Of a DNA stretch of 64,000 nucleotides, positions 1 through 64,000 are shown piece by piece. How positions within the stretch are numbered: position 1 is the stretch's first letter; every line of letters starts with the position of its first letter. The stretch is from assembly GCA_958296045.1 (NCBI GenBank), contig CATQHT010000002.1:744001-808000 (forward strand). The letters are read 5' to 3'. Made by a program: the position numbers and the translations under genes. The notes beneath the pieces are model-generated. The model was not told the DNA's origin and did no database searches. It saw only the letters and a program-made list of their open reading frames with translations. The DNA comes from Rhodothermales bacterium (GTDB lineage Bacteria; Bacteroidota; Rhodothermia; Rhodothermales; Bin80).

Positions 1-2
1 AC

Positions 3-1046
3 GAATCCAACCCCCAAGCCGGGTGGCACGACTGCGAATACTATCGCAACCTCGGCGACGGCACCTTTGAAGAGGCGGCAAGGGAGATGGGGCTCGCGGT
101 GACTGGGTATGTTAAAGCTGTAATCAGCGGGGACTATAACAACGACGGATGGCCGGATCTGTACGTGTCGCGCTATGGAGATCCCAACCTGCTCCTGCAC
201 AACGTGGGCGGCGTGGCGTTTGAAGAGGTAGCGGCTGTGGCCGGGGTGCAAGAACCGATCGACAGCTTTCCGGCATGGTTTTGGGATGTGGATAACGATG
301 GGTGGCAGGACCTGTTTGTGTCTGGATGGCGGGCAAGTGCGGCAGATGTGGCGGCCGAATACCTAGGGCACGAGCGCGAGGACGCCAGGGCCAAGCTGTA
401 CCGCAACAACCAGGACGGCACCTTTACCGATGTGGCGGGTGCGTTCAGGCTGGACCGAGTGATTTTTGCGATGGGCTCGAACTTCGGGGACCTGGATAAC
501 GACGGCTGGCTCGATTTCTATGTCGGCACGGGGGATCCGAACCTGAGGGCGCTGATACCTAATCGGATGTTCCGCAATGACGCTGGTAAGCGGTTTGTGG
601 AGGTTACCACCTCTGGGGGCTTCGGACATCTGCAGAAGGGCCATGGCGTCGCGTTTGGCGACATCGATGGCGATGGCGACCAGGACGTGTACGCAGTGAT
701 GGGCGGTGCCTTCGAGGGAGACCTCGCCATGAACGTGCTCTTTGAGAATCCTGGCCACGGCAACGAGTGGGTAACGCTCGAGCTGGTAGGTACCCAGAGC
801 AACCGGAGCGCTATCGGCGCGCGCATCCGTGTGGATGTGGTGACCGAAGATGGCCGGCGTTCTATCCATCGTACCGTCTCCGCAGGCGGCAGCTTTGGCG
901 CCTCCAGCCTTTGGCAGGAGGTGGGGCTTGGGCAGGCGACAGCCATCGAAGCCCTCGAGGTCTACTGGCCCGCGCTGGGTAGCGTGCAGCGCCTAGAACG
1001 CGTATCCATGAGGCAGAAAGTGCGCATCGTGGAAGAGGAGCGCTAG
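3..1046 (+). CDS. VCBS/FG-GAP repeat protein with C-terminal ASPIC/UnbV domain (5' end cut by window)
   Basis: The frame is open from base 3, so the N-terminus lies outside the window. The visible part has repeated calcium-binding-like blade motifs of the type DYNNDGWPDLYV, DVDNDGWQDLFV, DLDNDGWLDFYV and DIDGDGDQDVYA, each preceded by a Y-R-N-x-G-D/Q-G-T-F motif. This is the FG-GAP/VCBS beta-propeller pattern of secreted or surface proteins. The last ~100 residues (NEWVTLELVG, SNRSAIGARIRV, then a W-P-L-G-S-VQRL ending) match the ASPIC/UnbV domain that often closes such propellers. The role is probably surface adhesion or carbohydrate/protein binding; no substrate can be read from the sequence. 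It is followed 119 bp later by a TonB-dependent receptor on the same strand. Confidence 0.88.
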   Translation, partial: ESNPQAGWHDCEYYRNLGDGTFEEAAREMGLAVTGYVKAVISGDYNNDGWPDLYVSRYGDPNLLLHNVGGVAFEEVAAVAGVQEPIDSFPAWFWDVDNDGWQDLFVSGWRASAADVAAEYLGHEREDARAKLYRNNQDGTFTDVAGAFRLDRVIFAMGSNFGDLDNDGWLDFYVGTGDPNLRALIPNRMFRNDAGKRFVEVTTSGGFGHLQKGHGVAFGDIDGDGDQDVYAVMGGAFEGDLAMNVLFENPGHGNEWVTLELVGTQSNRSAIGARIRVDVVTEDGRRSIHRTVSAGGSFGASSLWQEVGLGQATAIEALEVYWPALGSVQRLERVSMRQKVRIVEEER

Positions 1047-1165
1047 ATGTGCCCAGAGGCGTGGCGTCCCTGGGCTGCGCAGCCCTGCGCGAAACACCAA
1101 GCACAGCCAACAGTCCTAGGTAGTTCTATCGCATTCCTACACCAATTCCCGTTTTTATTTTCGTC

Positions 1166-3817
1166 GTGATCAAGCGATCCTGCCTGCTGCTGTTGCTGAG
1201 CTCCGTTGGCACCTCCCTTACCTACGGACAGGTGGTTAGCGGCCGGGTGCTGGCAGCGCTTTCGGATTCGGCACTCGCGGGTGCCTCCGTCACGCTGGAG
1301 CGGCATGGCATCGTGGCTCACGGAGCAGCGGCCGACAGCGCAGGCCGCTACTCATTGGTGGTGACGCGCGCTGGTACGTACCGGATCGTGGCTCGCCATG
1401 TAGGCTTTGGGACAAGCGCAGCCGCTATCCATGTCGGGGAGGATCCGGTCACGTATGACTTTAGACTGACGCCAGTGGCCATCGGTATGGAGGAGATCGA
1501 GATCCATGCCGAGCGTTGGCAGCTCGCTTACGATGTCGGCGTGGCTACCAGCCGGGTATCGGCGCGCGATGTGCAGGCGCTCGCCGGGGCAGGCGAGGAT
1601 GTGCTGCAGGCGCTGCGGGTTTTCCCTGGGGTGCAGACGTCAGGTGACTACTCGACGCAGCTCTATATCCGCGGCGGCACTCCAGATCAGAACCTCATCG
1701 TGATTGACGACATCGAGGTATTCAGCCCATACCAGCTCAGCGGCATGGGCAGCCTGCTGAATCCAGAGCTGGTGCGCGAAGTCGAGCTCTATCCGGGCAC
1801 GATGCCCGCCGAGTACGGGGACCGCCTGTCGTCCGCACTGGTGGTAACAACGCGCGAAGGGCGCACCGATGGCGCGCTGCACGGTCGCCTCAACACCACG
1901 ATGATGACGGTGAACGCTACGCTCGAAGGTGCTACTGGCTTTTGGGATGGAAGTTGGATTGCTAGCGGGCGCAAAACGTATTTCGGGTCGTTTGCAAACA
2001 CGCTGGCGCGCAGCATCGGCATATTCAACGAGATAGCGTTTCCCAACTTCGTCGACGGTCATTTCAAGGTCACGCTTCGCCCTGCGCCCCACCACATGAT
2101 GCGTGCTACCGTTCTTGTCAGCCAGGACCGTTTGAGCTGGGTGGTGGACGAGGATGCCGTCGCTTCGCAAGGGGACACAGAAAGCCTGCAGCGTGGCGAC
2201 AAAGACCTCTCACATTCTGCGGCGGGTATCCAGTGGCACTACGTGCCCAGTGCGGCCACCAGCGTGCGCGGCTATGTCAACTGGTACGAAAACCGTGGCG
2301 GCAGCACGCTGGGCGGCGGCTTGCAGGCGTGGATGGGAGGGCTTAAGAATTTTGACAGCCCGTTCGGGCCGCCCGACCCCGTGTTTCCCAGCGATGCGGA
2401 GGCCACCTTCATTCAGGAGGAAGCGTACGCAGTGCGGAAAGTGTCGGCTGGCGTGCGCGCCGCGCTGGCGCGCCACACGCACATGATTGAGGCGGGCGCC
2501 GGAGCGGATCGCCTCACGTCCGCGCTCGACTTAGACTTTCGGGCCAACGAGTTTGCCCAGACCTTTTTTGATGCTATCCGCATGGCTGACCCGCTGGTGT
2601 CCGCGTTGGGCGACATGGCGTACATGGATCGGATGGACATGCGTGTGCATGCCTTTGTACAAGATCGAATCGAGGTGGCAGGAGGCGCGCTGTTTGTGCA
2701 GCCGGCGCTCCGTTACGACTATTTCGGTATTGTGGGGCAGGGTTACCTGACGCCGCGTCTGAGCCTTTCGATGCCATTGGGCACTGGATCCACGGTGCGC
2801 TTTGCTGGTGGACGCTATGTGCAGAGCCCGGGACTGGAAAAGACACTGGACCCGGACGACACCTACAACGCTGCACGCTTCCACAGCCTTGCCGGGTTGG
2901 CGGCCGAGGAAGCTTGGCATGCCGGCGCCAGCCTGTCGCTGAGGATGGGGCGCCGCTGGCATGTGCGGCTGCAGGGGTACCGCAAATGGTATCGTGCGCT
3001 TTTGACCCAAGACTATGCCGTGGAGCCGCGCGCAGTGGCCACCTATTTCCCTACCGGATCCCCAGAGGTTGGAAGGGTGGGACCGCTTACGCCCAGTGCG
3101 TGGGTGATAGCATTTCAGGAGTCTCCAGTGCTGTTGCCTGGTCTAGTCAACACGGGGCGTGGTGCTGGCAGCGGCGCCGAGATTATCGTCGCGCTGAATC
3201 GGCTCCGACCTTCGGACCGGTTCAGTGGCTGGCTGTCCTATGCGCTGGCCGACGCCTGGCGCGAGGCGAGCTATGGAGCCGGACCGCTACGGCGCCCGTT
3301 TGCCTATGACCGGAAGCATACGGTGAGTCTGGTGGCGGCGTGGGAAGTGGCCCCCAGGTGGACGGCCGCGCTCACATGGCGATTCGGCACCGGATTTCCG
3401 TACACGCCAGCCACCGCCATGCGGGCCTTGGTGGTGCTGGTGGAAGACCCGAATGCGCCCGGCGTCACGCAGGAGGTGGTGCTGACGGATCCCAGCACCG
3501 GGTATGCGCGGCTCGTTCCCATGTTTGGCGGGCCAGAAAACCTGTATGCCGCGCGGCTACCCGCCTACCATCGGCTGGACCTGAGGGTCACTTATGAAGC
3601 CCGCTGGGAGGCGCTGGATGTGCGCATATATGCCGAAGCTATCAACGCCTACCATCGGCGCAACACGATAACGAACAAGTACCACGTTGGCACGGATGTC
3701 AAGGAGTGGCTGCATCTGCCATTGGCGCTCAGGCCGCCGCCCGCGCCGACGCTGTACCGGGAACCGATATACGGCTTTCCGTTCGTTCCCAGCCTTGGGC
3801 TTAGCTGCACCTTCTGA
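1166..3817 (+). CDS. TonB-dependent outer-membrane receptor with N-terminal carboxypeptidase-regulatory-like domain
   Basis: The 883-residue protein starts at GTG 1166 with a signal peptide (IKR then a Leu-rich core, cleavage near TYGQ). Residues ~25-105 form a carboxypeptidase-regulatory-like beta-sandwich (SGRVLAALSDSALAGASVTL, GRYSLVVTRAGTYRIVARHVGF), typical of Bacteroidota-type SusC-like and other receptors. The plug follows (DVLQALRVFPGVQTSGDYST, YIRGGTPDQNLIVIDDIEV, AEYGDRLSSALVV). The remainder is a beta-barrel with alternating aromatic/polar strands ending in C-terminal Phe. No SusD partner gene is adjacent, so it is not an obvious SusCD pair. Uptake substrate unknown. Confidence 0.92.
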   Translation: MIKRSCLLLLLSSVGTSLTYGQVVSGRVLAALSDSALAGASVTLERHGIVAHGAAADSAGRYSLVVTRAGTYRIVARHVGFGTSAAAIHVGEDPVTYDFRLTPVAIGMEEIEIHAERWQLAYDVGVATSRVSARDVQALAGAGEDVLQALRVFPGVQTSGDYSTQLYIRGGTPDQNLIVIDDIEVFSPYQLSGMGSLLNPELVREVELYPGTMPAEYGDRLSSALVVTTREGRTDGALHGRLNTTMMTVNATLEGATGFWDGSWIASGRKTYFGSFANTLARSIGIFNEIAFPNFVDGHFKVTLRPAPHHMMRATVLVSQDRLSWVVDEDAVASQGDTESLQRGDKDLSHSAAGIQWHYVPSAATSVRGYVNWYENRGGSTLGGGLQAWMGGLKNFDSPFGPPDPVFPSDAEATFIQEEAYAVRKVSAGVRAALARHTHMIEAGAGADRLTSALDLDFRANEFAQTFFDAIRMADPLVSALGDMAYMDRMDMRVHAFVQDRIEVAGGALFVQPALRYDYFGIVGQGYLTPRLSLSMPLGTGSTVRFAGGRYVQSPGLEKTLDPDDTYNAARFHSLAGLAAEEAWHAGASLSLRMGRRWHVRLQGYRKWYRALLTQDYAVEPRAVATYFPTGSPEVGRVGPLTPSAWVIAFQESPVLLPGLVNTGRGAGSGAEIIVALNRLRPSDRFSGWLSYALADAWREASYGAGPLRRPFAYDRKHTVSLVAAWEVAPRWTAALTWRFGTGFPYTPATAMRALVVLVEDPNAPGVTQEVVLTDPSTGYARLVPMFGGPENLYAARLPAYHRLDLRVTYEARWEALDVRIYAEAINAYHRRNTITNKYHVGTDVKEWLHLPLALRPPPAPTLYREPIYGFPFVPSLGLSCTF

Positions 3818-3832
3818 CCCTGATGCAAGGTC

Positions 3833-5707
3833 ATGGCTCGTCGACACAGGACCGGGATAGCTGCCAGGACATTTCTGCGTATCTGGCAAAACCTGGGGAT
3901 TGGGATTGTAATATGCGCAGGCTGCTGTCTGGCTCCGATTGCCCGTTCTCAGCCTACTGAACAGGGCTTTACAGACGCCGCCCGGTTTGGCGTCTTGCTA
4001 CAGTCAACGGAAGCGTACTTGAATCTCATCACTTCACTGGGTGACGGCCAGCCGTGGAGCGATTCTGCGGCGGTGCATCGGCACCTGGCGCAGTTGGCAC
4101 TGGTGTTGCCTGGCGAGGTGATGCGCGAAGTGGCAGTGGGTGACCTTCGGCATGCCCCAGAGAAGGCGCAGATCCTGCCTGGTGCGGGCGCGCGCCTAAG
4201 GAATTGGTGGCGGCGTCAGGATCCGCTACCGGCCTCGCCGCTCAATGAACGCCTGGTCGAGCATGTGCAGCGGGTGCTGCACGCCGAGGCCCATTTGGGT
4301 TCCGGCATGCGACCGACCAGGCTCGATGACCGCGGCGAGATATACGTGATGTACGGGCGCCCAGAGCGCGAGCTCGTCGTCCGCTTTGACGATCCCGAGT
4401 TCACGGATCAGATCTACCAGTTCGGGCTGGCTATCAATCAGTCCGACTTTCCAGACAACGTGTTTTGGCGCTACGGGCACATTGACGGAAGCGGTCATTA
4501 CCTGTTTCTGCTCAAGGATGGCCAGTACAGGATCGGCCAGACGACAGATCTGTTGCCCAGGATGCTGCGGAGTGGCTTTTCGCCGGATCCGCGTGGTAGG
4601 AGGCGTGCGCAGATGGCGCTGGCCACGATGCGGACGATATATCGGCAGCTTGCTGCTGAGGATCCGGTATTTCTGGAGCGTTACAGCGCGGTGGATAGCT
4701 ATCTTGCGGCGCAAGAAGCGCCGGGGCGCGTGGCGTCTCGCGTGTTGGGAGAGGCATTCAGAAGGACGGTGCTGGACCAGGACGATTACACGGAGCTGCA
4801 GCCGGGGGGCAATGAGCGTCCCCCCAGCGAGGTAATTCAGAGCACGATCACGTCTTCTAGGGTGAAGGATGCGCAGCTGGCCTACCAGCGTTCGGTGTTA
4901 ATGCCGCCCGACTATTCGGAGGTGCACCGGATGGTGCGAAACCTCCCCATGGGTTTGCGCACCGCACGGTTTCTGGATCGGGACGGAACGACGCGCACGG
5001 AGCTGTATTGGGGGCCGGAGCCTGGAGCGCTGCGCAGCACGGCACTTGAGGAAGACTACGCGTTGCACCTGACGGCTGTGCAGATGGGGCCTGACTATGT
5101 GCGGCGCGCGGTGTCGGTCAGCTCTATCCGCATCCAGGACCTGCCGCGTGGGCGTGACGCGGTCATCCCTGCGCAGCAGGCGATCGTACGCGGCGACACC
5201 GGCCTGTACCATCTTGCTGTGCAGTGGGACCTCTACCGGTTGACCGCAAGGCGTGTCAGAGGAGAGCGTATCGCGGCTGGGGCCAGGCATGTTGATTCGC
5301 TCAGCGCGCTGGATGCCGCTGGGACTGCATTGGAGATGAGTGACCTCAAGCCGGTCATGATGTGGTCTGCGGTGGAGCTGGTCGGGGAATCTGTTCCGTA
5401 TCCGTTTATGCAGGTCGCATCGGACATGCCGCTTGGGCTGTATTTCGAGCTTTATCATCTTACCTATGACCGTGACGACTATACGCGGTACAGTGTAACG
5501 TACCGTATCGCTGGTCAGGGGCCGGATGGTGCCGGGAGGAGCCCTACCTCAGTGACAGCGAGTTATACGGGAACCGCCATGCGTGATCAGCAGGAGGTGC
5601 TTCTGGACCTGACCGAATGGGCGGGGCCGGTGACGGTGACGGTAGCTGCGCGTGACCTGACGACCGGGCACACGGCACGTCGCTCCATAGATTTTGAGCT
5701 GTACTGA
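3833..5707 (+). CDS. GWxTD domain-containing secreted protein
   Basis: 624 residues. An N-terminal basic stretch and hydrophobic segment (IGIVICAGCCLAPIA) act as a signal peptide. Residues ~115-200 carry the family pattern: a W-W/R-R-x-D-P-x-P-x-(T/S)-P-x-N-E segment followed by LDDRGEIYVMYGRPERE, which corresponds to the 'TDRGRIYILLGPPDE' core of GWxTD proteins; the GW-TD residues themselves are changed here. The C-terminal half is beta-rich and of unknown function. The GWxTD family is common in Rhodothermota and relatives but has no assigned biochemical role. Its TGA stop overlaps the ATG of the next gene (TGATG at 5705-5709), so translation of the two is probably coupled. Confidence 0.8.
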   Translation: MARRHRTGIAARTFLRIWQNLGIGIVICAGCCLAPIARSQPTEQGFTDAARFGVLLQSTEAYLNLITSLGDGQPWSDSAAVHRHLAQLALVLPGEVMREVAVGDLRHAPEKAQILPGAGARLRNWWRRQDPLPASPLNERLVEHVQRVLHAEAHLGSGMRPTRLDDRGEIYVMYGRPERELVVRFDDPEFTDQIYQFGLAINQSDFPDNVFWRYGHIDGSGHYLFLLKDGQYRIGQTTDLLPRMLRSGFSPDPRGRRRAQMALATMRTIYRQLAAEDPVFLERYSAVDSYLAAQEAPGRVASRVLGEAFRRTVLDQDDYTELQPGGNERPPSEVIQSTITSSRVKDAQLAYQRSVLMPPDYSEVHRMVRNLPMGLRTARFLDRDGTTRTELYWGPEPGALRSTALEEDYALHLTAVQMGPDYVRRAVSVSSIRIQDLPRGRDAVIPAQQAIVRGDTGLYHLAVQWDLYRLTARRVRGERIAAGARHVDSLSALDAAGTALEMSDLKPVMMWSAVELVGESVPYPFMQVASDMPLGLYFELYHLTYDRDDYTRYSVTYRIAGQGPDGAGRSPTSVTASYTGTAMRDQQEVLLDLTEWAGPVTVTVAARDLTTGHTARRSIDFELY

Positions 5708-6054
5708 TGGCGCGATCCGAAGTGCAGCGGCAGGACTTTTTTCAGGCCGTGTGGCAGGTTGTGGCGCGTATTCCGCACGGGAGGGTAACGACCTATGGCC
5801 ACATCGCCGGGCACTTGGGCGTTAAGAGTGCTGCGCGCACCGTAGGTTGGGCATTGCGAGCTGCACGCCACGCGGATCTACCGTGTCATCGCGTGGTAAA
5901 CCGTTTCGGTGCCTTGACCGGCGCGCGGAGCTTTGATGGACCCTACCAGATGCGCGAGCTTCTGCTGCAAGAAGGCGTCGCCTTTGATGAAGAGGGGTGC
6001 GTAATTCTAGCGCGGCACCTCTGGATACCGGGTGAGTCCCGCACTCTGGCATGA
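5707..6054 (+). CDS. MGMT-family methylated-DNA-protein cysteine methyltransferase domain protein
   Basis: 115 residues, corresponding to only the DNA-binding/active-site domain of O6-alkylguanine-DNA alkyltransferases. The helix-turn-helix part (ARIPHGRVTTYGHIAGHLG) and the active-site loop LPCHRVVNRFGALTG are visible; the acceptor cysteine is Cys60 in the PCHRV motif. In alkyltransferase-like (ATL) proteins this Cys is replaced, usually by Trp, so the retained Cys argues for real dealkylation activity although the N-terminal domain is absent. It is translationally coupled to the GWxTD gene through a TGATG overlap, which looks like operon packing rather than a functional link. Confidence 0.87.
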   Translation: MARSEVQRQDFFQAVWQVVARIPHGRVTTYGHIAGHLGVKSAARTVGWALRAARHADLPCHRVVNRFGALTGARSFDGPYQMRELLLQEGVAFDEEGCVILARHLWIPGESRTLA

Positions 6055-6401
6055 CTGTGCTGCACAAGGCCTGCTTTAGCTCTAGCATGCCCCAGTATCT
6101 TATGCTTCGGGGTCTATGTGCGCCGGCGGCAGTCCGAATAGTGCCCCAGCTGGAGGCCGCAGCAAGACGTGAGAGAGAACACTGTGGCTCAAGGCAGCCG
6201 CAGGCGCCTGTGTGCTTGCTCAGAAGATGCCTTGTCGACGCCGCTGCAAGCGCTCTCGTCAAGCATTGTGGCTTTTGCACTCCAGACGGATAGGAATTGT
6301 GCCTTTGTACGTAAATTGGGTCGAAATTCGAGGCGTGTTGGTGGTTGGCGGCAGGCGCCGACAGGATAGGGGCCTGACCAGCCCGGTTCCGGGATGATCT
6401 G
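6055..6401. other. Intergenic region before the defence-like cluster
   Basis: About 350 bp without a supportable gene on either strand. It separates the GWxTD/MGMT pair from the TerB-type gene and must contain the promoter of the latter if the cluster is expressed independently. No clear -35/-10 pair, operator or terminator could be identified by eye. Confidence 0.6.
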
Positions 6402-8597
6402 ATGAGTGACCGAGACGACTTTTTCTACTTCCCGTTTCACGAAGGCCGGGATTCTCAACGTATCAGCCGGCTGGCGAATGTTGTCAGGATCAAGGATGTG
6501 GATTCGGCCTACGCATCTCGCTGGGTACCAGAGGGTGAGCTGGTCACCATTGCTGGCCGCGAAATCGATGGAGGAATCTACCTTGGTGCAGGACCCCCGA
6601 GAATTAAGCCGCCACCCTACTGCACATTAACTTACCACACACAATCAGTCCGAACTCCGTGGATTGACCCTGATTTACCGGTCAGTCCGCCGAATAGGAG
6701 TAGGTGGGTCTCGATCTATCCTGACAATCTGAGAGGTTACGCGCAGCAGGACGAGGATTTGCGCGGCAGTTACTTGGATTGGCTGTCGTCAGATAAGTGC
6801 TACTGGAATGGGGTGTGCGTCAGCTACCTGCTGACCTATTTCTACGGCTTAGAATTCCGGTTCTATGTTGATGATGCGGACCCCGAGGAGCGGGAGTCAA
6901 TCATTCTTGAGGTCTTACGACTGCAAGAACTCTGCCAATATCACAAAGATATGCTAGATGTGGCGCTCCCTTTTCTGCTGTGCGCCAACGCAGTTGTGGA
7001 GCGCTTCAAGTATGAATCTCCAATTGAGGGGGAATGGACCCATGACTTGATCGGTACCGGCTATTTTATGGACACGGTTGCCGTCAATTATGCACTGGGT
7101 CGCAGGATTGCTCAAGGCAAGGCCATCGATGCGGACTGGGTGCTGGCATGGGCTGTGGGTAAGCTGGGAAGTTTGCGCCTGCTGATGTCCAGCGAGACCG
7201 TGACAGAGCGGTTTGTGAAGCTCTTTCGCCTACTGTTCAAGGCCAAGTATCCTGGTGGCATCAAGGTCATCCCAGACGACCTTCCCCAGTTGACCTTCAA
7301 ATATCGCGCGGCTTCCGGCCTCTTTGAATGCGATATTGGCGATATGCTAGGACATGTTCCTGACGCTTTTCAATCGCAGGAGCTCTGGTTGGCCGCGAAA
7401 ACTGTAATGGCTGAGGCTGTCGCGGCATTCAGCCCATATGCCCAATGGGTTTTCGACAATCCTGAACTTGAGGATTCGCTCTATGCGCACCTACTGCTGC
7501 CGGAGCAACTGAAGCCCCTGTATTCGTGCAAAGAGGTCGATGGGCATCAAGCCTGGCTGGACGAGATTGCACAGCAGGGTGCGGCGGGCGATCTAACGTT
7601 GAGCACCGTCACGCTACGGATCGTGGGGGACACTGATCGGGTCTCTCACGAGGTCCAGACGAGGTGGGCCGCCGAGTGGCTCATGAAAATGGGATACGGC
7701 CTAGTGCCACAGCATAAGTTCGCACTGTGGCGTCTGGACCCCAGGCATCCAGCAATCATCTACCGGATTCCCAAAGAATCGCCGCGCGTATCGACGTACA
7801 AGACCAGATATCAGAGTGCGCTCTTGGCGGTTACTACGGGCGTCTATGTGGCCCGTATCGGAAGTCAGAAGGAGCCAATGGCGCCCGAAGTGCGTGAGGC
7901 GTTGTTTACGTTCATCCAGAAGGTCACGCCGGGTCGGGGAGAGCAGGCACGCCTGAGGGTGGATGTGGAATGGCTGACCGCGGTACACCTGTCGATCAGA
8001 TTCGTGAAACAGCTGGCTTCAGCGCCTGCGGTGACAAAGAGGCGGGCGCGCGAGGCTGCGCTGTCGGTAGCGGTGGCTCTCGGCGCGTTGGCATCCAAGA
8101 AGCTCCCAGCGCTTAAAAGGGTTTACGGGCTTCTGGGCCACGATGAAGCGAAGGCCTCGAGCGACCTGCACTCCCGGCTCAAGCTGGTCTCCCGCCCGAA
8201 GAAGAAGGTGGCAAAGCGCGCGCGAGATGGCGTGCGCCTGGATGCAAAAAAGGTTAGCGCTGTTCAGACGGCCACAGGGCGGGTCCGGCGGATGCTTGAC
8301 GAAGTGCTGGGCGAGGACGAGGTTTCCGTGGGCGCCACAGAAGGCAGCTCTGACGTGACGGTGGTCTTGGACGCTTCGCACCAGGCATTTCTACGCGCAC
8401 TGGTGGTGTCCATGGAATGGGAAGCCTCGGCCGCGGCAGATCTGGCACGGCAGCACAACCTTATGCTCGAAGGTGCGATTGAAGAGCTTAACACCTGGAG
8501 CAGCGACCGATATGACGAGCTGCTGGTAGAAGAATACGGCAGCTACGAGCTCAACGTCGATGTCGTGCGCCAGCTTGGTGCGGAGCTTGGGAATTGA
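6402..8597 (+). CDS. TerB-N / TerB-C domain protein, first gene of a BrxD-BrxHI cluster
   Basis: 731 residues, starting at ATG 6402. The N-terminal ~200 residues carry the TerB-N signature (ASRWVPEGELVTIAGREIDG, followed by IYLG, a proline-rich linker and SIYPDNLRGYAQQ). The C-terminal ~150 residues (VRRMLDEVLGEDEV, LDASHQAFLRALV, WEASAAADLARQHNLMLEGA, IEELNTWSSDRYDELLVEE) match TerB-C, which folds next to TerB-type domains. No classical TerB metal-binding acidic motif is evident in the middle. Proteins with this architecture recur beside BrxD-type ATPases and Lhr-like helicases in genomic islands; a scaffold or sensor role is plausible but unproven. The next gene follows after a 466-bp gap on the same strand. 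Confidence 0.8.
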   Translation: MSDRDDFFYFPFHEGRDSQRISRLANVVRIKDVDSAYASRWVPEGELVTIAGREIDGGIYLGAGPPRIKPPPYCTLTYHTQSVRTPWIDPDLPVSPPNRSRWVSIYPDNLRGYAQQDEDLRGSYLDWLSSDKCYWNGVCVSYLLTYFYGLEFRFYVDDADPEERESIILEVLRLQELCQYHKDMLDVALPFLLCANAVVERFKYESPIEGEWTHDLIGTGYFMDTVAVNYALGRRIAQGKAIDADWVLAWAVGKLGSLRLLMSSETVTERFVKLFRLLFKAKYPGGIKVIPDDLPQLTFKYRAASGLFECDIGDMLGHVPDAFQSQELWLAAKTVMAEAVAAFSPYAQWVFDNPELEDSLYAHLLLPEQLKPLYSCKEVDGHQAWLDEIAQQGAAGDLTLSTVTLRIVGDTDRVSHEVQTRWAAEWLMKMGYGLVPQHKFALWRLDPRHPAIIYRIPKESPRVSTYKTRYQSALLAVTTGVYVARIGSQKEPMAPEVREALFTFIQKVTPGRGEQARLRVDVEWLTAVHLSIRFVKQLASAPAVTKRRAREAALSVAVALGALASKKLPALKRVYGLLGHDEAKASSDLHSRLKLVSRPKKKVAKRARDGVRLDAKKVSAVQTATGRVRRMLDEVLGEDEVSVGATEGSSDVTVVLDASHQAFLRALVVSMEWEASAAADLARQHNLMLEGAIEELNTWSSDRYDELLVEEYGSYELNVDVVRQLGAELGN

Positions 8598-9063
8598 CTG
8601 CCGCGGCTAATGCCTCAAAGGAGGCAAGGGTCCTTGGGCCCAGTTGGCGTTTCAGGTGGCGACATCCCTTCCGGCACCGCTGTGCAGCCCGCATGGCTAT
8701 GCAGGTGATCGGTTGCGTAGCGACCTGGCCGATCCTTGGATGGATGGCCAGAGGAGTGCAGCACAGCCGTTGCAACCCTGCAGTGGAGGCATTGGCACGC
8801 ACCTTCGGGAACAGTTGCTTTCAGCGTAGGTACAATGGGAGGTAATCTGCAGACTGTTGGGGCATGTTCGGGACATGCATGTCCAGGGAGTGCATGTGCG
8901 CTATTGATGTGCGCTATTGACGTGAGTTGGCGGCAGCATGGCAGCTTCATAAGAATGTGCTAGAGCTGCATTGGGAATGGCGCAGCAGTCACGATGATTG
9001 GCTGCGCTGCCCAAAGGTCAATGCACCGGTGTCGGGTGTTCCTTAGTTCATAAATTGCGCTTT
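8598..9063. other. Intergenic region inside the TerB-BrxD-BrxHI cluster
   Basis: 466 bp with no convincing coding capacity, unusually long for a gap between co-directional partner genes. It includes a 13-bp direct tandem repeat (separate entry) about 145 bp before the BrxD-type start and several TGCATGT-like words. It probably holds a second promoter, so the BrxD/BrxHI pair may be controlled separately from the TerB-type gene. Confidence 0.5.
8894..8919 (+). repeat. 13-bp tandem direct repeat upstream of the BrxD-type gene
   Basis: The unit ATGTGCGCTATTG occurs twice with no spacer (8894-8906 and 8907-8919) and is followed by a partial third copy beginning ACGTG. It lies about 145 bp before the BrxD-type start codon. 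Head-to-tail repeats in this position can be binding sites for a regulator; that function is inferred from position only. Confidence 0.55.
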
Positions 9064-10389
9064 ATGACAGATCAACCATTAATCAAGCCCCGCGAGCGCG
9101 AGGCCATCATTGATGCGCTCCGGGCCGGCGTGGTGCCACGTATCGGGCTGCAGCATGTACAGGTTGGCCGTGCCGCGGAAACCCGAGAAATAATCCGTGA
9201 CATTGATCGGATCGTCGACGGTGGGGCCACGATCCGGTTCATCATTGGTGCTTACGGCTCGGGCAAGACGTTCTTTCTGAACCTGACGCGCCTTGTCGCG
9301 CTCAAGAAGGGCCTCGTGGTGATGTCGGCGGACCTTTCGCAGAACCGGCGGCTGTATGGTACGCAAGGCCAAGCCCGCATGCTGTACGCGGAGATGGCCA
9401 AGAATGTGGCTACGCTCACCAAGCCACTTGGCGGCGCTATGGCAGGGCTGGTGGAGCGCTTCATTCAGCAGTCCCGCAAAGAGGCGCAGGCCCAGGGAAC
9501 ATCGGTTAATCAAGCGATACGCTCAAAGCTGGTCAGCCTTGAAGACCTGGCCCGGGGCTACGACTTTGCCACCGTTATCGAACGTTACTGGGAAGGTTAT
9601 CAGAGCGGCGACGACAGGCTGGTCAATGCAGCGCTTCGGTGGCTGCGCGCCGAATTCAGCACCAAGACCGAAGCCAGACATGCGCTGGGCGTCAGAAACA
9701 TTATCAACGACAGCGCCCTGTATGATCAGATAAAGCTGATGGCCATCTTTGTCCGGCAGGCCGGATACAAGGGGCTCCTGGTATCCCTTGACGAGATGGT
9801 CAACATCTACAAGCTCATACAGGGGCGTTCGCGTGCACCCAACTATGAGCAGCTGCTGACTATTCTGAATGATGTGCTCCAGGGGACCGCTGCCTACCTG
9901 GGATTCGTCATGGGGGGCACGCCAGAGTTTCTTGGCGACACGCGTCGCGGGGTGTTCAGCTATGAGGCGCTCAAGTCGAGGCTGGAGGACAACATCTTTG
10001 CCAAAGACGGACTGGTAGACCTGACAGGTCCGGTAATTCGTCTGAAAAGCCTCACTCAGGAGGATCTGTTCGTGCTGCTTACGAACGTGCGCCGGGTAAT
10101 GTCGGACCGGATCACTCCGCTGCCAGATAAGGCGCTGAAAGCCTTTATGGAACACTGCTTTGAGACGATTGGGGAAGCCTACTTTAAGACGCCTCGTCAG
10201 ACCGTTAGGGCGTTCGTGGGAATGCTTTCGGTGCTTTCGCAGAACCCCGGCACGAAGTGGCAGGATCTGGTGGGCAAGGTTTCGGTGGACCAGGATCCAG
10301 GTGCGGGTGCCGCTGCGGCTCTGACCCGCGGTGCAAAGGTGGCCGACGAATTCAAGAACTTCAAGCTTGTGCCAGGTGGCAGGGCTTGA
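9064..10389 (+). CDS. brxD: BrxD-type P-loop ATP-binding protein (DUF2791 family)
   Basis: 441 residues from ATG 9064; an upstream GTG in the same frame (8998) would add 22 residues without family resemblance. The protein opens with IKPREREAIIDALRAGVVPRIGL and GREIIRDI-type segments typical of BrxD, then a Walker A motif GAYGSGKT at 62-69. The middle contains LLVSLDEMVNIYKL, a Walker-B-like strand ending in D-E. A late SYEALKSRLEDN/LTGPVIRLKSLTQEDLFVLL block is also characteristic. In type 2 BREX, BrxD is paired with the helicase BrxHI, and that pairing is seen here because the helicase gene overlaps this one. No pglX, pglZ or brxC homologue is adjacent. Confidence 0.85.
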   Translation: MTDQPLIKPREREAIIDALRAGVVPRIGLQHVQVGRAAETREIIRDIDRIVDGGATIRFIIGAYGSGKTFFLNLTRLVALKKGLVVMSADLSQNRRLYGTQGQARMLYAEMAKNVATLTKPLGGAMAGLVERFIQQSRKEAQAQGTSVNQAIRSKLVSLEDLARGYDFATVIERYWEGYQSGDDRLVNAALRWLRAEFSTKTEARHALGVRNIINDSALYDQIKLMAIFVRQAGYKGLLVSLDEMVNIYKLIQGRSRAPNYEQLLTILNDVLQGTAAYLGFVMGGTPEFLGDTRRGVFSYEALKSRLEDNIFAKDGLVDLTGPVIRLKSLTQEDLFVLLTNVRRVMSDRITPLPDKALKAFMEHCFETIGEAYFKTPRQTVRAFVGMLSVLSQNPGTKWQDLVGKVSVDQDPGAGAAAALTRGAKVADEFKNFKLVPGGRA

Positions 10390-12595
10390 ATCACTGGCGC
10401 TTGAGGTCCAGAGCTGGGCACGCAAGGAGAACATTTACCAGCTGCACCCCATTCAGGAGCTGGCCATCGATGCGGTTCTTGGCAGTGCCGCGGACCTCAT
10501 ATTGATGGCCCCGACGGCGGGAGGAAAGACCGAGGCGGTGTTCTTTCCGCTAATCTCATCATTGTTGCGTAATCCTGTTCGCCGGGGGTTTGATCTGGTC
10601 TATGTTGGACCACTCAAGGCGCTCATCAACGATCAGTTCGGCCGCCTGAACGACTTGTGCGAGGAGACCGAAGTGAAGGTCGTGCCTTGGCACGGCGACG
10701 TGGCACAGTCCAAGAAGATAGGGGCGTTGAAGGATCCCAAGGGTATCCTGCTAATCACGCCGGAGTCGCTAGAGGCATCCTTTGTGCTGCGCGGACCTGA
10801 GATGTCGCGCCTTTTTGGCCATGTGCGGGCCGTTGTGATTGACGAGCTACATGCGCTTTTGGACAATGAGCGCGGCATTCAGCTGCGCTCGCTCCTGACA
10901 AGGATGGAGATCGCTGCAGGGCGCACGATACGCCGCATCGGCTTGTCGGCCACGCTGGGATCGAAACGTCTGGCGTGCGCATATCTGCGCCCCGAGGAGC
11001 CCGAGACGGTGCAGGTGCTGACGTCCTCTAAGAGCTACCACTTGGGGGTGTACCTGCGTGCGTATACGGCTCAGGATGGTGCGGCGGGCGAACCAATGGT
11101 GAGCGACCCGGAAGATGCCGCCAAGTGGGGGGTCGCAAGACATCTGTACGAACGGCTTAGAGGTACCTCGAACTTGGTGTTCGCCGGTACGCGCCGCAAT
11201 GTGGAATGGTATGCAGTGGCCCTTCGAAAGTTGTCCAAAGGACAGGGGGAGTTCTTTCCGCATCACGCCAACCTTTCGCGGGCTCATCGTCATGACCTTG
11301 AAAAGCGCCTGAAGCGGGGCAGGGTGGCAACCATCATTTGCACCTCCACCTTGGAGCTCGGCATTGATATTGGCAGTATTGCGTCTGTCGGCCAGATCGG
11401 TCCGCCCTTCTCGGTGGCGTCGCTGCGCCAGCGCCTAGGCCGATCAGGCCGCAAGGGTGATGGCGGGAGGCTGCGCATGTACTGTATCGGGGAGGTGCCA
11501 GGGAGCGAGGGCCACGTTCTCGGCCGGCTGCAGCTGGACCTAGTGCGCAGCATCGCGATGATACAGCTGCTCCTTAGCGCATGGTGCGAACCACCGCGGC
11601 CACAAGCGCTGCACCTCTCTACGCTGGTACACCAGATAATGGCGCTTATCGCAGAGCGTGGTGGGCTGCGGGCTGCGCAGATCTATGAGGTATTATGCCT
11701 CCGCGGTCCCTTCCGGCGCGTGGACCAGGACCTCTTCATAAAAGTCCTGCGCCGTCTGGGCAGCCCGTCGGTGGATCTCCTCGAGCAGGCCCCAGATGGG
11801 ACACTGCTCCTAGGGCAGAAAGGGGAGCGTATGGCATCGCACTACAGCTTCTATGCAGTGTTTCAGACCACACAGGAATTTAGCGTAGTCAATACCGCCA
11901 CGGGCAAGACGCTCGGGACGTTGCCTGTTTCCGGGCAGATTCAAGAGGGTGAGAGAATCATGTTTGCCGGTACGTTGTGGTATATCAGCATGCTGGACGA
12001 GTTGAAGAAGGTGATTCACGTCAGGCCGGCAAAGCATGGCGAGGCGCCTCCGTTTGGTGGCTCGCCAGGCGGCTCGATTCACGATCGGGTGGTGCAGGAG
12101 ATGCGCCAAGTGCTCCGCCAGTCTGACGCGCCATCCTATCTGGACGACCGAGGCCGGGAGCTCTTGGCTTCGGCACAGGGCGCGTACAAGGACTTGGAGC
12201 TGGACCAGTACGCGATCCTTGAGGTTGCCTCGAAAGCCACGATACTGGCGACATGGGCGGGCACGGTAAAGACGAATACGCTCGGGTTGTACCTGGAGTC
12301 TATCGGGTACAAGGTCCGCCGGTACTGCGGCTTCCTAGAGGTGTCTGGCTTGGAGGACCATCCGCCGGTGTCCCTAGTGGTGGAGAACATCGCTAGCGCA
12401 TCGCCTGACAGCTTCCAGATGCTGCCGCGCAGCCCGAGACGGCTAATGACAGAAAAGTATCACCCCTTCCTGGATACGGAACTGCTCTTGTATGACGCCG
12501 CAAGCAGCCATTTCGATCTGGCCGCTTTGCCCGATGTGGCGCGAGCGGTTCTGGAGCCAGGCATGGATGCTCCTGCCAGCCAGCTACCAGCCTAG
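10376..12595 (+). CDS. brxHI: BrxHI-type Lhr-like DEAD/DEAH superfamily II helicase
   Basis: 739 residues if translation begins at GTG 10376, which overlaps the BrxD gene by 14 bp; the same frame is open further upstream to GTG 10331, but the extra residues look like out-of-frame BrxD sequence. Helicase motifs are in order: Q-like HPIQELAIDAV, motif I APTAGGKT (residues 45-52), motif Ia VGPLKAL, motif II DELH, motif III SAT (GLSATLG), motif V LELGIDIG and motif VI QRLGRSGRKG. The Lhr-type C-terminal region continues for about 350 residues without an obvious nuclease. The enzyme probably translocates on DNA together with the BrxD ATPase. It ends 16 bp from the convergent aroA gene. Confidence 0.87.
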   Translation: MAGLESLALEVQSWARKENIYQLHPIQELAIDAVLGSAADLILMAPTAGGKTEAVFFPLISSLLRNPVRRGFDLVYVGPLKALINDQFGRLNDLCEETEVKVVPWHGDVAQSKKIGALKDPKGILLITPESLEASFVLRGPEMSRLFGHVRAVVIDELHALLDNERGIQLRSLLTRMEIAAGRTIRRIGLSATLGSKRLACAYLRPEEPETVQVLTSSKSYHLGVYLRAYTAQDGAAGEPMVSDPEDAAKWGVARHLYERLRGTSNLVFAGTRRNVEWYAVALRKLSKGQGEFFPHHANLSRAHRHDLEKRLKRGRVATIICTSTLELGIDIGSIASVGQIGPPFSVASLRQRLGRSGRKGDGGRLRMYCIGEVPGSEGHVLGRLQLDLVRSIAMIQLLLSAWCEPPRPQALHLSTLVHQIMALIAERGGLRAAQIYEVLCLRGPFRRVDQDLFIKVLRRLGSPSVDLLEQAPDGTLLLGQKGERMASHYSFYAVFQTTQEFSVVNTATGKTLGTLPVSGQIQEGERIMFAGTLWYISMLDELKKVIHVRPAKHGEAPPFGGSPGGSIHDRVVQEMRQVLRQSDAPSYLDDRGRELLASAQGAYKDLELDQYAILEVASKATILATWAGTVKTNTLGLYLESIGYKVRRYCGFLEVSGLEDHPPVSLVVENIASASPDSFQMLPRSPRRLMTEKYHPFLDTELLLYDAASSHFDLAALPDVARAVLEPGMDAPASQLPA

Positions 12596-12611
12596 CTGGC
12601 CGACTGACGCC

Positions 12612-13898
12612 CTACGCGCGTATAGCGATGCGCCGCAGTGCGTCCCAGAACCCGGGAAAGGACACATCAGCAACCTCTGCGTGCCGCACGGTGGTGGTGC
12701 CGCGGGCCACCAGAGCAGCGATGCCCATCGCCATGGCGATACGGTGATCGCCCAAGCTGTCGGTAGGTGCTCCCTGTAGAGGCATACCTCCTTCGACAAC
12801 AAATCCGTCTTCGAGTTCATGGACATCAGCGCCCAGCGTGCGCAGGTTGGTCACCGTCGCACGGATCCGGTCGCACTCTTTGTGGCGCAGCTCCGCAGCG
12901 CCAGTGACCGTGGTGCGCCCGCGTGCGCAGGCCGCTGCGACCGCCAGCACCGGGAGCTCGTCAATGAGGCTGGGGATGAGCGCACCGCTCAAGGTGATGC
13001 CTTGGAGTTCGGCGGGGCGTACCGTCAGGTCCGCTATCGGCTCCGGGCCGGTCTGATGCATTGGACCCACGCTGATGTTGGCACCCATGCCTCTTAGTAC
13101 GTCGACCAGGGCGCTACGCGTGGGATTGATGCCCACGCTCGGCAGGTACAGCACGCCTTCGGACACGACGGAGCCAGCCACCAGAAAGAAGGCTGCCGCA
13201 GAAAAGTCTCGCGGTAAGGAGAGCGTCTGACAGGGTACAGGATCTGACGCGCAGGCGTAGATGTGCCGCGCGGCGCCCTGCTGCTTCACCTTCAGCCCCA
13301 GCATGCGCTCGGTGTGGTCGCGCGACTGCACGGTCTCTATGACCTCAGTGGTGTGTTGGGCAAACAGCCCAGCCAGAAGCACGCAGGACTTGACCTGGGC
13401 GGACGGTATCGGCAGGGGGTAGGTGATGGCGCTGAGCGGGTTCTGTGGCCGGATGTGGATAGGCGCGTGGTCGTCCGACAACGCGATGCTTGCTCCCATC
13501 TGGCGTAGCGGGTTCGCAATGCGCTGCATGGGGCGTACGCTGAGCGAGGCGTCACCGATGAGCGAGGCCCGCAGGCCCGCGCCCGCAACGATGCCAGACA
13601 GCAGGCGCATCGTCGTACCGGAGTTGCGGCAGTCCAGCGGATGCTCAGGTGTGCTAAGCCCCTCGCGCCCCTGGCCCTCGATAACGATTTCGCCCGGGCG
13701 GTTTTCGGTGACGTGGATGCCCAGCTGCCTAATGCAGGAAAGCGTAGAACGCGGATCGGCAGCCAGAGGGAAATTCGTGATGCGGGAGGTGCCATCCGCG
13801 ATAGCGGCAAAGAGCGCCGAGCGGTGCGCGACTGACTTATCTGCTGGCAGAAGCACGGTGCCGCTCAGGCCTTGAGCAAAGGTCACCTTCTGATCCAT
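12612..13898 (-). CDS. aroA: 3-phosphoshikimate 1-carboxyvinyltransferase (EPSP synthase)
   Basis: 428 residues from ATG 13898; the open frame extends 26 codons further upstream but those lack family similarity. The enzyme transfers enolpyruvyl from PEP to shikimate-3-phosphate in aromatic amino acid synthesis. Visible motifs are the N-terminal LPADKSVAHRSALFAAIADG (the usual PGDKSISHR site), CRNSGTTMRLLSG, GDASLSVRPMQR, RDFSAAAFFLVAGS, the DELPVLAVAA segment, and LRHKECDRI near the C-terminus. The length is normal for the family. It is convergent with the helicase gene and divergent from the tatA-like gene. Confidence 0.95.
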   Translation of the reverse strand: MDQKVTFAQGLSGTVLLPADKSVAHRSALFAAIADGTSRITNFPLAADPRSTLSCIRQLGIHVTENRPGEIVIEGQGREGLSTPEHPLDCRNSGTTMRLLSGIVAGAGLRASLIGDASLSVRPMQRIANPLRQMGASIALSDDHAPIHIRPQNPLSAITYPLPIPSAQVKSCVLLAGLFAQHTTEVIETVQSRDHTERMLGLKVKQQGAARHIYACASDPVPCQTLSLPRDFSAAAFFLVAGSVVSEGVLYLPSVGINPTRSALVDVLRGMGANISVGPMHQTGPEPIADLTVRPAELQGITLSGALIPSLIDELPVLAVAAACARGRTTVTGAAELRHKECDRIRATVTNLRTLGADVHELEDGFVVEGGMPLQGAPTDSLGDHRIAMAMGIAALVARGTTTVRHAEVADVSFPGFWDALRRIAIRA

Positions 13899-14049
13899 AA
13901 GCACGGATAATACGGCAAGGATCGCGGAATGCTCACTCCCATGCGCCTCGCGGCCGGACTGCGGAACCCACTGCATGGGTCAGGGTACATGTATCGTGCT
14001 GCGCGGGTTGCGTATGTACATGTGCCACCACCTTCCTTGAGGTACTGCT

Positions 14050-14382
14050 ATGGGCGTATTGGGTTTAAACTTCCAATCTCTAGGCGCGCTGGAGCTCCTT
14101 ATCATCTTCATTGTGGTCCTCATACTTTTTGGAGCTAAGCGCATCCCGGAGATCGCCCGCGGGCTGGGCAAGGGTATCCGTGAGTTCAAGAGCGCCACCT
14201 CGGAAATCAGCCGCGAATTGACTGTCGAGCACAAGCAGCAGCGCTATTATCAGCCGCCAGCGCAGCAGCCTATCCATACGAGTCAGCCTCAGAACCCCCA
14301 TCCCCAATCGGCGGTCCCGCCGGCAGGATCCACACCAGTCTCGACTCCGCCGGCATCCACAGGGACTTCCGGCCAGCCGTAG
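14050..14382 (+). CDS. tatA: TatA/MttA-type twin-arginine translocase subunit
   Basis: 110 residues. An N-terminal transmembrane helix (LGALELLIIFIVVLILFG) is followed by the hinge and amphipathic helix AKRIPEIARGLGKGIREFKSA, which is diagnostic for TatA/TatB-type subunits; the short F-G hinge and lack of a TatB-like extended helix favour TatA. The last ~45 residues are a Gln/Pro/Ser-rich flexible tail. The protein would form the translocation pore for folded proteins carrying RR signal peptides. tatC is not in the window. It is 18 bp upstream of gatA on the same strand. Confidence 0.9.
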   Translation: MGVLGLNFQSLGALELLIIFIVVLILFGAKRIPEIARGLGKGIREFKSATSEISRELTVEHKQQRYYQPPAQQPIHTSQPQNPHPQSAVPPAGSTPVSTPPASTGTSGQP

Positions 14383-14400
14383 CGAGCACCAGCGCCTCGA

Positions 14401-15858
14401 GTGCCGTCCGCCCGGCGCGAAAGGATGGCCCCACCCACGTTCGCCGACACGCGAGCGGCCTTGGCTCGTGGCGCCACCACCTGTGAAGCGGTTGTCGATG
14501 CCTTTCTGCAACGTATTGCGGCGCATAAGCACTTAAACGCGTTTGTTCATGTAGATGCTGACGGCGCGCTAAGCGCCGCTCGCCAGGTGGATTGGCAGCG
14601 GGCAGCAGGTCACGCGCCCCCATTGGCCGGTCTGGTGCTGGCCGTCAAAGATGTGCTGTGTGTGCGGGACTGGCCGCTGAGCTGCGGGTCGCGCATGCTG
14701 TCAGGATTCCGGTCGTTGTACGATGCAACCGCGGTGGCGCGCCTCAAAGCCAGCGGTGCGATCCTTGTCGGCACGACGAACTGCGACGAATTCGCTATGG
14801 GCTCTTCCAGCGAGAGTTCGTGGCACGGCCCGGTCCTTAATCCTCGCGCAGAGGGGTATGTGCCTGGAGGTTCATCGGGCGGTTCGGCCGTTGCGGTGGC
14901 AGCCGGCCTGTGCCATGCGGCATTGGGATCCGACACCGGCGGCTCAATCCGCCAGCCAGCCGCGCTGTGCGGCGTGGTAGGTCTGAAGCCTACCTACGGC
15001 CGTGTGAGCCGCTACGGGCTGGTGGCCTACGCGTCCTCACTGGATTGCGTGGGGCCCCTGACACATACCGTGCACGATGCGGCGATCGTCTTGGACGCGA
15101 TGGCAGGCCAGGACGAGCGTGATGCCACATCGGTGCCGACGCGTGCGCCACATGTTGGCCAAAAGTGGCTTCATGATGCATGCGGATTGCGCTTAGGGGT
15201 ACCCGAAGAGTTTTTCGGGGCTGGGCTGGATGCAGGTATCCAGGAAGCGATCAAGAACGTGCTCGATCGATTGCGCGCCGCCGGGGCTCACGTTCGCTCG
15301 GTGTCGTTGCCGCATACGCGCTACGGGGTCGCCGTCTACTACATTCTGGCGACGGCGGAAGCCTCCAGCAACCTGGGGCGGTTTGACGGATTACGCTACG
15401 GGTATCGGCCAGAGGGGCACGAGAATATGAACCTGGAGGAGCTGTATGCGCGTGCGCGCTCTGAGGGGTTCGGTAAGGAGGTGAAGCGTCGCATCATGTT
15501 GGGCACGTATGTCCTTTCGGCTGGCTACTATGACGCTTACTATGCCAAGGCGCAGCGCGTGCGATCGCTGATAAGGCAGGACTTTGACCAGGCCTTTGAG
15601 GCGGTGGATGTGCTGGTGGCACCGGTAACGCCTGTGCCGGGTTTTCGGCTCGGCGCCATGACACGCGATCCATTGCAGATGTATCTCAGTGACACTTACA
15701 CGGTGACCGCCAACTTGGCGGGCGTACCTGGGCTGGCCGTGCCAGCAGGCGTACATGAAAACGGTTTCCCGATCGGGATTCAGATCCTGGGGCAGCCTTT
15801 TGATGAAGCGCGCCTATTGCAGCTGGGTGACCTCATAGTGCGGCTGCTGGGGCAATAG
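14401..15858 (+). CDS. gatA: Aspartyl/glutamyl-tRNA(Asn/Gln) amidotransferase subunit A
   Basis: 485 residues from GTG 14401; ATG 14425 is an alternative start. The amidase-signature catalytic triad is intact: Lys83 in LVLAVKDVLCV, the cis-Ser in PGGSSGGSA (Ser158) and the nucleophile Ser182 in SDTGGSIRQPA. The tRNA-dependent subunit is supported by the long GRFDGLRYGYRPEG and GFGKEVKRRIMLGTYVLSAGYYDAYY segments, which are specific to GatA rather than generic amidases. It supplies ammonia for conversion of Glu-tRNA(Gln) or Asp-tRNA(Asn); gatB and gatC are not next to it. A tRNA-Asn gene lies at 40912-40983 in this window. Confidence 0.94.
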   Translation: MPSARRERMAPPTFADTRAALARGATTCEAVVDAFLQRIAAHKHLNAFVHVDADGALSAARQVDWQRAAGHAPPLAGLVLAVKDVLCVRDWPLSCGSRMLSGFRSLYDATAVARLKASGAILVGTTNCDEFAMGSSSESSWHGPVLNPRAEGYVPGGSSGGSAVAVAAGLCHAALGSDTGGSIRQPAALCGVVGLKPTYGRVSRYGLVAYASSLDCVGPLTHTVHDAAIVLDAMAGQDERDATSVPTRAPHVGQKWLHDACGLRLGVPEEFFGAGLDAGIQEAIKNVLDRLRAAGAHVRSVSLPHTRYGVAVYYILATAEASSNLGRFDGLRYGYRPEGHENMNLEELYARARSEGFGKEVKRRIMLGTYVLSAGYYDAYYAKAQRVRSLIRQDFDQAFEAVDVLVAPVTPVPGFRLGAMTRDPLQMYLSDTYTVTANLAGVPGLAVPAGVHENGFPIGIQILGQPFDEARLLQLGDLIVRLLGQ

Positions 15859-15925
15859 GGGTCACAGCGTATATTGGCCAGACACGCGCAGCGTCCACAG
15901 ATTTCTAACGTACTAAGACGATTCA

Positions 15926-16795
15926 ATGAGCATACTTGTTGGCAACGACACGCGCCTAGTGGTTCAGGGTTTTACCGGCAAGGAAGGCACCTTCCATGCT
16001 GAGCAGATGATCGCCTTCGGGACATGTGTCATCGGGGGTGTCACACCTGGCAAAGGAGGGCGTATGCACTTGGAGCGGCCCGTCTTTGACACGGTGGTGG
16101 AGGCTGTGGAGCGTGAAGGCGCCAACACTTCCGTGGTGTTCGTGCCTCCCCCATTTGCGGCCGATGCGGTGATGGAGGCGGCCGCGGCAGGCATCGGCCT
16201 TGTCATCTGTATCACAGAAGGCATTCCGGTGCAGGACATGATCCGGGCACACCGGTTTGTTTCCGAGTGTGGCACTCGCCTTGTTGGCCCAAACTGTCCG
16301 GGCGTCTTGACGCCCAACCAAGCCAAGGTGGGCATCATGCCAGCCATGATTTTTGCGGAAGGGTCGATCGGGGTCATTTCGCGTTCCGGCACGCTGACGT
16401 ATGAGGCGGTGGACCAGCTCACGCGCGGCGGCTACGGTCAGAGCACGGCCATAGGAATCGGCGGGGACCCGATAATCGGCACGCGCTTTGTCGATGCGCT
16501 AAAACTTTTTGAGGAGGATCCCGATACCGAAGGGGTGGTGCTTATCGGTGAGATCGGCGGCACGGACGAAGAGGATGCTGCGGCATTTATCGAGGCGCAC
16601 ATGACCAAGCCGGTGATCGGCTTTATTGCTGGGGCTACCGCGCCGCCAGGGCGCCGGATGGGCCATGCCGGTGCGATAATTTCCGGTGGCAAGGGGACGG
16701 CCGAAGACAAGTTTGCCGCGCTGGAGGCTGCCGGGGTACATGTGGTGCGCAACCCTGCCCTGATTGGCCAGACCGTCAGAGAGGCAGGCCTGTAG
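15926..16795 (+). CDS. sucD: Succinate-CoA ligase (ADP-forming) alpha subunit
   Basis: 289 residues, the normal length. The N-terminal CoA-binding Rossmann part has [17 protein letters not shown] and GGVTPGKGG. The middle has [12 protein letters not shown] and [12 protein letters not shown]. The ligase part has [35 protein letters not shown] and the phosphohistidine loop [17 protein letters not shown]. The alpha subunit carries the transiently phosphorylated His and works with SucC (not in the window) in the TCA cycle. It ends 14 bp before engB. Confidence 0.96.
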
Positions 16796-16809
16796 TTGCG
16801 CGCATCATA

Positions 16810-17466
16810 ATGGCGGCTGGCGTGGAAATCAGGGATATCCGTTTTGGAGGTAGCGCTGCCAGTTGGGAGCAGTTGCCTGATGTAGCCTTGCCGGAGGTGG
16901 CCTTTATTGGGCGATCCAACGTGGGCAAGAGCTCCCTGATCAACCTGTTGGCGAGGCGAAAAAACTTGGCTCGCACCAGCAACGTCCCTGGCAAGACGCG
17001 CACCATCAACTGGTATCATGTGAATGGTGAGCTGTTGTTTCACGACCTGCCGGGCTTTGGGTATGCGAAAGTCAGCCGCTCGTTACGCAACCAGTGGCTG
17101 CGCTTGGTATCCAGCTACTTGGCGCATCGTCAGGAGCTGCGAGCGGTGGTGCACCTTATTGACAGTCGCCATGCGCCCATGCCGCTGGACCGCGAGGTGA
17201 TGTTAGTGATGCGTCCGCGCCCCGTAGCATATCTGGTGGCGCTCACCAAGGCGGACAAGCTCTCGGGCAACGGTCGCGCTAAGAGCTTAAAGCGCACTAG
17301 GCAGGTTTTGATCGAGTGTGGCGTGCAGGTGCCGGTCACGTTGTGTTCTGCTAAGACGCGCCGGGGGCGCGAGGAGCTGCTTGGCCACCTTGCCGCAGTA
17401 ATCAACAAGGCGGCGTTGCGCCGCACCGCGACGGGTGTTGGCGCTACGGCACAAGGACGACCTTGA
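16810..17466 (+). CDS. engB: Ribosome biogenesis GTP-binding protein YsxC/EngB
   Basis: 218 residues. The GTPase motifs are in order: G1 GRSNVGKS (34-41), G2 around TSNVPGKTRTIN, G3 DLPGFGYAKVS, G4 LTKADKLS and G5 CSAKTRRG. The NWY-VNGELLFHDLPGFGYA segment is specific for the YihA/EngB family, which acts in large-subunit assembly. The C-terminal end is extended by a Thr/Ala/Gly-rich tail. The 3' end overlaps a convergent pseudogene by 23 bp. This is the last housekeeping gene before the mobile-element region. Confidence 0.94.
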   Translation: MAAGVEIRDIRFGGSAASWEQLPDVALPEVAFIGRSNVGKSSLINLLARRKNLARTSNVPGKTRTINWYHVNGELLFHDLPGFGYAKVSRSLRNQWLRLVSSYLAHRQELRAVVHLIDSRHAPMPLDREVMLVMRPRPVAYLVALTKADKLSGNGRAKSLKRTRQVLIECGVQVPVTLCSAKTRRGREELLGHLAAVINKAALRRTATGVGATAQGRP

Positions 17467-17782
17467 GGAGGTCTTCTTCTGCCCGGTGCAGGCGATCAAA
17501 GTATGCCGGGCCTTTTTTCAGCGGGCTAGTGACGCTGATGAGGGGACTGGGATCGATGGTACCAGCAGCCACGGCACTGAGCGCCTGCTCATATTCGTCA
17601 GCGCTGGCATAGGACCCTACCATAGTCAGCTCTGTCGAGACCACCGTCTGGATGTCCACTTGAGGCATGCGGGTGGCATTGCCGATGATGATGATAGTGC
17701 CGCCTGGCCGCGTCAGGCGGATGGCGGTGGCCAGCGCATCGTCCGTGCCGACCGCCTCAAACGTCACATTAGCGTCTCTTGA
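17444..17782 (-). pseudogene. C-terminal remnant of a zinc-type (MDR) alcohol/polyol dehydrogenase
   Basis: About 110 codons remain. The visible part is the end of the NAD-binding domain and the C-terminal catalytic cap: NVTFEAVGTDDALATAIRL, TRPGGTIIIIGNA, ELTMVGSYASADEYEQAL and FDRLHRAEEDLLKVVLVP. This fits the threonine/sorbitol dehydrogenase branch of the medium-chain family. The gene is cut at about 17783, exactly where an IS1634-type terminus begins (separate entry), so the N-terminal two thirds, including the zinc ligands, are missing. It is convergent with engB and overlaps its last 23 bp. Confidence 0.82.
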
Positions 17783-17870
17783 CCCAACTTCGTCACTGGT
17801 AGTGAAATGCAAGGCCGGACCTCCCCTGTCCCCGGTCTTGGGGGGACTTCCTACCATTTAAGCATGGCCA
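17783..17870. mobile_element. Lone terminus of an IS1634-type element
   Basis: From 17783 the sequence closely follows the left end of the intact IS1634-type element at 32448: both have CTT(T/C)GTCACT(T/G)GTAGTGAA, then AGG(T/C)CGGACCTCCCCTG and a G-rich hairpin. The similarity fades after about 70-80 bp, so only one end survives. It truncates a dehydrogenase gene, which makes it a real old insertion and not a chance match. Confidence 0.75.
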
Positions 17871-18006
17871 TTTCGGCGAAAGAGTGGGGCTCAGAGGGCA
17901 ATCGGTTCGTCCGTGACCGGGGTCTTGATCTGGGCACACAGGCTGGATACTCGGCGCCTGGTGGAAGTGGTCAAGGCCATATGGAGACGGATAAATCGGG
18001 AGGCGG
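17871..18006. other. Unassigned sequence between two IS remnants
   Basis: No coding potential or recognisable repeat was seen here. It may be worn-out inner sequence of either flanking element. Confidence 0.4.
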
Positions 18007-18235
18007 AGCGAGTAACCGGGTCGGCAGATTAACGCGCAATGTCTGCTGTTGGAAAACTCCGCACAGGTCCACCGCTGGATGACGCTGGCATTCATGTATG
18101 CAGAACCCAAACTGAAGACGATCCCCAACCACCAACACCTGCCCAAGCTCCAAAAGGCGCTTATAGATGCCAGGACCCGACTACCAAACCCCAGAATCCC
18201 CTTCTAGCCTCTTCCCAATAATTGTGGCCCACTTC
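18007..18235 (+). pseudogene. 3' remnant of an IS256-type transposase gene plus element end
   Basis: Translated on the plus strand, with one frameshift near 18050, this gives RVGRLTRNVCCWK and then NSAQVHRWMTLAFMYAEPKL, KTIPNHQHLPKLQKALIDAR, and TRLPNPRIPF before the stop at 18205-18207. This is nearly the same as the last ~65 residues of the intact transposase at 28934-30220. The sequence just after the stop (GTGGCCCAC) resembles that element's terminal repeat. The remainder of the element is gone. Confidence 0.85.
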
Positions 18236-18711
18236 CATCAACCACAGCTGGACCCGGATTCGCGCCATGCTCAATACATGGCTATGCGTGACCACTACCC
18301 TGACAGATGACCAGCAGCAGATGGTCAACATCCAGAACACGCACTAAGGCAGAGACGTCCGGCATATGACCGAGAGCTGCGGCGCACCCTGCAGGCCGCA
18401 CCGGCTGCGCTATCTCAAGCCCAGAGAGGCCACCACACTCCCCGAGGATATGGAAGACAACTAGTGATCAGTTTTTGCAATAATCTGTGTGTATCACATC
18501 TTACTCATAGTCTTGTCGTTCTGAATGAAAGTGATAAATTCGAGATAAGGCCACAGCGCTTCACACCTGCTGGATTGATAGTTTACCTTCAACGTGCATG
18601 CGAGCGCCTCCACCAGCGCCCGCGCACTGGGCCAGCCCGCACAGAAACACCAAACTCTGCCGTAATGCAGAATTGCGGGCTTGGACCTAGACAGCATATA
18701 AGCCTTTAACA
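18236..18711. other. Intergenic region upstream of ilvD
   Basis: No supportable gene. The stretch 18470-18560 is clearly more AT-rich than its surroundings and is the likeliest place for the ilvD promoter, but no confident -35/-10 pair, leader peptide or T-box was found. The left part (18236-18460) may be more decayed element sequence. Confidence 0.45.
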
Positions 18712-20415
18712 ATGAACCGCTACAGCCGACAGGTCACTCAGAATCGCAATCAAGGCGGTGCGCGTGCCATGCTGCACGCCATCGGCCTTACCGATACGGA
18801 CCTAACCAAGCCTCAGGTAGGCATCGCAAGCATGGGTTGGGAAGGTAACCCGTGCAACATGCACCTGAATGGATTCGCCAGCAGCATCAAAGCCAGCGTG
18901 CAGGCGCAGAACCTGATCGGACTGGTGTTTCACACCATAGGCGTCAGTGACGGCATGTCCATGGGCTCGAGCGGCATGCGTTTTTCTCTCCCCTCACGTG
19001 ACATCATAGCAGAATCCATAGAGACGGTAGTCTCCGCCCAGTGGTACGACGGCGTCATTGCAGTCGCTGGCTGCGACAAGAACATGCCGGGATCAATTAT
19101 GGCACTGGCACGCCTGAACCGTCCCGGCCTTATGGTCTACGGCGGCACCATCAAGCCGGGGTGCTGGCGTGGCCAGCCGGTAGATATCGTGTCTGCCTTC
19201 GAGGCTGCTGGACAGCGAGTCATGGGCACCATCACCGAGCAGGATTTCGACGACATCGCGCGCAGCGCCTGTCCAGGCGCCGGAGCGTGCGGCGGCATGT
19301 ACACTGCTAACACCATGGCCTCGGCCATCGAAGCGCTGGGCATGACGCTACCGTACGACTCGTCTTACCCTGCCGTAAGCGTCCACAAGCAACGCGAACT
19401 GCAGGCCGTCGGCAATGCCGTCTACCAACTATTAGAGCGCGACATCAAGCCACGCGACATCCTGACACGCCAGGCCTTTCTTAATGCCTTGCGTGTCGTC
19501 ATCGTGCTGGGGGGCTCCACAAATGCCGCGCTACACCTCATAGCCATGGCCAAAGCTGCCGAGGTGCCGCTCACGCTAGACGACTTTCAGGCGATGAGCC
19601 TCAAGACACCGCTCCTCGCAGACCTGAAGCCAAGCGGGCGCTATGTGATGGAGGATCTGTTTCTGGTGGGAGGCGTGCCAGCGGTGATGAAGCTCTTGCT
19701 CGAGGCTGACATGCTCTGTGGCGCGTGCCTCACCGTCACCGGCCAGTCTATCGCCGACAACCTTGCCGATGTCGCGCCGCTGGGGGAAGACCAGGATGTG
19801 GTGCGCCCGCTGGCCCGCCCCATAAGTGCCACCGGACACCTTAGAATTCTGTACGGCAACTTAGCAGAGGATGGCGCGGTTGCCAAAATTACTGGCAAAG
19901 AAGGCGAGCGCTTCACTGGAACAGCACGCGTATTCGATGCTGAGGAGGAAGCTATGGAGGCGATCCTGGGCGGCCATGTGCGCGCAGGGGATGTCCTCGT
20001 CCTGCGTTACTGCGGCCCCAAAGGGGGGCCAGGCATGCCGGAGATGCTCCGACCCACAGGCGCGATCATGGGTGCAGGGCTGGGCAAGGAGGTCGCGTTG
20101 ATCACAGACGGCCGGTTTTCAGGCGGCTCGCATGGGTTTGTCGTGGGACACATCACGCCCGAGGCACAGGTAGGGGGCACGATCGCGCTCGTGCAGGACA
20201 GCGATAGGATCAGCATCGACGCGCACGCAAATACCCTCACCGTTCATGTAGAAGCTAGTGAACTAACCGCGCGCAGGAGCCGCTGGCACGTACCGCCGCT
20301 GAAGGCACAACACGGTACCCTGCTCCGTTATGCACATACCGTGTCTTCTGCCAGTGAAGGCTGCGTGACCGACGCCTTTGCGCCTCGTCCAGAACCCAAC
20401 AGCCTACGTTGTTAG
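18712..20415 (+). CDS. ilvD: Dihydroxy-acid dehydratase
   Basis: 567 residues, normal for IlvD. It dehydrates 2,3-dihydroxy-isovalerate and 2,3-dihydroxy-3-methylvalerate in valine/isoleucine synthesis. Iron-sulfur ligand cysteines are in [20 protein letters not shown] and [17 protein letters not shown]-terminal signatures [38 protein letters not shown] and RWHVPPL are intact. The start resembles the family N-terminus (x-RYSRQVTQ). IlvD/Edd relatives also dehydrate sugar acids, but this N-terminal and active-site pattern is the amino-acid type. It stands alone, without other ilv genes, inside the mobile-element region; the reading frame is undamaged. Confidence 0.95.
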
Positions 20416-20510
20416 ATCTTCTTTGGCCACGCGACACCTCGGGCGCGTGCAGACTTTGACGCCCACACTGGGCATCCTGCCATGAAGGCGCTTGTCCTTT
20501 CCGCATCGCG

Positions 20511-21264
20511 GTAGCCCCAGGGTTTCCCTTGGGGCCCCGCACAGATCCGTGTGTACGCGTTATCGCACACGGCTCCTCCCGCAGGTCGCGCTCTCGCGCA
20601 TGACGTTAGGAAGTGGGGATACCCACCTCCAGCCGTAAGCGGTACACCTGCGCCCCGACTGTGGCTCTGAGTCCACAGCCATTTGGACAGATTCACGAAA
20701 TCCGGCCCAAAGTTCGGCACGAATCCAGCTTTCCGCTTTCCCCTTGGGTGCGACCCTTAGCTCCACCGGCTCCGCCCCGTGGTCATCCACGCGTTGTTCG
20801 CTGGCTTCGTAGCTACTTTGGTCACATCTGACTTCTCTCCACCGTACATCCTCCGATCAGCATTTAGCCTACGCTTTGGCGACCCTCCCCGAAGGGATGG
20901 GTAATGGAGAGACCTCCCAGGTCCCGATGCAGTACGTATGTGCGTGCCTGGGTTCTTGGACACCGCGGGACCCTCCTCCTCACCATCAACGGCGAAGAAG
21001 GTGTTGCCTTCGACCAAACCAAGAGCCTCGGCATCCCGGACGATAACATTTTCGGTGCTCATTAGCCCTGCCCACCCGCACCTCTACCGACGCTTCGCTG
21101 GCACCCTCGCGGGTACCAACGCACGGCTCGAGGAGATGCGTGGATGGTTAGGCCTTCACATCGGGAGACTATCACTCCCTGTACTGGCACCAGTTAGCCT
21201 GGCGTATTGGGGTCACGTTTCCAGACCCCGCCACTTCAAACCACGGCGTGCGGTTTTCCCGCAC
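20511..21264 (-). mobile_element. ORF-less group II intron
   Basis: Read on the minus strand it begins GTGCG at 21264, the usual GUGYG 5' end, and ends CTAC at 20511 (3' AY). Domain I contains GGGAGTGATAGTCTCCC then GATGTGAAGGC, the common bacterial pattern. Domain V lies at 20544-20575 (GAGCCGTGTGCGATAACGCG then TACACACGGAT). Domain VI is the GCCCC-A-AGGG-AAA-CCCT-GGGGC hairpin with a bulged adenosine as expected branch point. Only ~750 bp long, it lacks the reverse transcriptase gene except for a short start (separate entry). The intron may still fold but would need a maturase supplied in trans. Confidence 0.82.
20757..20849 (-). pseudogene. N-terminal remnant of the group II intron reverse transcriptase/maturase
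   Basis: A 30-codon frame begins MYGGEKSDVTKVATKPANNA and then stops. This matches the usual start of bacterial intron-encoded proteins (M-x-G-R-E-K-S-D-x-x-x-VA-KPANKA). Everything from the RT palm to the maturase domain is deleted, and domain V follows ~180 bp later. Confidence 0.72.
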
Positions 21265-21432
21265 CGGGCTTTCCTGCTGGATACGCCGTAAAGTTCATGC
21301 GCAGTTGGCGTGGGCGTGCTTTCGGCTTGTAATACGGTATGTGCCACTGATCGTACAGTCCCAGTCACTCGCAGAACATGCGTCTACTCCACCGTTCCAA
21401 CCATAGCCCCGGCGTCCTCGGGCACGCATCAG
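21265..21432. other. 5' exon side of the group II intron, no gene
   Basis: Sequence between the intron 5' end and an integrase fragment. The bases next to the intron (21265 upward) should hold the intron-binding sites for retrohoming; no gene was recognised. Confidence 0.4.
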
Positions 21433-21696
21433 ATGGCGCCTGATCTTCAATTCTACCCAATGCCGGACTTAACGGACATGGCGACACTTCCCGCAACAGC
21501 CCTGCAAGCCATACCTTCCGAAGCGGCCGCCCGGGTCGCAGAGGCGCTCGCAGATGCCCTGGCTCCCACCACCGTACGCACATACCAGGCGGTATGGCGC
21601 GGTTTCCAGGCATGGGCTGACGAGCACGCGTTTACCGCTCGAATCCGACCTTATGATGGGTACGCACCAGAGACATCCCGCGGCGATTCAAATTAA
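21433..21696 (+). pseudogene. Tyrosine recombinase/phage integrase N-terminal (core-binding) fragment
   Basis: The frame from ATG 21433 gives a segment AADALADALAPTTVRTYQAVW-like (ALAPTTVRTYQAVWRGFQAW at its core, then ADEHAF), the SAM-like core-binding domain of tyrosine recombinases. The catalytic domain is missing because the sequence runs at about 21650 into an oppositely oriented transposase fragment. It marks a former integrative element. Confidence 0.7.
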
Positions 21697-21901
21697 TGAT
21701 CGCCGACTCTATGGCCGGACGTTCACGCCGGGCTTCCACGAAGTCTGGATGGCTCTCCCGCTCGCTGGTTTTCTGGTGCGTAAAGATGTCCTGTAGCCCG
21801 CGTAGCGCGGCCGGAATATTGTCTCTGGAGCGGACATCAAAGGTGATCTCTTCAATGGGCGTATGCCCAAGCTCAAACTGTGGCTCGAAGATTGCGCGCA
21901 T
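21632..21901 (-). pseudogene. ISNCY-type transposase N-terminal fragment
   Basis: The 89-codon frame starts MRAIFEPQFELGHTPIEEIT and continues DVRSRDNIPAALRGLQDIFT. This resembles the start of ISNCY-family transposases (x-F-x-P-Q-LELG-x-x-I-x-x-I, then SRDDIP-x-LLRGLQHIY). The later piece RPAIESAIINLNRRGM corresponds to a region further into the family, so internal sequence has been lost. The call rests on remembered motif similarity. Confidence 0.55.
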
Positions 21902-22203
21902 AGGGGTGAGTCGGGCGAATGTTGGGGCAAGACGTACAAATCACGCCAATAACGGGCCTAAGATCGGAAAACGGTGCAACATGCGCTAAGACAACGCGTT
22001 CCAAAAGTAGCGGGATTGCCCTGAAAACAGCCGCTCGGCGCCGTACACTGCCCGCTCTTGCGCCGCATGCACCCGTATGTCCGACCTATGCACCCAAGAT
22101 TGACGATCTGCAGGGCAAATCGACCATTTTCCGTGCAATCACCAGCTAGCCGCCTTGTGGATGGCATGATTATTGCGGTTAGATCTGCATTGGACCCAAA
22201 CCG
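21902..22203. other. Intergenic region, nothing recognised
   Basis: About 300 bp with no gene or repeat identified. It probably contains the promoter of the downstream lipoprotein gene. Confidence 0.5.
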
Positions 22204-22749
22204 ATGAGAGTTCTTGTGAGCAGCAAATTCATGCTTGTTGTTGTCTGTGGAGCGGTAACACTTCTACAGTGCGGCTGTGACAGTGCAACCACGCCAACCG
22301 CTGATATTCGTATTCAAACAGACCAGGAGACATACGCATTGGTGCTAGACGATGAGATCAATGCGTTGGTTTTATCCATGCGAGTGAGCTATACAAACCC
22401 AAGTAGCAGAACCACATATCTGCCAAAGTGTGGGAAGGAAAAGCCCGTTCCCGTCTTGCAGAAACTTGACAGCACGGGATGGATCAACGCCTTGTCGCCT
22501 GTGTGTCCCATGATTCTATTGCCGCCTATTCGGGTGGAACCACGACAGACATACACGCAAGCGGTGGTGTTACAATCCAGCCTATTCCCTATCTATCCGC
22601 GATTGTCCGTCAATGAGATATCGGGTACTTATCGTTTGCTATACAAAATCTATGAGACAGGTAGCAGAGACGGCCAACTTGGCGACCCGAATATTATGGT
22701 TCCGCTTGCAGCTCGGGTATCGAATACGTTCCAGATTACAGAAGATTGA
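22204..22749 (+). CDS. Hypothetical lipoprotein
   Basis: 181 residues. A signal peptide (FMLVVVCGAVTLLQ) ends in a lipobox-like LLQC-G, so the mature protein would begin at Cys24 and be lipid anchored; a second Cys follows two residues later. The mature part is beta-rich and Thr/Ser/Pro rich, with four further cysteines, consistent with an immunoglobulin-like fold (the pattern LVLSMRVSYTNPSSRTTYLP and RLLYKIYE). No family was recognised. It is distinctly more AT-rich than the housekeeping genes and lies among mobile remnants, so recent acquisition is likely. Confidence 0.7.
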   Translation: MRVLVSSKFMLVVVCGAVTLLQCGCDSATTPTADIRIQTDQETYALVLDDEINALVLSMRVSYTNPSSRTTYLPKCGKEKPVPVLQKLDSTGWINALSPVCPMILLPPIRVEPRQTYTQAVVLQSSLFPIYPRLSVNEISGTYRLLYKIYETGSRDGQLGDPNIMVPLAARVSNTFQITED

Positions 22750-23091
22750 CGCAGTCTGCCCTAAGCCCACAATTTCTTGACGGCCTCCCTGGGTCAGTAG
22801 TAGTGCCAAAGTGGGCTGCGTCGCCAGCAAACGGATCGATCAGCACGGCAACAGGATCAGCCAGCCACTTTCGGATATGAGGTGCATATTCCGGTCGACC
22901 TCGACCACCTATTCCAGAGGTAGTCAACCACATTTTGGTGACTACCGGAATGGCAATCGGGGTCGGATTGGCCGGGCCGTCAGCGCGACTGACTATTCCG
23001 ATCCACTGCGCCACCAATTCCGGCTTCAAGCGCGCCACCCTACGTCTTGCGTCAGGGGCACGAAATCGGCCTTTGCACACATGTGTATGTG
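22750..23091. other. Unassigned sequence downstream of the lipoprotein
   Basis: No convincing gene. A minus-strand frame contains VLIDPFAGDAAHFGTT, faintly like the DPFxGxGTT motif of DNA methyltransferases, but there is no supporting NPPY/PPY motif or conserved flank. Confidence 0.35.
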
Positions 23092-23850
23092 TCATGCCTG
23101 GTCGTAGGGTTTGATGCTTCGCAGGGCGTGTGTTTTGCGCATGGATTCACCCTTGAGTGAGATGTGGTGTGCATTGTGAACCAGTCGGTCAAGGATGGCA
23201 TCGGCCAAGGTAGGATCTTCCATGGTGTCGTGCCATTGTTCCACGGGGACTTGGCTGGTCGCGATGGTGGACCGACTCTGGTATCGGTCGTCGAACAGCT
23301 CCAAGAGGTAGCGTTGTTGCGTGACGTTCACTTCGCTGGTACCCCAGTCGTCGGTGATCAATACATCGATCTTTGACATCTTACGCAGGAGTTTCCGATC
23401 GGTATCATCGGCGCGCCCGAGGTGCATATCCTGCAAAAGTCGCGAAAGGCGGTGGTATTGTGCCCGGTAGTTTTCCAGGCATGCCTTATGAGCCAGCGCA
23501 CAGGCTAAGTAGGTCTTGCCCGTGCCTGTCGCGCCGGTAATGATGACTTTTTCATGCCACTGAATCCACTGACAGCTGGCCAGATGCAGCATGAGTCATT
23601 TGCTGAGGCCACGCCCCTTTCCGTAGTCTACGTTGGCCATACTTGCTTGACACTTTAGCTTAGCGCGCCCGAGTCTCAGATTCAAGCGACGTGATTCGCG
23701 CCGTGCCATCTCGGCATCGACCATCAGTCCCAGGCGTTCCTCAAAGTCGAACTCGGCCATATCTGGGGTCACGAGCTGATCTCGCAAAGCGCTGGCCATG
23801 CCCACCAGGCGCATGTGTTCAAGCTTAGCTACGATGGGATGGATTAACAT
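23092..23850 (-). pseudogene. istB: IS21-family istB helper ATPase, interrupted by one stop codon
   Basis: Starts at 23850 ([20 protein letters not shown]), the standard IstB start. After ~84 codons (KGRGLSK) a single TGA at 23596-23598 interrupts the frame, which then continues as LMLHLASCQWIQWHEKVIIT with Walker A GATGTGKT and Walker B LITDDWG. Changing the stop to CGA (Arg) would restore a normal ~252-residue IstB. IstB is the AAA+ ATPase that helps the IstA transposase choose target DNA. The start overlaps the end of istA by 7 bp as in intact IS21 elements. Confidence 0.88.
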
Positions 23851-24656
23851 GGGTCTCCTCCTTGGGTTGATGCGGAGCCGTAATAGGTGGCGCCGCGAAT
23901 GTTGTCGTGATCCACGGTGCGGTGCTGCTTGGCGCCGCGTTTGCGAACAATCTGGTTAATGATTTCTTTGACCGCGGGATAGCTGAGCCTTCCGCGCTCG
24001 AGCGCCTCCTCAGCGGCCTGCTCCATGACTGGTGCGCCATGCTTCTTAGCTAGGTTCAGCAGGCTTCTGCAACGCACGTAGCACTGCTCGGGGATGCGGA
24101 AACGGCCGAAGTTCGCTTCAATAAGCGTCTGCATGTTGGGCCCGAATGTGGCGGCCCAGCGTATGAATCGCTCCGATGTCCAAGAGCTGTACGCACGGTG
24201 ATGAGAGGCCATGTGGTCCTCTATCGTCACGTAATCCCCTTTCCAGGGGGAGCGGGGATGCGAGGCAATAGCCATATCATCCTCCTTATCAAGGAAGATC
24301 TGTACCGTATTCTCGCCCACCAGCGCGTACACCGTGCGTCCAGCGTACTTATAGGGCACGCTGTAGTAGGCGTTTTGGATCGCCACATGATAATTGGTCT
24401 GCACCTTCCGCTTGCTAGTCCATTCCGAATAACGATAGGGCGCTGGCGGTAACGGACGCAGGGCTGGCTTGTCCACCTCTTCAAACCAGCTCTGACGGCT
24501 GCCCTTCTTCTTCTGGAAGGGCCGGGCATTGAGGTCCACCAACAAGCGTTGTATGGCGGTGTTAAGATCGGTAAGACTCAGAAAGCGCTCATGCCGAAGC
24601 CGTGCTAAGATCTGCCTCTGAACCAGCTGAATCGACTTCTCGGCGATAGCTTTAAC
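23844..24656 (-). pseudogene. istA: IS21-family istA transposase, C-terminal part only
   Basis: About 270 codons match the back half of Ist[81 protein letters not shown] and the C-terminal [10 protein letters not shown]. The N-terminal helix-turn-helix and most of the DDE catalytic core are absent. At about 24656 the sequence switches to group II intron 3'-end sequence; the open frame continues into that sequence but is not IstA. Confidence 0.88.
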
Positions 24657-24704
24657 GCGCACGCGCGGATCTGTGCGGGGCCCCAGGGGAAACCCTGGGG
24701 CTAC
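24653..24704 (+). mobile_element. Group II intron 3' end fragment (domain V 3' half plus domain VI)
   Basis: Contains ACGCGCACGCGCGGATCTGT, the second half of domain V, and the GCCCCAGGGGAAACCCTGGGGC domain VI hairpin in pieces, ending CTAC at 24704. It is nearly the same as the end of the intron at 20511-20580, but on the opposite strand. It truncates istA. Confidence 0.75.
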
Positions 24705-24759
24705 CGCGATGGACACGGCGGTTATCGACTGAGTCCTGTGGATTGGCGCGCCAGACCCC

Positions 24760-24945
24760 GACCCTACTCATGCCGGACTCTGGGTCGGAGTTTGTGATTC
24801 TGTCCAATGGCTGTGGACTCAGAGCCACAGTCGGGGCGCAGGTGTACCGCTTACGGCTGGAGGTGGGTATCCCCACTTTCTAACGTCATACGCGACTGGG
24901 CGACCTGCGGGAGGAGCTGTGTGCGTTAACGCGCACGCACGGATA
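24760..24945 (+). mobile_element. Second group II intron fragment with domain V
   Basis: The plus strand from about 24760 repeats the part of the first intron between the ORF remnant and domain V (for example GTGGACTCAGAGCCACAGTC, then GGTGTACCGCTTACGGCTGG). It reaches a domain V at 24914-24945 (GAGCTGTGTGCGTTAACGCG). It breaks off right after domain V, whereas the missing domain VI part lies upstream at 24653-24704, so the pieces are rearranged. Confidence 0.72.
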
Positions 24946-25223
24946 AGTGTTGTTGTTATGCCGCTGATATTTCTCGCCTTCGGCGCCGGAGTCTACGGGG
25001 CATGACATTCTCGCGGTCAGGGGCTTACCTGGGGATTTGGCTACGAGCTGGTATTCCGCACAGGTCGGGATCGCCAAGAACGGTAGCCGAAAGTGCAGCC
25101 ATGCAGGCACACGCTGTCGACACGCTGCGCGTAACCAAGGCCAACAAGGTCGAATGAGGTACTGGACACCGTCGCCGGTTAGCCCTTGGCGGGCCCGGTC
25201 TAGTCGGCTTGATGATTCCCCAA
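24946..25223. other. Intergenic region between intron fragment and permease gene
   Basis: About 280 bp with no gene, terminator or repeat that could be supported. Confidence 0.5.
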
Positions 25224-26585
25224 CTACACCAGTGGTACCAGCAGCGCCAGGATCAGGGACGCTATGCCTCCGACAATGCCTATAATTGCTAGAAGGGGCG
25301 TCCACGACTTGAGGGTTTCCGCTTCGGTGATGCCTCCCATCTTCGAGTATATCCAGAATCCGCTGTCATTCATCCAGGACCCCACCAATGCACCGCTTCC
25401 GATAGCTGTGCCCAGGTAGACTACGTGAAAGGAGAGGCTCTCGGGGACCACCATTGCGGCGGACATGGCGCTGGCGGTGATCATAGCCACGGTGGACGAT
25501 CCTTGCGCAAACTTGAGCAGGGTTGCGATGCCGAACCCCAAGAGCAGAAGGAAGATGCCGGATGCGTCTGCCCCAGCGGGAAGCATCGCCTGGATGGCGG
25601 GTCCTATCTGTGCCTCTTTCAGCATCGCACCGAAGGTGCCTCCGGCCGACGTGATAAGGATGATGATTCCTCCGCTCAGCAGCGACTGTTCTACGAGTTG
25701 GCCCATGGCTTCCCGGGATGGGTGTCGCATCCTGACGTAGAGCGCTACGCTGGCAAAGGCTGCCAGAAGCAGCGCTAGGTTGGGGTCGCCCAGGACGCTG
25801 AACCATTCCGCCAGTGCTTGCAGGCCTGTGGAGCCGCTCTCGCCCAGGGGCGTCAATACCGTTTTTCCAGATATCAGCATGATAGGTAGCACGATGGGCT
25901 GGACTGCAAGGCCCAGCGGCGGTGTTGCGCCGCTGATTTGGTCTACCTTTTCTTCACCCGGCACAGTGCGCATAGGTACCGGCATACGTCGGTCCATCCA
26001 TCCGGCGAAGGCGAATCCTGCGATGGCAGCCGGAACCGCAATGGCCGCACCGACCAGCATCATCATGCCCAGATCTATGCCCAAGTTGTCCGCGATAATC
26101 AGCGGTCCTGGCGTGGGCGGAACCAGGCTGTGCGTAGCGGCGGCTCCGGCGGTGATGGCCATCACGAAGCCCAGGTATCCGCCGCCCGTCTGCCGGTACA
26201 TGGATCGAGCCAGCGGGATGAGCAGGTAGAAGACGGTATCAAAAAACACCGGCACAGAAAGCACAAAGCCGCTGGCCGTCAGTGCGGTGCCGCCGCGGCG
26301 CTCACCCAGGAGGGCCAAGAAGGCTTGTACGACGCGGTCGGCCGCGCCACTGGCCATCATGGTGATCCCTATGACGGCGGCCATGGCGATCACGATGCCG
26401 ATGCTGCCTGCCGTGGAGCCAAAGGCTTCAGCCACGCGGGCGATTTTTGCTGGCCAAGGTCCGGGGGCGCACAGGCTGACAAGGATGGCCGCCGTGATGA
26501 GTGCCACGAATGCGTTGATGCGGAGCCCTACAATCATCCCGACCACAATCAGGATGCCGAGGGCGAGTATGAGGAGCGGAATCAT
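25224..26585 (-). CDS. GntP-family gluconate/hexonate:H+ symporter
   Basis: 453 residues from ATG 26585; the open frame begins 14 codons earlier, but MIPLLILALGILIVVGMIVG is the usual GntP start. About 12 hydrophobic segments are present with the family signatures GFVLSVPVFFDTVFYLLIPL, HSLVPPTPGPL, GGTFGAMLKEAQIG, FAQGSSTVAMIT and MNDSGFWIYSKMGG. Members import gluconate or related aldonates through the inner membrane. The gene is intact and is preceded on its strand by an inverted repeat (26652-26677). An SDR of the gluconate-5-dehydrogenase type lies 14 kb away, so a hexonate pathway is possible. Confidence 0.93.
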   Translation of the reverse strand: MIPLLILALGILIVVGMIVGLRINAFVALITAAILVSLCAPGPWPAKIARVAEAFGSTAGSIGIVIAMAAVIGITMMASGAADRVVQAFLALLGERRGGTALTASGFVLSVPVFFDTVFYLLIPLARSMYRQTGGGYLGFVMAITAGAAATHSLVPPTPGPLIIADNLGIDLGMMMLVGAAIAVPAAIAGFAFAGWMDRRMPVPMRTVPGEEKVDQISGATPPLGLAVQPIVLPIMLISGKTVLTPLGESGSTGLQALAEWFSVLGDPNLALLLAAFASVALYVRMRHPSREAMGQLVEQSLLSGGIIILITSAGGTFGAMLKEAQIGPAIQAMLPAGADASGIFLLLLGFGIATLLKFAQGSSTVAMITASAMSAAMVVPESLSFHVVYLGTAIGSGALVGSWMNDSGFWIYSKMGGITEAETLKSWTPLLAIIGIVGGIASLILALLVPLV

Positions 26586-26651
26586 CGCGACGAGGGCCAA
26601 GTGGCGCACCGCGGTGCGCGGGCCCAATATACTATGCTGTATCCAATGCCA

Positions 26652-26677
26652 GCACTGCCACGGGACGGTGGCAATGC
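26652..26677. promoter_or_regulatory. Imperfect inverted repeat upstream of the GntP-type permease
   Basis: Arms 26652-26661 (GCACTGCCAC) and 26668-26677 (GTGGCAATGC) match at 9 of 10 positions around a 6-bp centre. On the minus strand a -10-like TATATT follows at 26631-26626, about 40 bp before the permease start. Position and symmetry fit an operator for a GntR- or LacI-type repressor, but no regulator gene is near. Confidence 0.4.
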
Positions 26678-26689
26678 TCCGGCAGCGCT

Positions 26690-27164
26690 GGTATCGGGAC
26701 AGTCAATGCGTGCCTCAGACGTGTTTCGGACGCTTTCCGCATTGCAGGACTGGCGGCGCAGCCTGCAGTAGCAAGGACGCTCTTCCAACGCCTACGCCTT
26801 ATCGCTCGTCTGCCGCTACGGTCAGGTGCCGACGCTTGAATGCACGAGCTGCACAGGCTTCCATCAGAGTGTTCGACTCCGCCTTCCCAGCGGCCGTCTA
26901 TTCGCCTTGACCCATGGCGCTGGATGGTCCACCAACTGTTACCACTATGCCGATTGGCGACCAGGTCAGGGTGCAGACCCTTGTGGTGGCATCGCCGCCT
27001 CAAGGTCTGCTCGCGTCAGGGCATCGGCGAAATGCACGGCTCGCGTGGAGCAGTGTTATGCGGCCAATACACTCTGCACTAAGTTCCGACACGCTGCCTA
27101 GGTCTACCGTTTTACCACACCGACTAGACTTGATATTGGCAAGAGTGTCGCTTAGATTAGCGGC
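26690..27164. other. Non-coding stretch upstream of the DUF4338/IS4 pseudogene
   Basis: Several overlapping frames are open, but none shows a consistent family pattern. The 30-40 bp before 27165 are more AT-rich and probably include the transposon's own promoter and left terminus; the terminal repeat was not resolved. Confidence 0.4.
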
Positions 27165-28918
27165 ATGTACATACAGAATCAGATTCTCCGGACCTTGAGC
27201 CGGCCTTCGTCGCTGCCGCGTTTGCGGCAGATCGCCACAGACCAACCCGTGGAAAGTCGGGCTGCGTTGGCGCGTGCCACCTGTGAGGCCTTCAATGTTC
27301 GGGACGCATGTGGTCGCTTGCAGGAGGCTAATTGTAGCCGGGCGCTGTCGATGTTGGCCGATCGCGGGCTGGTGGCGTTGCCAGAGGCACGGCCCCTACC
27401 GCCGCGCAGTGGGCATGTACGCACACTGCCTGAGCCGGTACCACAGTCTTCAGGGCTACCGGACCAGGTGCAAGACATTGATGGACTATCCATCAGTCTA
27501 GTTACCGAAAGTGAGCAGCTTGTGCTGTGGTACACGCTGCTGGCTGAAGAGCACCCACGCGGTGCAAGTCGGTTTATTGGGGCCCAGCGCAAATATCTCA
27601 TCCACAGTGAGCACGGCTATTTGGGTGCCCTTGGCTTTTCGGCTTCGTGTCTGCGTTTAGCCAGTCGGGACACCTGGATGGGCTGGAGTGATGTCGAGCG
27701 TCAACGGCATCTGCATCGGGTGCTCTGCCTGAGTCGCTTGTTGATTCGTGGTCCGTGTCGGAATCTAGCCAGTCATGTCCTGGGTCATGTGTTGCGGCGT
27801 GTGGAGGCGGACTTTGAAGCGTGTTACGGCTATCGGCCCTGGATCATTGAGACGTTTGTGGACGCTGAGCGAACCGGCAGCTGCTTTAAGGCCGCCAATT
27901 TCAGATAGATTGGGCAGACCTCCAGCAAAAAACGCCACCCCGAAGATGAGCCGCGAACACCGAAGGCGGTCTTTGTGTATGAGTTAGACCCTGGCTGGAG
28001 GAAAGAGCTGCAGGCGCATACGGCAGCCGGAAGAGGGACTCTCGGAGTGGGTATCGGGGGAATTTGGCGGAGCACCCTTGGGAGATCGCAGATTGTCGGT
28101 ACGATTGGAGAAGACCGCCGCTATGCTCAATGATGTGCTGGGTGAGGGCATTGCACGGCACACCGACTATGAGCTGGCCGATGTTCGGGGCTGTTACCGG
28201 CTTTTATCCAAAAAGGCGGATTCACAGGTCACTCCCGAGAACATTTTGTCGCCGCATCGGGCACGGACGCTGGAGCGGATGCGCAGTCAGAAGGTCGTGT
28301 TATGTATCCAAGATGGATCCCGCCTCAACTACGATACAAAGTTGGCCTGTGAAGGGTTGCAGGTGATCGGCAGCAATCAGACGGGTGTGAAATCGCGCGG
28401 TCTGCATTTGCATGTGACCTTGGCGACAACGGAATACGGTTTGCCTTTGGGTGTACTGCGCTGCAGCACAAAACACCCCGATACCGGTCCGCTGAAGCCG
28501 CAGATGCAACCGTGGCTGGACGGGTATGCGGATATTTGCGAGGCTGCCGAGGCCCTTCCGGCCGATACCAGTGTGGTGTGCGTGATGGATCGGGAAGCGG
28601 ACTGCTTTGCGTTGTTTGATGCGCAGCGGCAGTCCGGTCGGGTAGAGATGCTGGTCCGGGTGAAGCATAATCGAATACTGGAATCAGGAGAGCGGCTGAT
28701 TAACCAGCTTGAGCAAGAACCGCCCGCTTGTGAGATCACGTTGGATCTGCGCCGTCTGTCCAAGCGCAAGAAGGCGAAGGGTCGGGCCCCGCGGACAGCC
28801 CATCTGGAGATTCGCTTTGCTCGCATCACCATGCGGTCTCAACGTAAGGGACGGCCACCCTTATCCATGAATGTGGTGAGTGTTACCGAGCCGAATCCGC
28901 CGGATGATGCTGAACCCA

Positions 28919-28948
28919 GGGGGTGGGCCAAAGTTAGTGGAAACGTGG
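28919..28948 (+). repeat. Left terminal inverted repeat of the IS256-type element
   Basis: Thirty bases containing GGCCAAAGTTAGTGGAAACG, inverted at 31352-31381 with a few mismatches. The transposase stop codon lies inside it or directly next to it. Confidence 0.9.
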
Positions 28949-30220
28949 CTGGGGGGAGAAGGGGATTTTGGGGTTTGGCAGTCGGGTCCTGGCCTTTATA
29001 AGTGCCTCTCGGAGCTTGAGCAGGTGTTGGTGATTGGGGATGGTTTTCAGTTTGGGTTCTGCATACATGAGCGCCAGCGCCGTCCAGCGGTGTACCTGTG
29101 TCGAGTTTTTCCAACTGCAAACATTGCGCGTCAATCTGCCGAGGGTACTATTGAGATTCTCAATACAGTTGGAGGTGCGCAGGCTTTGGCCGAGCTCTTT
29201 GGCTATTCCGAGCCTTTGGATCGTGAGCGTTTCCTCCATGCCTTCTTCCAGACTCTTCATGGCCTTGAGTTGGTTGGAGGCTTCCAGGTCGTCCTTGATC
29301 GATAGGAGCTCCGCCTTCGCGTCTCTGTAGTCTGGAATCTGATAGGCTTTCTGCAGGCGCGCGCGATATACGAGCTTATCTTCTTTGCTCATGTGGGCCA
29401 CGACGTTTTCCCGCTTGTGCCAACAGCAGCGCTGCACCTGCACGAAGCCGCCGAAGACCTCTTTGATAGCGGCGTGGAGCCCTTTGGCGCCGTCGACGAC
29501 GCAGAGCAGGCCCTGATGTATTTGCAGACCCCGGTCGAGCAGGTCTTCTAAGAGCCCCTTGGTGGCCTCTTGGCTCTCGGACCCCACTTCGACGCACCCA
29601 AGAACGACCTTCTTACCTTCAGAGGTCAGTCCCATGGCGATGAGCACCTGGTGCTTGCGAAAGTACTTGCCATCGATGAACAGACCTACCAGATCGTAGT
29701 CGTTCAGCGGGCGTTCATAGAATTCCTTCAGTACCTTCGCAGCGCTGCGCCGGAAGATGCGACCTACCGATGATTGGCTCAGCCCGAACGCATCGGTGTA
29801 CTCGTCCGCGATGGCCTCGTAGTTGCGTTGACTGACGCCGAAGAACAAGGTGCGCATGAGCGCATCTTCATTGATTCTCGCCTCGTGAAACGCGCGATAG
29901 CTGCGCAGGACACGCTCGCACTTTACCTTCACGTCGCGTACCCGGGGCACCCTGATCGGCACACGGCGCCCACTAATGCGGACCGTACCGGGGTTGGTGC
30001 CATGCCGGTAGCAAGGCCTCTGGCTGGCACCCTTCCTGCTGTAGCGTTTGCCGCAAAGCGCCTCGACCTCCGCAGCCATGACGGCCATGATCATTTTCAG
30101 ATGCAGACTCGGCCAGTTGACCACGCGAGCGATGAGGTCAACCAAGCTCATCTTCGAAAAGGCTTCCTGGATCCCTGTTATTCGCCCGTCAGCCGTGATT
30201 GTGATCGTAAATGCGCTCAT
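28934..30220 (-). CDS. IS256-family (mutator-type) DDE transposase
   Basis: 428 residues. The DDE residues are in place: Asp in VGLFIDGKYFRK, Asp in LLCVVDGAKGLHAAI, and Glu in RTSNCIENLNSTLGRL; the conserved C/H signature appears as VQRCCWHKRENV. The N-terminal RISGRRVPIRVPRVRD and FFGVSQRNYEAIADEYTDAF segments are also family-typical. Its ATG overlaps the stop of the upstream gene by ATGA, so translation of the two is coupled. The last ~65 residues are found again as a degraded copy at 18007-18207. Confidence 0.95.
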   Translation of the reverse strand: MSAFTITITADGRITGIQEAFSKMSLVDLIARVVNWPSLHLKMIMAVMAAEVEALCGKRYSRKGASQRPCYRHGTNPGTVRISGRRVPIRVPRVRDVKVKCERVLRSYRAFHEARINEDALMRTLFFGVSQRNYEAIADEYTDAFGLSQSSVGRIFRRSAAKVLKEFYERPLNDYDLVGLFIDGKYFRKHQVLIAMGLTSEGKKVVLGCVEVGSESQEATKGLLEDLLDRGLQIHQGLLCVVDGAKGLHAAIKEVFGGFVQVQRCCWHKRENVVAHMSKEDKLVYRARLQKAYQIPDYRDAKAELLSIKDDLEASNQLKAMKSLEEGMEETLTIQRLGIAKELGQSLRTSNCIENLNSTLGRLTRNVCSWKNSTQVHRWTALALMYAEPKLKTIPNHQHLLKLREALIKARTRLPNPKIPFSPQPRFH

Positions 30221-31296
30221 ATTCTCGTAGAGTGGGGTTGATTTAAGCCGGTAAGCTGCTCACGCAGCGCCGGAAGATACGCGGCGTGGCCCAAGCGGTA
30301 CATCCCTGCTTCCATGGCCATCAGGTCAAGGGCCATAAAGGTACTGCGCTGATCCGATGGCATCCAGTCTGAGCGTTGGCGCAGGCGCCCACAGAGTCGC
30401 TGCGCCAGACGCGTAATCACGCGCGTCGTCGTTAAGCTGCGCCCCAATGCCACATAGGCCCCGGCACGGTGCACGGTGAGCGTCTCTTCCAGCCCCTTGG
30501 CCAACGCGCGGCCAGCCGACTCATTGATGCGGTGCACCCGTTGTTGCAGCCGCTTCAGGGCCCCAAGAGCATCACCATATTCCAGCGCGCCCCATGCATG
30601 ATGCAGCGCACGGCCCACCTTCAGACGATACTCCTGCGGCAGATAGCTCAGTACCCGCGCACGCTTCTCAGCAAGGCAGCGCTGCACAACGATGCGGTCA
30701 CCAGAGTGGGCCACCAACGCCCGCCTGAGCCCCACAGCGCCCGGTATTACGTACAACAGGCTTTCGCTCATGCGCAACCCGCGACGCGCAAGCTGCTCCA
30801 GCATTCCCTCTAATGCCTCCGTATGCTGCAACGAGCAGGCTGCTAGGCTCAATATCCGCTTGTACCCGGCTTCGGTGACGCCCACAACGAAGGTGTATTG
30901 CACCGCCTGGACGTATGCGGCACTCATCCAGAGAGCCACGAAGTTCTCGTCAGTAAACGAGCGTGTGCAAAACTCCTCATAAGCACACTCCGCACGGTCT
31001 GCTTCCAGCCGATAATCCGATAAGAGCGGCTCTTCAGCTTTCTCTTGATGCTCGGAATCACTACCACACGTCGAGCACAATGGTACAGCCGACTTACCAT
31101 CTGTGTTTCCCTGCGTCTCTGAACCCGTATCGTTAGCGGCCACCAGAGATTGCAATGGAGGATCGGGCCAATCGCGACCCAGAAGCTCAATGATCAGGTT
31201 GCATTGCTTCAAGAGATACAACCGCCAGTCGGCGGCGCTGGTCAGAGCATCACCAGATACGGCAGGTATTACAGCGTTTCGTTCTTCTAATGGCAT
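30217..31296 (-). CDS. Catalytically degenerate IS256-type transposase homologue
   Basis: 359 residues. From about residue 115 to the end it aligns with the downstream transposase. ALWMSAAYVQAVQYTFVVGV corresponds to GLFIDGKYF..., LLYVIPGAVGLRRAL to LLCVVDGAKGLHAAI, VVQRCLAEKRARVLSYL to VQRCCWHKRENVVAHM, GLEETLTVHRAGAYVALGRS to GMEETLTIQRLGIAKELGQS, and TTRVITRLAQRLCGRL to TSNCIENLNSTLGRL. All three catalytic acids are replaced (Asp to Ser, Asp to Pro, Glu to Thr). The N-terminal ~110 residues, with a CSTCGSDSEHQEK segment, are dissimilar. The intact frame and ATGA overlap suggest a kept accessory role such as regulation, heterodimer formation or DNA binding. Confidence 0.85.
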   Translation of the reverse strand: MPLEERNAVIPAVSGDALTSAADWRLYLLKQCNLIIELLGRDWPDPPLQSLVAANDTGSETQGNTDGKSAVPLCSTCGSDSEHQEKAEEPLLSDYRLEADRAECAYEEFCTRSFTDENFVALWMSAAYVQAVQYTFVVGVTEAGYKRILSLAACSLQHTEALEGMLEQLARRGLRMSESLLYVIPGAVGLRRALVAHSGDRIVVQRCLAEKRARVLSYLPQEYRLKVGRALHHAWGALEYGDALGALKRLQQRVHRINESAGRALAKGLEETLTVHRAGAYVALGRSLTTTRVITRLAQRLCGRLRQRSDWMPSDQRSTFMALDLMAMEAGMYRLGHAAYLPALREQLTGLNQPHSTRI

Positions 31297-31351
31297 CGAT
31301 AAAGTGCGTTGTGGTTAGGGAGCTCAGGTGCTTTGTCCCCCCCTGAGCGTG

Positions 31352-31381
31352 CCACGTTTCCACTAATAATGGCTCACCGCC
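31352..31381 (-). repeat. Right terminal inverted repeat of the IS256-type element
   Basis: Reverse complement contains AGCCATTATTAGTGGAAACG, pairing with the left end at 28919-28948. It is followed by the 9-bp target duplication CTGAACCCA at 31382-31390. Confidence 0.9.
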
Positions 31382-31866
31382 CTGAACCCATCAAATGGTA
31401 CTTACTTACCAGCCTAAAGGTCGAGACGGCAAAGGATGCCCTTAGGGTGGTGAGCTATTATGTGCGCCGCTGGCGCGTGGAGGAGTTTTTCCGCGTCCTC
31501 AAGCACGGATGCAAGGTGGAAAAGCTGGCCTTACGAAAGGCCGAGCGTCTGTCGCGGGCCATCGCCATCTATTGTGTCATCGCTTGGCGCGTCATGCTCC
31601 TGACGCTATTGGGGCGCGAGGCCCCAGACTTGCCCGCGGATGTGTTCTTCACCAATGCGGAACTTCGTTTCTTGGAGCGATACGCAAAGAGGTTTCGACT
31701 CCCACCGCCAGAGACGATAGTTTCAGCCGTACACCTAGTGGCCTATTTGGGGGGTCGCCTGAACCGCAGCCGGGATGGCCCACCGGGTAACGAGATCATG
31801 TGGCGTGGGCTGGACCGATTAACAACAGCCGTATTCGCTATGGACTTGCTGGAGGATGACCCATGA

Positions 31867-32264
31867 CAACCATGCATACCGTTTGAACATCCACATATGT
31901 GGGACTACGGGGAAGGTGCAGCTCGTTCGAGGCCGCAGCCTGTGCCCCGACTATCGACCTCGCGGAATCCACATGCCACCTGACCTAGAGGTACAACCTC
32001 CCATATGCTATTCCCTACCGTCCAGAAATCTGCCATCAGACTACCCGATGAATCCTACGCTCCTTAATATTTCAAGACGCACCGGTATGGGTAAACGGCA
32101 GGCCTAGGTCACTCCCGCAGTAGAAAGAAAGACTTGCCTCCAGCACCCGGCGATAGAATCCTGTTCTGTTGCGATAGCCCCCCTCTCGGGTCAGAATAAC
32201 GCCTGCCGGCTGGCCCAGGGAATAGCCGACATCATCGAGAATTATGCATGCGTAAACCTCTATT
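31867..32264. other. Sequence between the IS4-type pseudogene and the ISL3-type element
   Basis: About 400 bp without a recognisable gene. It should contain the right terminus of the DUF4338/IS4 element, which was not resolved. Confidence 0.4.
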
Positions 32265-32492
32265 GGCTCTTCCCCTTGTGTAGTGGGTGAGCTCACCTGC
32301 GGACGCTTTCGGGGTATAGATCCAGGCCTCCGAGGTGAAAGTAAATGGCGTTGGAAAATCGCCGTTTGTTGCGGAAGCCCCTACAGCGCACTTTGATTGT
32401 TTTGATCCGGCTGTTGATGCTTTCCGCAGGGCCATTGCTCACCTTCACTCGACTTTGTCACTTGTAGTGAAGTGAGAGGTCGGACCTCCCCT

Positions 32493-32521
32493 GTCCCCGT
32501 TTTTGGGGGCGTTTTTCCGGG
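32493..32521 (+). terminator. Terminator-like hairpin just inside the IS1634-type left end
   Basis: CCCC(G) and (G)GGGG arms around a T5 loop are followed by GCGTTTTT. Transcripts entering the element from the left would meet it soon after the terminus, which fits the common IS strategy of shielding the transposase gene from outside transcription. A related hairpin is present in the lone end at 17783-17870. Confidence 0.5.
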
Positions 32522-32706
32522 TGCTATGGAGCCTTTCTGATTACCGGAGCGGTCGGTGGTGGCTTAGGGGGTGTTCGCCCCTGTCTTGCGTGTCCTTCGT
32601 CGTATTGGGGCCCCTTGATCGGGTCTCATCTGTCCGAATCGGACACAGCTCACGCTACTCCTTCTGGAGTGGGTACTGGCGTGAGGCATGGGGGGCGTCA
32701 CAGCAT

Positions 32707-34497
32707 TCATGAATCAGGAGGTTTTTTCAGATCGTTCGGCTCACTGGAGTATTCCTCCTTGCTTCTTGTCGCCGCGGGATCGTAGCTCATGCCCAGACAA
32801 TGGACGATCCGCTGCAAGCATGGCGTCAACTTCTGATCCACTTTGAGGACGATATAGCGGTGCTTACTCTTTGGTAGCACCGTGGTAATCCGATGGATCC
32901 GGTTGAGTTTGAAGCGGAGCGCATTCCAGCTTTCATGGACATGGTTGGCCTTGAGCTTGGTGCGGATCAAATGGGACACGTGGTAGGCCAGCACGGTAAT
33001 GAACAGATGTCCTTCAATCCGCTCATCTTTGCTGTGATAGATAGGCCGTAATCCCAGGTCGGACTTCATGACTCGGAACGTGGCCTCAATTTCCGTGAGC
33101 CGCCAGTAGGTGCGCGCAATCTTTTTGGCAGACCAGGTGGTATGGCTGGTGCTGAGCACATACCCTCCGGCGGCCTGGGTTTTTTTCTGATGGGAGGTAC
33201 GCTTGCTAAACGTGACCGATGCGGCACGCTGTGTCCCCTCCTTCTGCTTCACCTCAACCTCATACAGGTGGGCCACCGACTTGTACTTCTCCTGCAGGCG
33301 ACCAACCTTGCGTTCGACTTTCTTGATATTTTTCAGGCGTCTGGGCACGGGCAGTCCCTCATGGAGGTATTGCAGTGCCGCTTCAAACTGGTCGCATTTG
33401 GTCTGCAAGATCTGCTCGTCGGTGGCCTGCCGGGCTTCACTGTGTACATAGACGCGCACTACTCCCTCCTCCTCGGGGAGCTTCCAAGCCCGGACTTTCA
33501 CCTCATTAGCGGTTACAAACTCTTGATCGGGTGCCTGGGTGGGCACAGGAGGCACCCTTTTTCGCTCCACACAGATCCAGTTGAGGTTGTTGTCCTTCAA
33601 GTACGCCAGATTTGCTTTGGTGGCAATACCGGCATCCATGATGATGGTGGGCGTCGCTCCGTTCAGGTTCTCTATGGCCTTTTGGAGCGTAGCCGGCTCG
33701 CTCGCGTTGCCAGGTAGAATCTCCACACCGCGCGGGAATCCCGAGGCATCGAGCGTCAGCGCCAGCGTGACCAGAGGACAATCGCTCCGCTTCTCTTTGC
33801 TGCGCCCACGACGAAGGAGTTCTCCTTTCTCCCGACCGTGATAAAAGGCATTTGTTAGATCATAAAACACGATCGTCTCGTCAAAATCCAACACCCTCTT
33901 TGTGTTTCCAAAGAGGCGGTTCATGATCTCATGCCGGTGCTTGTGCAACCGGTCTGAGCATCGGTACAGCATGCTCAGACTTGGCTCCTGGAGGTTCAGC
34001 AGCTCCAGGATACTGGAGGTCTCCGTCATCCACTTATGGGTGCGCCGTTCACTGCCGGGACAGAGCATGCGTCCGACGATCAACGCACAGGCGAGTTTGA
34101 TATGATTTTCGGGAAACTCGAGTTCACGCAAGAGTTCTTCCATGCCCAGCAGTTCGAGCGCTTGCAGCGCTAGGCGCTCGCCTCCGACGGTTTTGGCGTC
34201 GGGGTTGTAGACCTTATCTGTGAGAATGGTGTCGCGACCATCCGGGTGTTTTGCATTGATGTCGAAGCCTTGGTCCAGGAGTCGTTTGACGATGTCATCG
34301 ACCGCGTTCTTCAGGTGCTCGTCCTCTTCCTGTACGGAGAGGCGAGCTTGTCCTTTCAGTCGGGCGGTGACCTGCTTGGCGAGTTCGGGCCAGTCTTGCT
34401 TAGGGATACTGAAATCCCGTCCGAGGTTGAGTAGGGTACGGTGGGTGGATTGTCCTTCGACGCGTACGGATTGAAGGAGCGCGAATGAGGTTCGCAC
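32707..34497 (-). CDS. IS1634-family DDE transposase
   Basis: 596 residues from GTG 34497. Family features: TVGGERLALQALELLGMEEL, FDETIVFYDLTNAFYHGREK (first Asp), CPLVTLALTLDASGFPRGVE, PTIIMDAGIATKANLAYLK (second Asp) and YWRLTEIEATFRVMKSDLGL (catalytic Glu), with the C-terminal GHLFITVLAYHVSHLIRTKL. The in-frame sequence just upstream reads IFVRASNYRRKNGQ, which looks like the true N-terminus of the family (M-F-x-R), but the expected ATG is ATC (codon at 34539-34537). The protein may use ATC or the internal GTG. Confidence 0.93.
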   Translation of the reverse strand: MRTSFALLQSVRVEGQSTHRTLLNLGRDFSIPKQDWPELAKQVTARLKGQARLSVQEEDEHLKNAVDDIVKRLLDQGFDINAKHPDGRDTILTDKVYNPDAKTVGGERLALQALELLGMEELLRELEFPENHIKLACALIVGRMLCPGSERRTHKWMTETSSILELLNLQEPSLSMLYRCSDRLHKHRHEIMNRLFGNTKRVLDFDETIVFYDLTNAFYHGREKGELLRRGRSKEKRSDCPLVTLALTLDASGFPRGVEILPGNASEPATLQKAIENLNGATPTIIMDAGIATKANLAYLKDNNLNWICVERKRVPPVPTQAPDQEFVTANEVKVRAWKLPEEEGVVRVYVHSEARQATDEQILQTKCDQFEAALQYLHEGLPVPRRLKNIKKVERKVGRLQEKYKSVAHLYEVEVKQKEGTQRAASVTFSKRTSHQKKTQAAGGYVLSTSHTTWSAKKIARTYWRLTEIEATFRVMKSDLGLRPIYHSKDERIEGHLFITVLAYHVSHLIRTKLKANHVHESWNALRFKLNRIHRITTVLPKSKHRYIVLKVDQKLTPCLQRIVHCLGMSYDPAATRSKEEYSSEPNDLKKPPDS

Positions 34498-34651
34498 CTG
34501 GCCGTTTTTGCGGCGGTAATTAGAGGCTCGTACGAAGATGGCGCTGCGCGTCTGGTCCGGGGTGGTGTTACGGCGCCGATCGCGGCGCGTTCCCGGAGGC
34601 CCTATCTATTTCACTACAACGCGATCGGCGACAATATCGACGAAAAACGGC

Positions 34652-34795
34652 GCTGAAATCGGCCCGCTAGGAGGAAAACGAAGAAAAACGAGGCCCCGCC
34701 GTCAGCCTGAGTGACAAAGATGGCCGAAATCGGCCCTCCAGGCGGATAATTGAGGGCGAACGAGGCCCCGCCGTCAGCCCGAGTGCCAAAGATGG
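34652..34795. repeat. 72-bp tandem duplication at the right end of the IS1634-type element
   Basis: Copy 1 (34652-34723) and copy 2 (34724-34795) share GAAATCGGCCC near their start and CGAGGCCCCGCCGTCAGCC then GAGTG-CAAAGATGG at their end. Copy 2 includes the actual element terminus, so copy 1 carries a second, internal terminus-like sequence whose CTTTGTCACT is closer to the left end than the outer copy is. Confidence 0.82.
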
Positions 34796-36028
34796 GTTCA
34801 GTCTGATCGCATTGAGGATACCCCATAGGTGATTCTTGATGGTCCTGGCGGCTGCTTATACCGGTTTCAGCCGACACCGCATGGCCCACGACAACCATCG
34901 CTCCCACCCCTCATGTGCCCACGGGCGGTGGACATGGTGCCACAACTGCATAGCTGCTTCCTTGATGGCCCACGCGCGGGCCGTCTTTAACGTGCGTGCT
35001 GGTACGCAACAGCTCGAAGCGCGCCTTTTGCTTCGCAGACTTGTTGGCCGAGTGAGTCAACCAATCATACTTGGTTCCCTTAAGGTCGTCGCGGCCTTCC
35101 TTCATCAATGCCCGGTGCTCCTGGCGCCGAACCTTGTCTACGGCCGTTCCCAGGCTCTTCACTACGTGAAACTTGTCAAAGGCCACCTTCCGTTGCGCCT
35201 CTGGCACATGCTCCAGCGTGGCGTTGATGTAGGCTGGTCACATGTCCATGCTACTACTCTTGATCCCCTCCAGCTGCTCCACAGTGAGTCCAGCATACCA
35301 TTGCGAAAGTGTTTCCTTCTTACGGTCTTCACCCACATGCAGCACCGTACCCGCCTTCGTATGCGAAACAATGGTGACATATGTGTGGCGCTTGCGAAAA
35401 GACGTCTCATCCACGCCAATATGGGCCACATCGGATTCCTCTCTGCGCGCAAGACCGCGTTACACCGCACGCTGCATGATTCCGTCTATTGAATTCCAGC
35501 TCACTCCCATCTGACGAGATACCGTCGATATGCTCGCCTCCTGCAGCCAATCAATCACCAGCGCCTCAAACTCCGCCGTAAACCGTGACATAGGCTCCGC
35601 CCACGGAACCGACACGGTGCGCACTCCATGCTCTGAACACGCCACGCGGGGAAGTAGTGCAACCACCATAGTGCGATACGCGGACAGATCCAAGTGACGC
35701 CATTGCCGAGGACGGGAATCATAGCCTGGAGACGGTGAGCCGCACTCTGGACAAGGAAGCTGATGGCCGTCCTCGTAGGATACATGGATCCACGCTTCTC
35801 GCGACTCATGCTCAAAGGTCACGTCGGAAACCTCCCAAGGAGCGCGGATGCCCAACAGATTAGCGATATTTTTCTTCAACTGCGACATAGCGTTGAGGGG
35901 GCTTGGAGTACATGGGTACCATCGCGATGATGGTCTGGAAACAAACCAGAAACAGCAATAAATTCGCACCGCCTCAAATCGTTTCCCGGTGGTTCCAACA
36001 TCGTATCCATCCGATTTGGGGAAGAGCC

Positions 36029-36304
36029 AAGAAACATTGAGAAGGCTTACGGAGGCAACGCTTGTCATCTGTCGACCGGGACACCGGAAGTATTCTGAGA
36101 TTGAAGCGACGCAAGAATCGCGGGCTGGTGCCGCTTCGCCGCCTTATCTTGGATACCCGCACCGCCACATTCGCCCGACTCCTTGATTACCGCCCACCTG
36201 TGGACCCGTTTCGTGGGCAACATGTGCCTGGACTCGGGTTGACCGTCGGAGTGTCACGCCAATATGGCTCCGCTGAGGTCGTGAGCGCCTTCCAACGTGC
36301 GGTA
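36029..36304. other. Gap between the ISL3-type element and the restriction-modification gene
   Basis: About 275 bp. A plus-strand frame is open through it but continues as antisense of the next gene and shows no family features; nothing else was recognised. Confidence 0.45.
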
Positions 36305-39300
36305 TTAGCCGTCTCCTTGCGTATCCGTGTCATCGGCCAGGGGCCATCCACCATGCTCGCTGAACACCTCGTCTATCTGCTGCATCAGCTGCATAGTGGC
36401 CGCTATCGCACCGTGCATACGGCGGAAATGGTATATGTCCCTCACCGACAGCACCTTATTTTTGCGCTCCTTGAGCCACTTGTCGAGGGGCCTGTAGCCG
36501 CACTGCATGAAACGCCACACCTCCTCTTTGAAGTCGCTGAAGTACTGACGCTTGTTGATCCACAACTTGCCGCCTCTTAACCGGGAGCGGATGGTGTCCA
36601 CGCGGTTCATGCCCAAGACGGGAAAGCCCGGCAGGTCACGGCCATGCTGACGCATCAGGTGCAGCTGCGCCAGGCGGTCGCCCAGTGCCACCAGCCGCCA
36701 GAACAGGGCTGGCCGACTCGTCACAGGTATGCGAGGAAAGTCAACCTTTAACGCGGACAGGTAACGCGTGCGATAGTTCGGGCTGTGTAGGAATGCGTAC
36801 ATGTAGTAAAGCAGGTCCTCCGGGCCAAATGCGGTGCTGCCATCACCTCGTCCATCTGCTGTCCAGACTAGATTCAGCCGCTTTGCCACAAATCTGACGA
36901 ATCGTTGACACAGGTTGGGCTGCCTGCCCATGCCGCCATTGTATATGTAGAGCGGAAACATGTACGCAGAGCCGATCCGGTCAAACAGCAAGCGATGCGT
37001 GCACACATGGGACGTGATGAGGACATGGTTGAATTCGTCACCTGCAACCTGGCGGGCCGTGACGAGCCCCAGATTCGGCCCGTGAATCATGTGTTGCATG
37101 ACCTTGAACACCGGCCGACATACGAATCCTCTAGAGCGGTGATTGTAGTACGTAAACCGTACGTCATACGGCCGAAAGGCCACAGGCTGGACAAATTCTG
37201 GAGATATTCCGGTTTCCCTGATGGACTGCTGCGCCAGATGGACCTTCCATCCACGGCTGTCTTTACCCGCCTTGTAGTGGTTGCGGGCATCTTCTGGCGA
37301 CATCTGCACAAACGCTTGAACGAAGTCCATCACGGCTTGCTTGGAACGATGGATCGTTATTCGATCTCTGCAGGTCTGCATCGCTGCCGTCTGTTCCAAG
37401 AAAATATCCTGCTTGAGACTGTGCCATGCGGTGAATTCACCGGCATGATCATCGGCCCCCGGTACGAACATGTACCATGGCGATGCAGGATGCACCTCGG
37501 TCCACTCGGTAACATCGGAGGCGTGGCGGCTCAGCCAGTCATACTTTACGGCACGGGGTCCCCACAGCTCAGCATGGAACACCTTGGCGGGTTTGCCGCC
37601 TGTTCCCTTGCGCTTGACGAATAGGCCAATGGCTACTCCCTGCTGAATGTCAAACACGTTTTGGTCCTTAACGTCGTCAGGCGCACTAGATGACAAGTAG
37701 GCGTCGCCATGCAGATCCAGCACGTAGATCTCGCTGAAGGACTGCATCAGTGACTCACGCATGCCGCGAAACGTGATATTGTTCAAGTAGGCACGGTTGG
37801 TCACAAAGGCCAGAACACCCTCGCCGGTCTGGTCTATCCTGTGCTGCGCGAACCGGATGAACTTAACATAGTCATCCTGCAGCGAGCCGGGCTGCCTTTC
37901 TCCAAGGGGAGCGCCGTCAACCGAGTAGTAATCCATTTTGGGATCCGCGCCGCTCTTTGGTCGAAGCAGCTCTTTGATCCAGTCCCCGGTGTTAGAAGAG
38001 TTCCTGGAATAGGGTGGATTGCCCAGCACGACCATCACGGGCACATCTCGCTTGACATCGTCTGCCAGCTTGGCCTCCGCGGTGATTGGATCAGCTTGCC
38101 ACAGCGCACTAGGCTTCTTGGCAGGTTCAGCCAAAGTGTTGGTGAGGTAGACGTTGAATCGCTGCCAGTCCTTAAGCGTTACGCCATGGTCTCCAATGGC
38201 CAGCTCCATCTTCAGCTTCAGGTGACACATCGTATACGGAGCGACCAGCAGCTCAAACCCGTACAACCTTTCGAGCAGGTGTGTACGGGCAAACTCTGGC
38301 CATGCGCCAGCCATGCCCTGCGCCAGCACACGTTCGCGGATGAGAGCAATCACCTCGCGCAAGAATGTGCCGGTGCCTGTAGCAGGGTCTAGCACCAGCA
38401 CTCTGCCCGTGCTTCGTTCTTCCGGCTTGCCGTTGATCACCGCGGAATACGTGACCCTCTGCTGATCTGCCAGTCCGTCGGAAAGCCCAAAATGGCTGTC
38501 GAGCAAGGCATCGACACTGCGTACTATGTACTGAACGACCGGCTTAGGCGTGTAGAACACCCCTTTCTCCACCTTCAGTGTCGGATCGTATTCTCGCAGA
38601 AAGTACTCGTAAAAGTATACCACGGGGTCCTCCGTTTCCCCTCCGCCACGAAGGTCCTGCAGAATCTCACCAAACCAGTCACCAGCAAGCAGTTGAAACA
38701 GCTCATCCACGATCCAAGTCAGCCTCTTATCTGTCTTCTTTCCGGCAATCTTGGCGAAGAAGTGACTGAGCAGATCGGTGGTGGAACCCAGCACCGCATC
38801 GCCTTTCGAAAATCCCCGCTGACCGTTGTTGTACGTCAGGCACCGGGCCGCAAATAATGCATAGGCGGCCGTCTGGGCGTAAATGTCCGCGAAAGCCTCA
38901 TCTGTGAGATCGACGATCATCTCCTTTTTGAGCTTCTCACACAACGCCCGGAATGTACCGCGGTCCCGCTCCTCACGGAGAATGCTGGCCATCGTTTCCT
39001 TGAAAAGCTGGGCCCTGCTCGCCATGTGCCGGGCAAGCTGCCGAGACGTTCTGATCTCAAGGGTAGCAGGCTGGAAAAAGTTGAGGAATAGCGTCTCTGG
39101 ATGCAGCTCACTGGGCGCAGTCTGGACGCTGCCTGCGGGAGTTACTGCGCCCAGCCGCACGGTAGTCTTGTGCTCGCCACCCACATACCATCGAAAACTC
39201 AGATAATCTGTCAGCAGCAGGTTATTGAATGCCTTCCGGTATCGCTGCAACTGTCTGGAACGCTCGGCTGCGTCCAGGTCAGTGCCGATGTCTTTGCACT

Positions 39301-39511
39301 CAACGTACCCTATAGGGATGCCCTTCCGGTGTATCGTAAAGTCTGGAGCGTTATGCTGTACCTGCTGTGCCTCATTCAACACCGTTATGTCCTTCCCTCC
39401 GAGCTGTTGCAACAGCTGCTGCAGCGTAGGACGGTACGTGTGCTCCCTGGCCACGCCTGTGGCCAACTTGCTCTGGAGCTCCTTGCGATATGCGCTGAAC
39501 GGACGATCCAT
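36305..39511 (-). CDS. Type ISP/IIG-like restriction-modification protein (nuclease + N6-adenine methyltransferase + specificity domain)
   Basis: 1068 residues. Residues 50-75 hold a PD-(D/E)xK-like nuclease site (APDFTIHRKGI...YVECKD: Asp57, Glu71, Lys73). A helical linker follows, then GVFYTPKPVVQYIV, SAM-binding motif I DPATGTGT (375-382) and the adenine-methylase motif IV NPPY (498-501). The C-terminal ~400 residues (FRPYDVRFTYYNHRSRGFV and LYIYNGG, ISDFKEEVW-like YFSDFKEEVWRFMQCGYRPL) match the target-recognition region seen in type ISP enzymes. There is no helicase domain, unlike LlaGI-type ISP proteins of ~1600 residues. It would act as a single-protein system, recognising, methylating and cutting DNA. 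No partner gene is adjacent. Confidence 0.85.
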   Translation of the reverse strand: MDRPFSAYRKELQSKLATGVAREHTYRPTLQQLLQQLGGKDITVLNEAQQVQHNAPDFTIHRKGIPIGYVECKDIGTDLDAAERSRQLQRYRKAFNNLLLTDYLSFRWYVGGEHKTTVRLGAVTPAGSVQTAPSELHPETLFLNFFQPATLEIRTSRQLARHMASRAQLFKETMASILREERDRGTFRALCEKLKKEMIVDLTDEAFADIYAQTAAYALFAARCLTYNNGQRGFSKGDAVLGSTTDLLSHFFAKIAGKKTDKRLTWIVDELFQLLAGDWFGEILQDLRGGGETEDPVVYFYEYFLREYDPTLKVEKGVFYTPKPVVQYIVRSVDALLDSHFGLSDGLADQQRVTYSAVINGKPEERSTGRVLVLDPATGTGTFLREVIALIRERVLAQGMAGAWPEFARTHLLERLYGFELLVAPYTMCHLKLKMELAIGDHGVTLKDWQRFNVYLTNTLAEPAKKPSALWQADPITAEAKLADDVKRDVPVMVVLGNPPYSRNSSNTGDWIKELLRPKSGADPKMDYYSVDGAPLGERQPGSLQDDYVKFIRFAQHRIDQTGEGVLAFVTNRAYLNNITFRGMRESLMQSFSEIYVLDLHGDAYLSSSAPDDVKDQNVFDIQQGVAIGLFVKRKGTGGKPAKVFHAELWGPRAVKYDWLSRHASDVTEWTEVHPASPWYMFVPGADDHAGEFTAWHSLKQDIFLEQTAAMQTCRDRITIHRSKQAVMDFVQAFVQMSPEDARNHYKAGKDSRGWKVHLAQQSIRETGISPEFVQPVAFRPYDVRFTYYNHRSRGFVCRPVFKVMQHMIHGPNLGLVTARQVAGDEFNHVLITSHVCTHRLLFDRIGSAYMFPLYIYNGGMGRQPNLCQRFVRFVAKRLNLVWTADGRGDGSTAFGPEDLLYYMYAFLHSPNYRTRYLSALKVDFPRIPVTSRPALFWRLVALGDRLAQLHLMRQHGRDLPGFPVLGMNRVDTIRSRLRGGKLWINKRQYFSDFKEEVWRFMQCGYRPLDKWLKERKNKVLSVRDIYHFRRMHGAIAATMQLMQQIDEVFSEHGGWPLADDTDTQGDG

Positions 39512-40082
39512 CAGTATTCCACTTGGCGGTCTTCTATCGTTACCTGCATTGCGAATGACTCCTTCTTTCTCGGTGCATACATTTCCTGTTTCCCCGTTGG
39601 GATCAATCTTTGGCTGATTTTACCAGAAAATCGCCAGATGGTTGCCCAGACAGTATGGAGTGCCAATACCTTCACAAAAGGCTGCAGGACCCCCGTTGCG
39701 AGGGGCTATGCTCTACTTGTCAGGTAACCGCGTGGCTGAGGGCCAAGCTGTGCCCGCCCTATGCACCTTGAGGGCTCGTTGTTAAGCTGCTAAAGTGAAA
39801 ACAGGGCAGAACTAGGAATGTGCCATAGAATCTACGCCGACGTGACGTCGTTGCTGGCCGACCGATATCCACCAGGATCCGCTGGGAAGCGCCCACCGAA
39901 CCTGCGCCCCATCATTAGTCGCACAGCGCCAAGGGCATGCATGGAGATCCAGATTCAAGGCGTAATTTCAGGCTCTGGCTGGCATGGCATCCATAATGGC
40001 ATGCGCGTGACCCCAGCCGGCATGCTTCTGCAGCGAGCCATGGGAGACATGGTCGCCTCCTTCCTTGAACTGACCACCAGCT
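39512..40082. other. Intergenic region between the RM gene and the SDR gene
   Basis: About 570 bp between divergent genes, so both promoters must be here. A short plus-strand frame (39818-40102) is open but overlaps the SDR start and has no family features. No terminator or repeat was identified. Confidence 0.45.
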
Positions 40083-40871
40083 ATGAACCACGAACCGTTT
40101 AATCTTTTCGGCCAAGTTGCACTCGTGACAGGCGCCAGCCGCGGTCTTGGCAAGTACATGGCCAACGCGCTGGCCGGTGCCGGAGCCTTCCTGGCAATTA
40201 CAAGTCGCGACAAGAATCGCGTGGACGCCGTGAAGAATGACTTTTATTCCTATTCCCGCGAAGTAACCTGCCTGGAAATGGATGTACGCAGCCAGGCAAG
40301 TATAGAAGCCGCTGTCGAAGAGACTATTGATGCCCATGGACGTATCGACATCCTCGTCAATAACGCGGGGTGCAACCGTCGCAAACCCGCGCTGGATGTT
40401 ACATGGGATGACTGGAATACCATCCTGGAAACGAATCTGCGAGGAACGTTCTTCGTTGCGCAGGCGGTAGCGCGCCACATGATAAGAGAGGGTTACGGAC
40501 GCATCATCAACATAGGCTCGCTGACGAGTGTCGCTGGCTATGCCGGCCTCGGGCCCTACTGCGCCAGTAAAGGGGGCGTGAAACAGCTCACCATGTCACT
40601 AGCAGATGAGTGGGGCCGCCATGGCATCACCGTCAATTGTATCGCGCCGGGCTGGTTCAAGACCGCCCTCAATGAAGCGCTCTACGACAACAAATCATGG
40701 GTCCGAACCCTGAAGTCTCGAATCCCGCTGGGGCGGCCTGGACGGCAGACAGACCTGGATGGTGCCGTCGTGTTTCTGGCCTCAGAATCCAGCAGGTACA
40801 TCACAGGGCAGACGCTGCTGGTGGATGGGGGGTTCTCCACGCAGTCCATACGCGCATTGCCTGCGGACTGA
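40083..40871 (+). CDS. Short-chain dehydrogenase/reductase, gluconate-5-dehydrogenase-like
   Basis: 262 residues. Classical SDR motifs: cofactor-binding TGASRGLGKYMA near residue 17, NNAG (VNNAGCNRRKP), the catalytic Ser in IINIGSLTSVAG and YxxxK in YCASKGGVKQLT. The C-terminal DGGFSTQ is typical. The overall pattern (FNLFGQVALVTGASRGLG..., DWNTILETNLRGTFF) resembles gluconate 5-dehydrogenase and 2-deoxy-D-gluconate dehydrogenase. Together with the GntP-type permease in the same region it may serve hexonate use, but the substrate is not determined by sequence. A related SDR is at 51365-52141. Confidence 0.88.
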   Translation: MNHEPFNLFGQVALVTGASRGLGKYMANALAGAGAFLAITSRDKNRVDAVKNDFYSYSREVTCLEMDVRSQASIEAAVEETIDAHGRIDILVNNAGCNRRKPALDVTWDDWNTILETNLRGTFFVAQAVARHMIREGYGRIINIGSLTSVAGYAGLGPYCASKGGVKQLTMSLADEWGRHGITVNCIAPGWFKTALNEALYDNKSWVRTLKSRIPLGRPGRQTDLDGAVVFLASESSRYITGQTLLVDGGFSTQSIRALPAD

Positions 40872-40911
40872 ACAGTCACTCAGGGGCACCAGAACCGCGG
40901 CCGGATCGATG

Positions 40912-40983
40912 CTCCCCGGGTAGGACTCGAACCTACAACCCTGCGGTTAACAGCCGCATGCTCTACCATTGAGCTACCGAGGA
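40912..40983 (-). tRNA. tRNA-Asn (GTT)
   Basis: 72 nt on the minus strand. Acceptor TCCTCGG pairs with CCGGGGA, discriminator G. D-arm GCTC/GAGC, anticodon arm TGCGG-CTGTTAA-CCGCA with anticodon GTT, T-arm GTAGG-TTCGAGT-CCTAC. CCA is not encoded. It stands at the right border of the mobile-element region with its 3' end facing that region. Confidence 0.95.
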
Positions 40984-41093
40984 GTGTCGCTACCATCCAC
41001 GCGGTGTAGCGCCCTCAAACCGAGACATGCAAAGTTGGGTTCCACCTACGGTTACGGAACCAGCGGGTCGCGATTGGGGTTCACGGCGCACAG

Positions 41094-41177
41094 GCCCTGG
41101 TGGCGGAACTGGTAGACGCGCAGCATTCAGGATGCTGTGCCCAAACGGGCGTGGAGGTTCGAGTCCTCTCCAGGGCA
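41094..41177 (+). tRNA. tRNA-Leu (CAG)
   Basis: 84 nt, class II. Acceptor GCCCTGG pairs with CCAGGGC, discriminator A. The anticodon arm CAGCA-TTCAGGA-TGCTG gives anticodon CAG; a variable arm GTGCCC-AAAC-GGGCG and T-arm GGAGG-TTCGAGT-CCTCT follow. CCA is not encoded. It is 110 bp from, and divergent to, the tRNA-Asn gene. Confidence 0.95.
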
Positions 41178-41754
41178 CATGGGTCCTTGCGGGCGCAGCT
41201 CCTGCGGGGACTTTGTGATTCTCGGGCCCGGGCGCCAGAAATGCCAAAACAGTGCTGCTGGGAAAATTCAAAGAATCGTGTGCGTAGCACGCAAAGATGA
41301 GCAACTCGGCGGTACGAAGCTCCAGGTCGTGGAGCGTGTCTTGCTGGCTGGCACCATCTTGGGTAAGCTCGACGTGCCAGACAGCGGATGAGGCGCGGAT
41401 ACGCTACTGGAAGCACCTGGTCCACAATGCGCGTCTTCCCACTTGCGCCGGTGCGGAAGGCGGATCGTGCGGCCTGCCAAAGCCCTTCGGTAAGCCTTTG
41501 GGCTGCCGATGGCGTCGGCATTCGCTGTGAGCGAGGCAAGTGTGGGAGACATAGTGCCGGAAGCCTCGCCATTCGAACTCGCCGCGCCTCGGCACCTGTC
41601 TGCGGTTCCCACGTATGCGGCCATCGTGGGCCTCGCTAGGTGGGTAGTCCCGGCATACCCTTCCCAGCGATCGGAATCAGCTACAGGCCTGTTATGGATC
41701 CGCCGCCTCAGGCCACTATCACAAGCGTAACACTGCGGCGAAGCTGCTGATAGA
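41178..41754. other. Intergenic region between tRNA-Leu and lepA
   Basis: About 575 bp without a supportable gene. Frames on both strands are open but inconsistent in composition and show no motifs. It should contain the lepA promoter. Confidence 0.5.
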
Positions 41755-43560
41755 ATGTCCACAAAACAGAGCCGCATAAGGAATTTCTGCATCATTGCCC
41801 ACATAGATCACGGCAAGAGCACGCTTGCGGATCGGCTCCTGGAAATCACCGGAACGGTTGCACATCGGGATATGCAGGACCAAGTGCTGGACTCCATGGA
41901 CCTTGAGCGGGAGCGCGGCATCACAATAAAGAGCCATGCCATTCAGATGCAGTACACGGCAGCCGACGGCCACCTGTACACGCTGAACCTGATTGATACA
42001 CCCGGCCATGTGGACTTCACCTATGAGGTGTCGCGCGCGCTTAAGGCCTGCGAAGGTGCGCTGCTGGTGATCGATGCGGCCCAGGGTATCGAAGCGCAAA
42101 CGATTAGCAACTTGTTCCTTGCGCTCGAGCACGACTTAGAAATCATCCCTGTGCTCAACAAGGTGGATCTACCAAGCGCCCGTCCAGACTGGGTGGCAAT
42201 GTCAGTGGAGAACCTTATCGGCGAGCCCGCCGAGGATGTGCTGGCAATCAGTGCTAAGACAGGGCAGGGAGTCGACACGCTGTTGGAATCCGTGATCCGA
42301 AGGGTGCCGCCTCCGGCTGCCAACAGCCAGGCCCCCTTGCGCGCGCTCATATTTGACTCGGTATTCAATCAGTACCGGGGAGCTGTGGCGTATGTGCGCG
42401 TCTTCGAAGGGACGCTCCGGCACCGTGATGAGATCTATTTCATGGCTGCAGAGCGGACGTATGCTGCGGAAGAGATCGGCTTTCTGCGCCTAGGGATGCA
42501 GCCCGCAAAGGAATTGCAGGCCGGGGATGTAGGATATGTGATTGGGTCTATCAAGGACGTACGGGATACGCGCGTTGGAGACACCATCACGCACGCGCGT
42601 CGGCGGGCCAGCGAGCCTATAGTAGGGTTCCGCGAGGTAAAGCCGATGGTGTTTTCGGGTGTGTATCCCTCCAGCACAGAGCATTTTGAGGATCTGCGTG
42701 CATCACTGGAGCGGCTGCAGCTCAACGACTCCGCCATCGGATATGAGCCAGAGACTTCTGCGGCGCTAGGCTTCGGGTTTCGCGTTGGGTTTCTGGGGCT
42801 TCTGCATATGGAGATCGTGCAGGAGCGGCTGGATCGCGAGTTTGATCTGGACATTATCACCACGCTTCCGAACGTTAAGTATGAGGTCGTACTCACAGGC
42901 GGTGCTGTCAAGGTGGTCGAAAATCCGAACCATGTGCCCCGCGGAAACATGCTCGATCATATTCGCGAGCCATATGTGAAGGCCGAGGTGATTACGCCTG
43001 CAGACTATATCGGAAACCTAATGAAGCTCTGCCAGGACCGTAGGGGTGAATTCAGAAACCAGACCTACCTGGATCAAGAGCGCGTCAGCCTGGAGTATTT
43101 TCTTCCGCTCGCAGAGATCATTTTTGATTTCTACGACAGGCTGAAGAGCCTCAGTCGCGGATATGCTTCCTTCGATTACGAGGTTGCGGAGTACCGGCGC
43201 AGCGATCTGGTCAAGCTGGATATCTTGATCAACGGGGACCCGGTGGATGCCTTGTCGGCAATAGTTCACCGCAGCAAAGCGTTTGAGATGGGACGCAAGT
43301 TGACGTCGCGGCTCAAAGAGCTGATCCCGCGGCAGATGTTTGAGGTGGCGATTCAGGCGGCGATCGGTAGCAGGGTTATCGCGCGCACCACGGTGCGCGC
43401 AGTTCGCAAGGATGTGACAGCGAAGTGTTACGGGGGTGATATCACCCGGAAACGTAAACTGCTGGAAAAGCAAAAGGCGGGAAAGAAGCGCATGAAGCAT
43501 GTGGGCAGCGTTGAAGTGCCGCAGGAGGCCTTCCTGGCGGTGTTGTCCATGGGGCAGTAA
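41755..43560 (+). CDS. lepA: Elongation factor 4 (LepA) GTPase
   Basis: 601 residues, the standard length. G1 [17 protein letters not shown]2 [10 protein letters not shown]3 DTPGHVDF and G4 NKVDLPSA are present, as are the LepA-specific [29 protein letters not shown] and the C-terminal domain ending [20 protein letters not shown] and [16 protein letters not shown]. LepA is a ribosome-associated translational GTPase. It is followed one base later by a secreted-protein gene and then lepB, the same neighbourhood in which lepA and lepB occur together in many bacteria. Confidence 0.97.
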
Positions 43561-43561
43561 C

Positions 43562-44413
43562 GTGCGTGGGCCGCCTCAGATATCCCGTACGCGACCCTGG
43601 AAACTGGGGGGTGCCTTGGGGGTGCTTGCCTTGACATGCTTGGTACCTTCTTCGGCCGAAGCCCTGCTGCAGGGGACCCCGATAGCGAAGGAGGAGCTGG
43701 GATGGGTGTATTCCCGAGCGCGCTTCGCGTTAGAGTTCAGGCGCTTTGTGGCGCGCGAAGGAGCCATGGTACTTCCGGCTCCGCTGGATCATATTGCGGT
43801 GCCGTCCGACACCTTTGGGGCGTGGGTCCTGGCGCAGATGCCTCAGGCGGCCTCCAAGGTTCCGCCTCTGGAGCCATGGGCGGGACAGGTTCATTCGTGG
43901 CAGCTGATAGGCTCCAAAGAGAGGCTGAAGCACCAAGCGCTGTTCAGCAATGCCAATATGGCGTACGTGGGGAACGACTACCTGACCCCGATAGACACTA
44001 CGGTAACGCCGCGCATCCGCTCAAGGATGCAGAGCGCATTCGGAGCGCCCACCAAGACGGTTGTGGAGTCAGCGGTCGCTGGACAGCACGGAGAGAGTAT
44101 GCAGTTCGAGTACTGGTTCATTGTGAACGACAGTATCCCGGTGATTGTGATGGATGCCAATGGTCCCCATGACCATGGCGTGGTGTTAGCGTCAGATCAT
44201 CAATATCGGGAGCAGCTGTATGTACTTCGCCAGTCGCTGTTGGGGCGAGTGGTGCGCGAGGCGCCATATGAGCCATTCGTGGACTACTTTTTCGATCAGG
44301 TGGTCGACCGATGGTACCGTACGGGTTACGACGGTGAGGCATTCTTCGCGGAGCCGATCCCGCGGCCCGATCTGGCGCATGGCCGGCCCAAGCTACCGCC
44401 TGAAGAGCCTTAA
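43562..44413 (+). CDS. Conserved secreted protein of unknown function between lepA and lepB
   Basis: 283 residues from GTG 43562, one base after the lepA stop; the frame is open 21 codons further upstream inside lepA but this start gives a proper signal peptide (basic RTRPWK, then LGGALGVLALTCLVPSSAEA). The mature part contains MAYVGNDYLTPIDTTVTPR, ESMQFEYWFIVNDSIPVIV and VMDANGPHDHGVVLASD. The alternating hydrophobic pattern suggests a beta-rich exported domain. No family was recognised. The operon position suggests expression with lepA and lepB. Confidence 0.72.
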   Translation: MRGPPQISRTRPWKLGGALGVLALTCLVPSSAEALLQGTPIAKEELGWVYSRARFALEFRRFVAREGAMVLPAPLDHIAVPSDTFGAWVLAQMPQAASKVPPLEPWAGQVHSWQLIGSKERLKHQALFSNANMAYVGNDYLTPIDTTVTPRIRSRMQSAFGAPTKTVVESAVAGQHGESMQFEYWFIVNDSIPVIVMDANGPHDHGVVLASDHQYREQLYVLRQSLLGRVVREAPYEPFVDYFFDQVVDRWYRTGYDGEAFFAEPIPRPDLAHGRPKLPPEEP

Positions 44414-44440
44414 CACAACAACCAAATTAGCAAGAGGGAC

Positions 44441-45652
44441 GTGACTGACTCAGCACTTGGCAATTCGGACCCTTCGCGCGAGGCTTCAGACTCTTCGCAG
44501 AGCTCCTCCTCTGGTGGCGCAGGTGGTCCAAAGTCTCGGGCAGAGCGGCGCAAGCTGCGTGAAGCACGTGCTGCCAAGCGTGCTGCCAAGCGTGGCAGGA
44601 AGCCGGGCAAGAAGCCGGCCAAAAAGAAAAGCGTTCTGCGGGAGTGGCTGGACGCCATGGTATTCGCGATCATCTTCATGGTGATCGTCCGGACTCTTCT
44701 TTTCGATCTGTTTCGCATCCCCACACCATCGATGGAGAACAGCTTGTTGGTAGGTGACTACCTGTTCGTCTCCAAGCTGCATTATGGTACGCGTACTCCG
44801 ATCACGTTGGGGATTCCGTTTTCCTTCATATATATACGTGGCCTGGAGTTGCCATGGACGCGATTGCCAGGATTTACGTCCGTCAAGCGTGGCGACGCGG
44901 TGGTCTTCAATTGGCCCGGTGATGACGAACCCCACATTGATCGCAAGATGCACTACATCAAGCGCGTGGTCGGCCTGCCGGGAGATTCCCTGGCTGTGGT
45001 CCGTAAAGTGGTGCACATCAATGGAGAGTCCCAGCCATTGGGCGCCAACATGCAGCAGCACTGGTATGCGTACAAGACGGATGCGCGCGTGCAGCTGCCC
45101 AGTGCCCGCCTGGGTGAGCTTGGCATCGATGAGGTAGTGCCGACGGTTAACCCCACCGTGGTGCGTGTGCTGGCTACCGAAGAAGCTGTCACCAGGCTGC
45201 GTGAGCTATCCTATGTGGACCGGGTCACTCCCGCCATTGCACGCGAGAGCTCTGGATACTCGACGCATATGTACCCTGGCGGCGTGGGCTACACGCCCGA
45301 CAACTACGGGCCGGTGTTGATTCCCAGCGAGGGGATGACGGTCCCACTTACCGAAGTGAACTGGCGTATGTACGAGACCGTCATCACGCGTTATGAGGGG
45401 CACACGACAAGTCAGGTCGAAGATCAGTATCTAGTAGATGGTGAGCCTGCGGACACGTATACTTTTTCGCAGAACTACTATTTCGTGATGGGCGATAACA
45501 GGGACAACTCAGAGGACAGCCGCTTCTGGGGATTTGTGCCGTTTGACCATGTGGTAGGTAAGGCCGTGATGGTCTATTTCTCGTGGGATGACCAGGCCAG
45601 TTCGCTGGCAAGCAAGGTGCGCTTCGGTCGCCTGTTCAGCCTTATCCGGTAG
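44441..45652 (+). CDS. lepB: Signal peptidase I
   Basis: 403 residues from GTG 44441, behind a good ribosome-binding site (GAGGGA). The nucleophile is Ser97 in IPTPSMENSLLVGDYLFVSK and the general base Lys174 in HYIKRVVGLPGD; the C-terminal signature MGDNRDNSEDSRFWGFVP is intact. One transmembrane helix precedes the active site (AMVFAIIFMVIVRTLLF). Two features are unusual: a Ser-rich then Lys/Arg/Ala-rich ~65-residue N-terminal tail, and ~140 residues between the Lys box and the C-terminal box. The long insert is seen in Bacteroidota-type enzymes. It cleaves signal peptides at the outer face of the inner membrane. Confidence 0.95.
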   Translation: MTDSALGNSDPSREASDSSQSSSSGGAGGPKSRAERRKLREARAAKRAAKRGRKPGKKPAKKKSVLREWLDAMVFAIIFMVIVRTLLFDLFRIPTPSMENSLLVGDYLFVSKLHYGTRTPITLGIPFSFIYIRGLELPWTRLPGFTSVKRGDAVVFNWPGDDEPHIDRKMHYIKRVVGLPGDSLAVVRKVVHINGESQPLGANMQQHWYAYKTDARVQLPSARLGELGIDEVVPTVNPTVVRVLATEEAVTRLRELSYVDRVTPAIARESSGYSTHMYPGGVGYTPDNYGPVLIPSEGMTVPLTEVNWRMYETVITRYEGHTTSQVEDQYLVDGEPADTYTFSQNYYFVMGDNRDNSEDSRFWGFVPFDHVVGKAVMVYFSWDDQASSLASKVRFGRLFSLIR

Positions 45653-45672
45653 GCACAGCGCAGTCAGGCACT

Positions 45673-46635
45673 TTACCCAGACTGCTGCATCCTGATCGCA
45701 TCAAAGCGTCGCTGCTGGTCGGTGCCTGGCGGAATGTCGTACGGATGTAGTGGAAGCTCTACAGGCTTAAGCGACGGGTAGCGCGGTCCGAACGCGAACG
45801 GCTGCGGCTTGCCGCGGGGCTCTTCACCTATCACCAGCACTACGGTGCCCTGGGCCAAAATTTTGGCGCCGACTGATGCGATCCCTTTCGACGAGCTGGT
45901 GGTAGTCCAGGTATCTGCCCAGCGGTATACCCATTCTGCGTCTGCATCTACGAGTCGCACACAGCCGTGACTCATGGGGCCGCCCGTGGGCATCTCGTAT
46001 TGGTGCACATGCATGCCATTGGCATGAAAGTTCAAAACCCAGTACATTTCCCAGGGTTCGCCGGGAGGGCTTTCGGACGAGACGCGCATCTCTTCCTGCC
46101 AGTTGAAGTTGTAGCGCCCGAAGGGCGTCGGCGATTCGTCGGGGTTGCCCGTGTTGATAATGCCCCAGCGCATCAGTCTCCCGTATTCGTAGGCGGCAAA
46201 CGCCTGGATTGTCTTGTCCATGACGAACAGCTTGTCGAAGTCACGTCCGCCGTTGTAATACCTGGGAAAAGGGGAGTAGGCCCGAAAATCCAGGTCAAAG
46301 CGTGTAGGCATGATGATGGTATCACCGACTGCAAAGGCCTGCATGATGCGTCGGTTGAGCATCTGCACGAGCTCTGCACGTTGTCTCCCGACATTGGCAT
46401 TACCATCCCCGATGAGCCGGTAAAAGGCGTTGCGCGCCATGGCGCTGTTGCCTCGCTCGTCTTGCAACACATGGTATTCGTAAAAGACCTCGGGAATGTC
46501 TTCCAGGCTCTCTGCGCGCAGGTTTAGCACGCCTGCGACGGCATCCTGATCTATGTATCCTCCTTGTCCGAACGCGGGTAAGGCAGTCAGGGTTGCCACC
46601 CACAGCAAGGCGGCTATGCGTGACTTGATCGACAT
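45673..46635 (-). CDS. L,D-transpeptidase (YkuD family), exported
   Basis: 320 residues with a signal peptide (IAALLWVATLTALPAFGQG). The catalytic motif is SHGCVRL with nucleophile Cys225 and His223; MHVHQYEMPTGGP just before it fits the YkuD fold. It forms 3-3 peptidoglycan cross-links or anchors proteins to peptidoglycan in the periplasm. The catalytic domain occupies ~130-250, and flanking segments are not recognised. It is convergent with lepB. Confidence 0.9.
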   Translation of the reverse strand: MSIKSRIAALLWVATLTALPAFGQGGYIDQDAVAGVLNLRAESLEDIPEVFYEYHVLQDERGNSAMARNAFYRLIGDGNANVGRQRAELVQMLNRRIMQAFAVGDTIIMPTRFDLDFRAYSPFPRYYNGGRDFDKLFVMDKTIQAFAAYEYGRLMRWGIINTGNPDESPTPFGRYNFNWQEEMRVSSESPPGEPWEMYWVLNFHANGMHVHQYEMPTGGPMSHGCVRLVDADAEWVYRWADTWTTTSSSKGIASVGAKILAQGTVVLVIGEEPRGKPQPFAFGPRYPSLKPVELPLHPYDIPPGTDQQRRFDAIRMQQSG

Positions 46636-46692
46636 TGCTGGGCAGTATTGACTTGGTGTTCGTTCATGTTACGATGCCGATGCCCGTTTGGT

Positions 46693-46827
46693 TCATGCGC
46701 GCATAAACCAGCGCATCAGGCCGACACGCTCAAGAAAGTTGGGCTGCGTCAATTGTCCACACAATGCCCTGACCACGCTCGTAAGACGCAGCTCCTCGAG
46801 CTTTTCAGGGGTGGGGTGCGTAAGCAT
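46693..46827 (-). pseudogene. istB: IS21-family istB N-terminal fragment
   Basis: A 44-codon frame begins MLTHPTPEKLEELRLTSVVR and runs on to LMRWFMRA before a stop. The MLTHPT-x-x-KL-x-x-LRL start is the standard IstB N-terminus. The ATPase domain is missing. Confidence 0.75.
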
Positions 46828-46865
46828 TGGTCCACCGCGGTGCTGTGGCCATTGGAATGAATATC

Positions 46866-46985
46866 TCAGTTAGCTGCGCCTCCAATAATGTCATGCTGCA
46901 CCGTGTGCAATGGCCTCGTGTTCAACGGCCGTAGATCAAGACCATTCTTGAGTTGAGTATAAGTCCGATGCTTTTTGAGTGTAGT
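46866..46985 (-). pseudogene. istA: IS21-family istA C-terminal fragment
   Basis: The last ~35 codons before the stop at 46866 read KHRTYTQLKNGLDLRPLNTR then VQHDIIGGAAN, resembling the IstA tail (x-KNGLDLxPL..., HDNIRGAxYY). It lies directly upstream of the istB fragment in the IS21 gene order, so the two belong to one decayed element. Confidence 0.68.
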
Positions 46986-47217
46986 AGGGCGTGCTGAGGG
47001 CCATTGCATGTTCACATGCACGCTCGAAGCACTCCTGGCCATAGGGGCGACCCAGCCGGGCCCCGACCCATCAAGGTTCGGTAACGAGCCAACGCGTCTC
47101 CCGAAGTACCCCTCGTATTTGCTTACCTCCCCCTGCAAATGGCCTTAGAATTGGTGGTGCGCAATTCTTAGGGAGATTGTGGCAGGGCCAGGAGGGGGCA
47201 GTGGTTGGCCGCCGAAC
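46986..47217. other. Unassigned region downstream of the decarboxylase gene
   Basis: Probably further decayed IS21 sequence; no gene or terminator was recognised. Confidence 0.4.
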
Positions 47218-48690
47218 CTACCCTCCATACCTGTCCACCGCTTCTTGGCCGTACCGTTCGACCGCTTCAAGCGTTTCTCGCACATCATCCCAGGTGGTGG
47301 CGTAGTTGAGGATGCAGAGCCGGAGCGAGAATATGCCGTGGAGCAGTGTGGATGACATGAAGGCGTCCTCTTTCCAAAAGATGTTTGCGAGAACGTGCTG
47401 ATTGATTTCTCGAAGGGTCGACGCATCGAGACTGGTATCCCCGGGATTAACTCGGAAGCAGACGATCCCCAGTAATACGGGGTTCAGGATCTCCAGTATC
47501 GGGCTGTCCTGAACGTAGGCCGCGGCCTGGGCGGCCAATTCCATCCCGTTCGAGATGGCTTTCCTGAATGCTCTCATCCCGAATGTCTGCACCGAAACCC
47601 AGATCTTCAGGGCACGTACCGAGCGGCTTATTTGGGGCCCCCGATCCGAAAAATTGGGATGCCTGGAGCCCCAGATCGTGTCTTGCAGCATGTCGTGAGA
47701 GATCCCAAACGTACGTTCGAGCCTAGTCACATCTTTTACCATAAGGCAGCCCGCTTCATAGGGTTGGAAAAACCACTTGTGGGCGTCAAGACCGATTGAA
47801 TCAGCACGCTCCATTCCGTCGAGCAGTCGTCGGCCACGCTCCGTGAGCACCGCGAAGCCGCCGTACGTGGCATCGACGTGGAGCCAGAGGTCCTCAGCCT
47901 CGCAGAAGTCCGCCATTTCCCCCAAGGGGTCAATAGCGCCGGTGCTTCCCGTTCCGGCATTGGCGCATACTGCGATGGGATTGAGTCCAGAAACACGGTC
48001 ACGGGCCACGGCGCGGGCGAGTGCCTCCATGTCCAGGCGGAAGCGGCCATCGCTCGCAACTAGGCGAATGTTTGCTGGCCGTATACCGATCACCCTGGCC
48101 GCTCGAATCTGGGCGCTATGGGTCTGATCACTCATGTAGACGGTCTGGTGGCTGGTATAAATCGTCGCCTCGCGCGCCGCCACCAAGGCCGTGATCGCAG
48201 CGACGGAGCCGCCGCTAGTCAAGAGTCCGCCTGCACCCTTTGGGTAGCCAATCCAGCGCCGAATCCAGTCGATAACCACCAACTCCAACTGGCTGGGGCC
48301 ACTCGATGTGAGCCAAGTACACTGATTAACATGGTATCCCGAGGCCAGGAAGTCGGCCAGCACTCCAGGCCAAGTGGGCGAGGACGGTACAAAGCCGAAA
48401 AAGCGTGGGTGATCAATGCGGGCTGCAATGGGCAAGACTTGTCTTGCGGCCCTAGTCAGCACCTCCGCGGCTGGTCGCCCATCCTCTGGAGGCGGCTGCA
48501 TGAACTGCTCCTCGAGTGTTTCTTTGAAGTCTCCTTCCCAGGCGCGTTCCCTGGGAAGATTTTCTATGCGGTCGACCAAGAGTTGGGCAGTCACATTTGC
48601 TAAGTGGAGCATTTGATCACGCTCCATCTGCAGATCGTGGGAGCCACCTTGGCCAAACGCACCGGTCCCCAGGCGCTCTTCCTTTTTCAT
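47218..48690 (-). CDS. PLP-dependent group II decarboxylase (aromatic-L-amino-acid/glutamate decarboxylase family)
   Basis: 490 residues; ATG 48627 is an alternative start. The PLP-binding lysine is in SIGLDAHKWFFQPYEAG, with the preceding LWLHVDATYGGFA holding the Asp that contacts the pyridine nitrogen. TSGGSVAAITALVAAR binds the phosphate, and HPRFFGFVPSSPTWPGVLAD near the N-terminus shapes the substrate pocket. The pattern is closest to tyrosine/tryptophan/DOPA-type decarboxylases; the actual amino acid cannot be read. The neighbours do not suggest a pathway. Confidence 0.9.
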   Translation of the reverse strand: MKKEERLGTGAFGQGGSHDLQMERDQMLHLANVTAQLLVDRIENLPRERAWEGDFKETLEEQFMQPPPEDGRPAAEVLTRAARQVLPIAARIDHPRFFGFVPSSPTWPGVLADFLASGYHVNQCTWLTSSGPSQLELVVIDWIRRWIGYPKGAGGLLTSGGSVAAITALVAAREATIYTSHQTVYMSDQTHSAQIRAARVIGIRPANIRLVASDGRFRLDMEALARAVARDRVSGLNPIAVCANAGTGSTGAIDPLGEMADFCEAEDLWLHVDATYGGFAVLTERGRRLLDGMERADSIGLDAHKWFFQPYEAGCLMVKDVTRLERTFGISHDMLQDTIWGSRHPNFSDRGPQISRSVRALKIWVSVQTFGMRAFRKAISNGMELAAQAAAYVQDSPILEILNPVLLGIVCFRVNPGDTSLDASTLREINQHVLANIFWKEDAFMSSTLLHGIFSLRLCILNYATTWDDVRETLEAVERYGQEAVDRYGG

Positions 48691-49521
48691 GCGTACATCC
48701 TCTATTTCGGCCTTCCCGCCAGCGACGTCAGCCTCTTTGGATTCACGAAGAACCGCGGGCGAGAGATAACCGGAAGCAGTAAGGGTAGGAAGTTCAACGT
48801 ATCGTTAGGACCCACCAACGGCAGGATCCAGCAGCAGTTCCGCGACTTTCGCTCTCGGTCTAAGCCTAGGTCTCAGTATGGCCTCTAGATGTCGTGTTTT
48901 CTCCCGCCGGGTCGTGCGCCAATCTTAGTTGGTACTAGACGGGCGCACCAACGTGGAAGCGGTGCTTACATAAGGTGTGTAGCCCCATGAGCGAGCTGCA
49001 AAACCCTTTGCAAGCGATGGGATGTTCGGAGATTGCGCAATTGTAAACTGGTTTTCGGTATCGTGCTGTGGGGGACGGACCATCGTCTTCACCAGCCTTT
49101 CTCGATCACATGAGTTCCTCATAGCCTGACTCGGGGAGCACGGAGGCACCGGCAGCTGCGCAGATCGCTCCCCCGATGACTCGCGGCGACTCCGATTGAA
49201 ACTCTGCGCCCACAAATAATAGCAATAGACCACCGACGGGTCTATCCGCAGAGCGCAGCAGCAAGCTGAACTACCGTCCGTAGAGATCCAAGCTATCGCG
49301 GCGGCACAAGAACTAAGTCTAGGTCCCGCACCGCTAATGGAAGGGTCGTTAGTACATTCGTTTACACCAAGGCGTTCGATGGGAGCATGGCCTGCGTGTA
49401 GCCGCATCCTATGGGCCGATTACGCGCTCCATGCACGGGCCCAAGGACTGTTGGGTGATGACTGAACGCCTCCATACGCTTCCGAAAACGGCAATAGTTG
49501 GTTTTCCTCCCGCGGTTTTCC
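48691..49521. other. Long gap without recognised genes
   Basis: About 830 bp. Short frames are open on both strands, including one at 48604-48888 (+) overlapping the decarboxylase 5' end, but none has a family pattern or consistent codon use. No RNA gene, repeat or terminator was identified. It must contain the promoter of the decarboxylase gene. Confidence 0.5.
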
Positions 49522-50592
49522 TCAACTGGGGCGTGCGGTACAGCCATTCTCGATAAGAGCGTTGATCATCTCCTGACTGCCCATAACAATGAGCGCGTCA
49601 CCCGGGCTGATGGGGTCGTGAGGGCCAGGATTGAAATTCATTTCGCCCGTAGCGGCATGAATAATTGTGAGTACGATCGCCTCAAAATGCTGACGAAACC
49701 GCGCCGACGCCAGCGTCTTGCCAGCCAGAGGTGAGCCGGGCTGAACGACAACCTCGTCCATGGTGAGGCCGCTGTCATCCGCCTTGAGCACATGCGTCAG
49801 AAACTTATCCACCCTGGGACGCAGAATCACCTGAGCCATGCGAATGGCGCCGATCCTGGTTGGAGCGACGACCTGAGTGGCGCCCGCCTGCAGCAGGCGA
49901 TGCCGGTTGGTCTCGTACGTGTTGCGTGCTAAGATGAAAAGGTCCGGGTTTAGGTCGCGAGCCATCAGCGTGACAAACACGTTCACGGAATCCTCGGGCA
50001 ATAGCGTGATGAGTCCCTTGGCCTGCCGGATGCCTGCCGCCAGCAGCGTGGATTCCTGCGTAGCATCTCCCTCCGTGTAAGGGATACGCTGTTCAGCCAG
50101 CTGCTGTATCCGCTCGTCTCTACGGTCCACCACTACGACCTCTTTGCCCGCCGCTAACAGGTCATGTGATACCTGGCGGCCAATACGTCCATAGCCGCAA
50201 ACGATGAAGTGATCCGTCATTTGCCTGATCTGTCGTGCCAGACGCCGCTGGCGAAGCTTGGGCGCAGAAATCAGCTGCTGCGCTACACGCGTGGCGCCAA
50301 AGGCGGCGATGCCGATGCCAATAAAGGCAAAAAAGATGGTGAAGATCCGACCCGCATCCGAAAGGTCATGCGTTTCGGCATAGCCAATAGTAGTAAGCGT
50401 GATGAAGCTCATGTATAGGCCGTCCAGAACCGACCAATGCTCCATCAGGGAGTACGTGACCGTTCCCAGCGCCAGCCAGAACGCCAGGAACACCACGCTT
50501 AGTATAAGCTCGCGGCGCTCGGAGCTCAGCTCTGAGCCGGACCGCGTATCCGTGCCGTTGCCAGCTGGGTATCGTTGGGGCAAGGCGGCCAC
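49522..50592 (-). CDS. Two-TM potassium channel with RCK (TrkA-N/TrkA-C) domains
   Basis: 356 residues. Two membrane helices (LILSVVFLAFWLALGTVTYS and IFTIFFAFIGIGIAAFGA) flank a pore loop with the selectivity filter TTIGYAE (the usual TVGYG/TIGYG position). The RCK domain begins with the Rossmann motif FIVCGYGRIGRQV, and the TrkA-C domain ends PISPGDALIVMGSQEMI. This is an MthK-like ligand-gated K+ channel of the inner membrane. The frame begins at or near a methionine before SGSELSSERRELI. Confidence 0.93.
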   Translation of the reverse strand: MAALPQRYPAGNGTDTRSGSELSSERRELILSVVFLAFWLALGTVTYSLMEHWSVLDGLYMSFITLTTIGYAETHDLSDAGRIFTIFFAFIGIGIAAFGATRVAQQLISAPKLRQRRLARQIRQMTDHFIVCGYGRIGRQVSHDLLAAGKEVVVVDRRDERIQQLAEQRIPYTEGDATQESTLLAAGIRQAKGLITLLPEDSVNVFVTLMARDLNPDLFILARNTYETNRHRLLQAGATQVVAPTRIGAIRMAQVILRPRVDKFLTHVLKADDSGLTMDEVVVQPGSPLAGKTLASARFRQHFEAIVLTIIHAATGEMNFNPGPHDPISPGDALIVMGSQEMINALIENGCTARPS

Positions 50593-50610
50593 GGCGCACA
50601 GGCGGGATTA

Positions 50611-51132
50611 CTACGCCAAAGCGGCAGCCCGGCGCCGAAAAACGCGCGCATGCCATGAGTCGCCAAAGGGCAAGGCAAAGGCTCCCTGGCGCAAAGATCC
50701 CACAGCGGTAATGCCCGGGTCAAAGACGGTCGTGTCGTGGCCGACCGCCCCGGAAGCCACTAGGTGCCTGAATGCTCCCCGCGTATTAGCGTGCACGGCG
50801 CCATCTGTGCCGACATAGAAAACGTACAGCGGCGAAAGGAACATGATGTCCAGCGACCCGGCCGCTTCCGATATGGCGCGTGTTAGGCTATCTATGCTGC
50901 AGCCAGACAGCTCACCATCGCTTCGCAGTGCACCCCCTGCCACGACGAATCGGTTTTCAAGTACCGCAAAGTCCGCTACCGTGGATCTGCCATGCGAACG
51001 CCATCCGCGGGCGAATGCACGAAGCCTTGCGACTAGCTGCTGCTGCCTCGCAGCGCTGATTGGAGCGTTCGTCGGATACACCCACGCGCGGGCAGTATCC
51101 AACAAGCATGGAAAGATGTTGCCGTACATCAT
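50611..51132 (-). CDS. Small conserved protein typical of Bacteroidota (often mislabelled 'ABC transporter ATPase')
   Basis: 173 residues from ATG 51132 (MMYGNIFPCLLDTARAWVYP); the open frame extends 35 codons upstream without resemblance. The sequence follows a conserved family: ARAWVYPTNAPISAAR, QQLVARLRAFARGWRSHG, ENRFVVAGG, LSGCSIDSLTRAI, and near the end TTVFDPGITAVGSLRQGAF and FGDSWHARVF. No Walker motifs are present, so the common database name is not justified. The conserved SGCSID cysteine may be functional. It reads on the minus strand, immediately upstream of the channel gene, 18 bp apart, so both probably share a transcript. Confidence 0.75.
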   Translation of the reverse strand: MMYGNIFPCLLDTARAWVYPTNAPISAARQQQLVARLRAFARGWRSHGRSTVADFAVLENRFVVAGGALRSDGELSGCSIDSLTRAISEAAGSLDIMFLSPLYVFYVGTDGAVHANTRGAFRHLVASGAVGHDTTVFDPGITAVGSLRQGAFALPFGDSWHARVFRRRAAALA

Positions 51133-51364
51133 TAGCATAGCATTGGGGTGACAAAAGGCTAGCTGCGCGGCTAAATGGCCGGGTTTCGCCCCATGGTGAG
51201 CGCGCAGCGACCAGCCATTAAAGATAATGCGACGCAACTGTATGTACCATCGCGCCCAGGCAGTGGTTGCCTATGGGTTGGGCGCAGTGTGGGTTCCTTG
51301 TGCCCGCGGGCCCGTATAAGCTGCTGCTTGCTCGTGTTCCCCAACCTCCTCTGTTATCGTATCC

Positions 51365-52141
51365 ATGAATCTGCAGCTGAAGGACAAAGTCGCGGTCGTC
51401 ACAGGCGCCAGCCGGGGCCTTGGAAAATATATCGCCCAGGGGCTGGCCCAAGAGGGCTGCCACCTGGCAGTCTGCGCTCGGTCAGCACGCGCGCTGAACG
51501 CAGCCGCAGACGAGATGCGGGCCGCCGGGGTACAGGTGCTGGCGGTACCTATGGACCTGACCAGGCCGGGAGCGCCGGAAGACCTCATCAAGCAGGCGGC
51601 AGACACCTTCGGCAAAGTGGATCGGCTGGTAAACAACGTCGGCGGCAACCGGCGCGGAATGTTTGCGGACACCACCGACAAGGACTGGCAAGCCGTGTTG
51701 GACCTCAACCTGAATGTCCACGTCCGATGCTCACGTGCAGCCATCAAACAGATGCGCCAGACAGGCGGAGGCGCGATACTGTTTGTGGCATCCATCTTCG
51801 GGCGCGAAGCGGGCGGACCCGGCCTTTCGATATATAACGCGACAAAGTCGGCCCTAATCAGCGCCGCCAAGATTATGGCGCTCGAGCTTGCTCCAGAAAA
51901 TATCCGCGTCAACTGTCTTGCACCGGGCTCGATACGGTTTCCAGGCGGGTCATGGGACCGTCGTGTTCAGAGTGACCCGGAGGGCATGAAGGCCTTCGTG
52001 GCGCAGAACCTGCCTATCGGTCGCTTCGGGCACGCAGAGGAGGTGGCGGATGCGGCCACGTTTCTACTCTCCGATCGTGCCAGCCTTGTGACCGGCGCCT
52101 GCCTTAACGTGGATGGCGGCCAGTCGCGGTCACTGATCTGA
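51365..52141 (+). CDS. Short-chain dehydrogenase/reductase
   Basis: 258 residues. VTGASRGLGKYIAQGLAQEG binds the cofactor; NNVGGNRRG replaces the usual NNAG; the catalytic residues are Ser in ILFVASIFGR and YxxxK in YNATKSALIS. The C-terminal LNVDGGQSRSLI is typical. It resembles FabG-like and 3-oxoacyl reductases but lacks features to fix a substrate. It is a paralogue of the SDR at 40083-40871. The neighbouring genes are convergent or divergent, so it appears to be transcribed alone. Confidence 0.88.
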   Translation: MNLQLKDKVAVVTGASRGLGKYIAQGLAQEGCHLAVCARSARALNAAADEMRAAGVQVLAVPMDLTRPGAPEDLIKQAADTFGKVDRLVNNVGGNRRGMFADTTDKDWQAVLDLNLNVHVRCSRAAIKQMRQTGGGAILFVASIFGREAGGPGLSIYNATKSALISAAKIMALELAPENIRVNCLAPGSIRFPGGSWDRRVQSDPEGMKAFVAQNLPIGRFGHAEEVADAATFLLSDRASLVTGACLNVDGGQSRSLI

Positions 52142-52218
52142 TGCGCTCGGTGGAGCGTTTGGTCCCCTGTAGCTAAGTCGGCAGCTCCACATAGGGTCTG
52201 CATCTGTATTCGGCAGCG

Positions 52219-53361
52219 CTACGCGAATCGCATCAGCTGCACACGGATCTTGCGCGAGGGGACTTGAGGCCGGCGCCACTGAATCAGGATAGGACTCTGG
52301 TAAGTGCCCATCACCAGCCCGCGGTCACCACCTTCGTCCAGGTCACCTGCAAGCAATGATATTGATCGGTTCAGCCCCATCCAGCGCGACGCGGACGTGG
52401 TTGCCACATACTCTATGACCCGCTCGAGGTAAGGAGTGCTGCGCCCCAGGCGCTCAATGACACGGTGCAGGATGGAAGTGTGGCGTCCAACCGTGGCCAC
52501 AATCTCGTTAATGATCTGCATGAGGTCGTGCGTTAGGTACTTCTTGGCGCGCTTGGGAAGAGAGCGGGGATCCTGCACAATACCCTGTGCCTCTTTCTTC
52601 ATGTAATGGATGGGATTGTCCAGCACGCCGGCTAGGTCGTTCTCGATAAGCAGCGGCTCAAACTCGTTGACCGTAAGGCCCACATGCTCCTCGTCGTCCC
52701 CCAGCATCAGCACTACAGTCCCCGCACGCACGCGGTGGCGAACAAGCAGCGATTCAAGATCGAAATCACTCCGGTGCATCAGGTCCGCAAGGTTGACCGA
52801 TACCACCGGCTTGTCCGGCATCGGCATGTCGACTGTAACTTCATGCACACACTCCTGGGTGTTGTAGCCAACAATGACGGAGCGTCGCTGGCGATGCAAG
52901 CCGTTGCATGTGCCGTCGAGATCTACAAAGAATACTGACCGCTCAGGGTCGTTGTCATAGGTGACCGCACTGCCTAGCCCCATCGAGATGTAGACTAGGT
53001 GCGAGTCAGCGTTGTGCGGCTCGCGTAGCTTCTGCTCATCGCTCAGCTCCGACCTCAGATGCATGCGGTCATGCCAGTACGGAGCGCCACTGGGAAACAA
53101 CCGTTTCGCAGACTGCACGACGGCTTCTACTGCGTCGCGGCGGTCTTCCAGCTTTGCGGCCATCACCGGGTCCAGGTAGCCTGCCGTCGTGTGCATAGAG
53201 CAATACAGTAGCTTCTGGTACGGTGTCAGCACGCCGTTACTTTGGGACTCCATGGCCGATACCACATCCATAACCTGCGTCCGCCGGGTTGGAACGAGCT
53301 TGAGAGAAATGGCCTTGGGTGGCGTCATCGAGGTGCGGACCGGATAAACGAACCGTAGCAC
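52219..53361 (-). CDS. YjbQ/UPF0047-like protein with a long internal insertion
   Basis: 380 residues, where typical YjbQ proteins have ~135-140. The N-terminal part corresponds to YjbQ: LYCSMHTTAGYLDPVM (the family's H-T-T-AG), HNADSHLVYISMGLGSAV, and the C-terminal end LVMGTYQSPILIQWRRPQVPSRKIRVQLMRF matches its LGTWQ-I-L-x-x-x-x-G-x-R-x-R ending in pieces. Between them ~200 residues (from ~130 to ~340) are inserted, including VFFVDLDGTCNGLHRQRRSV, DLMHRSDFDLESLLVRHRV and a helical KRAKKYLTHDLMQIINEI region. YjbQ proteins have been linked to thiamine-phosphate-type chemistry, but the role of this variant is unknown. Confidence 0.7.
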   Translation of the reverse strand: MLRFVYPVRTSMTPPKAISLKLVPTRRTQVMDVVSAMESQSNGVLTPYQKLLYCSMHTTAGYLDPVMAAKLEDRRDAVEAVVQSAKRLFPSGAPYWHDRMHLRSELSDEQKLREPHNADSHLVYISMGLGSAVTYDNDPERSVFFVDLDGTCNGLHRQRRSVIVGYNTQECVHEVTVDMPMPDKPVVSVNLADLMHRSDFDLESLLVRHRVRAGTVVLMLGDDEEHVGLTVNEFEPLLIENDLAGVLDNPIHYMKKEAQGIVQDPRSLPKRAKKYLTHDLMQIINEIVATVGRHTSILHRVIERLGRSTPYLERVIEYVATTSASRWMGLNRSISLLAGDLDEGGDRGLVMGTYQSPILIQWRRPQVPSRKIRVQLMRFA

Positions 53362-53992
53362 ACCATTGTCAGCACCACACGCGCGGCTACATGCAGCGGC
53401 TCTTCGCCGCCGTGCGACAACGGCTGGGTGCTTGTGCGCCGTGCACCGCGATTCACGATGCTTTGGACCTCTCTACGCGAGCAACGGAGCCGGATACGCC
53501 GGGCATGTTCTGTGGATTGCCGCAACAGCCGTAACGGCCCCTTTATGCCAGTAGCCAAGTCAGCGGGCAGACAAAAAGCGCGGCATCAGCAGGTGCTTTT
53601 GATGCGAACGTTATGACTTGCAGAGAGGATTAAAATCGTGCTGCTGTAAATGCAGTGCATGCCCCATGAATCGGGGGCATTCAACCCGCAGGTCCGCGGC
53701 CGGTTCAGGTACTTAGGATTGCGCCTGGGGAGGATCCGACCAATACCACTGGTACAGGGAGGTGTTATTACGCAGCGGCACGGCATGCCACCTGGGCATT
53801 GGGTAGCAATGCACCTGGATGGGCACAAGAGCCAGGGTGCGACCCGTGGGTAAGGAGGCGGTTCGGCGGCGCTGTGTGACATCCGTAGGGCGATGCGCAA
53901 GGAACGGCCTGAGGGCGTATATTTTTTGTTTTCTGGATCAGGCACGCAGCCACAGTCTGCAGCAGTCGCAACACATATAGAGAGATATCCCC
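53362..53992. other. Gap without recognised genes
   Basis: About 630 bp between divergent genes. No RNA, repeat or gene was supported. The last 100 bp are AT-richer and end in AGAGAGATAT, a possible ribosome-binding site for the next gene. Confidence 0.5.
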
Positions 53993-54484
53993 TTGAAACC
54001 GGTTCGGGTAATGTTTGTGTGTCTCGGCAACATCTGCCGCAGTCCGCTGGCGCAAGGCATCTTTGAGGATCTGGTGCGCAGGGAAGGGCTAGAAGCTCAT
54101 TTCGAGGCAGAGTCCTCTGGCATCGGGGCTTGGCATGTCGGCGAAAAGCCGGATGTGCGCATGCGGCGCACCGCGAAAGCGCATGACATCGACCTGGATG
54201 GCCAGCGTGCACAACAGCTCAGTCGTTACGACCTGAAACGCTTTGATCACCTGTATGCCATGGATCGGAGCGTGGAGCGAGACATGCTGCTATTGGACCG
54301 TAGCGGTGCCCTGCATCAGAAAGTGAGCCGTTTCAGCGTGCACGATCCAGATCCCGACACTCATGAGGTGCCCGACCCCTATTTTGAGGGCAATTTCGAG
54401 CTGGTGTACACTATAGTCGACCGGACCTGCCGCAGTATTCTGGACATGCTGGTGCAGCAGCACAACCTGAAGCGTGCGCCTTAA
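53993..54484 (+). CDS. Low-molecular-weight protein tyrosine phosphatase
   Basis: 163 residues from TTG 53993. The P-loop is VCLGNICRSP (C-x5-R-S with Cys10 nucleophile and Arg16), followed by the Asp loop VPDPYFEG near residue 125. It removes phosphate from tyrosine or arginine residues in cytoplasmic proteins. It is convergent with the HAD gene, and the two stop codons share the palindrome TTAA at 54481-54484. Confidence 0.93.
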   Translation: MKPVRVMFVCLGNICRSPLAQGIFEDLVRREGLEAHFEAESSGIGAWHVGEKPDVRMRRTAKAHDIDLDGQRAQQLSRYDLKRFDHLYAMDRSVERDMLLLDRSGALHQKVSRFSVHDPDPDTHEVPDPYFEGNFELVYTIVDRTCRSILDMLVQQHNLKRAP

Positions 54485-55197
54485 TGAAGTTGGCCCTGGA
54501 CCAGCACTGCTCCGCAAAATGCATCGGCGTCAGAAAGGTCGTCAAGAAGCAGGTGGGGCCCCTCTAAGGCAAGCTTCTCACGACCGGTGAGTCCGGTGGC
54601 CACCGCCACTGCAAAGGCACCGACATGATGGCCGCAGCGGACATCAAGAACTGAGTCTCCCACGACCACGACATCGTGCCCGTGGTATAAGATACCGTTG
54701 TAGGCATGCGCTCGCTGCACGGCCAGGGCGGGGAGCCATTTGCGGACGGCATGGTCGTCGCCGAACGCACCAAAAGGGAAAAGCTTTGCTAATCCAGCAG
54801 CCCTCAGCTTGAGATAAGCGGTCTCTCGCACGTTGCCGGTTACCAGCCCGAGCTGCACGCCCGCCATGCGGCGAAGGCGCGCCAAGAGGTGCCGAACGCC
54901 GGGCAGGACCTGCACATCCGCCGCCTGAATGCGGCCCCGGGCCCGCCGTGCATAGGCCCGCAGCGTGGACCGCACTTGATGCGCCAAGTCGGCTTCAGGC
55001 ACACCGCCTCGGCGTAGGGCCGTGGTCACAATCTCCAGATCGGTTCTTCCTGAAAATGGGATGCCGGCGCAGGACACTAAAGGACCGAAACGGTGCTCTA
55101 GCGTCTCATCCATGAGGCGACGACCTATGCCACTGGAGGTGAGCAGCGTGCCGTCAATATCGAAGAGCAGCAGCTTGCCCCGCTTAGAGCTGGCCAT
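54481..55197 (-). CDS. HAD-superfamily hydrolase (phosphoglycolate phosphatase-like)
   Basis: 238 residues. HAD motif I LLFDIDGTLL, motif II LGLVTGN, motif III Lys in the AVRK region, and motif IV VVVGDSVLDVRCG are in order, with a small helical cap after motif I. The family hydrolyses small phosphoesters such as phosphoglycolate or pyrophosphate; the substrate is not predictable. It overlaps the 3' end of rfbB by 14 bp, so the two are probably co-transcribed. Confidence 0.9.
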   Translation of the reverse strand: MASSKRGKLLLFDIDGTLLTSSGIGRRLMDETLEHRFGPLVSCAGIPFSGRTDLEIVTTALRRGGVPEADLAHQVRSTLRAYARRARGRIQAADVQVLPGVRHLLARLRRMAGVQLGLVTGNVRETAYLKLRAAGLAKLFPFGAFGDDHAVRKWLPALAVQRAHAYNGILYHGHDVVVVGDSVLDVRCGHHVGAFAVAVATGLTGREKLALEGPHLLLDDLSDADAFCGAVLVQGQLH

Positions 55198-56263
55198 ACT
55201 GCGCCTGGAAATAATCCCGGTACGAGCGGTCGGTTACGCTTTGGAGCCAATCCATGTTATCGAGATACCAGGCCACAGTCTGTCGCATACCTTCGGTAAG
55301 CGAATAGCGAGGCCGCCAGCCGAGCGCTTGGCGCAGGTGGCTCGCGTCAATGGCATACCTGAAGTCGTGACCGGGACGGTCGGTCACCAAGGTGATCAGC
55401 CGGTGCGAATGGCCAGAAGGGTGCCCTAAGCCTTCATCCACGAGATCCAGAATGATCCGAACAAGGCTAAGGTTTGTGCATTCGCTGCTCCCTCCGACGA
55501 GGTACGTATCGCCCGGCTGTCCATTGCGCAATATCAGATCGAGCGCGTCACAGTGGTCGGCGACATGCAGCCAGTCCCTGACGTTATCACCTTGGCCGTA
55601 GATGGGAATAGGCTCTTGGCTGCAGGCCCGGGCGATCACCAGCGGAATAAGCTTTTCTGGAAATTGGTACGGACCGTAATTGTTGGAGCAGTTGGAGATG
55701 CAGACAGGGAGCCCGTAGGTATGGGCATAGGCGCGTGCAAAATGGTCTGCACTCGCTTTTGATGCAGAATACGGCGAGCGCGGGTCATAGGGAGAATGCT
55801 CCGTGAAGAACGAGTCGGCCCCAAGCGATCCGTAGACCTCGTCGGTGGAAACATGCAGGAATCGGCGCGCATGCGCAGCGTGTGCTACATCTGACCATGC
55901 AGCTCGTGCTGCTTCGAGCAGCGTGACCGTCCCCAGCGTGTTGGATCGGACAAACGCCAGTGGTGCGGTTATCGACCGATCCACATGGCTTTCGGCAGCG
56001 AAGTGCACCACACTGGTGAACTTGTGCCGCGCGAACAGTGTGGCCAAAAGCTCGCTGTCGGTCACATCTGCGCGAACGAATGTATAGTTGGCAGATTTCT
56101 CAATGCTGCGCAAGTTCATCAGGTTACCGGCGTAGGTCAATCTGTCCAGGTTCACAAAGTGTGTCTCTGGATAGCGTGGCACCATGCGCAGCAGAAAATT
56201 CGATCCTATAAAGCCGGCACCTCCGGTAACCAGGATGCAGGTTGGATCGTGTGTTAGCGCCAT
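55184..56263 (-). CDS. rfbB: dTDP-glucose 4,6-dehydratase
   Basis: 359 residues from ATG 56263; the open frame extends 39 codons upstream but these are not family-like. It binds NAD with TGGAGFIGSNF (13-23). The catalytic Thr and Asp-Glu are in HVSTDEVYGSLG, and YxxxK is in SPYSASKASAD; NNYGPYQFPEKLIPL and GDNVRDWLHVADHC are RfbB signatures. It performs the second step of dTDP-rhamnose synthesis. The other rml genes are not adjacent. Confidence 0.95.
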   Translation of the reverse strand: MALTHDPTCILVTGGAGFIGSNFLLRMVPRYPETHFVNLDRLTYAGNLMNLRSIEKSANYTFVRADVTDSELLATLFARHKFTSVVHFAAESHVDRSITAPLAFVRSNTLGTVTLLEAARAAWSDVAHAAHARRFLHVSTDEVYGSLGADSFFTEHSPYDPRSPYSASKASADHFARAYAHTYGLPVCISNCSNNYGPYQFPEKLIPLVIARACSQEPIPIYGQGDNVRDWLHVADHCDALDLILRNGQPGDTYLVGGSSECTNLSLVRIILDLVDEGLGHPSGHSHRLITLVTDRPGHDFRYAIDASHLRQALGWRPRYSLTEGMRQTVAWYLDNMDWLQSVTDRSYRDYFQAQYGQL

Positions 56264-56383
56264 GGGAGCGGGGCAGCTGGAGCAAATGCTACGGCCAAAA
56301 CTACTAGAGGCGCCGCCAGTTGTGCCGCAACGGGCTCTTTCTTCTACTTCTCGCAGCCCGACGGGCTGCCACACTGGCAAGCG

Positions 56384-56563
56384 TCACTCGTCGCGCATCA
56401 CCAGCGCCATAACCAGATAAATCATTACCGGTGACCCGACGCCAAGCACCAACAGCGTGATCGTTGCTAGGCGGACGAATGTCGGGTCTACATCAAAGTA
56501 TTCGGCTACACCGCCGCAGACGCCAAACAGCTTGCGGTCCACGGACTTGGTCAGTCTTTTCAT
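56384..56563 (-). CDS. Small PspC-domain membrane protein
   Basis: 59 residues: MKRLTKSVDRKLFGVCGGVA, EYFDVDPTFVRLATITLLVL, then a short Gly/Ser turn and a second hydrophobic segment ending MRDE. This is a complete PspC domain (GVCGGxAxYxxxDPTxxRL) with one or two membrane helices. PspC domains belong to envelope-stress (phage-shock) regulators. A longer PspC protein is encoded just upstream, at 56649-57254. Confidence 0.85.
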   Translation of the reverse strand: MKRLTKSVDRKLFGVCGGVAEYFDVDPTFVRLATITLLVLGVGSPVMIYLVMALVMRDE

Positions 56564-56648
56564 GCTCGGGGCCTCAGATCAGGTGACTGTCTGTTGCTAC
56601 GAGTAGGCATGGAGGTAGGTTACGCGGCGCAATGCCCTACCGGATCAC

Positions 56649-57254
56649 TTAGGAAGACTCTGTATCTGGGTTTTCAGGTCCCAGCATCACCATCGCAAAA
56701 CCCAGATAACCCAGGATGGATGCTCCGCTCGTCGGAATCACGGATATCAACAGCACAATGCGCAGCGCAGTTGCACTGATGCCGAAGTAATCCGCCAGAC
56801 CGCCGCAAACACCAAGAATCTTCCGGTTCTTGCCAGATGCCTTTCTAAGGCGTCGAGGCTGCTTCATGGCCTTCGCGGCTGCCGCGCGCTTTTTGCGCTT
56901 TTTGCGTGTAGTCTTGCGAGAAGAGCGCCTAGACGACGCGCCGCGACCCAGCACACCCGTTCCCATGCCCACGACGAGGCCACCGGCAATCAGGATAAGC
57001 GCCGTTACCAAGTCGGTGAGATCTACCCCCGACGGCAGCAATCTAACGAGCTGCAAAAGGTAAAGCAGGCAAATGGCGAATAGCGCAAGGCCAGACACCA
57101 CGGGCAGGTTTAGGGCATCCGGCACTTCTTCCTGTACCGGCTCGAACAGTACTTCCTCAAGCTCCTGAGCTGTGAGCTGTTCATCCTCCCCGGTGCCATC
57201 CCCCACTTCAAACTCTTCAACCTCCCGGAAGCGCTGCCCGACTTTGGTCTTCAT
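56649..57254 (-). CDS. PspC-domain protein with N-terminal acidic region and two extra membrane helices
   Basis: 201 residues. The order is an acidic N-terminus, two hydrophobic segments (VVSGLALFAICLLYLLQLVR and LVTALILIAGGLVVGMGTGV), a strongly basic linker (RKTTRKKRKKRAAAAKAMKQ), and a C-terminal PspC domain (ILGVCGGLADYFGISATALR, VLLISVIPTSG, GYLGFAMVML). The arrangement places a PspC module after a positively charged linker that could meet DNA, RNA or lipid head groups. The function is inferred from the PspC domain only. It is followed by the small PspC gene 85 bp later. Confidence 0.82.
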   Translation of the reverse strand: MKTKVGQRFREVEEFEVGDGTGEDEQLTAQELEEVLFEPVQEEVPDALNLPVVSGLALFAICLLYLLQLVRLLPSGVDLTDLVTALILIAGGLVVGMGTGVLGRGASSRRSSRKTTRKKRKKRAAAAKAMKQPRRLRKASGKNRKILGVCGGLADYFGISATALRIVLLISVIPTSGASILGYLGFAMVMLGPENPDTESS

Positions 57255-57382
57255 TGCTTGTCCGATGGTTCGCTAGTGGTCGTGTGTGGGCTCTTCGGTG
57301 TCCAGCCTGCCGCGGCACGCCTGCAATAGCGTACGACATCCGGGCACTTCTGTTCACCATGGGTGGGATGCCGGTGCTCTGA

Positions 57383-57973
57383 TCATGAACATGTGATCGT
57401 ACGGGTCTCTGTGACAATCCGTTGCACAGGCACATCATGTGGCTCGGGAGTTAGGTCGTCGAAAAGGCAGGTATCGAATACCGGGCATACCGTGTCGGTA
57501 CGCATTCCGGTCAAAAGCGCGTCATAGTAGCCGCCACCATACCCCACGCGTGTTCCCTGGCGCGTGACGGCAAGCGCTGGCGCGATAATCAGATCGATCG
57601 CCGAGCGCGGCACTGGCGTGCCGGTGCGTGGCTCCATAACGCCCCAGCGCCCAGGCACTAGCGCGGCCTCATAGGTGAATGGCACCGAAAGCAGCTCGGG
57701 TGCACCGGGTGGACCCGCCATCACGGGCAGCACCACTTCCTTGCCCAATGCACAGAGATACATAATGATCGGGCGCACATCCACCTCACGCCGGCCTACC
57801 ATGGGCCAGAAAATGTGCACTACACGGGCTGCCTCCAGCTCCGCAAGCCGCGCTAGGCGCGCACATATCCGACGGCTCAGGCGCCTGTGCTCCTGCAGCG
57901 AAAGCGAGGCGCGATAGGCACGGCACCGCGCGCGAAGCGTTCGCTTATGGGCTGTCGCATTTGACGTCGCCAA
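57383..57973 (-). CDS. 5-formyltetrahydrofolate cyclo-ligase
   Basis: 196 residues. The family signatures are RRLSRRICARLARLAELEAA (substrate helix region), the WGVMEPRTGTPV segment and GTRVGYGGGYYDALL, where the Gly-rich loop binds ATP phosphate. The enzyme converts 5-formyl-THF to 5,10-methenyl-THF with ATP. It lies divergently from ffh and before the PspC genes. Confidence 0.93.
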   Translation of the reverse strand: MATSNATAHKRTLRARCRAYRASLSLQEHRRLSRRICARLARLAELEAARVVHIFWPMVGRREVDVRPIIMYLCALGKEVVLPVMAGPPGAPELLSVPFTYEAALVPGRWGVMEPRTGTPVPRSAIDLIIAPALAVTRQGTRVGYGGGYYDALLTGMRTDTVCPVFDTCLFDDLTPEPHDVPVQRIVTETRTITCS

Positions 57974-58093
57974 AGAAACCGGTTGTGAAAATTATGCGTA
58001 ACAAGACGAGGAATTAACCCTTTCGGGGGATCCATCGTTAGAGTGAACTGAATATAGCCCGTTCACCGTTTCCGAATTACGGGGACCGCACTC

Positions 58094-59449
58094 ATGTTTG
58101 ACAGCCTCACATCCAAGCTCGAGGGAGCACTCAAGAGCCTCTCCGGTCAGGGACGTATCACCGAGATTAACGTCGCTGAGACGATGGGCGAGGTGCGGCG
58201 TGCGCTTCTGGAGGCGGACGTAAACTACCAGGTGGCGCGGAGCTTCACCAACCGTGTGCATGACAAAGCGCTCGGCGAAGAGGTACTCCGGTCTGTGGCT
58301 CCAGGTCAGCAACTGGTAAAGATCGTCTACGACGAGCTGGTGGCGCTCCTGGGAGGCACCAATCAGGAGATAAAGTTCAGACCTCCACCGCCAACTGTAA
58401 TACTGGTGGCGGGTCTGCAGGGATCGGGCAAAACCACGTTCTGCGGTAAGCTTGCGCTGTACCTGATGGGGCAGGGTAGGGCGCCGTTACTGGTAGCCGC
58501 TGACGTATACCGGCCAGCCGCGGTGCAGCAGCTGCGCATGCTGGGCAATGAGGTAGGCGTTGCGACCCATTCGGTGACGGACGAGTTCGGAGCGATAGTG
58601 CAGGATGCGCCCCGCGTGGCCCGCGAATCGGTGGTGGCCGCACGCAAGAGCGCTCGCGACGTCGTGATTATCGACACTGCAGGGCGTATGCACGTCGATA
58701 GTGCGATGATGGAGGAAGTCATCGCCATCAAGCGTGCCGTCAAGCCGTCGGAGATTCTGTTCGTCGTCGACAGCATGACGGGGCAGGATGCGGTAAGGAC
58801 GGCCAAGGCATTTAACAGGAGGCTCGACTTCAGCGGCGTTGTCCTCACCAAGCTCGATGGGGACACGCGAGGCGGCGCAGCGCTCTCCATTCGATCGGTG
58901 GTCAAAAAGCCGATAAAGTACGCTTCCACCGGGGAAAAGCTGAGCCAGCTGTCCGCCTTTCATCCTGACCGCATGGCCCGGCGCATCCTGGGCATGGGCG
59001 ATGTGGTGACGCTGGTAGAAAAGGTGCAAAAGCAGGTCGATGCGCGGCAGGCAAAGGCGATGCGCAGAAAGATCCGCAAGAATCAATTCAACTTTCAGGA
59101 TCTTCTTGTCCAGCTGCAGCACCTGCGGAGCATAGGATCGCTGTCAGACATGATGTCTCTGGTGCCAGGGCAGCGCAAGGGGACGGACAATCCAGAGCAA
59201 GAAGAAGCGTCGCTGCGCCGCATGGAGTCCATCATTTTGTCTATGACTATAGAGGAGCGTCGCAAACCGCAGATCATCACTGCTAGCCGCCGCCGGCGAA
59301 TCGCCCGAGGCAGCGGCGTAAAAGTGCGGGACGTAAACGATGTGCTCAAGCAGTTGCGCATGGTGCGCGCGATGATGAAGAGCGCTTTGAGAATGCGCAG
59401 AGGAGGCCAGCAAGTCGGCATCCAGCAGCTCATGCAGATGGTTCGATAA
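58094..59449 (+). CDS. ffh: Signal recognition particle protein Ffh (SRP54)
   Basis: 451 residues. N domain (MFDSLTSKLEGALKSLSGQG), G domain with GLQGSGKT (107-114), ADVYRPAAVQQLR, DTAGRMHVD, LTKLDGDTRGGAALS, and the methionine-rich M domain containing NFQDLLVQLQHLRSIGSLSD and RIARGSGVKVRDVNDVLKQL. It binds 4.5S RNA and signal sequences and hands ribosomes to FtsY. It starts the ffh-rpsP-rimM-trmD-rplS run, common in bacteria. Confidence 0.97.
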   Translation: MFDSLTSKLEGALKSLSGQGRITEINVAETMGEVRRALLEADVNYQVARSFTNRVHDKALGEEVLRSVAPGQQLVKIVYDELVALLGGTNQEIKFRPPPPTVILVAGLQGSGKTTFCGKLALYLMGQGRAPLLVAADVYRPAAVQQLRMLGNEVGVATHSVTDEFGAIVQDAPRVARESVVAARKSARDVVIIDTAGRMHVDSAMMEEVIAIKRAVKPSEILFVVDSMTGQDAVRTAKAFNRRLDFSGVVLTKLDGDTRGGAALSIRSVVKKPIKYASTGEKLSQLSAFHPDRMARRILGMGDVVTLVEKVQKQVDARQAKAMRRKIRKNQFNFQDLLVQLQHLRSIGSLSDMMSLVPGQRKGTDNPEQEEASLRRMESIILSMTIEERRKPQIITASRRRRIARGSGVKVRDVNDVLKQLRMVRAMMKSALRMRRGGQQVGIQQLMQMVR

Positions 59450-59473
59450 CAACAACAAAGGGGGTAAACCAAG

Positions 59474-59971
59474 GTGGCGGTAAAACTCAGGCTGCGGCGT
59501 ATGGGTCGCAAAAAGCTGCCCATATGGGCTATCGTGGCAGCGGACGTACGCAGCCCGCGGGACGGGCGCTTCATTGAAGATCTCGGACGCTACTATCCGC
59601 TGGAGCAGCCGTCGCGCGTGGAGCTCAAAGACGAGCGCGTTACGTACTGGCTGGGCGTAGGTGCGCAGCCTACGCCCACGGTGCGCAGCTTGCTGAGCAA
59701 ACAGGGACTACTGCTAAGTCAGCACCTGATGCGCAAAGGCCGCCCCGAAGACGACATCGCCGAAGCGGTGCAGAGGCACCGTGAGCGGCATCAGGCCAAA
59801 GCGGAAGCCAACAAGAAGCTGACAGCGGCGGACCGTCGACGGAAGGCACTCAAAGCCGAGGCCGCGGCTGCGGACAAGCTCGACGCCGAAGCGGCAGCCG
59901 CACGCAAAAAGGCGGCAGCCGCCAAGAAGCAAGCCAAAGCAGCCGCGGAGGTCGCGGCACAGGAAGCATAA
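59474..59971 (+). CDS. rpsP: Small ribosomal subunit protein bS16 with an Ala/Lys-rich C-terminal extension
   Basis: 165 residues from GTG 59474, after a strong AAGGGGG site. The first ~85 residues are bS16 (VKLRLRRMGRKKLPIWAIVA, RSPRDGRFIEDLGRYYPLEQ). The remaining ~80 are Ala/Lys/Glu-rich (for example AAADKLDAEAAAARKKAAAA), a long charged helix or disordered tail also seen in other Bacteroidota. It lies 24 bp after ffh and 24 bp before rimM. Confidence 0.96.
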   Translation: MAVKLRLRRMGRKKLPIWAIVAADVRSPRDGRFIEDLGRYYPLEQPSRVELKDERVTYWLGVGAQPTPTVRSLLSKQGLLLSQHLMRKGRPEDDIAEAVQRHRERHQAKAEANKKLTAADRRRKALKAEAAAADKLDAEAAAARKKAAAAKKQAKAAAEVAAQEA

Positions 59972-59995
59972 GGACGAGCCAAGCCCGTCGCACCC

Positions 59996-60526
59996 ATGCA
60001 GGCTACGCAGCTGCTTCTGGTGGGTCGCCTTGCACGCGCGCATGGCTTACGAGGCGAGTGCAAAGTGATCCCAGAAAGTGACGATCCTTCACGACTGCTG
60101 GCATTGGGCCAAGTCTGGGTCGGCGCCTCGCCGGATGCTGCGGCACCGGTAACGGTTAGCAGCGCGCGCCTGCAGACGACCCGGCGCGGCACGCTGGCGC
60201 TAGTGCGCCTCAACGGCGCCCAATGCGTCGAAGAGGCGTCCGCATTTAGGGGGCAGAACGTCTATGCGCGGATGCAAGACCTGCCGCCCTTGGCGCCCAG
60301 AGAACATTTTTTGCACGACCTGATCGGCATGACAGTGACGCTGACAGACGGTGCCCATGTGGGCCGGGTGCGGGACGTATGGGAGATGCCAGCAAACAAC
60401 ATGTATGTCGTAACGCGTCAAGGGCGTGCAGACGCGCTCATCCCGGCGGTCCCGGCGTTTGTACAGTCGGTTGATACGGAGCGCCGCACCATCGCTATTA
60501 GGCCCATCGACGGGCTTCTGGACTGA
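59996..60526 (+). CDS. rimM: 16S rRNA processing protein RimM
   Basis: 176 residues. The N-terminal RimM domain ([20 protein letters not shown]) and C-terminal PRC-barrel ([34 protein letters not shown]) are complete. RimM assists 30S head assembly together with uS19. Its position between rpsP and trmD is the usual one. Confidence 0.96.
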
Positions 60527-60534
60527 TCGGCACC

Positions 60535-61215
60535 ATGCGCATCGATATCCTTACGGCCTTGCCTTTACAGGTGGAGCACACGCTGGAGCTGAGTGTGATG
60601 CGCAGGGTCAAGGGTCAGATACAGGTAGCAGCCCACGACCTGAGGGCCTATGCCTCGGGTCGGCATCAGCAGATAGACGACTATCCCTACGGAGGCGGGG
60701 CAGGCATGGTGCTCAAGTGCGAGCCCATCTTCGCCTGCCTGGAAGCGATCGGCGGCACTCCCGATGAGGTCGTCTTCCTCAGTCCCGACGGCGAGCGGTT
60801 CACGCAGCCCTTGGCCAACGCGCTGTCCCTCAATAGGCACCTGGTACTTATCGCTGGCCACTACAAAGGGGTCGACCAGCGCGTGCGTGACGCGGTGGTT
60901 ACGCGCGAAATTTCTGTCGGGGACTATGTGCTCAGCGGCGGTGAGCTGCCTGCTGTGGTGCTGGTGGATGCGGTGGCCCGGCTGGTGCCGGGCGTGCTGG
61001 GTGATGCCGCCTCGGCGCTGTCGGACTCGTTTCAGGACGGGTTGCTGGGCGTTCCACTATACACGCGCCCCGCGACGTTTCGGGGGATGGAGGTGCCACC
61101 GGTGCTTCGCTCTGGCAATCACGCGCATATCGCCCAGTGGCGTGAGGCGGCCCGCCTGAAGAAGACGCAGCTCAGACGTCCCGACCTACTGCAAGAGTAC
61201 GGGCAAGCACATTGA
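60535..61215 (+). CDS. trmD: tRNA (guanine-N1-)-methyltransferase
   Basis: 226 residues. Family signatures: [58 protein letters not shown] and [20 protein letters not shown], which form the trefoil-knot SAM site. It makes m1G37 in tRNAs. In most TrmD the knot reads GRYEGVDER; the GHYKGVDQR version here keeps the essential positions. It begins 8 bp after rimM. Confidence 0.96.
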
Positions 61216-61228
61216 ATTCTGAAGAGGT

Positions 61229-61594
61229 ATGGCAAAAGATCTGATGAGCATCGTAGAGGCTACGCAGCTGAGAGCGGCGGAGCTGCCCCCATTTGTGCCG
61301 GGGGATACGGTGGCGGTTCACGTACGCGTGACCGAGGGCGAAAAGTCGCGCATCCAGATTTTTCAGGGAGTCGTGATCAGCATTCGAGGCGGCGGTGCGC
61401 GCAAGACCTTTATGGTGCGCAAGATTTCCAACGGCGTGGGTGTGGAGCGCATCTTTCCGTACCACTCGCCTGGCATTGCTAAGGTGGAGGTCAAGCGGTA
61501 CGGACGCGTGCGCCGCGCGAAGCTCTATTATTTGCGCAAGCTACGCGGCAAAGCCGCGCGCATCAAAGAGCGGCGCCGCCGGGAAAAGACCTGA
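61229..61594 (+). CDS. rplS: Large ribosomal subunit protein bL19
   Basis: 121 residues. [40 protein letters not shown] and [20 protein letters not shown] match bL19 closely. It lies at the 30S-50S interface. It begins 13 bp after trmD. Confidence 0.97.
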
Positions 61595-61598
61595 GAAG

Positions 61599-61784
61599 GT
61601 GCATAGCGCCCTTAGCGACTGGCCGTCTGTCGCTCGTATCCACGAGGCGGCTCTGGTGCGTGGCATGTTGATAGATTCTCGCTCCCTGGCAGTTGCGTGC
61701 TCGGTTTTTCTAGCCGATGAGGAAACCGATGTGGCACTCGTCCTGACCATTCTGGTGCTGGCGTATGACGCCAGCACCCTCTAG
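61599..61784 (+). CDS. Possible small or truncated gene downstream of rplS
   Basis: 61 codons from GTG 61599, four bases after the rplS stop: HSALSDWPSVARIHEAALVR, then MLIDSRSLAVACSVFLADEE. A weak likeness to the N-terminal helical region of RecD-type helicases was noted but is not convincing. The ending encodes a perfect 10-bp DNA inverted repeat, which argues that the 3' part may be a transcription signal instead of protein. Treat as uncertain. Confidence 0.35.
   Translation: MHSALSDWPSVARIHEAALVRGMLIDSRSLAVACSVFLADEETDVALVLTILVLAYDASTL
61754..61778. terminator. Perfect 10-bp inverted repeat after the ffh-rplS operon
   Basis: Arms GGTGCTGGCG (61754-61763) and CGCCAGCACC (61769-61778) enclose TATGA. 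There is no T-run afterwards, so intrinsic termination is uncertain; position after rplS suggests an operon-end structure or a protein-binding site. Confidence 0.55.
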
Positions 61785-62260
61785 TAGACGAGGGGTTTGA
61801 CCGCTGCATGGAAATGACCTCCTGCATAGCTCGGGAAAAAGCAGGAAGTGTTTATGGCGCTTAGCGTGCTTGAGGGACATGCTGCGCTCCTTACAGCGCG
61901 CCCGAGGGTGGATGCCAAGCGTGCCCGAAGATGCGCCGTTGCTGACGACAGGGGATTCTGTGGATAAACGTGTGCTTGGCACAATTCTTGATCAGGGTAT
62001 CAGTGGTATCCTGCGACTGGCTGCACGATGGTGTGGGGGCTGTTCGTGACCCGGCCGCTACGGGCGTCGCCTGACGTTGCGGCACAGACATCACTCATTG
62101 CGCGAAATGCGAAGGGGTCTGGTGGCCTTGAGCGAATCGAAGGTGTTCTGCATGACAACAGTGTTAGCACTGTACTTATTAGGCAGGATATAAGTGTGCC
62201 ACCTGACCCGCCCGCACTGCATAGATCGCCGCATTGGGCCAGAGGCCGCCCCCGACCATT
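61785..62260. other. Intergenic region before smpB
   Basis: About 475 bp with no supported gene; it was inspected for tmRNA features (tRNA-like ends, coding tag) and none was seen. It contains a short inverted repeat, ACAGTG/CACTGT, at 62158-62173 just before AT-rich sequence, a candidate promoter/operator for smpB-tyrS. Confidence 0.5.
62158..62173. promoter_or_regulatory. Short inverted repeat upstream of smpB
   Basis: ACAGTG (62158-62163), TTAG, CACTGT (62168-62173): a perfect 6-bp-arm palindrome followed by TACTTATT and GGATATAAG. The position about 90 bp before smpB suggests a regulator site, but no known operator consensus is matched. Confidence 0.3.
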
Positions 62261-62731
62261 ATGCCAAAGTCTTCGTCTACTGTATTGGTTGCTAACCGGC
62301 GTGCGCGCCGGGAATTCCTTGTCACTGAGACGCTAAATGCTGGCATGGCCCTAAAAGGGACCGAGGTCAAGTCCGCGCGCGCTGGGCGGGTAAGCCTGAC
62401 AGATGCCTACTGCCGCGTGCGCGGCACCGAAGTCGTCCTCGTAGGAGCCCACTTTGCTCCCTATTCGCATGGCAACATAAACAACCATGACCCCTTGCGG
62501 GAGCGCAGGCTGCTCTTGCACCGCCGCGAGATTAAACACCTCAAGCGGCAGGTAGAACAGAAAGGATTCACGGTCATTCCCCTGAAGATGTACCTCAGTG
62601 GCGGTCTGGTAAAGCTGCAGATAGGCCTGGCACGGGGCAAGCGTCAACACGACAAACGGCAGGACTTAGCTAGGCGTGAGGTGAAACGGCGCCTGGATCA
62701 GACTCTAAAGCAGTACAGATCCATCCAATGA
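62261..62731 (+). CDS. smpB: SsrA-binding protein SmpB
   Basis: 156 residues from ATG 62261; an in-frame TTG nine codons upstream is less likely. Core: LVANRRARREFLVTETLNAG, GMALKGTEVKSARAGRVSLT, YCRVRGTEVVLVGAHFAPY, and the C-terminal basic tail GLARGKRQHDKRQDLARREV. SmpB brings tmRNA to stalled ribosomes. The gene is followed 10 bp later by tyrS. Confidence 0.95.
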   Translation: MPKSSSTVLVANRRARREFLVTETLNAGMALKGTEVKSARAGRVSLTDAYCRVRGTEVVLVGAHFAPYSHGNINNHDPLRERRLLLHRREIKHLKRQVEQKGFTVIPLKMYLSGGLVKLQIGLARGKRQHDKRQDLARREVKRRLDQTLKQYRSIQ

Positions 62732-62741
62732 AGCATCGGTC

Positions 62742-63959
62742 TTGACTTTTCTACCAGTAGAGGAGCAGCTCCAACAAATTCGGCGCGGCACCGAGGAGGT
62801 GATCCCGCAGGAAGAGCTTATCAGCAAGCTCGAGGGATCAGCAAAGAGCGGTAAGCCGCTCACGGTAAAGCTCGGCTGTGATCCCAGCCGCCCGGACCTG
62901 CACCTTGGTCACAGCGTGGTGTTGCGCAAGCTGCGCCAGTTTCAGGATCTAGGGCACCAAGCGGTGCTGATCGTGGGGGACTTCACCGGCATGATCGGCG
63001 ACGCTAGCGGCCGCTCGAAGACGCGCCCGGCGCTCTCCATGGCGGAGACGCGCCAACATGGTGCCACCTATTTTGAGCAGGCGTCCAAAGTGCTGAATCC
63101 AGAAAAGATGCAGATATTGTACAACTCCGAGTGGCTGGGCGCGATGGGTTTTGAGGATGTGGTAAAGCTCGCCATGAAGACGACAGTGGCGCGCATGCTG
63201 CACCGGGACGACTTCGCTGCCCGGCGGGCAAGAGACGAGCCCATCGGCCTGCACGAGCTCCTGTACCCGTTGGCACAGGCCCAGGACTCCGTATCTATCC
63301 GGGCGGACATTGAGCTCGGAGGCACAGACCAGAAGTTCAATTTGCTGATGGGGCGCACCATCCAGAAGGCGACTGGCCAAGCTCCGCAGGTCTGTATCAC
63401 CCTGCCCATCCTTGAAGGACTCGACGGCACCGAAAAGATGTCCAAGTCGCTCGGCAACTACGTCGGGCTGGCCGAACCGCCCGAGTCCATATACGGTAAG
63501 CTGCTTTCCATCCCGGACAGGCTGATCTACCGCTACTTTGAGCTCGCCAGTGACGCTGGGCAGAAAGATCTGGCGGCTCTAGGACAGATGACCCAGGAAG
63601 ATCCGCGCAACGCTAAGCACCTTCTGGCGGCAACGATCGTAAAGATGTACCACGGCCTGGAGGCCGCTAAGAGGGCGCGTTGCCACTTTGAGCGCACGGT
63701 GATTCGCAAAGAGGCGCCGAAGGATGTGCCGACATTTACGCCTACGCTCCTAGAAGGTAGCAGGATCGGGTTGCTCACGCTATTGACACAGGCGGGACTG
63801 ACGTCATCCAATGGGCAGGCCCGACGCATGGTGCAGCAGGGCGCCGTACGCCTTGACGCTAAGCGCGTGACAGACAGTAGGCGCGTGATCGATCTGGCGC
63901 AAGAGGCGCCGCTGATGGTGCGGGTGGGCAAGCGCCGCTTTGCACGCATCACCTGGTAG
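62742..63959 (+). CDS. tyrS: Tyrosyl-tRNA synthetase
   Basis: 405 residues from TTG 62742. The HIGH motif is PDLHLGHSVVLRKL and the KMSKS motif is GTEKMSKSLGNYVGL; IELGGTDQKFNLLMGR is the Tyr/tRNA-binding segment. A C-terminal S4 domain (LLTQAGLTSSNGQARRMVQQ, GAVRLDAKRV) binds the tRNA arm. KMSKS with the LGCDPSRPDLHLGH start places it in the second bacterial TyrS group. It forms an apparent pair with smpB. Confidence 0.96.
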   Translation: MTFLPVEEQLQQIRRGTEEVIPQEELISKLEGSAKSGKPLTVKLGCDPSRPDLHLGHSVVLRKLRQFQDLGHQAVLIVGDFTGMIGDASGRSKTRPALSMAETRQHGATYFEQASKVLNPEKMQILYNSEWLGAMGFEDVVKLAMKTTVARMLHRDDFAARRARDEPIGLHELLYPLAQAQDSVSIRADIELGGTDQKFNLLMGRTIQKATGQAPQVCITLPILEGLDGTEKMSKSLGNYVGLAEPPESIYGKLLSIPDRLIYRYFELASDAGQKDLAALGQMTQEDPRNAKHLLAATIVKMYHGLEAAKRARCHFERTVIRKEAPKDVPTFTPTLLEGSRIGLLTLLTQAGLTSSNGQARRMVQQGAVRLDAKRVTDSRRVIDLAQEAPLMVRVGKRRFARITW

Positions 63960-64000
63960 CGGGCCCGGGAGCCTGGGCCCAAAGGAGCAGAAGGTCAGTT

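What the first reader, a model, noticed from the sequence alone, without database searches (positions are those of the whole stretch)
6402..12595. Three-gene TerB-N/C, BrxD and BrxHI cluster without the rest of BREX
Seen: a 731-residue protein with TerB-N- and TerB-C-like ends, a BrxD-type P-loop ATPase (GAYGSGKT) and an overlapping Lhr-like helicase (APTAGGKT, DELH, QRLGRSGRKG) on one strand. Known: BrxD and BrxHI are components of type 2 BREX phage defence. Missing within the flanks: pglX, pglZ, brxC/pglY, pglW. Inference: a compact defence module in which a TerB-type protein replaces the methylase/phosphatase part. All three frames are intact, in contrast to the decayed genes 5-20 kb away, which suggests selection.
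Basis: partly seen in the sequence, partly recalled or inferred. Interest (0 to 1): 0.8.

Follow-up and report, generated by a model that had tools for sequence, protein, structure and literature searches.

The report
Shango phage-defence operon, divergent sngA
The three genes are not a stripped-down BREX system but a copy of Shango, an already published three-gene bacterial anti-phage system; this copy has an unusual TerB protein that has lost its putative metal-binding residues and has two extra copies elsewhere in the genome.

Summary
In detail: three intact, co-directional genes (TerB-N/C protein, BrxD-like P-loop ATPase, Lhr-like SF2 helicase) lie at 6402-12595. The reading "partial BREX" is wrong. 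All three match the dedicated Shango profiles best: SngA 1.5e-43, SngB 5.4e-163 (BrxD only 6.5e-44), SngC 1.7e-229 (BrxHI only 2.3e-118). Shango is a published anti-phage system with exactly this gene set. In 80 SngB loci from other species, sngA and sngC adjoin wherever testable. The genome also has a separate BREX type-1-like locus in which no brxD or brxHI was found. The operon sits between ogt and aroA, which are neighbours in eight relatives. What is unusual is sngA. (i) All four TerB acidic positions, intact in 80 of 90 SngAs, are gone, although the TerB fold is predicted to persist. (ii) Two intact orphan sngA paralogues with the same loss lie elsewhere; the genome has one sngB. (iii) sngA and sngB are 466 bp apart; they usually overlap by 4 bp. 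(iv) Four of five Shango-bearing genomes of this family carry extra sngA copies, up to four in tandem; 15 SngA-bearing genomes of the phylum outside it carry one each. Ordinary system, mildly interesting variant.

The parts
6402..8597 (+). sngA: TerB_N (aa 43-251), TerB fold (aa ~456-609), TerB_C (aa 600-725); no N-terminal TM helix
7860..8102 (+). TerB acidic-site region of sngA; the conserved D487, E497, D560 and E567 are G, V, L and K here
   Evidence: 80 of 90 SngAs keep all four; only the three SngAs of this genome keep none
8598..9063 (+). 466-bp non-coding spacer between sngA and sngB; single copy in the genome; no trace of a decayed sngA
   Evidence: 84 other loci: median -4 bp, maximum 193 bp
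9064..10389 (+). sngB: BrxD-like P-loop ATPase (Walker A at 9247-9270)
10331..12595 (+). sngC: Lhr-like SF2 helicase (start codon uncertain; Walker A at 10508-10531)
5707..6054 (+). left flank: alkyltransferase-like ogt, neighbour of aroA in relatives without the operon at this site
12612..13976 (-). right flank: aroA (EPSP synthase)

Best explanation
The locus is a complete chromosomal Shango anti-phage operon (sngA-sngB-sngC) lying between the core genes ogt and aroA. Shown: its identity, intactness, conserved synteny and site. Inferred mechanism (about 40% likely in detail): SngB, a BrxD-type ATPase, assembles on DNA and loads or gates SngC, an Lhr-like SF2 helicase. SngC then remodels or translocates on phage DNA and obstructs replication without a nuclease of its own. 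SngA, with its TerB domain and a C-terminal winged-helix-like domain, is the recognition or regulatory subunit that brings the pair to the phage target. In this lineage the TerB fold is kept as a scaffold without its usual acidic (putative metal) site, and extra SngA paralogues may share the single SngB-SngC engine.
For: PADLOC best hits SngA, SngB and SngC. Published Shango has the same three genes and blocks several phage families (PMC10250203). The set is found in all 80 loci wherever testable, in one order but for one permutation, across Pseudomonadota, Actinomycetota, Chloroflexota, Armatimonadota, Acidobacteriota and others. The same seven of 99 genomes (this one and six relatives) carry SngA and SngB. 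ATPase and helicase motifs are intact; the window proteins depart at 15 of 167 conserved SngB columns and 9 of 156 in SngC. ogt and aroA are neighbours in eight relatives. dN/dS between two relatives is 0.11 for sngB and sngC and 0.22-0.36 for sngA. SngC groups with BrxHI, DruE and DpdJ helicases in the published tree (PMC12278908). TerB fold: 2ou3, Z 9.2; C-terminal winged helix: MukBEF and JetABC subunits, Z 6-7.
Against: No biochemical mechanism of Shango was found in the papers searched, so every mechanistic step is inferred. SngA of this genome is highly diverged (stem 1.2 changes per column), has lost otherwise near-invariant residues and is separated from sngB by 466 bp, so its function could have changed or weakened. 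The winged-helix match is below Z 8 and may be only a common arrangement.
Confidence: 0.85

Rival explanations
1. A remnant or accessory module of type 2 BREX (brxD-brxHI) with a TerB protein added, working with BREX genes elsewhere in the genome.
For: Genes 2 and 3 are homologous to BrxD and BrxHI, and a BREX locus is present on another contig.
Against: The SngB and SngC models score hundreds of bits higher. The trio recurs as a unit in many phyla. The genome's BREX is type-1-like (brxB, brxC, pglX, pglZ), and no brxD or brxHI was found in the stretch read around it.
Confidence: 0.03
2. A Shango relic: sngA in this lineage is decaying or has been co-opted, and the operon no longer gives full defence.
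For: Loss of all four TerB acidic residues, long sngA branch, and a 466-bp gap where others overlap.
Against: Three sngA paralogues of 725-731 codons, 39-53% identical, are all uninterrupted, which needs long purifying selection; sngB and sngC keep their catalytic motifs.
Confidence: 0.12
3. The TerB_N/TerB_C protein takes part in tellurite or stress response rather than phage defence.
For: TerB family name; TerB-domain proteins occur in Ter operons (own knowledge).
Against: Fixed linkage to a defence-type ATPase and helicase; Shango shown to inhibit phages.
Confidence: 0.03

Closest known systems
Shango (sngA-sngB-sngC; Millman et al. 2022, Johnson et al. 2023)
   Same: Same three families, gene order and strand, with intact ATPase and helicase motifs
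   Different: SngA is only about 20-30% identical to typical SngAs, lacks all four TerB acidic residues and an N-terminal TM helix (many other SngAs also lack the helix), is 466 bp from sngB, and has two orphan paralogues
BREX type 2 BrxD and BrxHI
   Same: Homologous ATPase and helicase pair
   Different: Lower profile scores; no pglX, pglZ, brxC or pglW linked; a TerB protein is present instead
TerB / COG3793 tellurite-resistance fold (2ou3, 2jxu)
   Same: Predicted TerB fold at SngA aa 456-609
   Different: Acidic residues of both helical pairs are replaced; embedded in a much larger protein

Membership tests
Shango | SngA with TerB_N / TerB_C architecture | tested here: met
   PADLOC SngA 1.5e-43
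Shango | ATPase that scores higher as SngB than as BrxD | tested here: met
   541 against 149 bits
Shango | Helicase that scores higher as SngC than as BrxHI | tested here: met
   762 against 394 bits
Shango | Adjacent, co-directional sngA-sngB-sngC | tested here: met
Shango | Anti-phage activity | not testable with these tools
   Needs plaque assays. Separately: the TerB acidic residues, common in SngA but not known to define it, are absent here
BREX type 2 | pglX, pglZ and brxC/pglY linked to brxD and brxHI | tested here: not met
   no PglZ match on this contig; no other full-length BrxC_BrxD-family match; flanks are ogt and aroA
BREX type 2 | BrxD and BrxHI as best-scoring families of the two genes | tested here: not met

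The most novel reading that the evidence does not exclude
SngA is the interchangeable recognition subunit of Shango: in this bacterial family it is amplified and diversified, in tandem (four copies before one sngB in G012 and G014) or as orphans (two in this genome, one in G010), while one SngB-SngC pair serves them all, much as spare specificity subunits serve a restriction enzyme. The lineage seen here does so with a TerB domain that no longer binds metal.
Probability: 0.3. Interest if true: 0.55.

Novelty: new variant of a known kind. Interest (0 to 1): 0.3.

Why it matters
The identification itself is routine. The variant gives a natural test of two open points about Shango: whether the TerB acidic (putative metal) site is needed, and which subunit decides the target. 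Repeated sngA multiplication against a fixed single sngB-sngC pair points to SngA.

Tried and rejected
Decayed sngA copy or repeat in the 466-bp gap: none found. Inverted repeats or other repeats marking an element boundary: none convincing. Promoter in the sngA-sngB gap: only a minus-strand consensus match, and counts near chance. Foldseek against PDB with the whole SngA model gave no match with E <= 0.001; VIA-align showed TerB and winged-helix matches, the rest of the protein was barely tested. Sequence search of PDB for SngB gave only weak, unrelated adaptor-complex hits. Enrichment of defence genes beside the 80 loci was not scored here; the published hotspot data were taken instead.

Full report
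Observation. Gene 1 has TerB_N and TerB_C, gene 2 the BrxC_BrxD ATPase domain, and gene 3 DEAD and Helicase_C domains.

What it is. Against PADLOC the best models are SngA (1.5e-43), SngB (541 bits, against 149 for BrxD) and SngC (762 bits, against 394 for BrxHI). That is Shango, reported as a three-gene system with TerB, ATPase and helicase domains that inhibits several phage families when PA14's copy is placed in PAO1, and also reported from E. coli (PMC10250203).

Is it a set? A SngB alignment (A1) drew 80 loci from genome records. sngC lies beside or near sngB in all 80, and sngA in all but L030, whose contig starts just before sngB. Order is A-B-C in all but one (L056, C-A-B). These are the 80 best of 542 relatives, so the figure describes close SngB relatives. 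In a search of 99 genomes (the window's own and 98 relatives), SngB and SngA occur in the same seven.

BREX in the same genome. A BREX type-1-like locus (brxB, brxC, pglX, pglZ and a second pglX) lies on contig C3. No brxD or brxHI was seen in the stretch read; the only full-length BrxC_BrxD-family match in the genome is the window's sngB. So nothing suggests that the window's pair serves it.

Site. The operon lies between ogt and aroA. In eight relatives of the same family these two genes are neighbours, within about 1 kb or less, so the operon was most likely gained here; no mobile gene or repeat marks the ends.

What is unusual: sngA. In an alignment of 90 SngAs the TerB region keeps acidic residues at four positions (487, 497, 560, 567 of the window protein) in 80 sequences; the window protein and both of its paralogues have none, and no other sequence has none. 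Position 497 lies close to an alignment gap, and a neighbouring glutamate (496) is present in the window protein, so that one position is less certain; the orphans lack it too. The predicted structure (mean pLDDT 84) still matches a TerB-family protein (2ou3, Z 9.2) at 456-609, and its C-terminal 75 residues or so resemble winged helices of MukBEF, JetABC and MarR proteins (Z 5-7). That these acidic residues bind metal in TerB is from memory and was not tested here.

Extra sngA copies. The genome holds two further intact sngA genes in tandem on C3 (1693096-1697679), 39% identical to the window's and 53% to each other, with no sngB or sngC beside them. The three form one clade with full SH-aLRT support. 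In the same family G012 and G014 have four tandem sngA genes before a single sngB-sngC, and G010 has one in the operon and one orphan; these belong to a different sngA clade, so the multiplication happened at least twice. All copies in the G012/G014 arrays look to be under purifying selection (dN/dS 0.22-0.36, against 0.11 for sngB and sngC). Of five Shango-bearing genomes of this family four have extra copies; of 15 SngA-bearing genomes of the phylum outside it, none does. By my arithmetic that is about 0.001 by Fisher's test, or 0.004 with G012 and G014 counted once; kinship is not otherwise corrected, and only two of those 15 were checked for sngB.

The sngA-sngB junction. In 84 other loci the two genes overlap by 4 bp at the median and are at most 193 bp apart; here the gap is 466 bp. 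It is single-copy and shows no trace of sngA.

Mechanism. Shown: identity, synteny, intact catalytic motifs. Inferred: SngB loads or gates SngC on phage DNA; no nuclease domain was found in the three proteins, so obstruction or remodelling is preferred over cutting; SngA directs the pair. The repeated amplification and faster evolution of sngA against a single conserved sngB-sngC fits a recognition role, but dosage or regulatory roles are not excluded.

Verdict. A known system, in a new and somewhat divergent member. Interest is modest and rests on sngA.

Noticed in passing
L012 (G000:C3:2038000-2057999) 6872-10463, C tract near 7730-7738: The first pglX of the BREX type-1-like locus is split over two frames at a run of eight C just before its DPACGSG motif, as in a phase-variable gene in the off state (an assembly error is not excluded); a second, intact pglX follows pglZ at 13671-17213.
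   Followed up: partly
L004 (G000:C3:1685000-1704999) 5564-12695: The orphan sngA pair lies next to a broken IS transposase and an ORF (6837-7391) that ends in a hydrophobic stretch, among housekeeping genes.
   Followed up: partly
L126 (G002) 475-1495: The ogt-aroA slot of the relative with a single-contig genome holds about 1 kb with a fragment (786-1292) that looks like an ATP-binding or Schlafen-type remnant (by eye, not profiled), so the slot may be a recurrent insertion site.
   Followed up: no
L010 (G000:C3:1211125): A DpdJ-type helicase (755 bits), suggesting a Dpd (7-deazapurine DNA modification) system in the same genome.
   Followed up: no
L138 (G010:C136) 1018-4058: G010's orphan sngA directly follows a type IIG restriction-enzyme C-terminal fragment.
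   Followed up: partly
SngA set of 90 sequences: Over half of SngAs have an N-terminal hydrophobic helix (51 of 90 with a strong one), so many Shangos may be membrane-anchored; those of this genome are not.
   Followed up: partly
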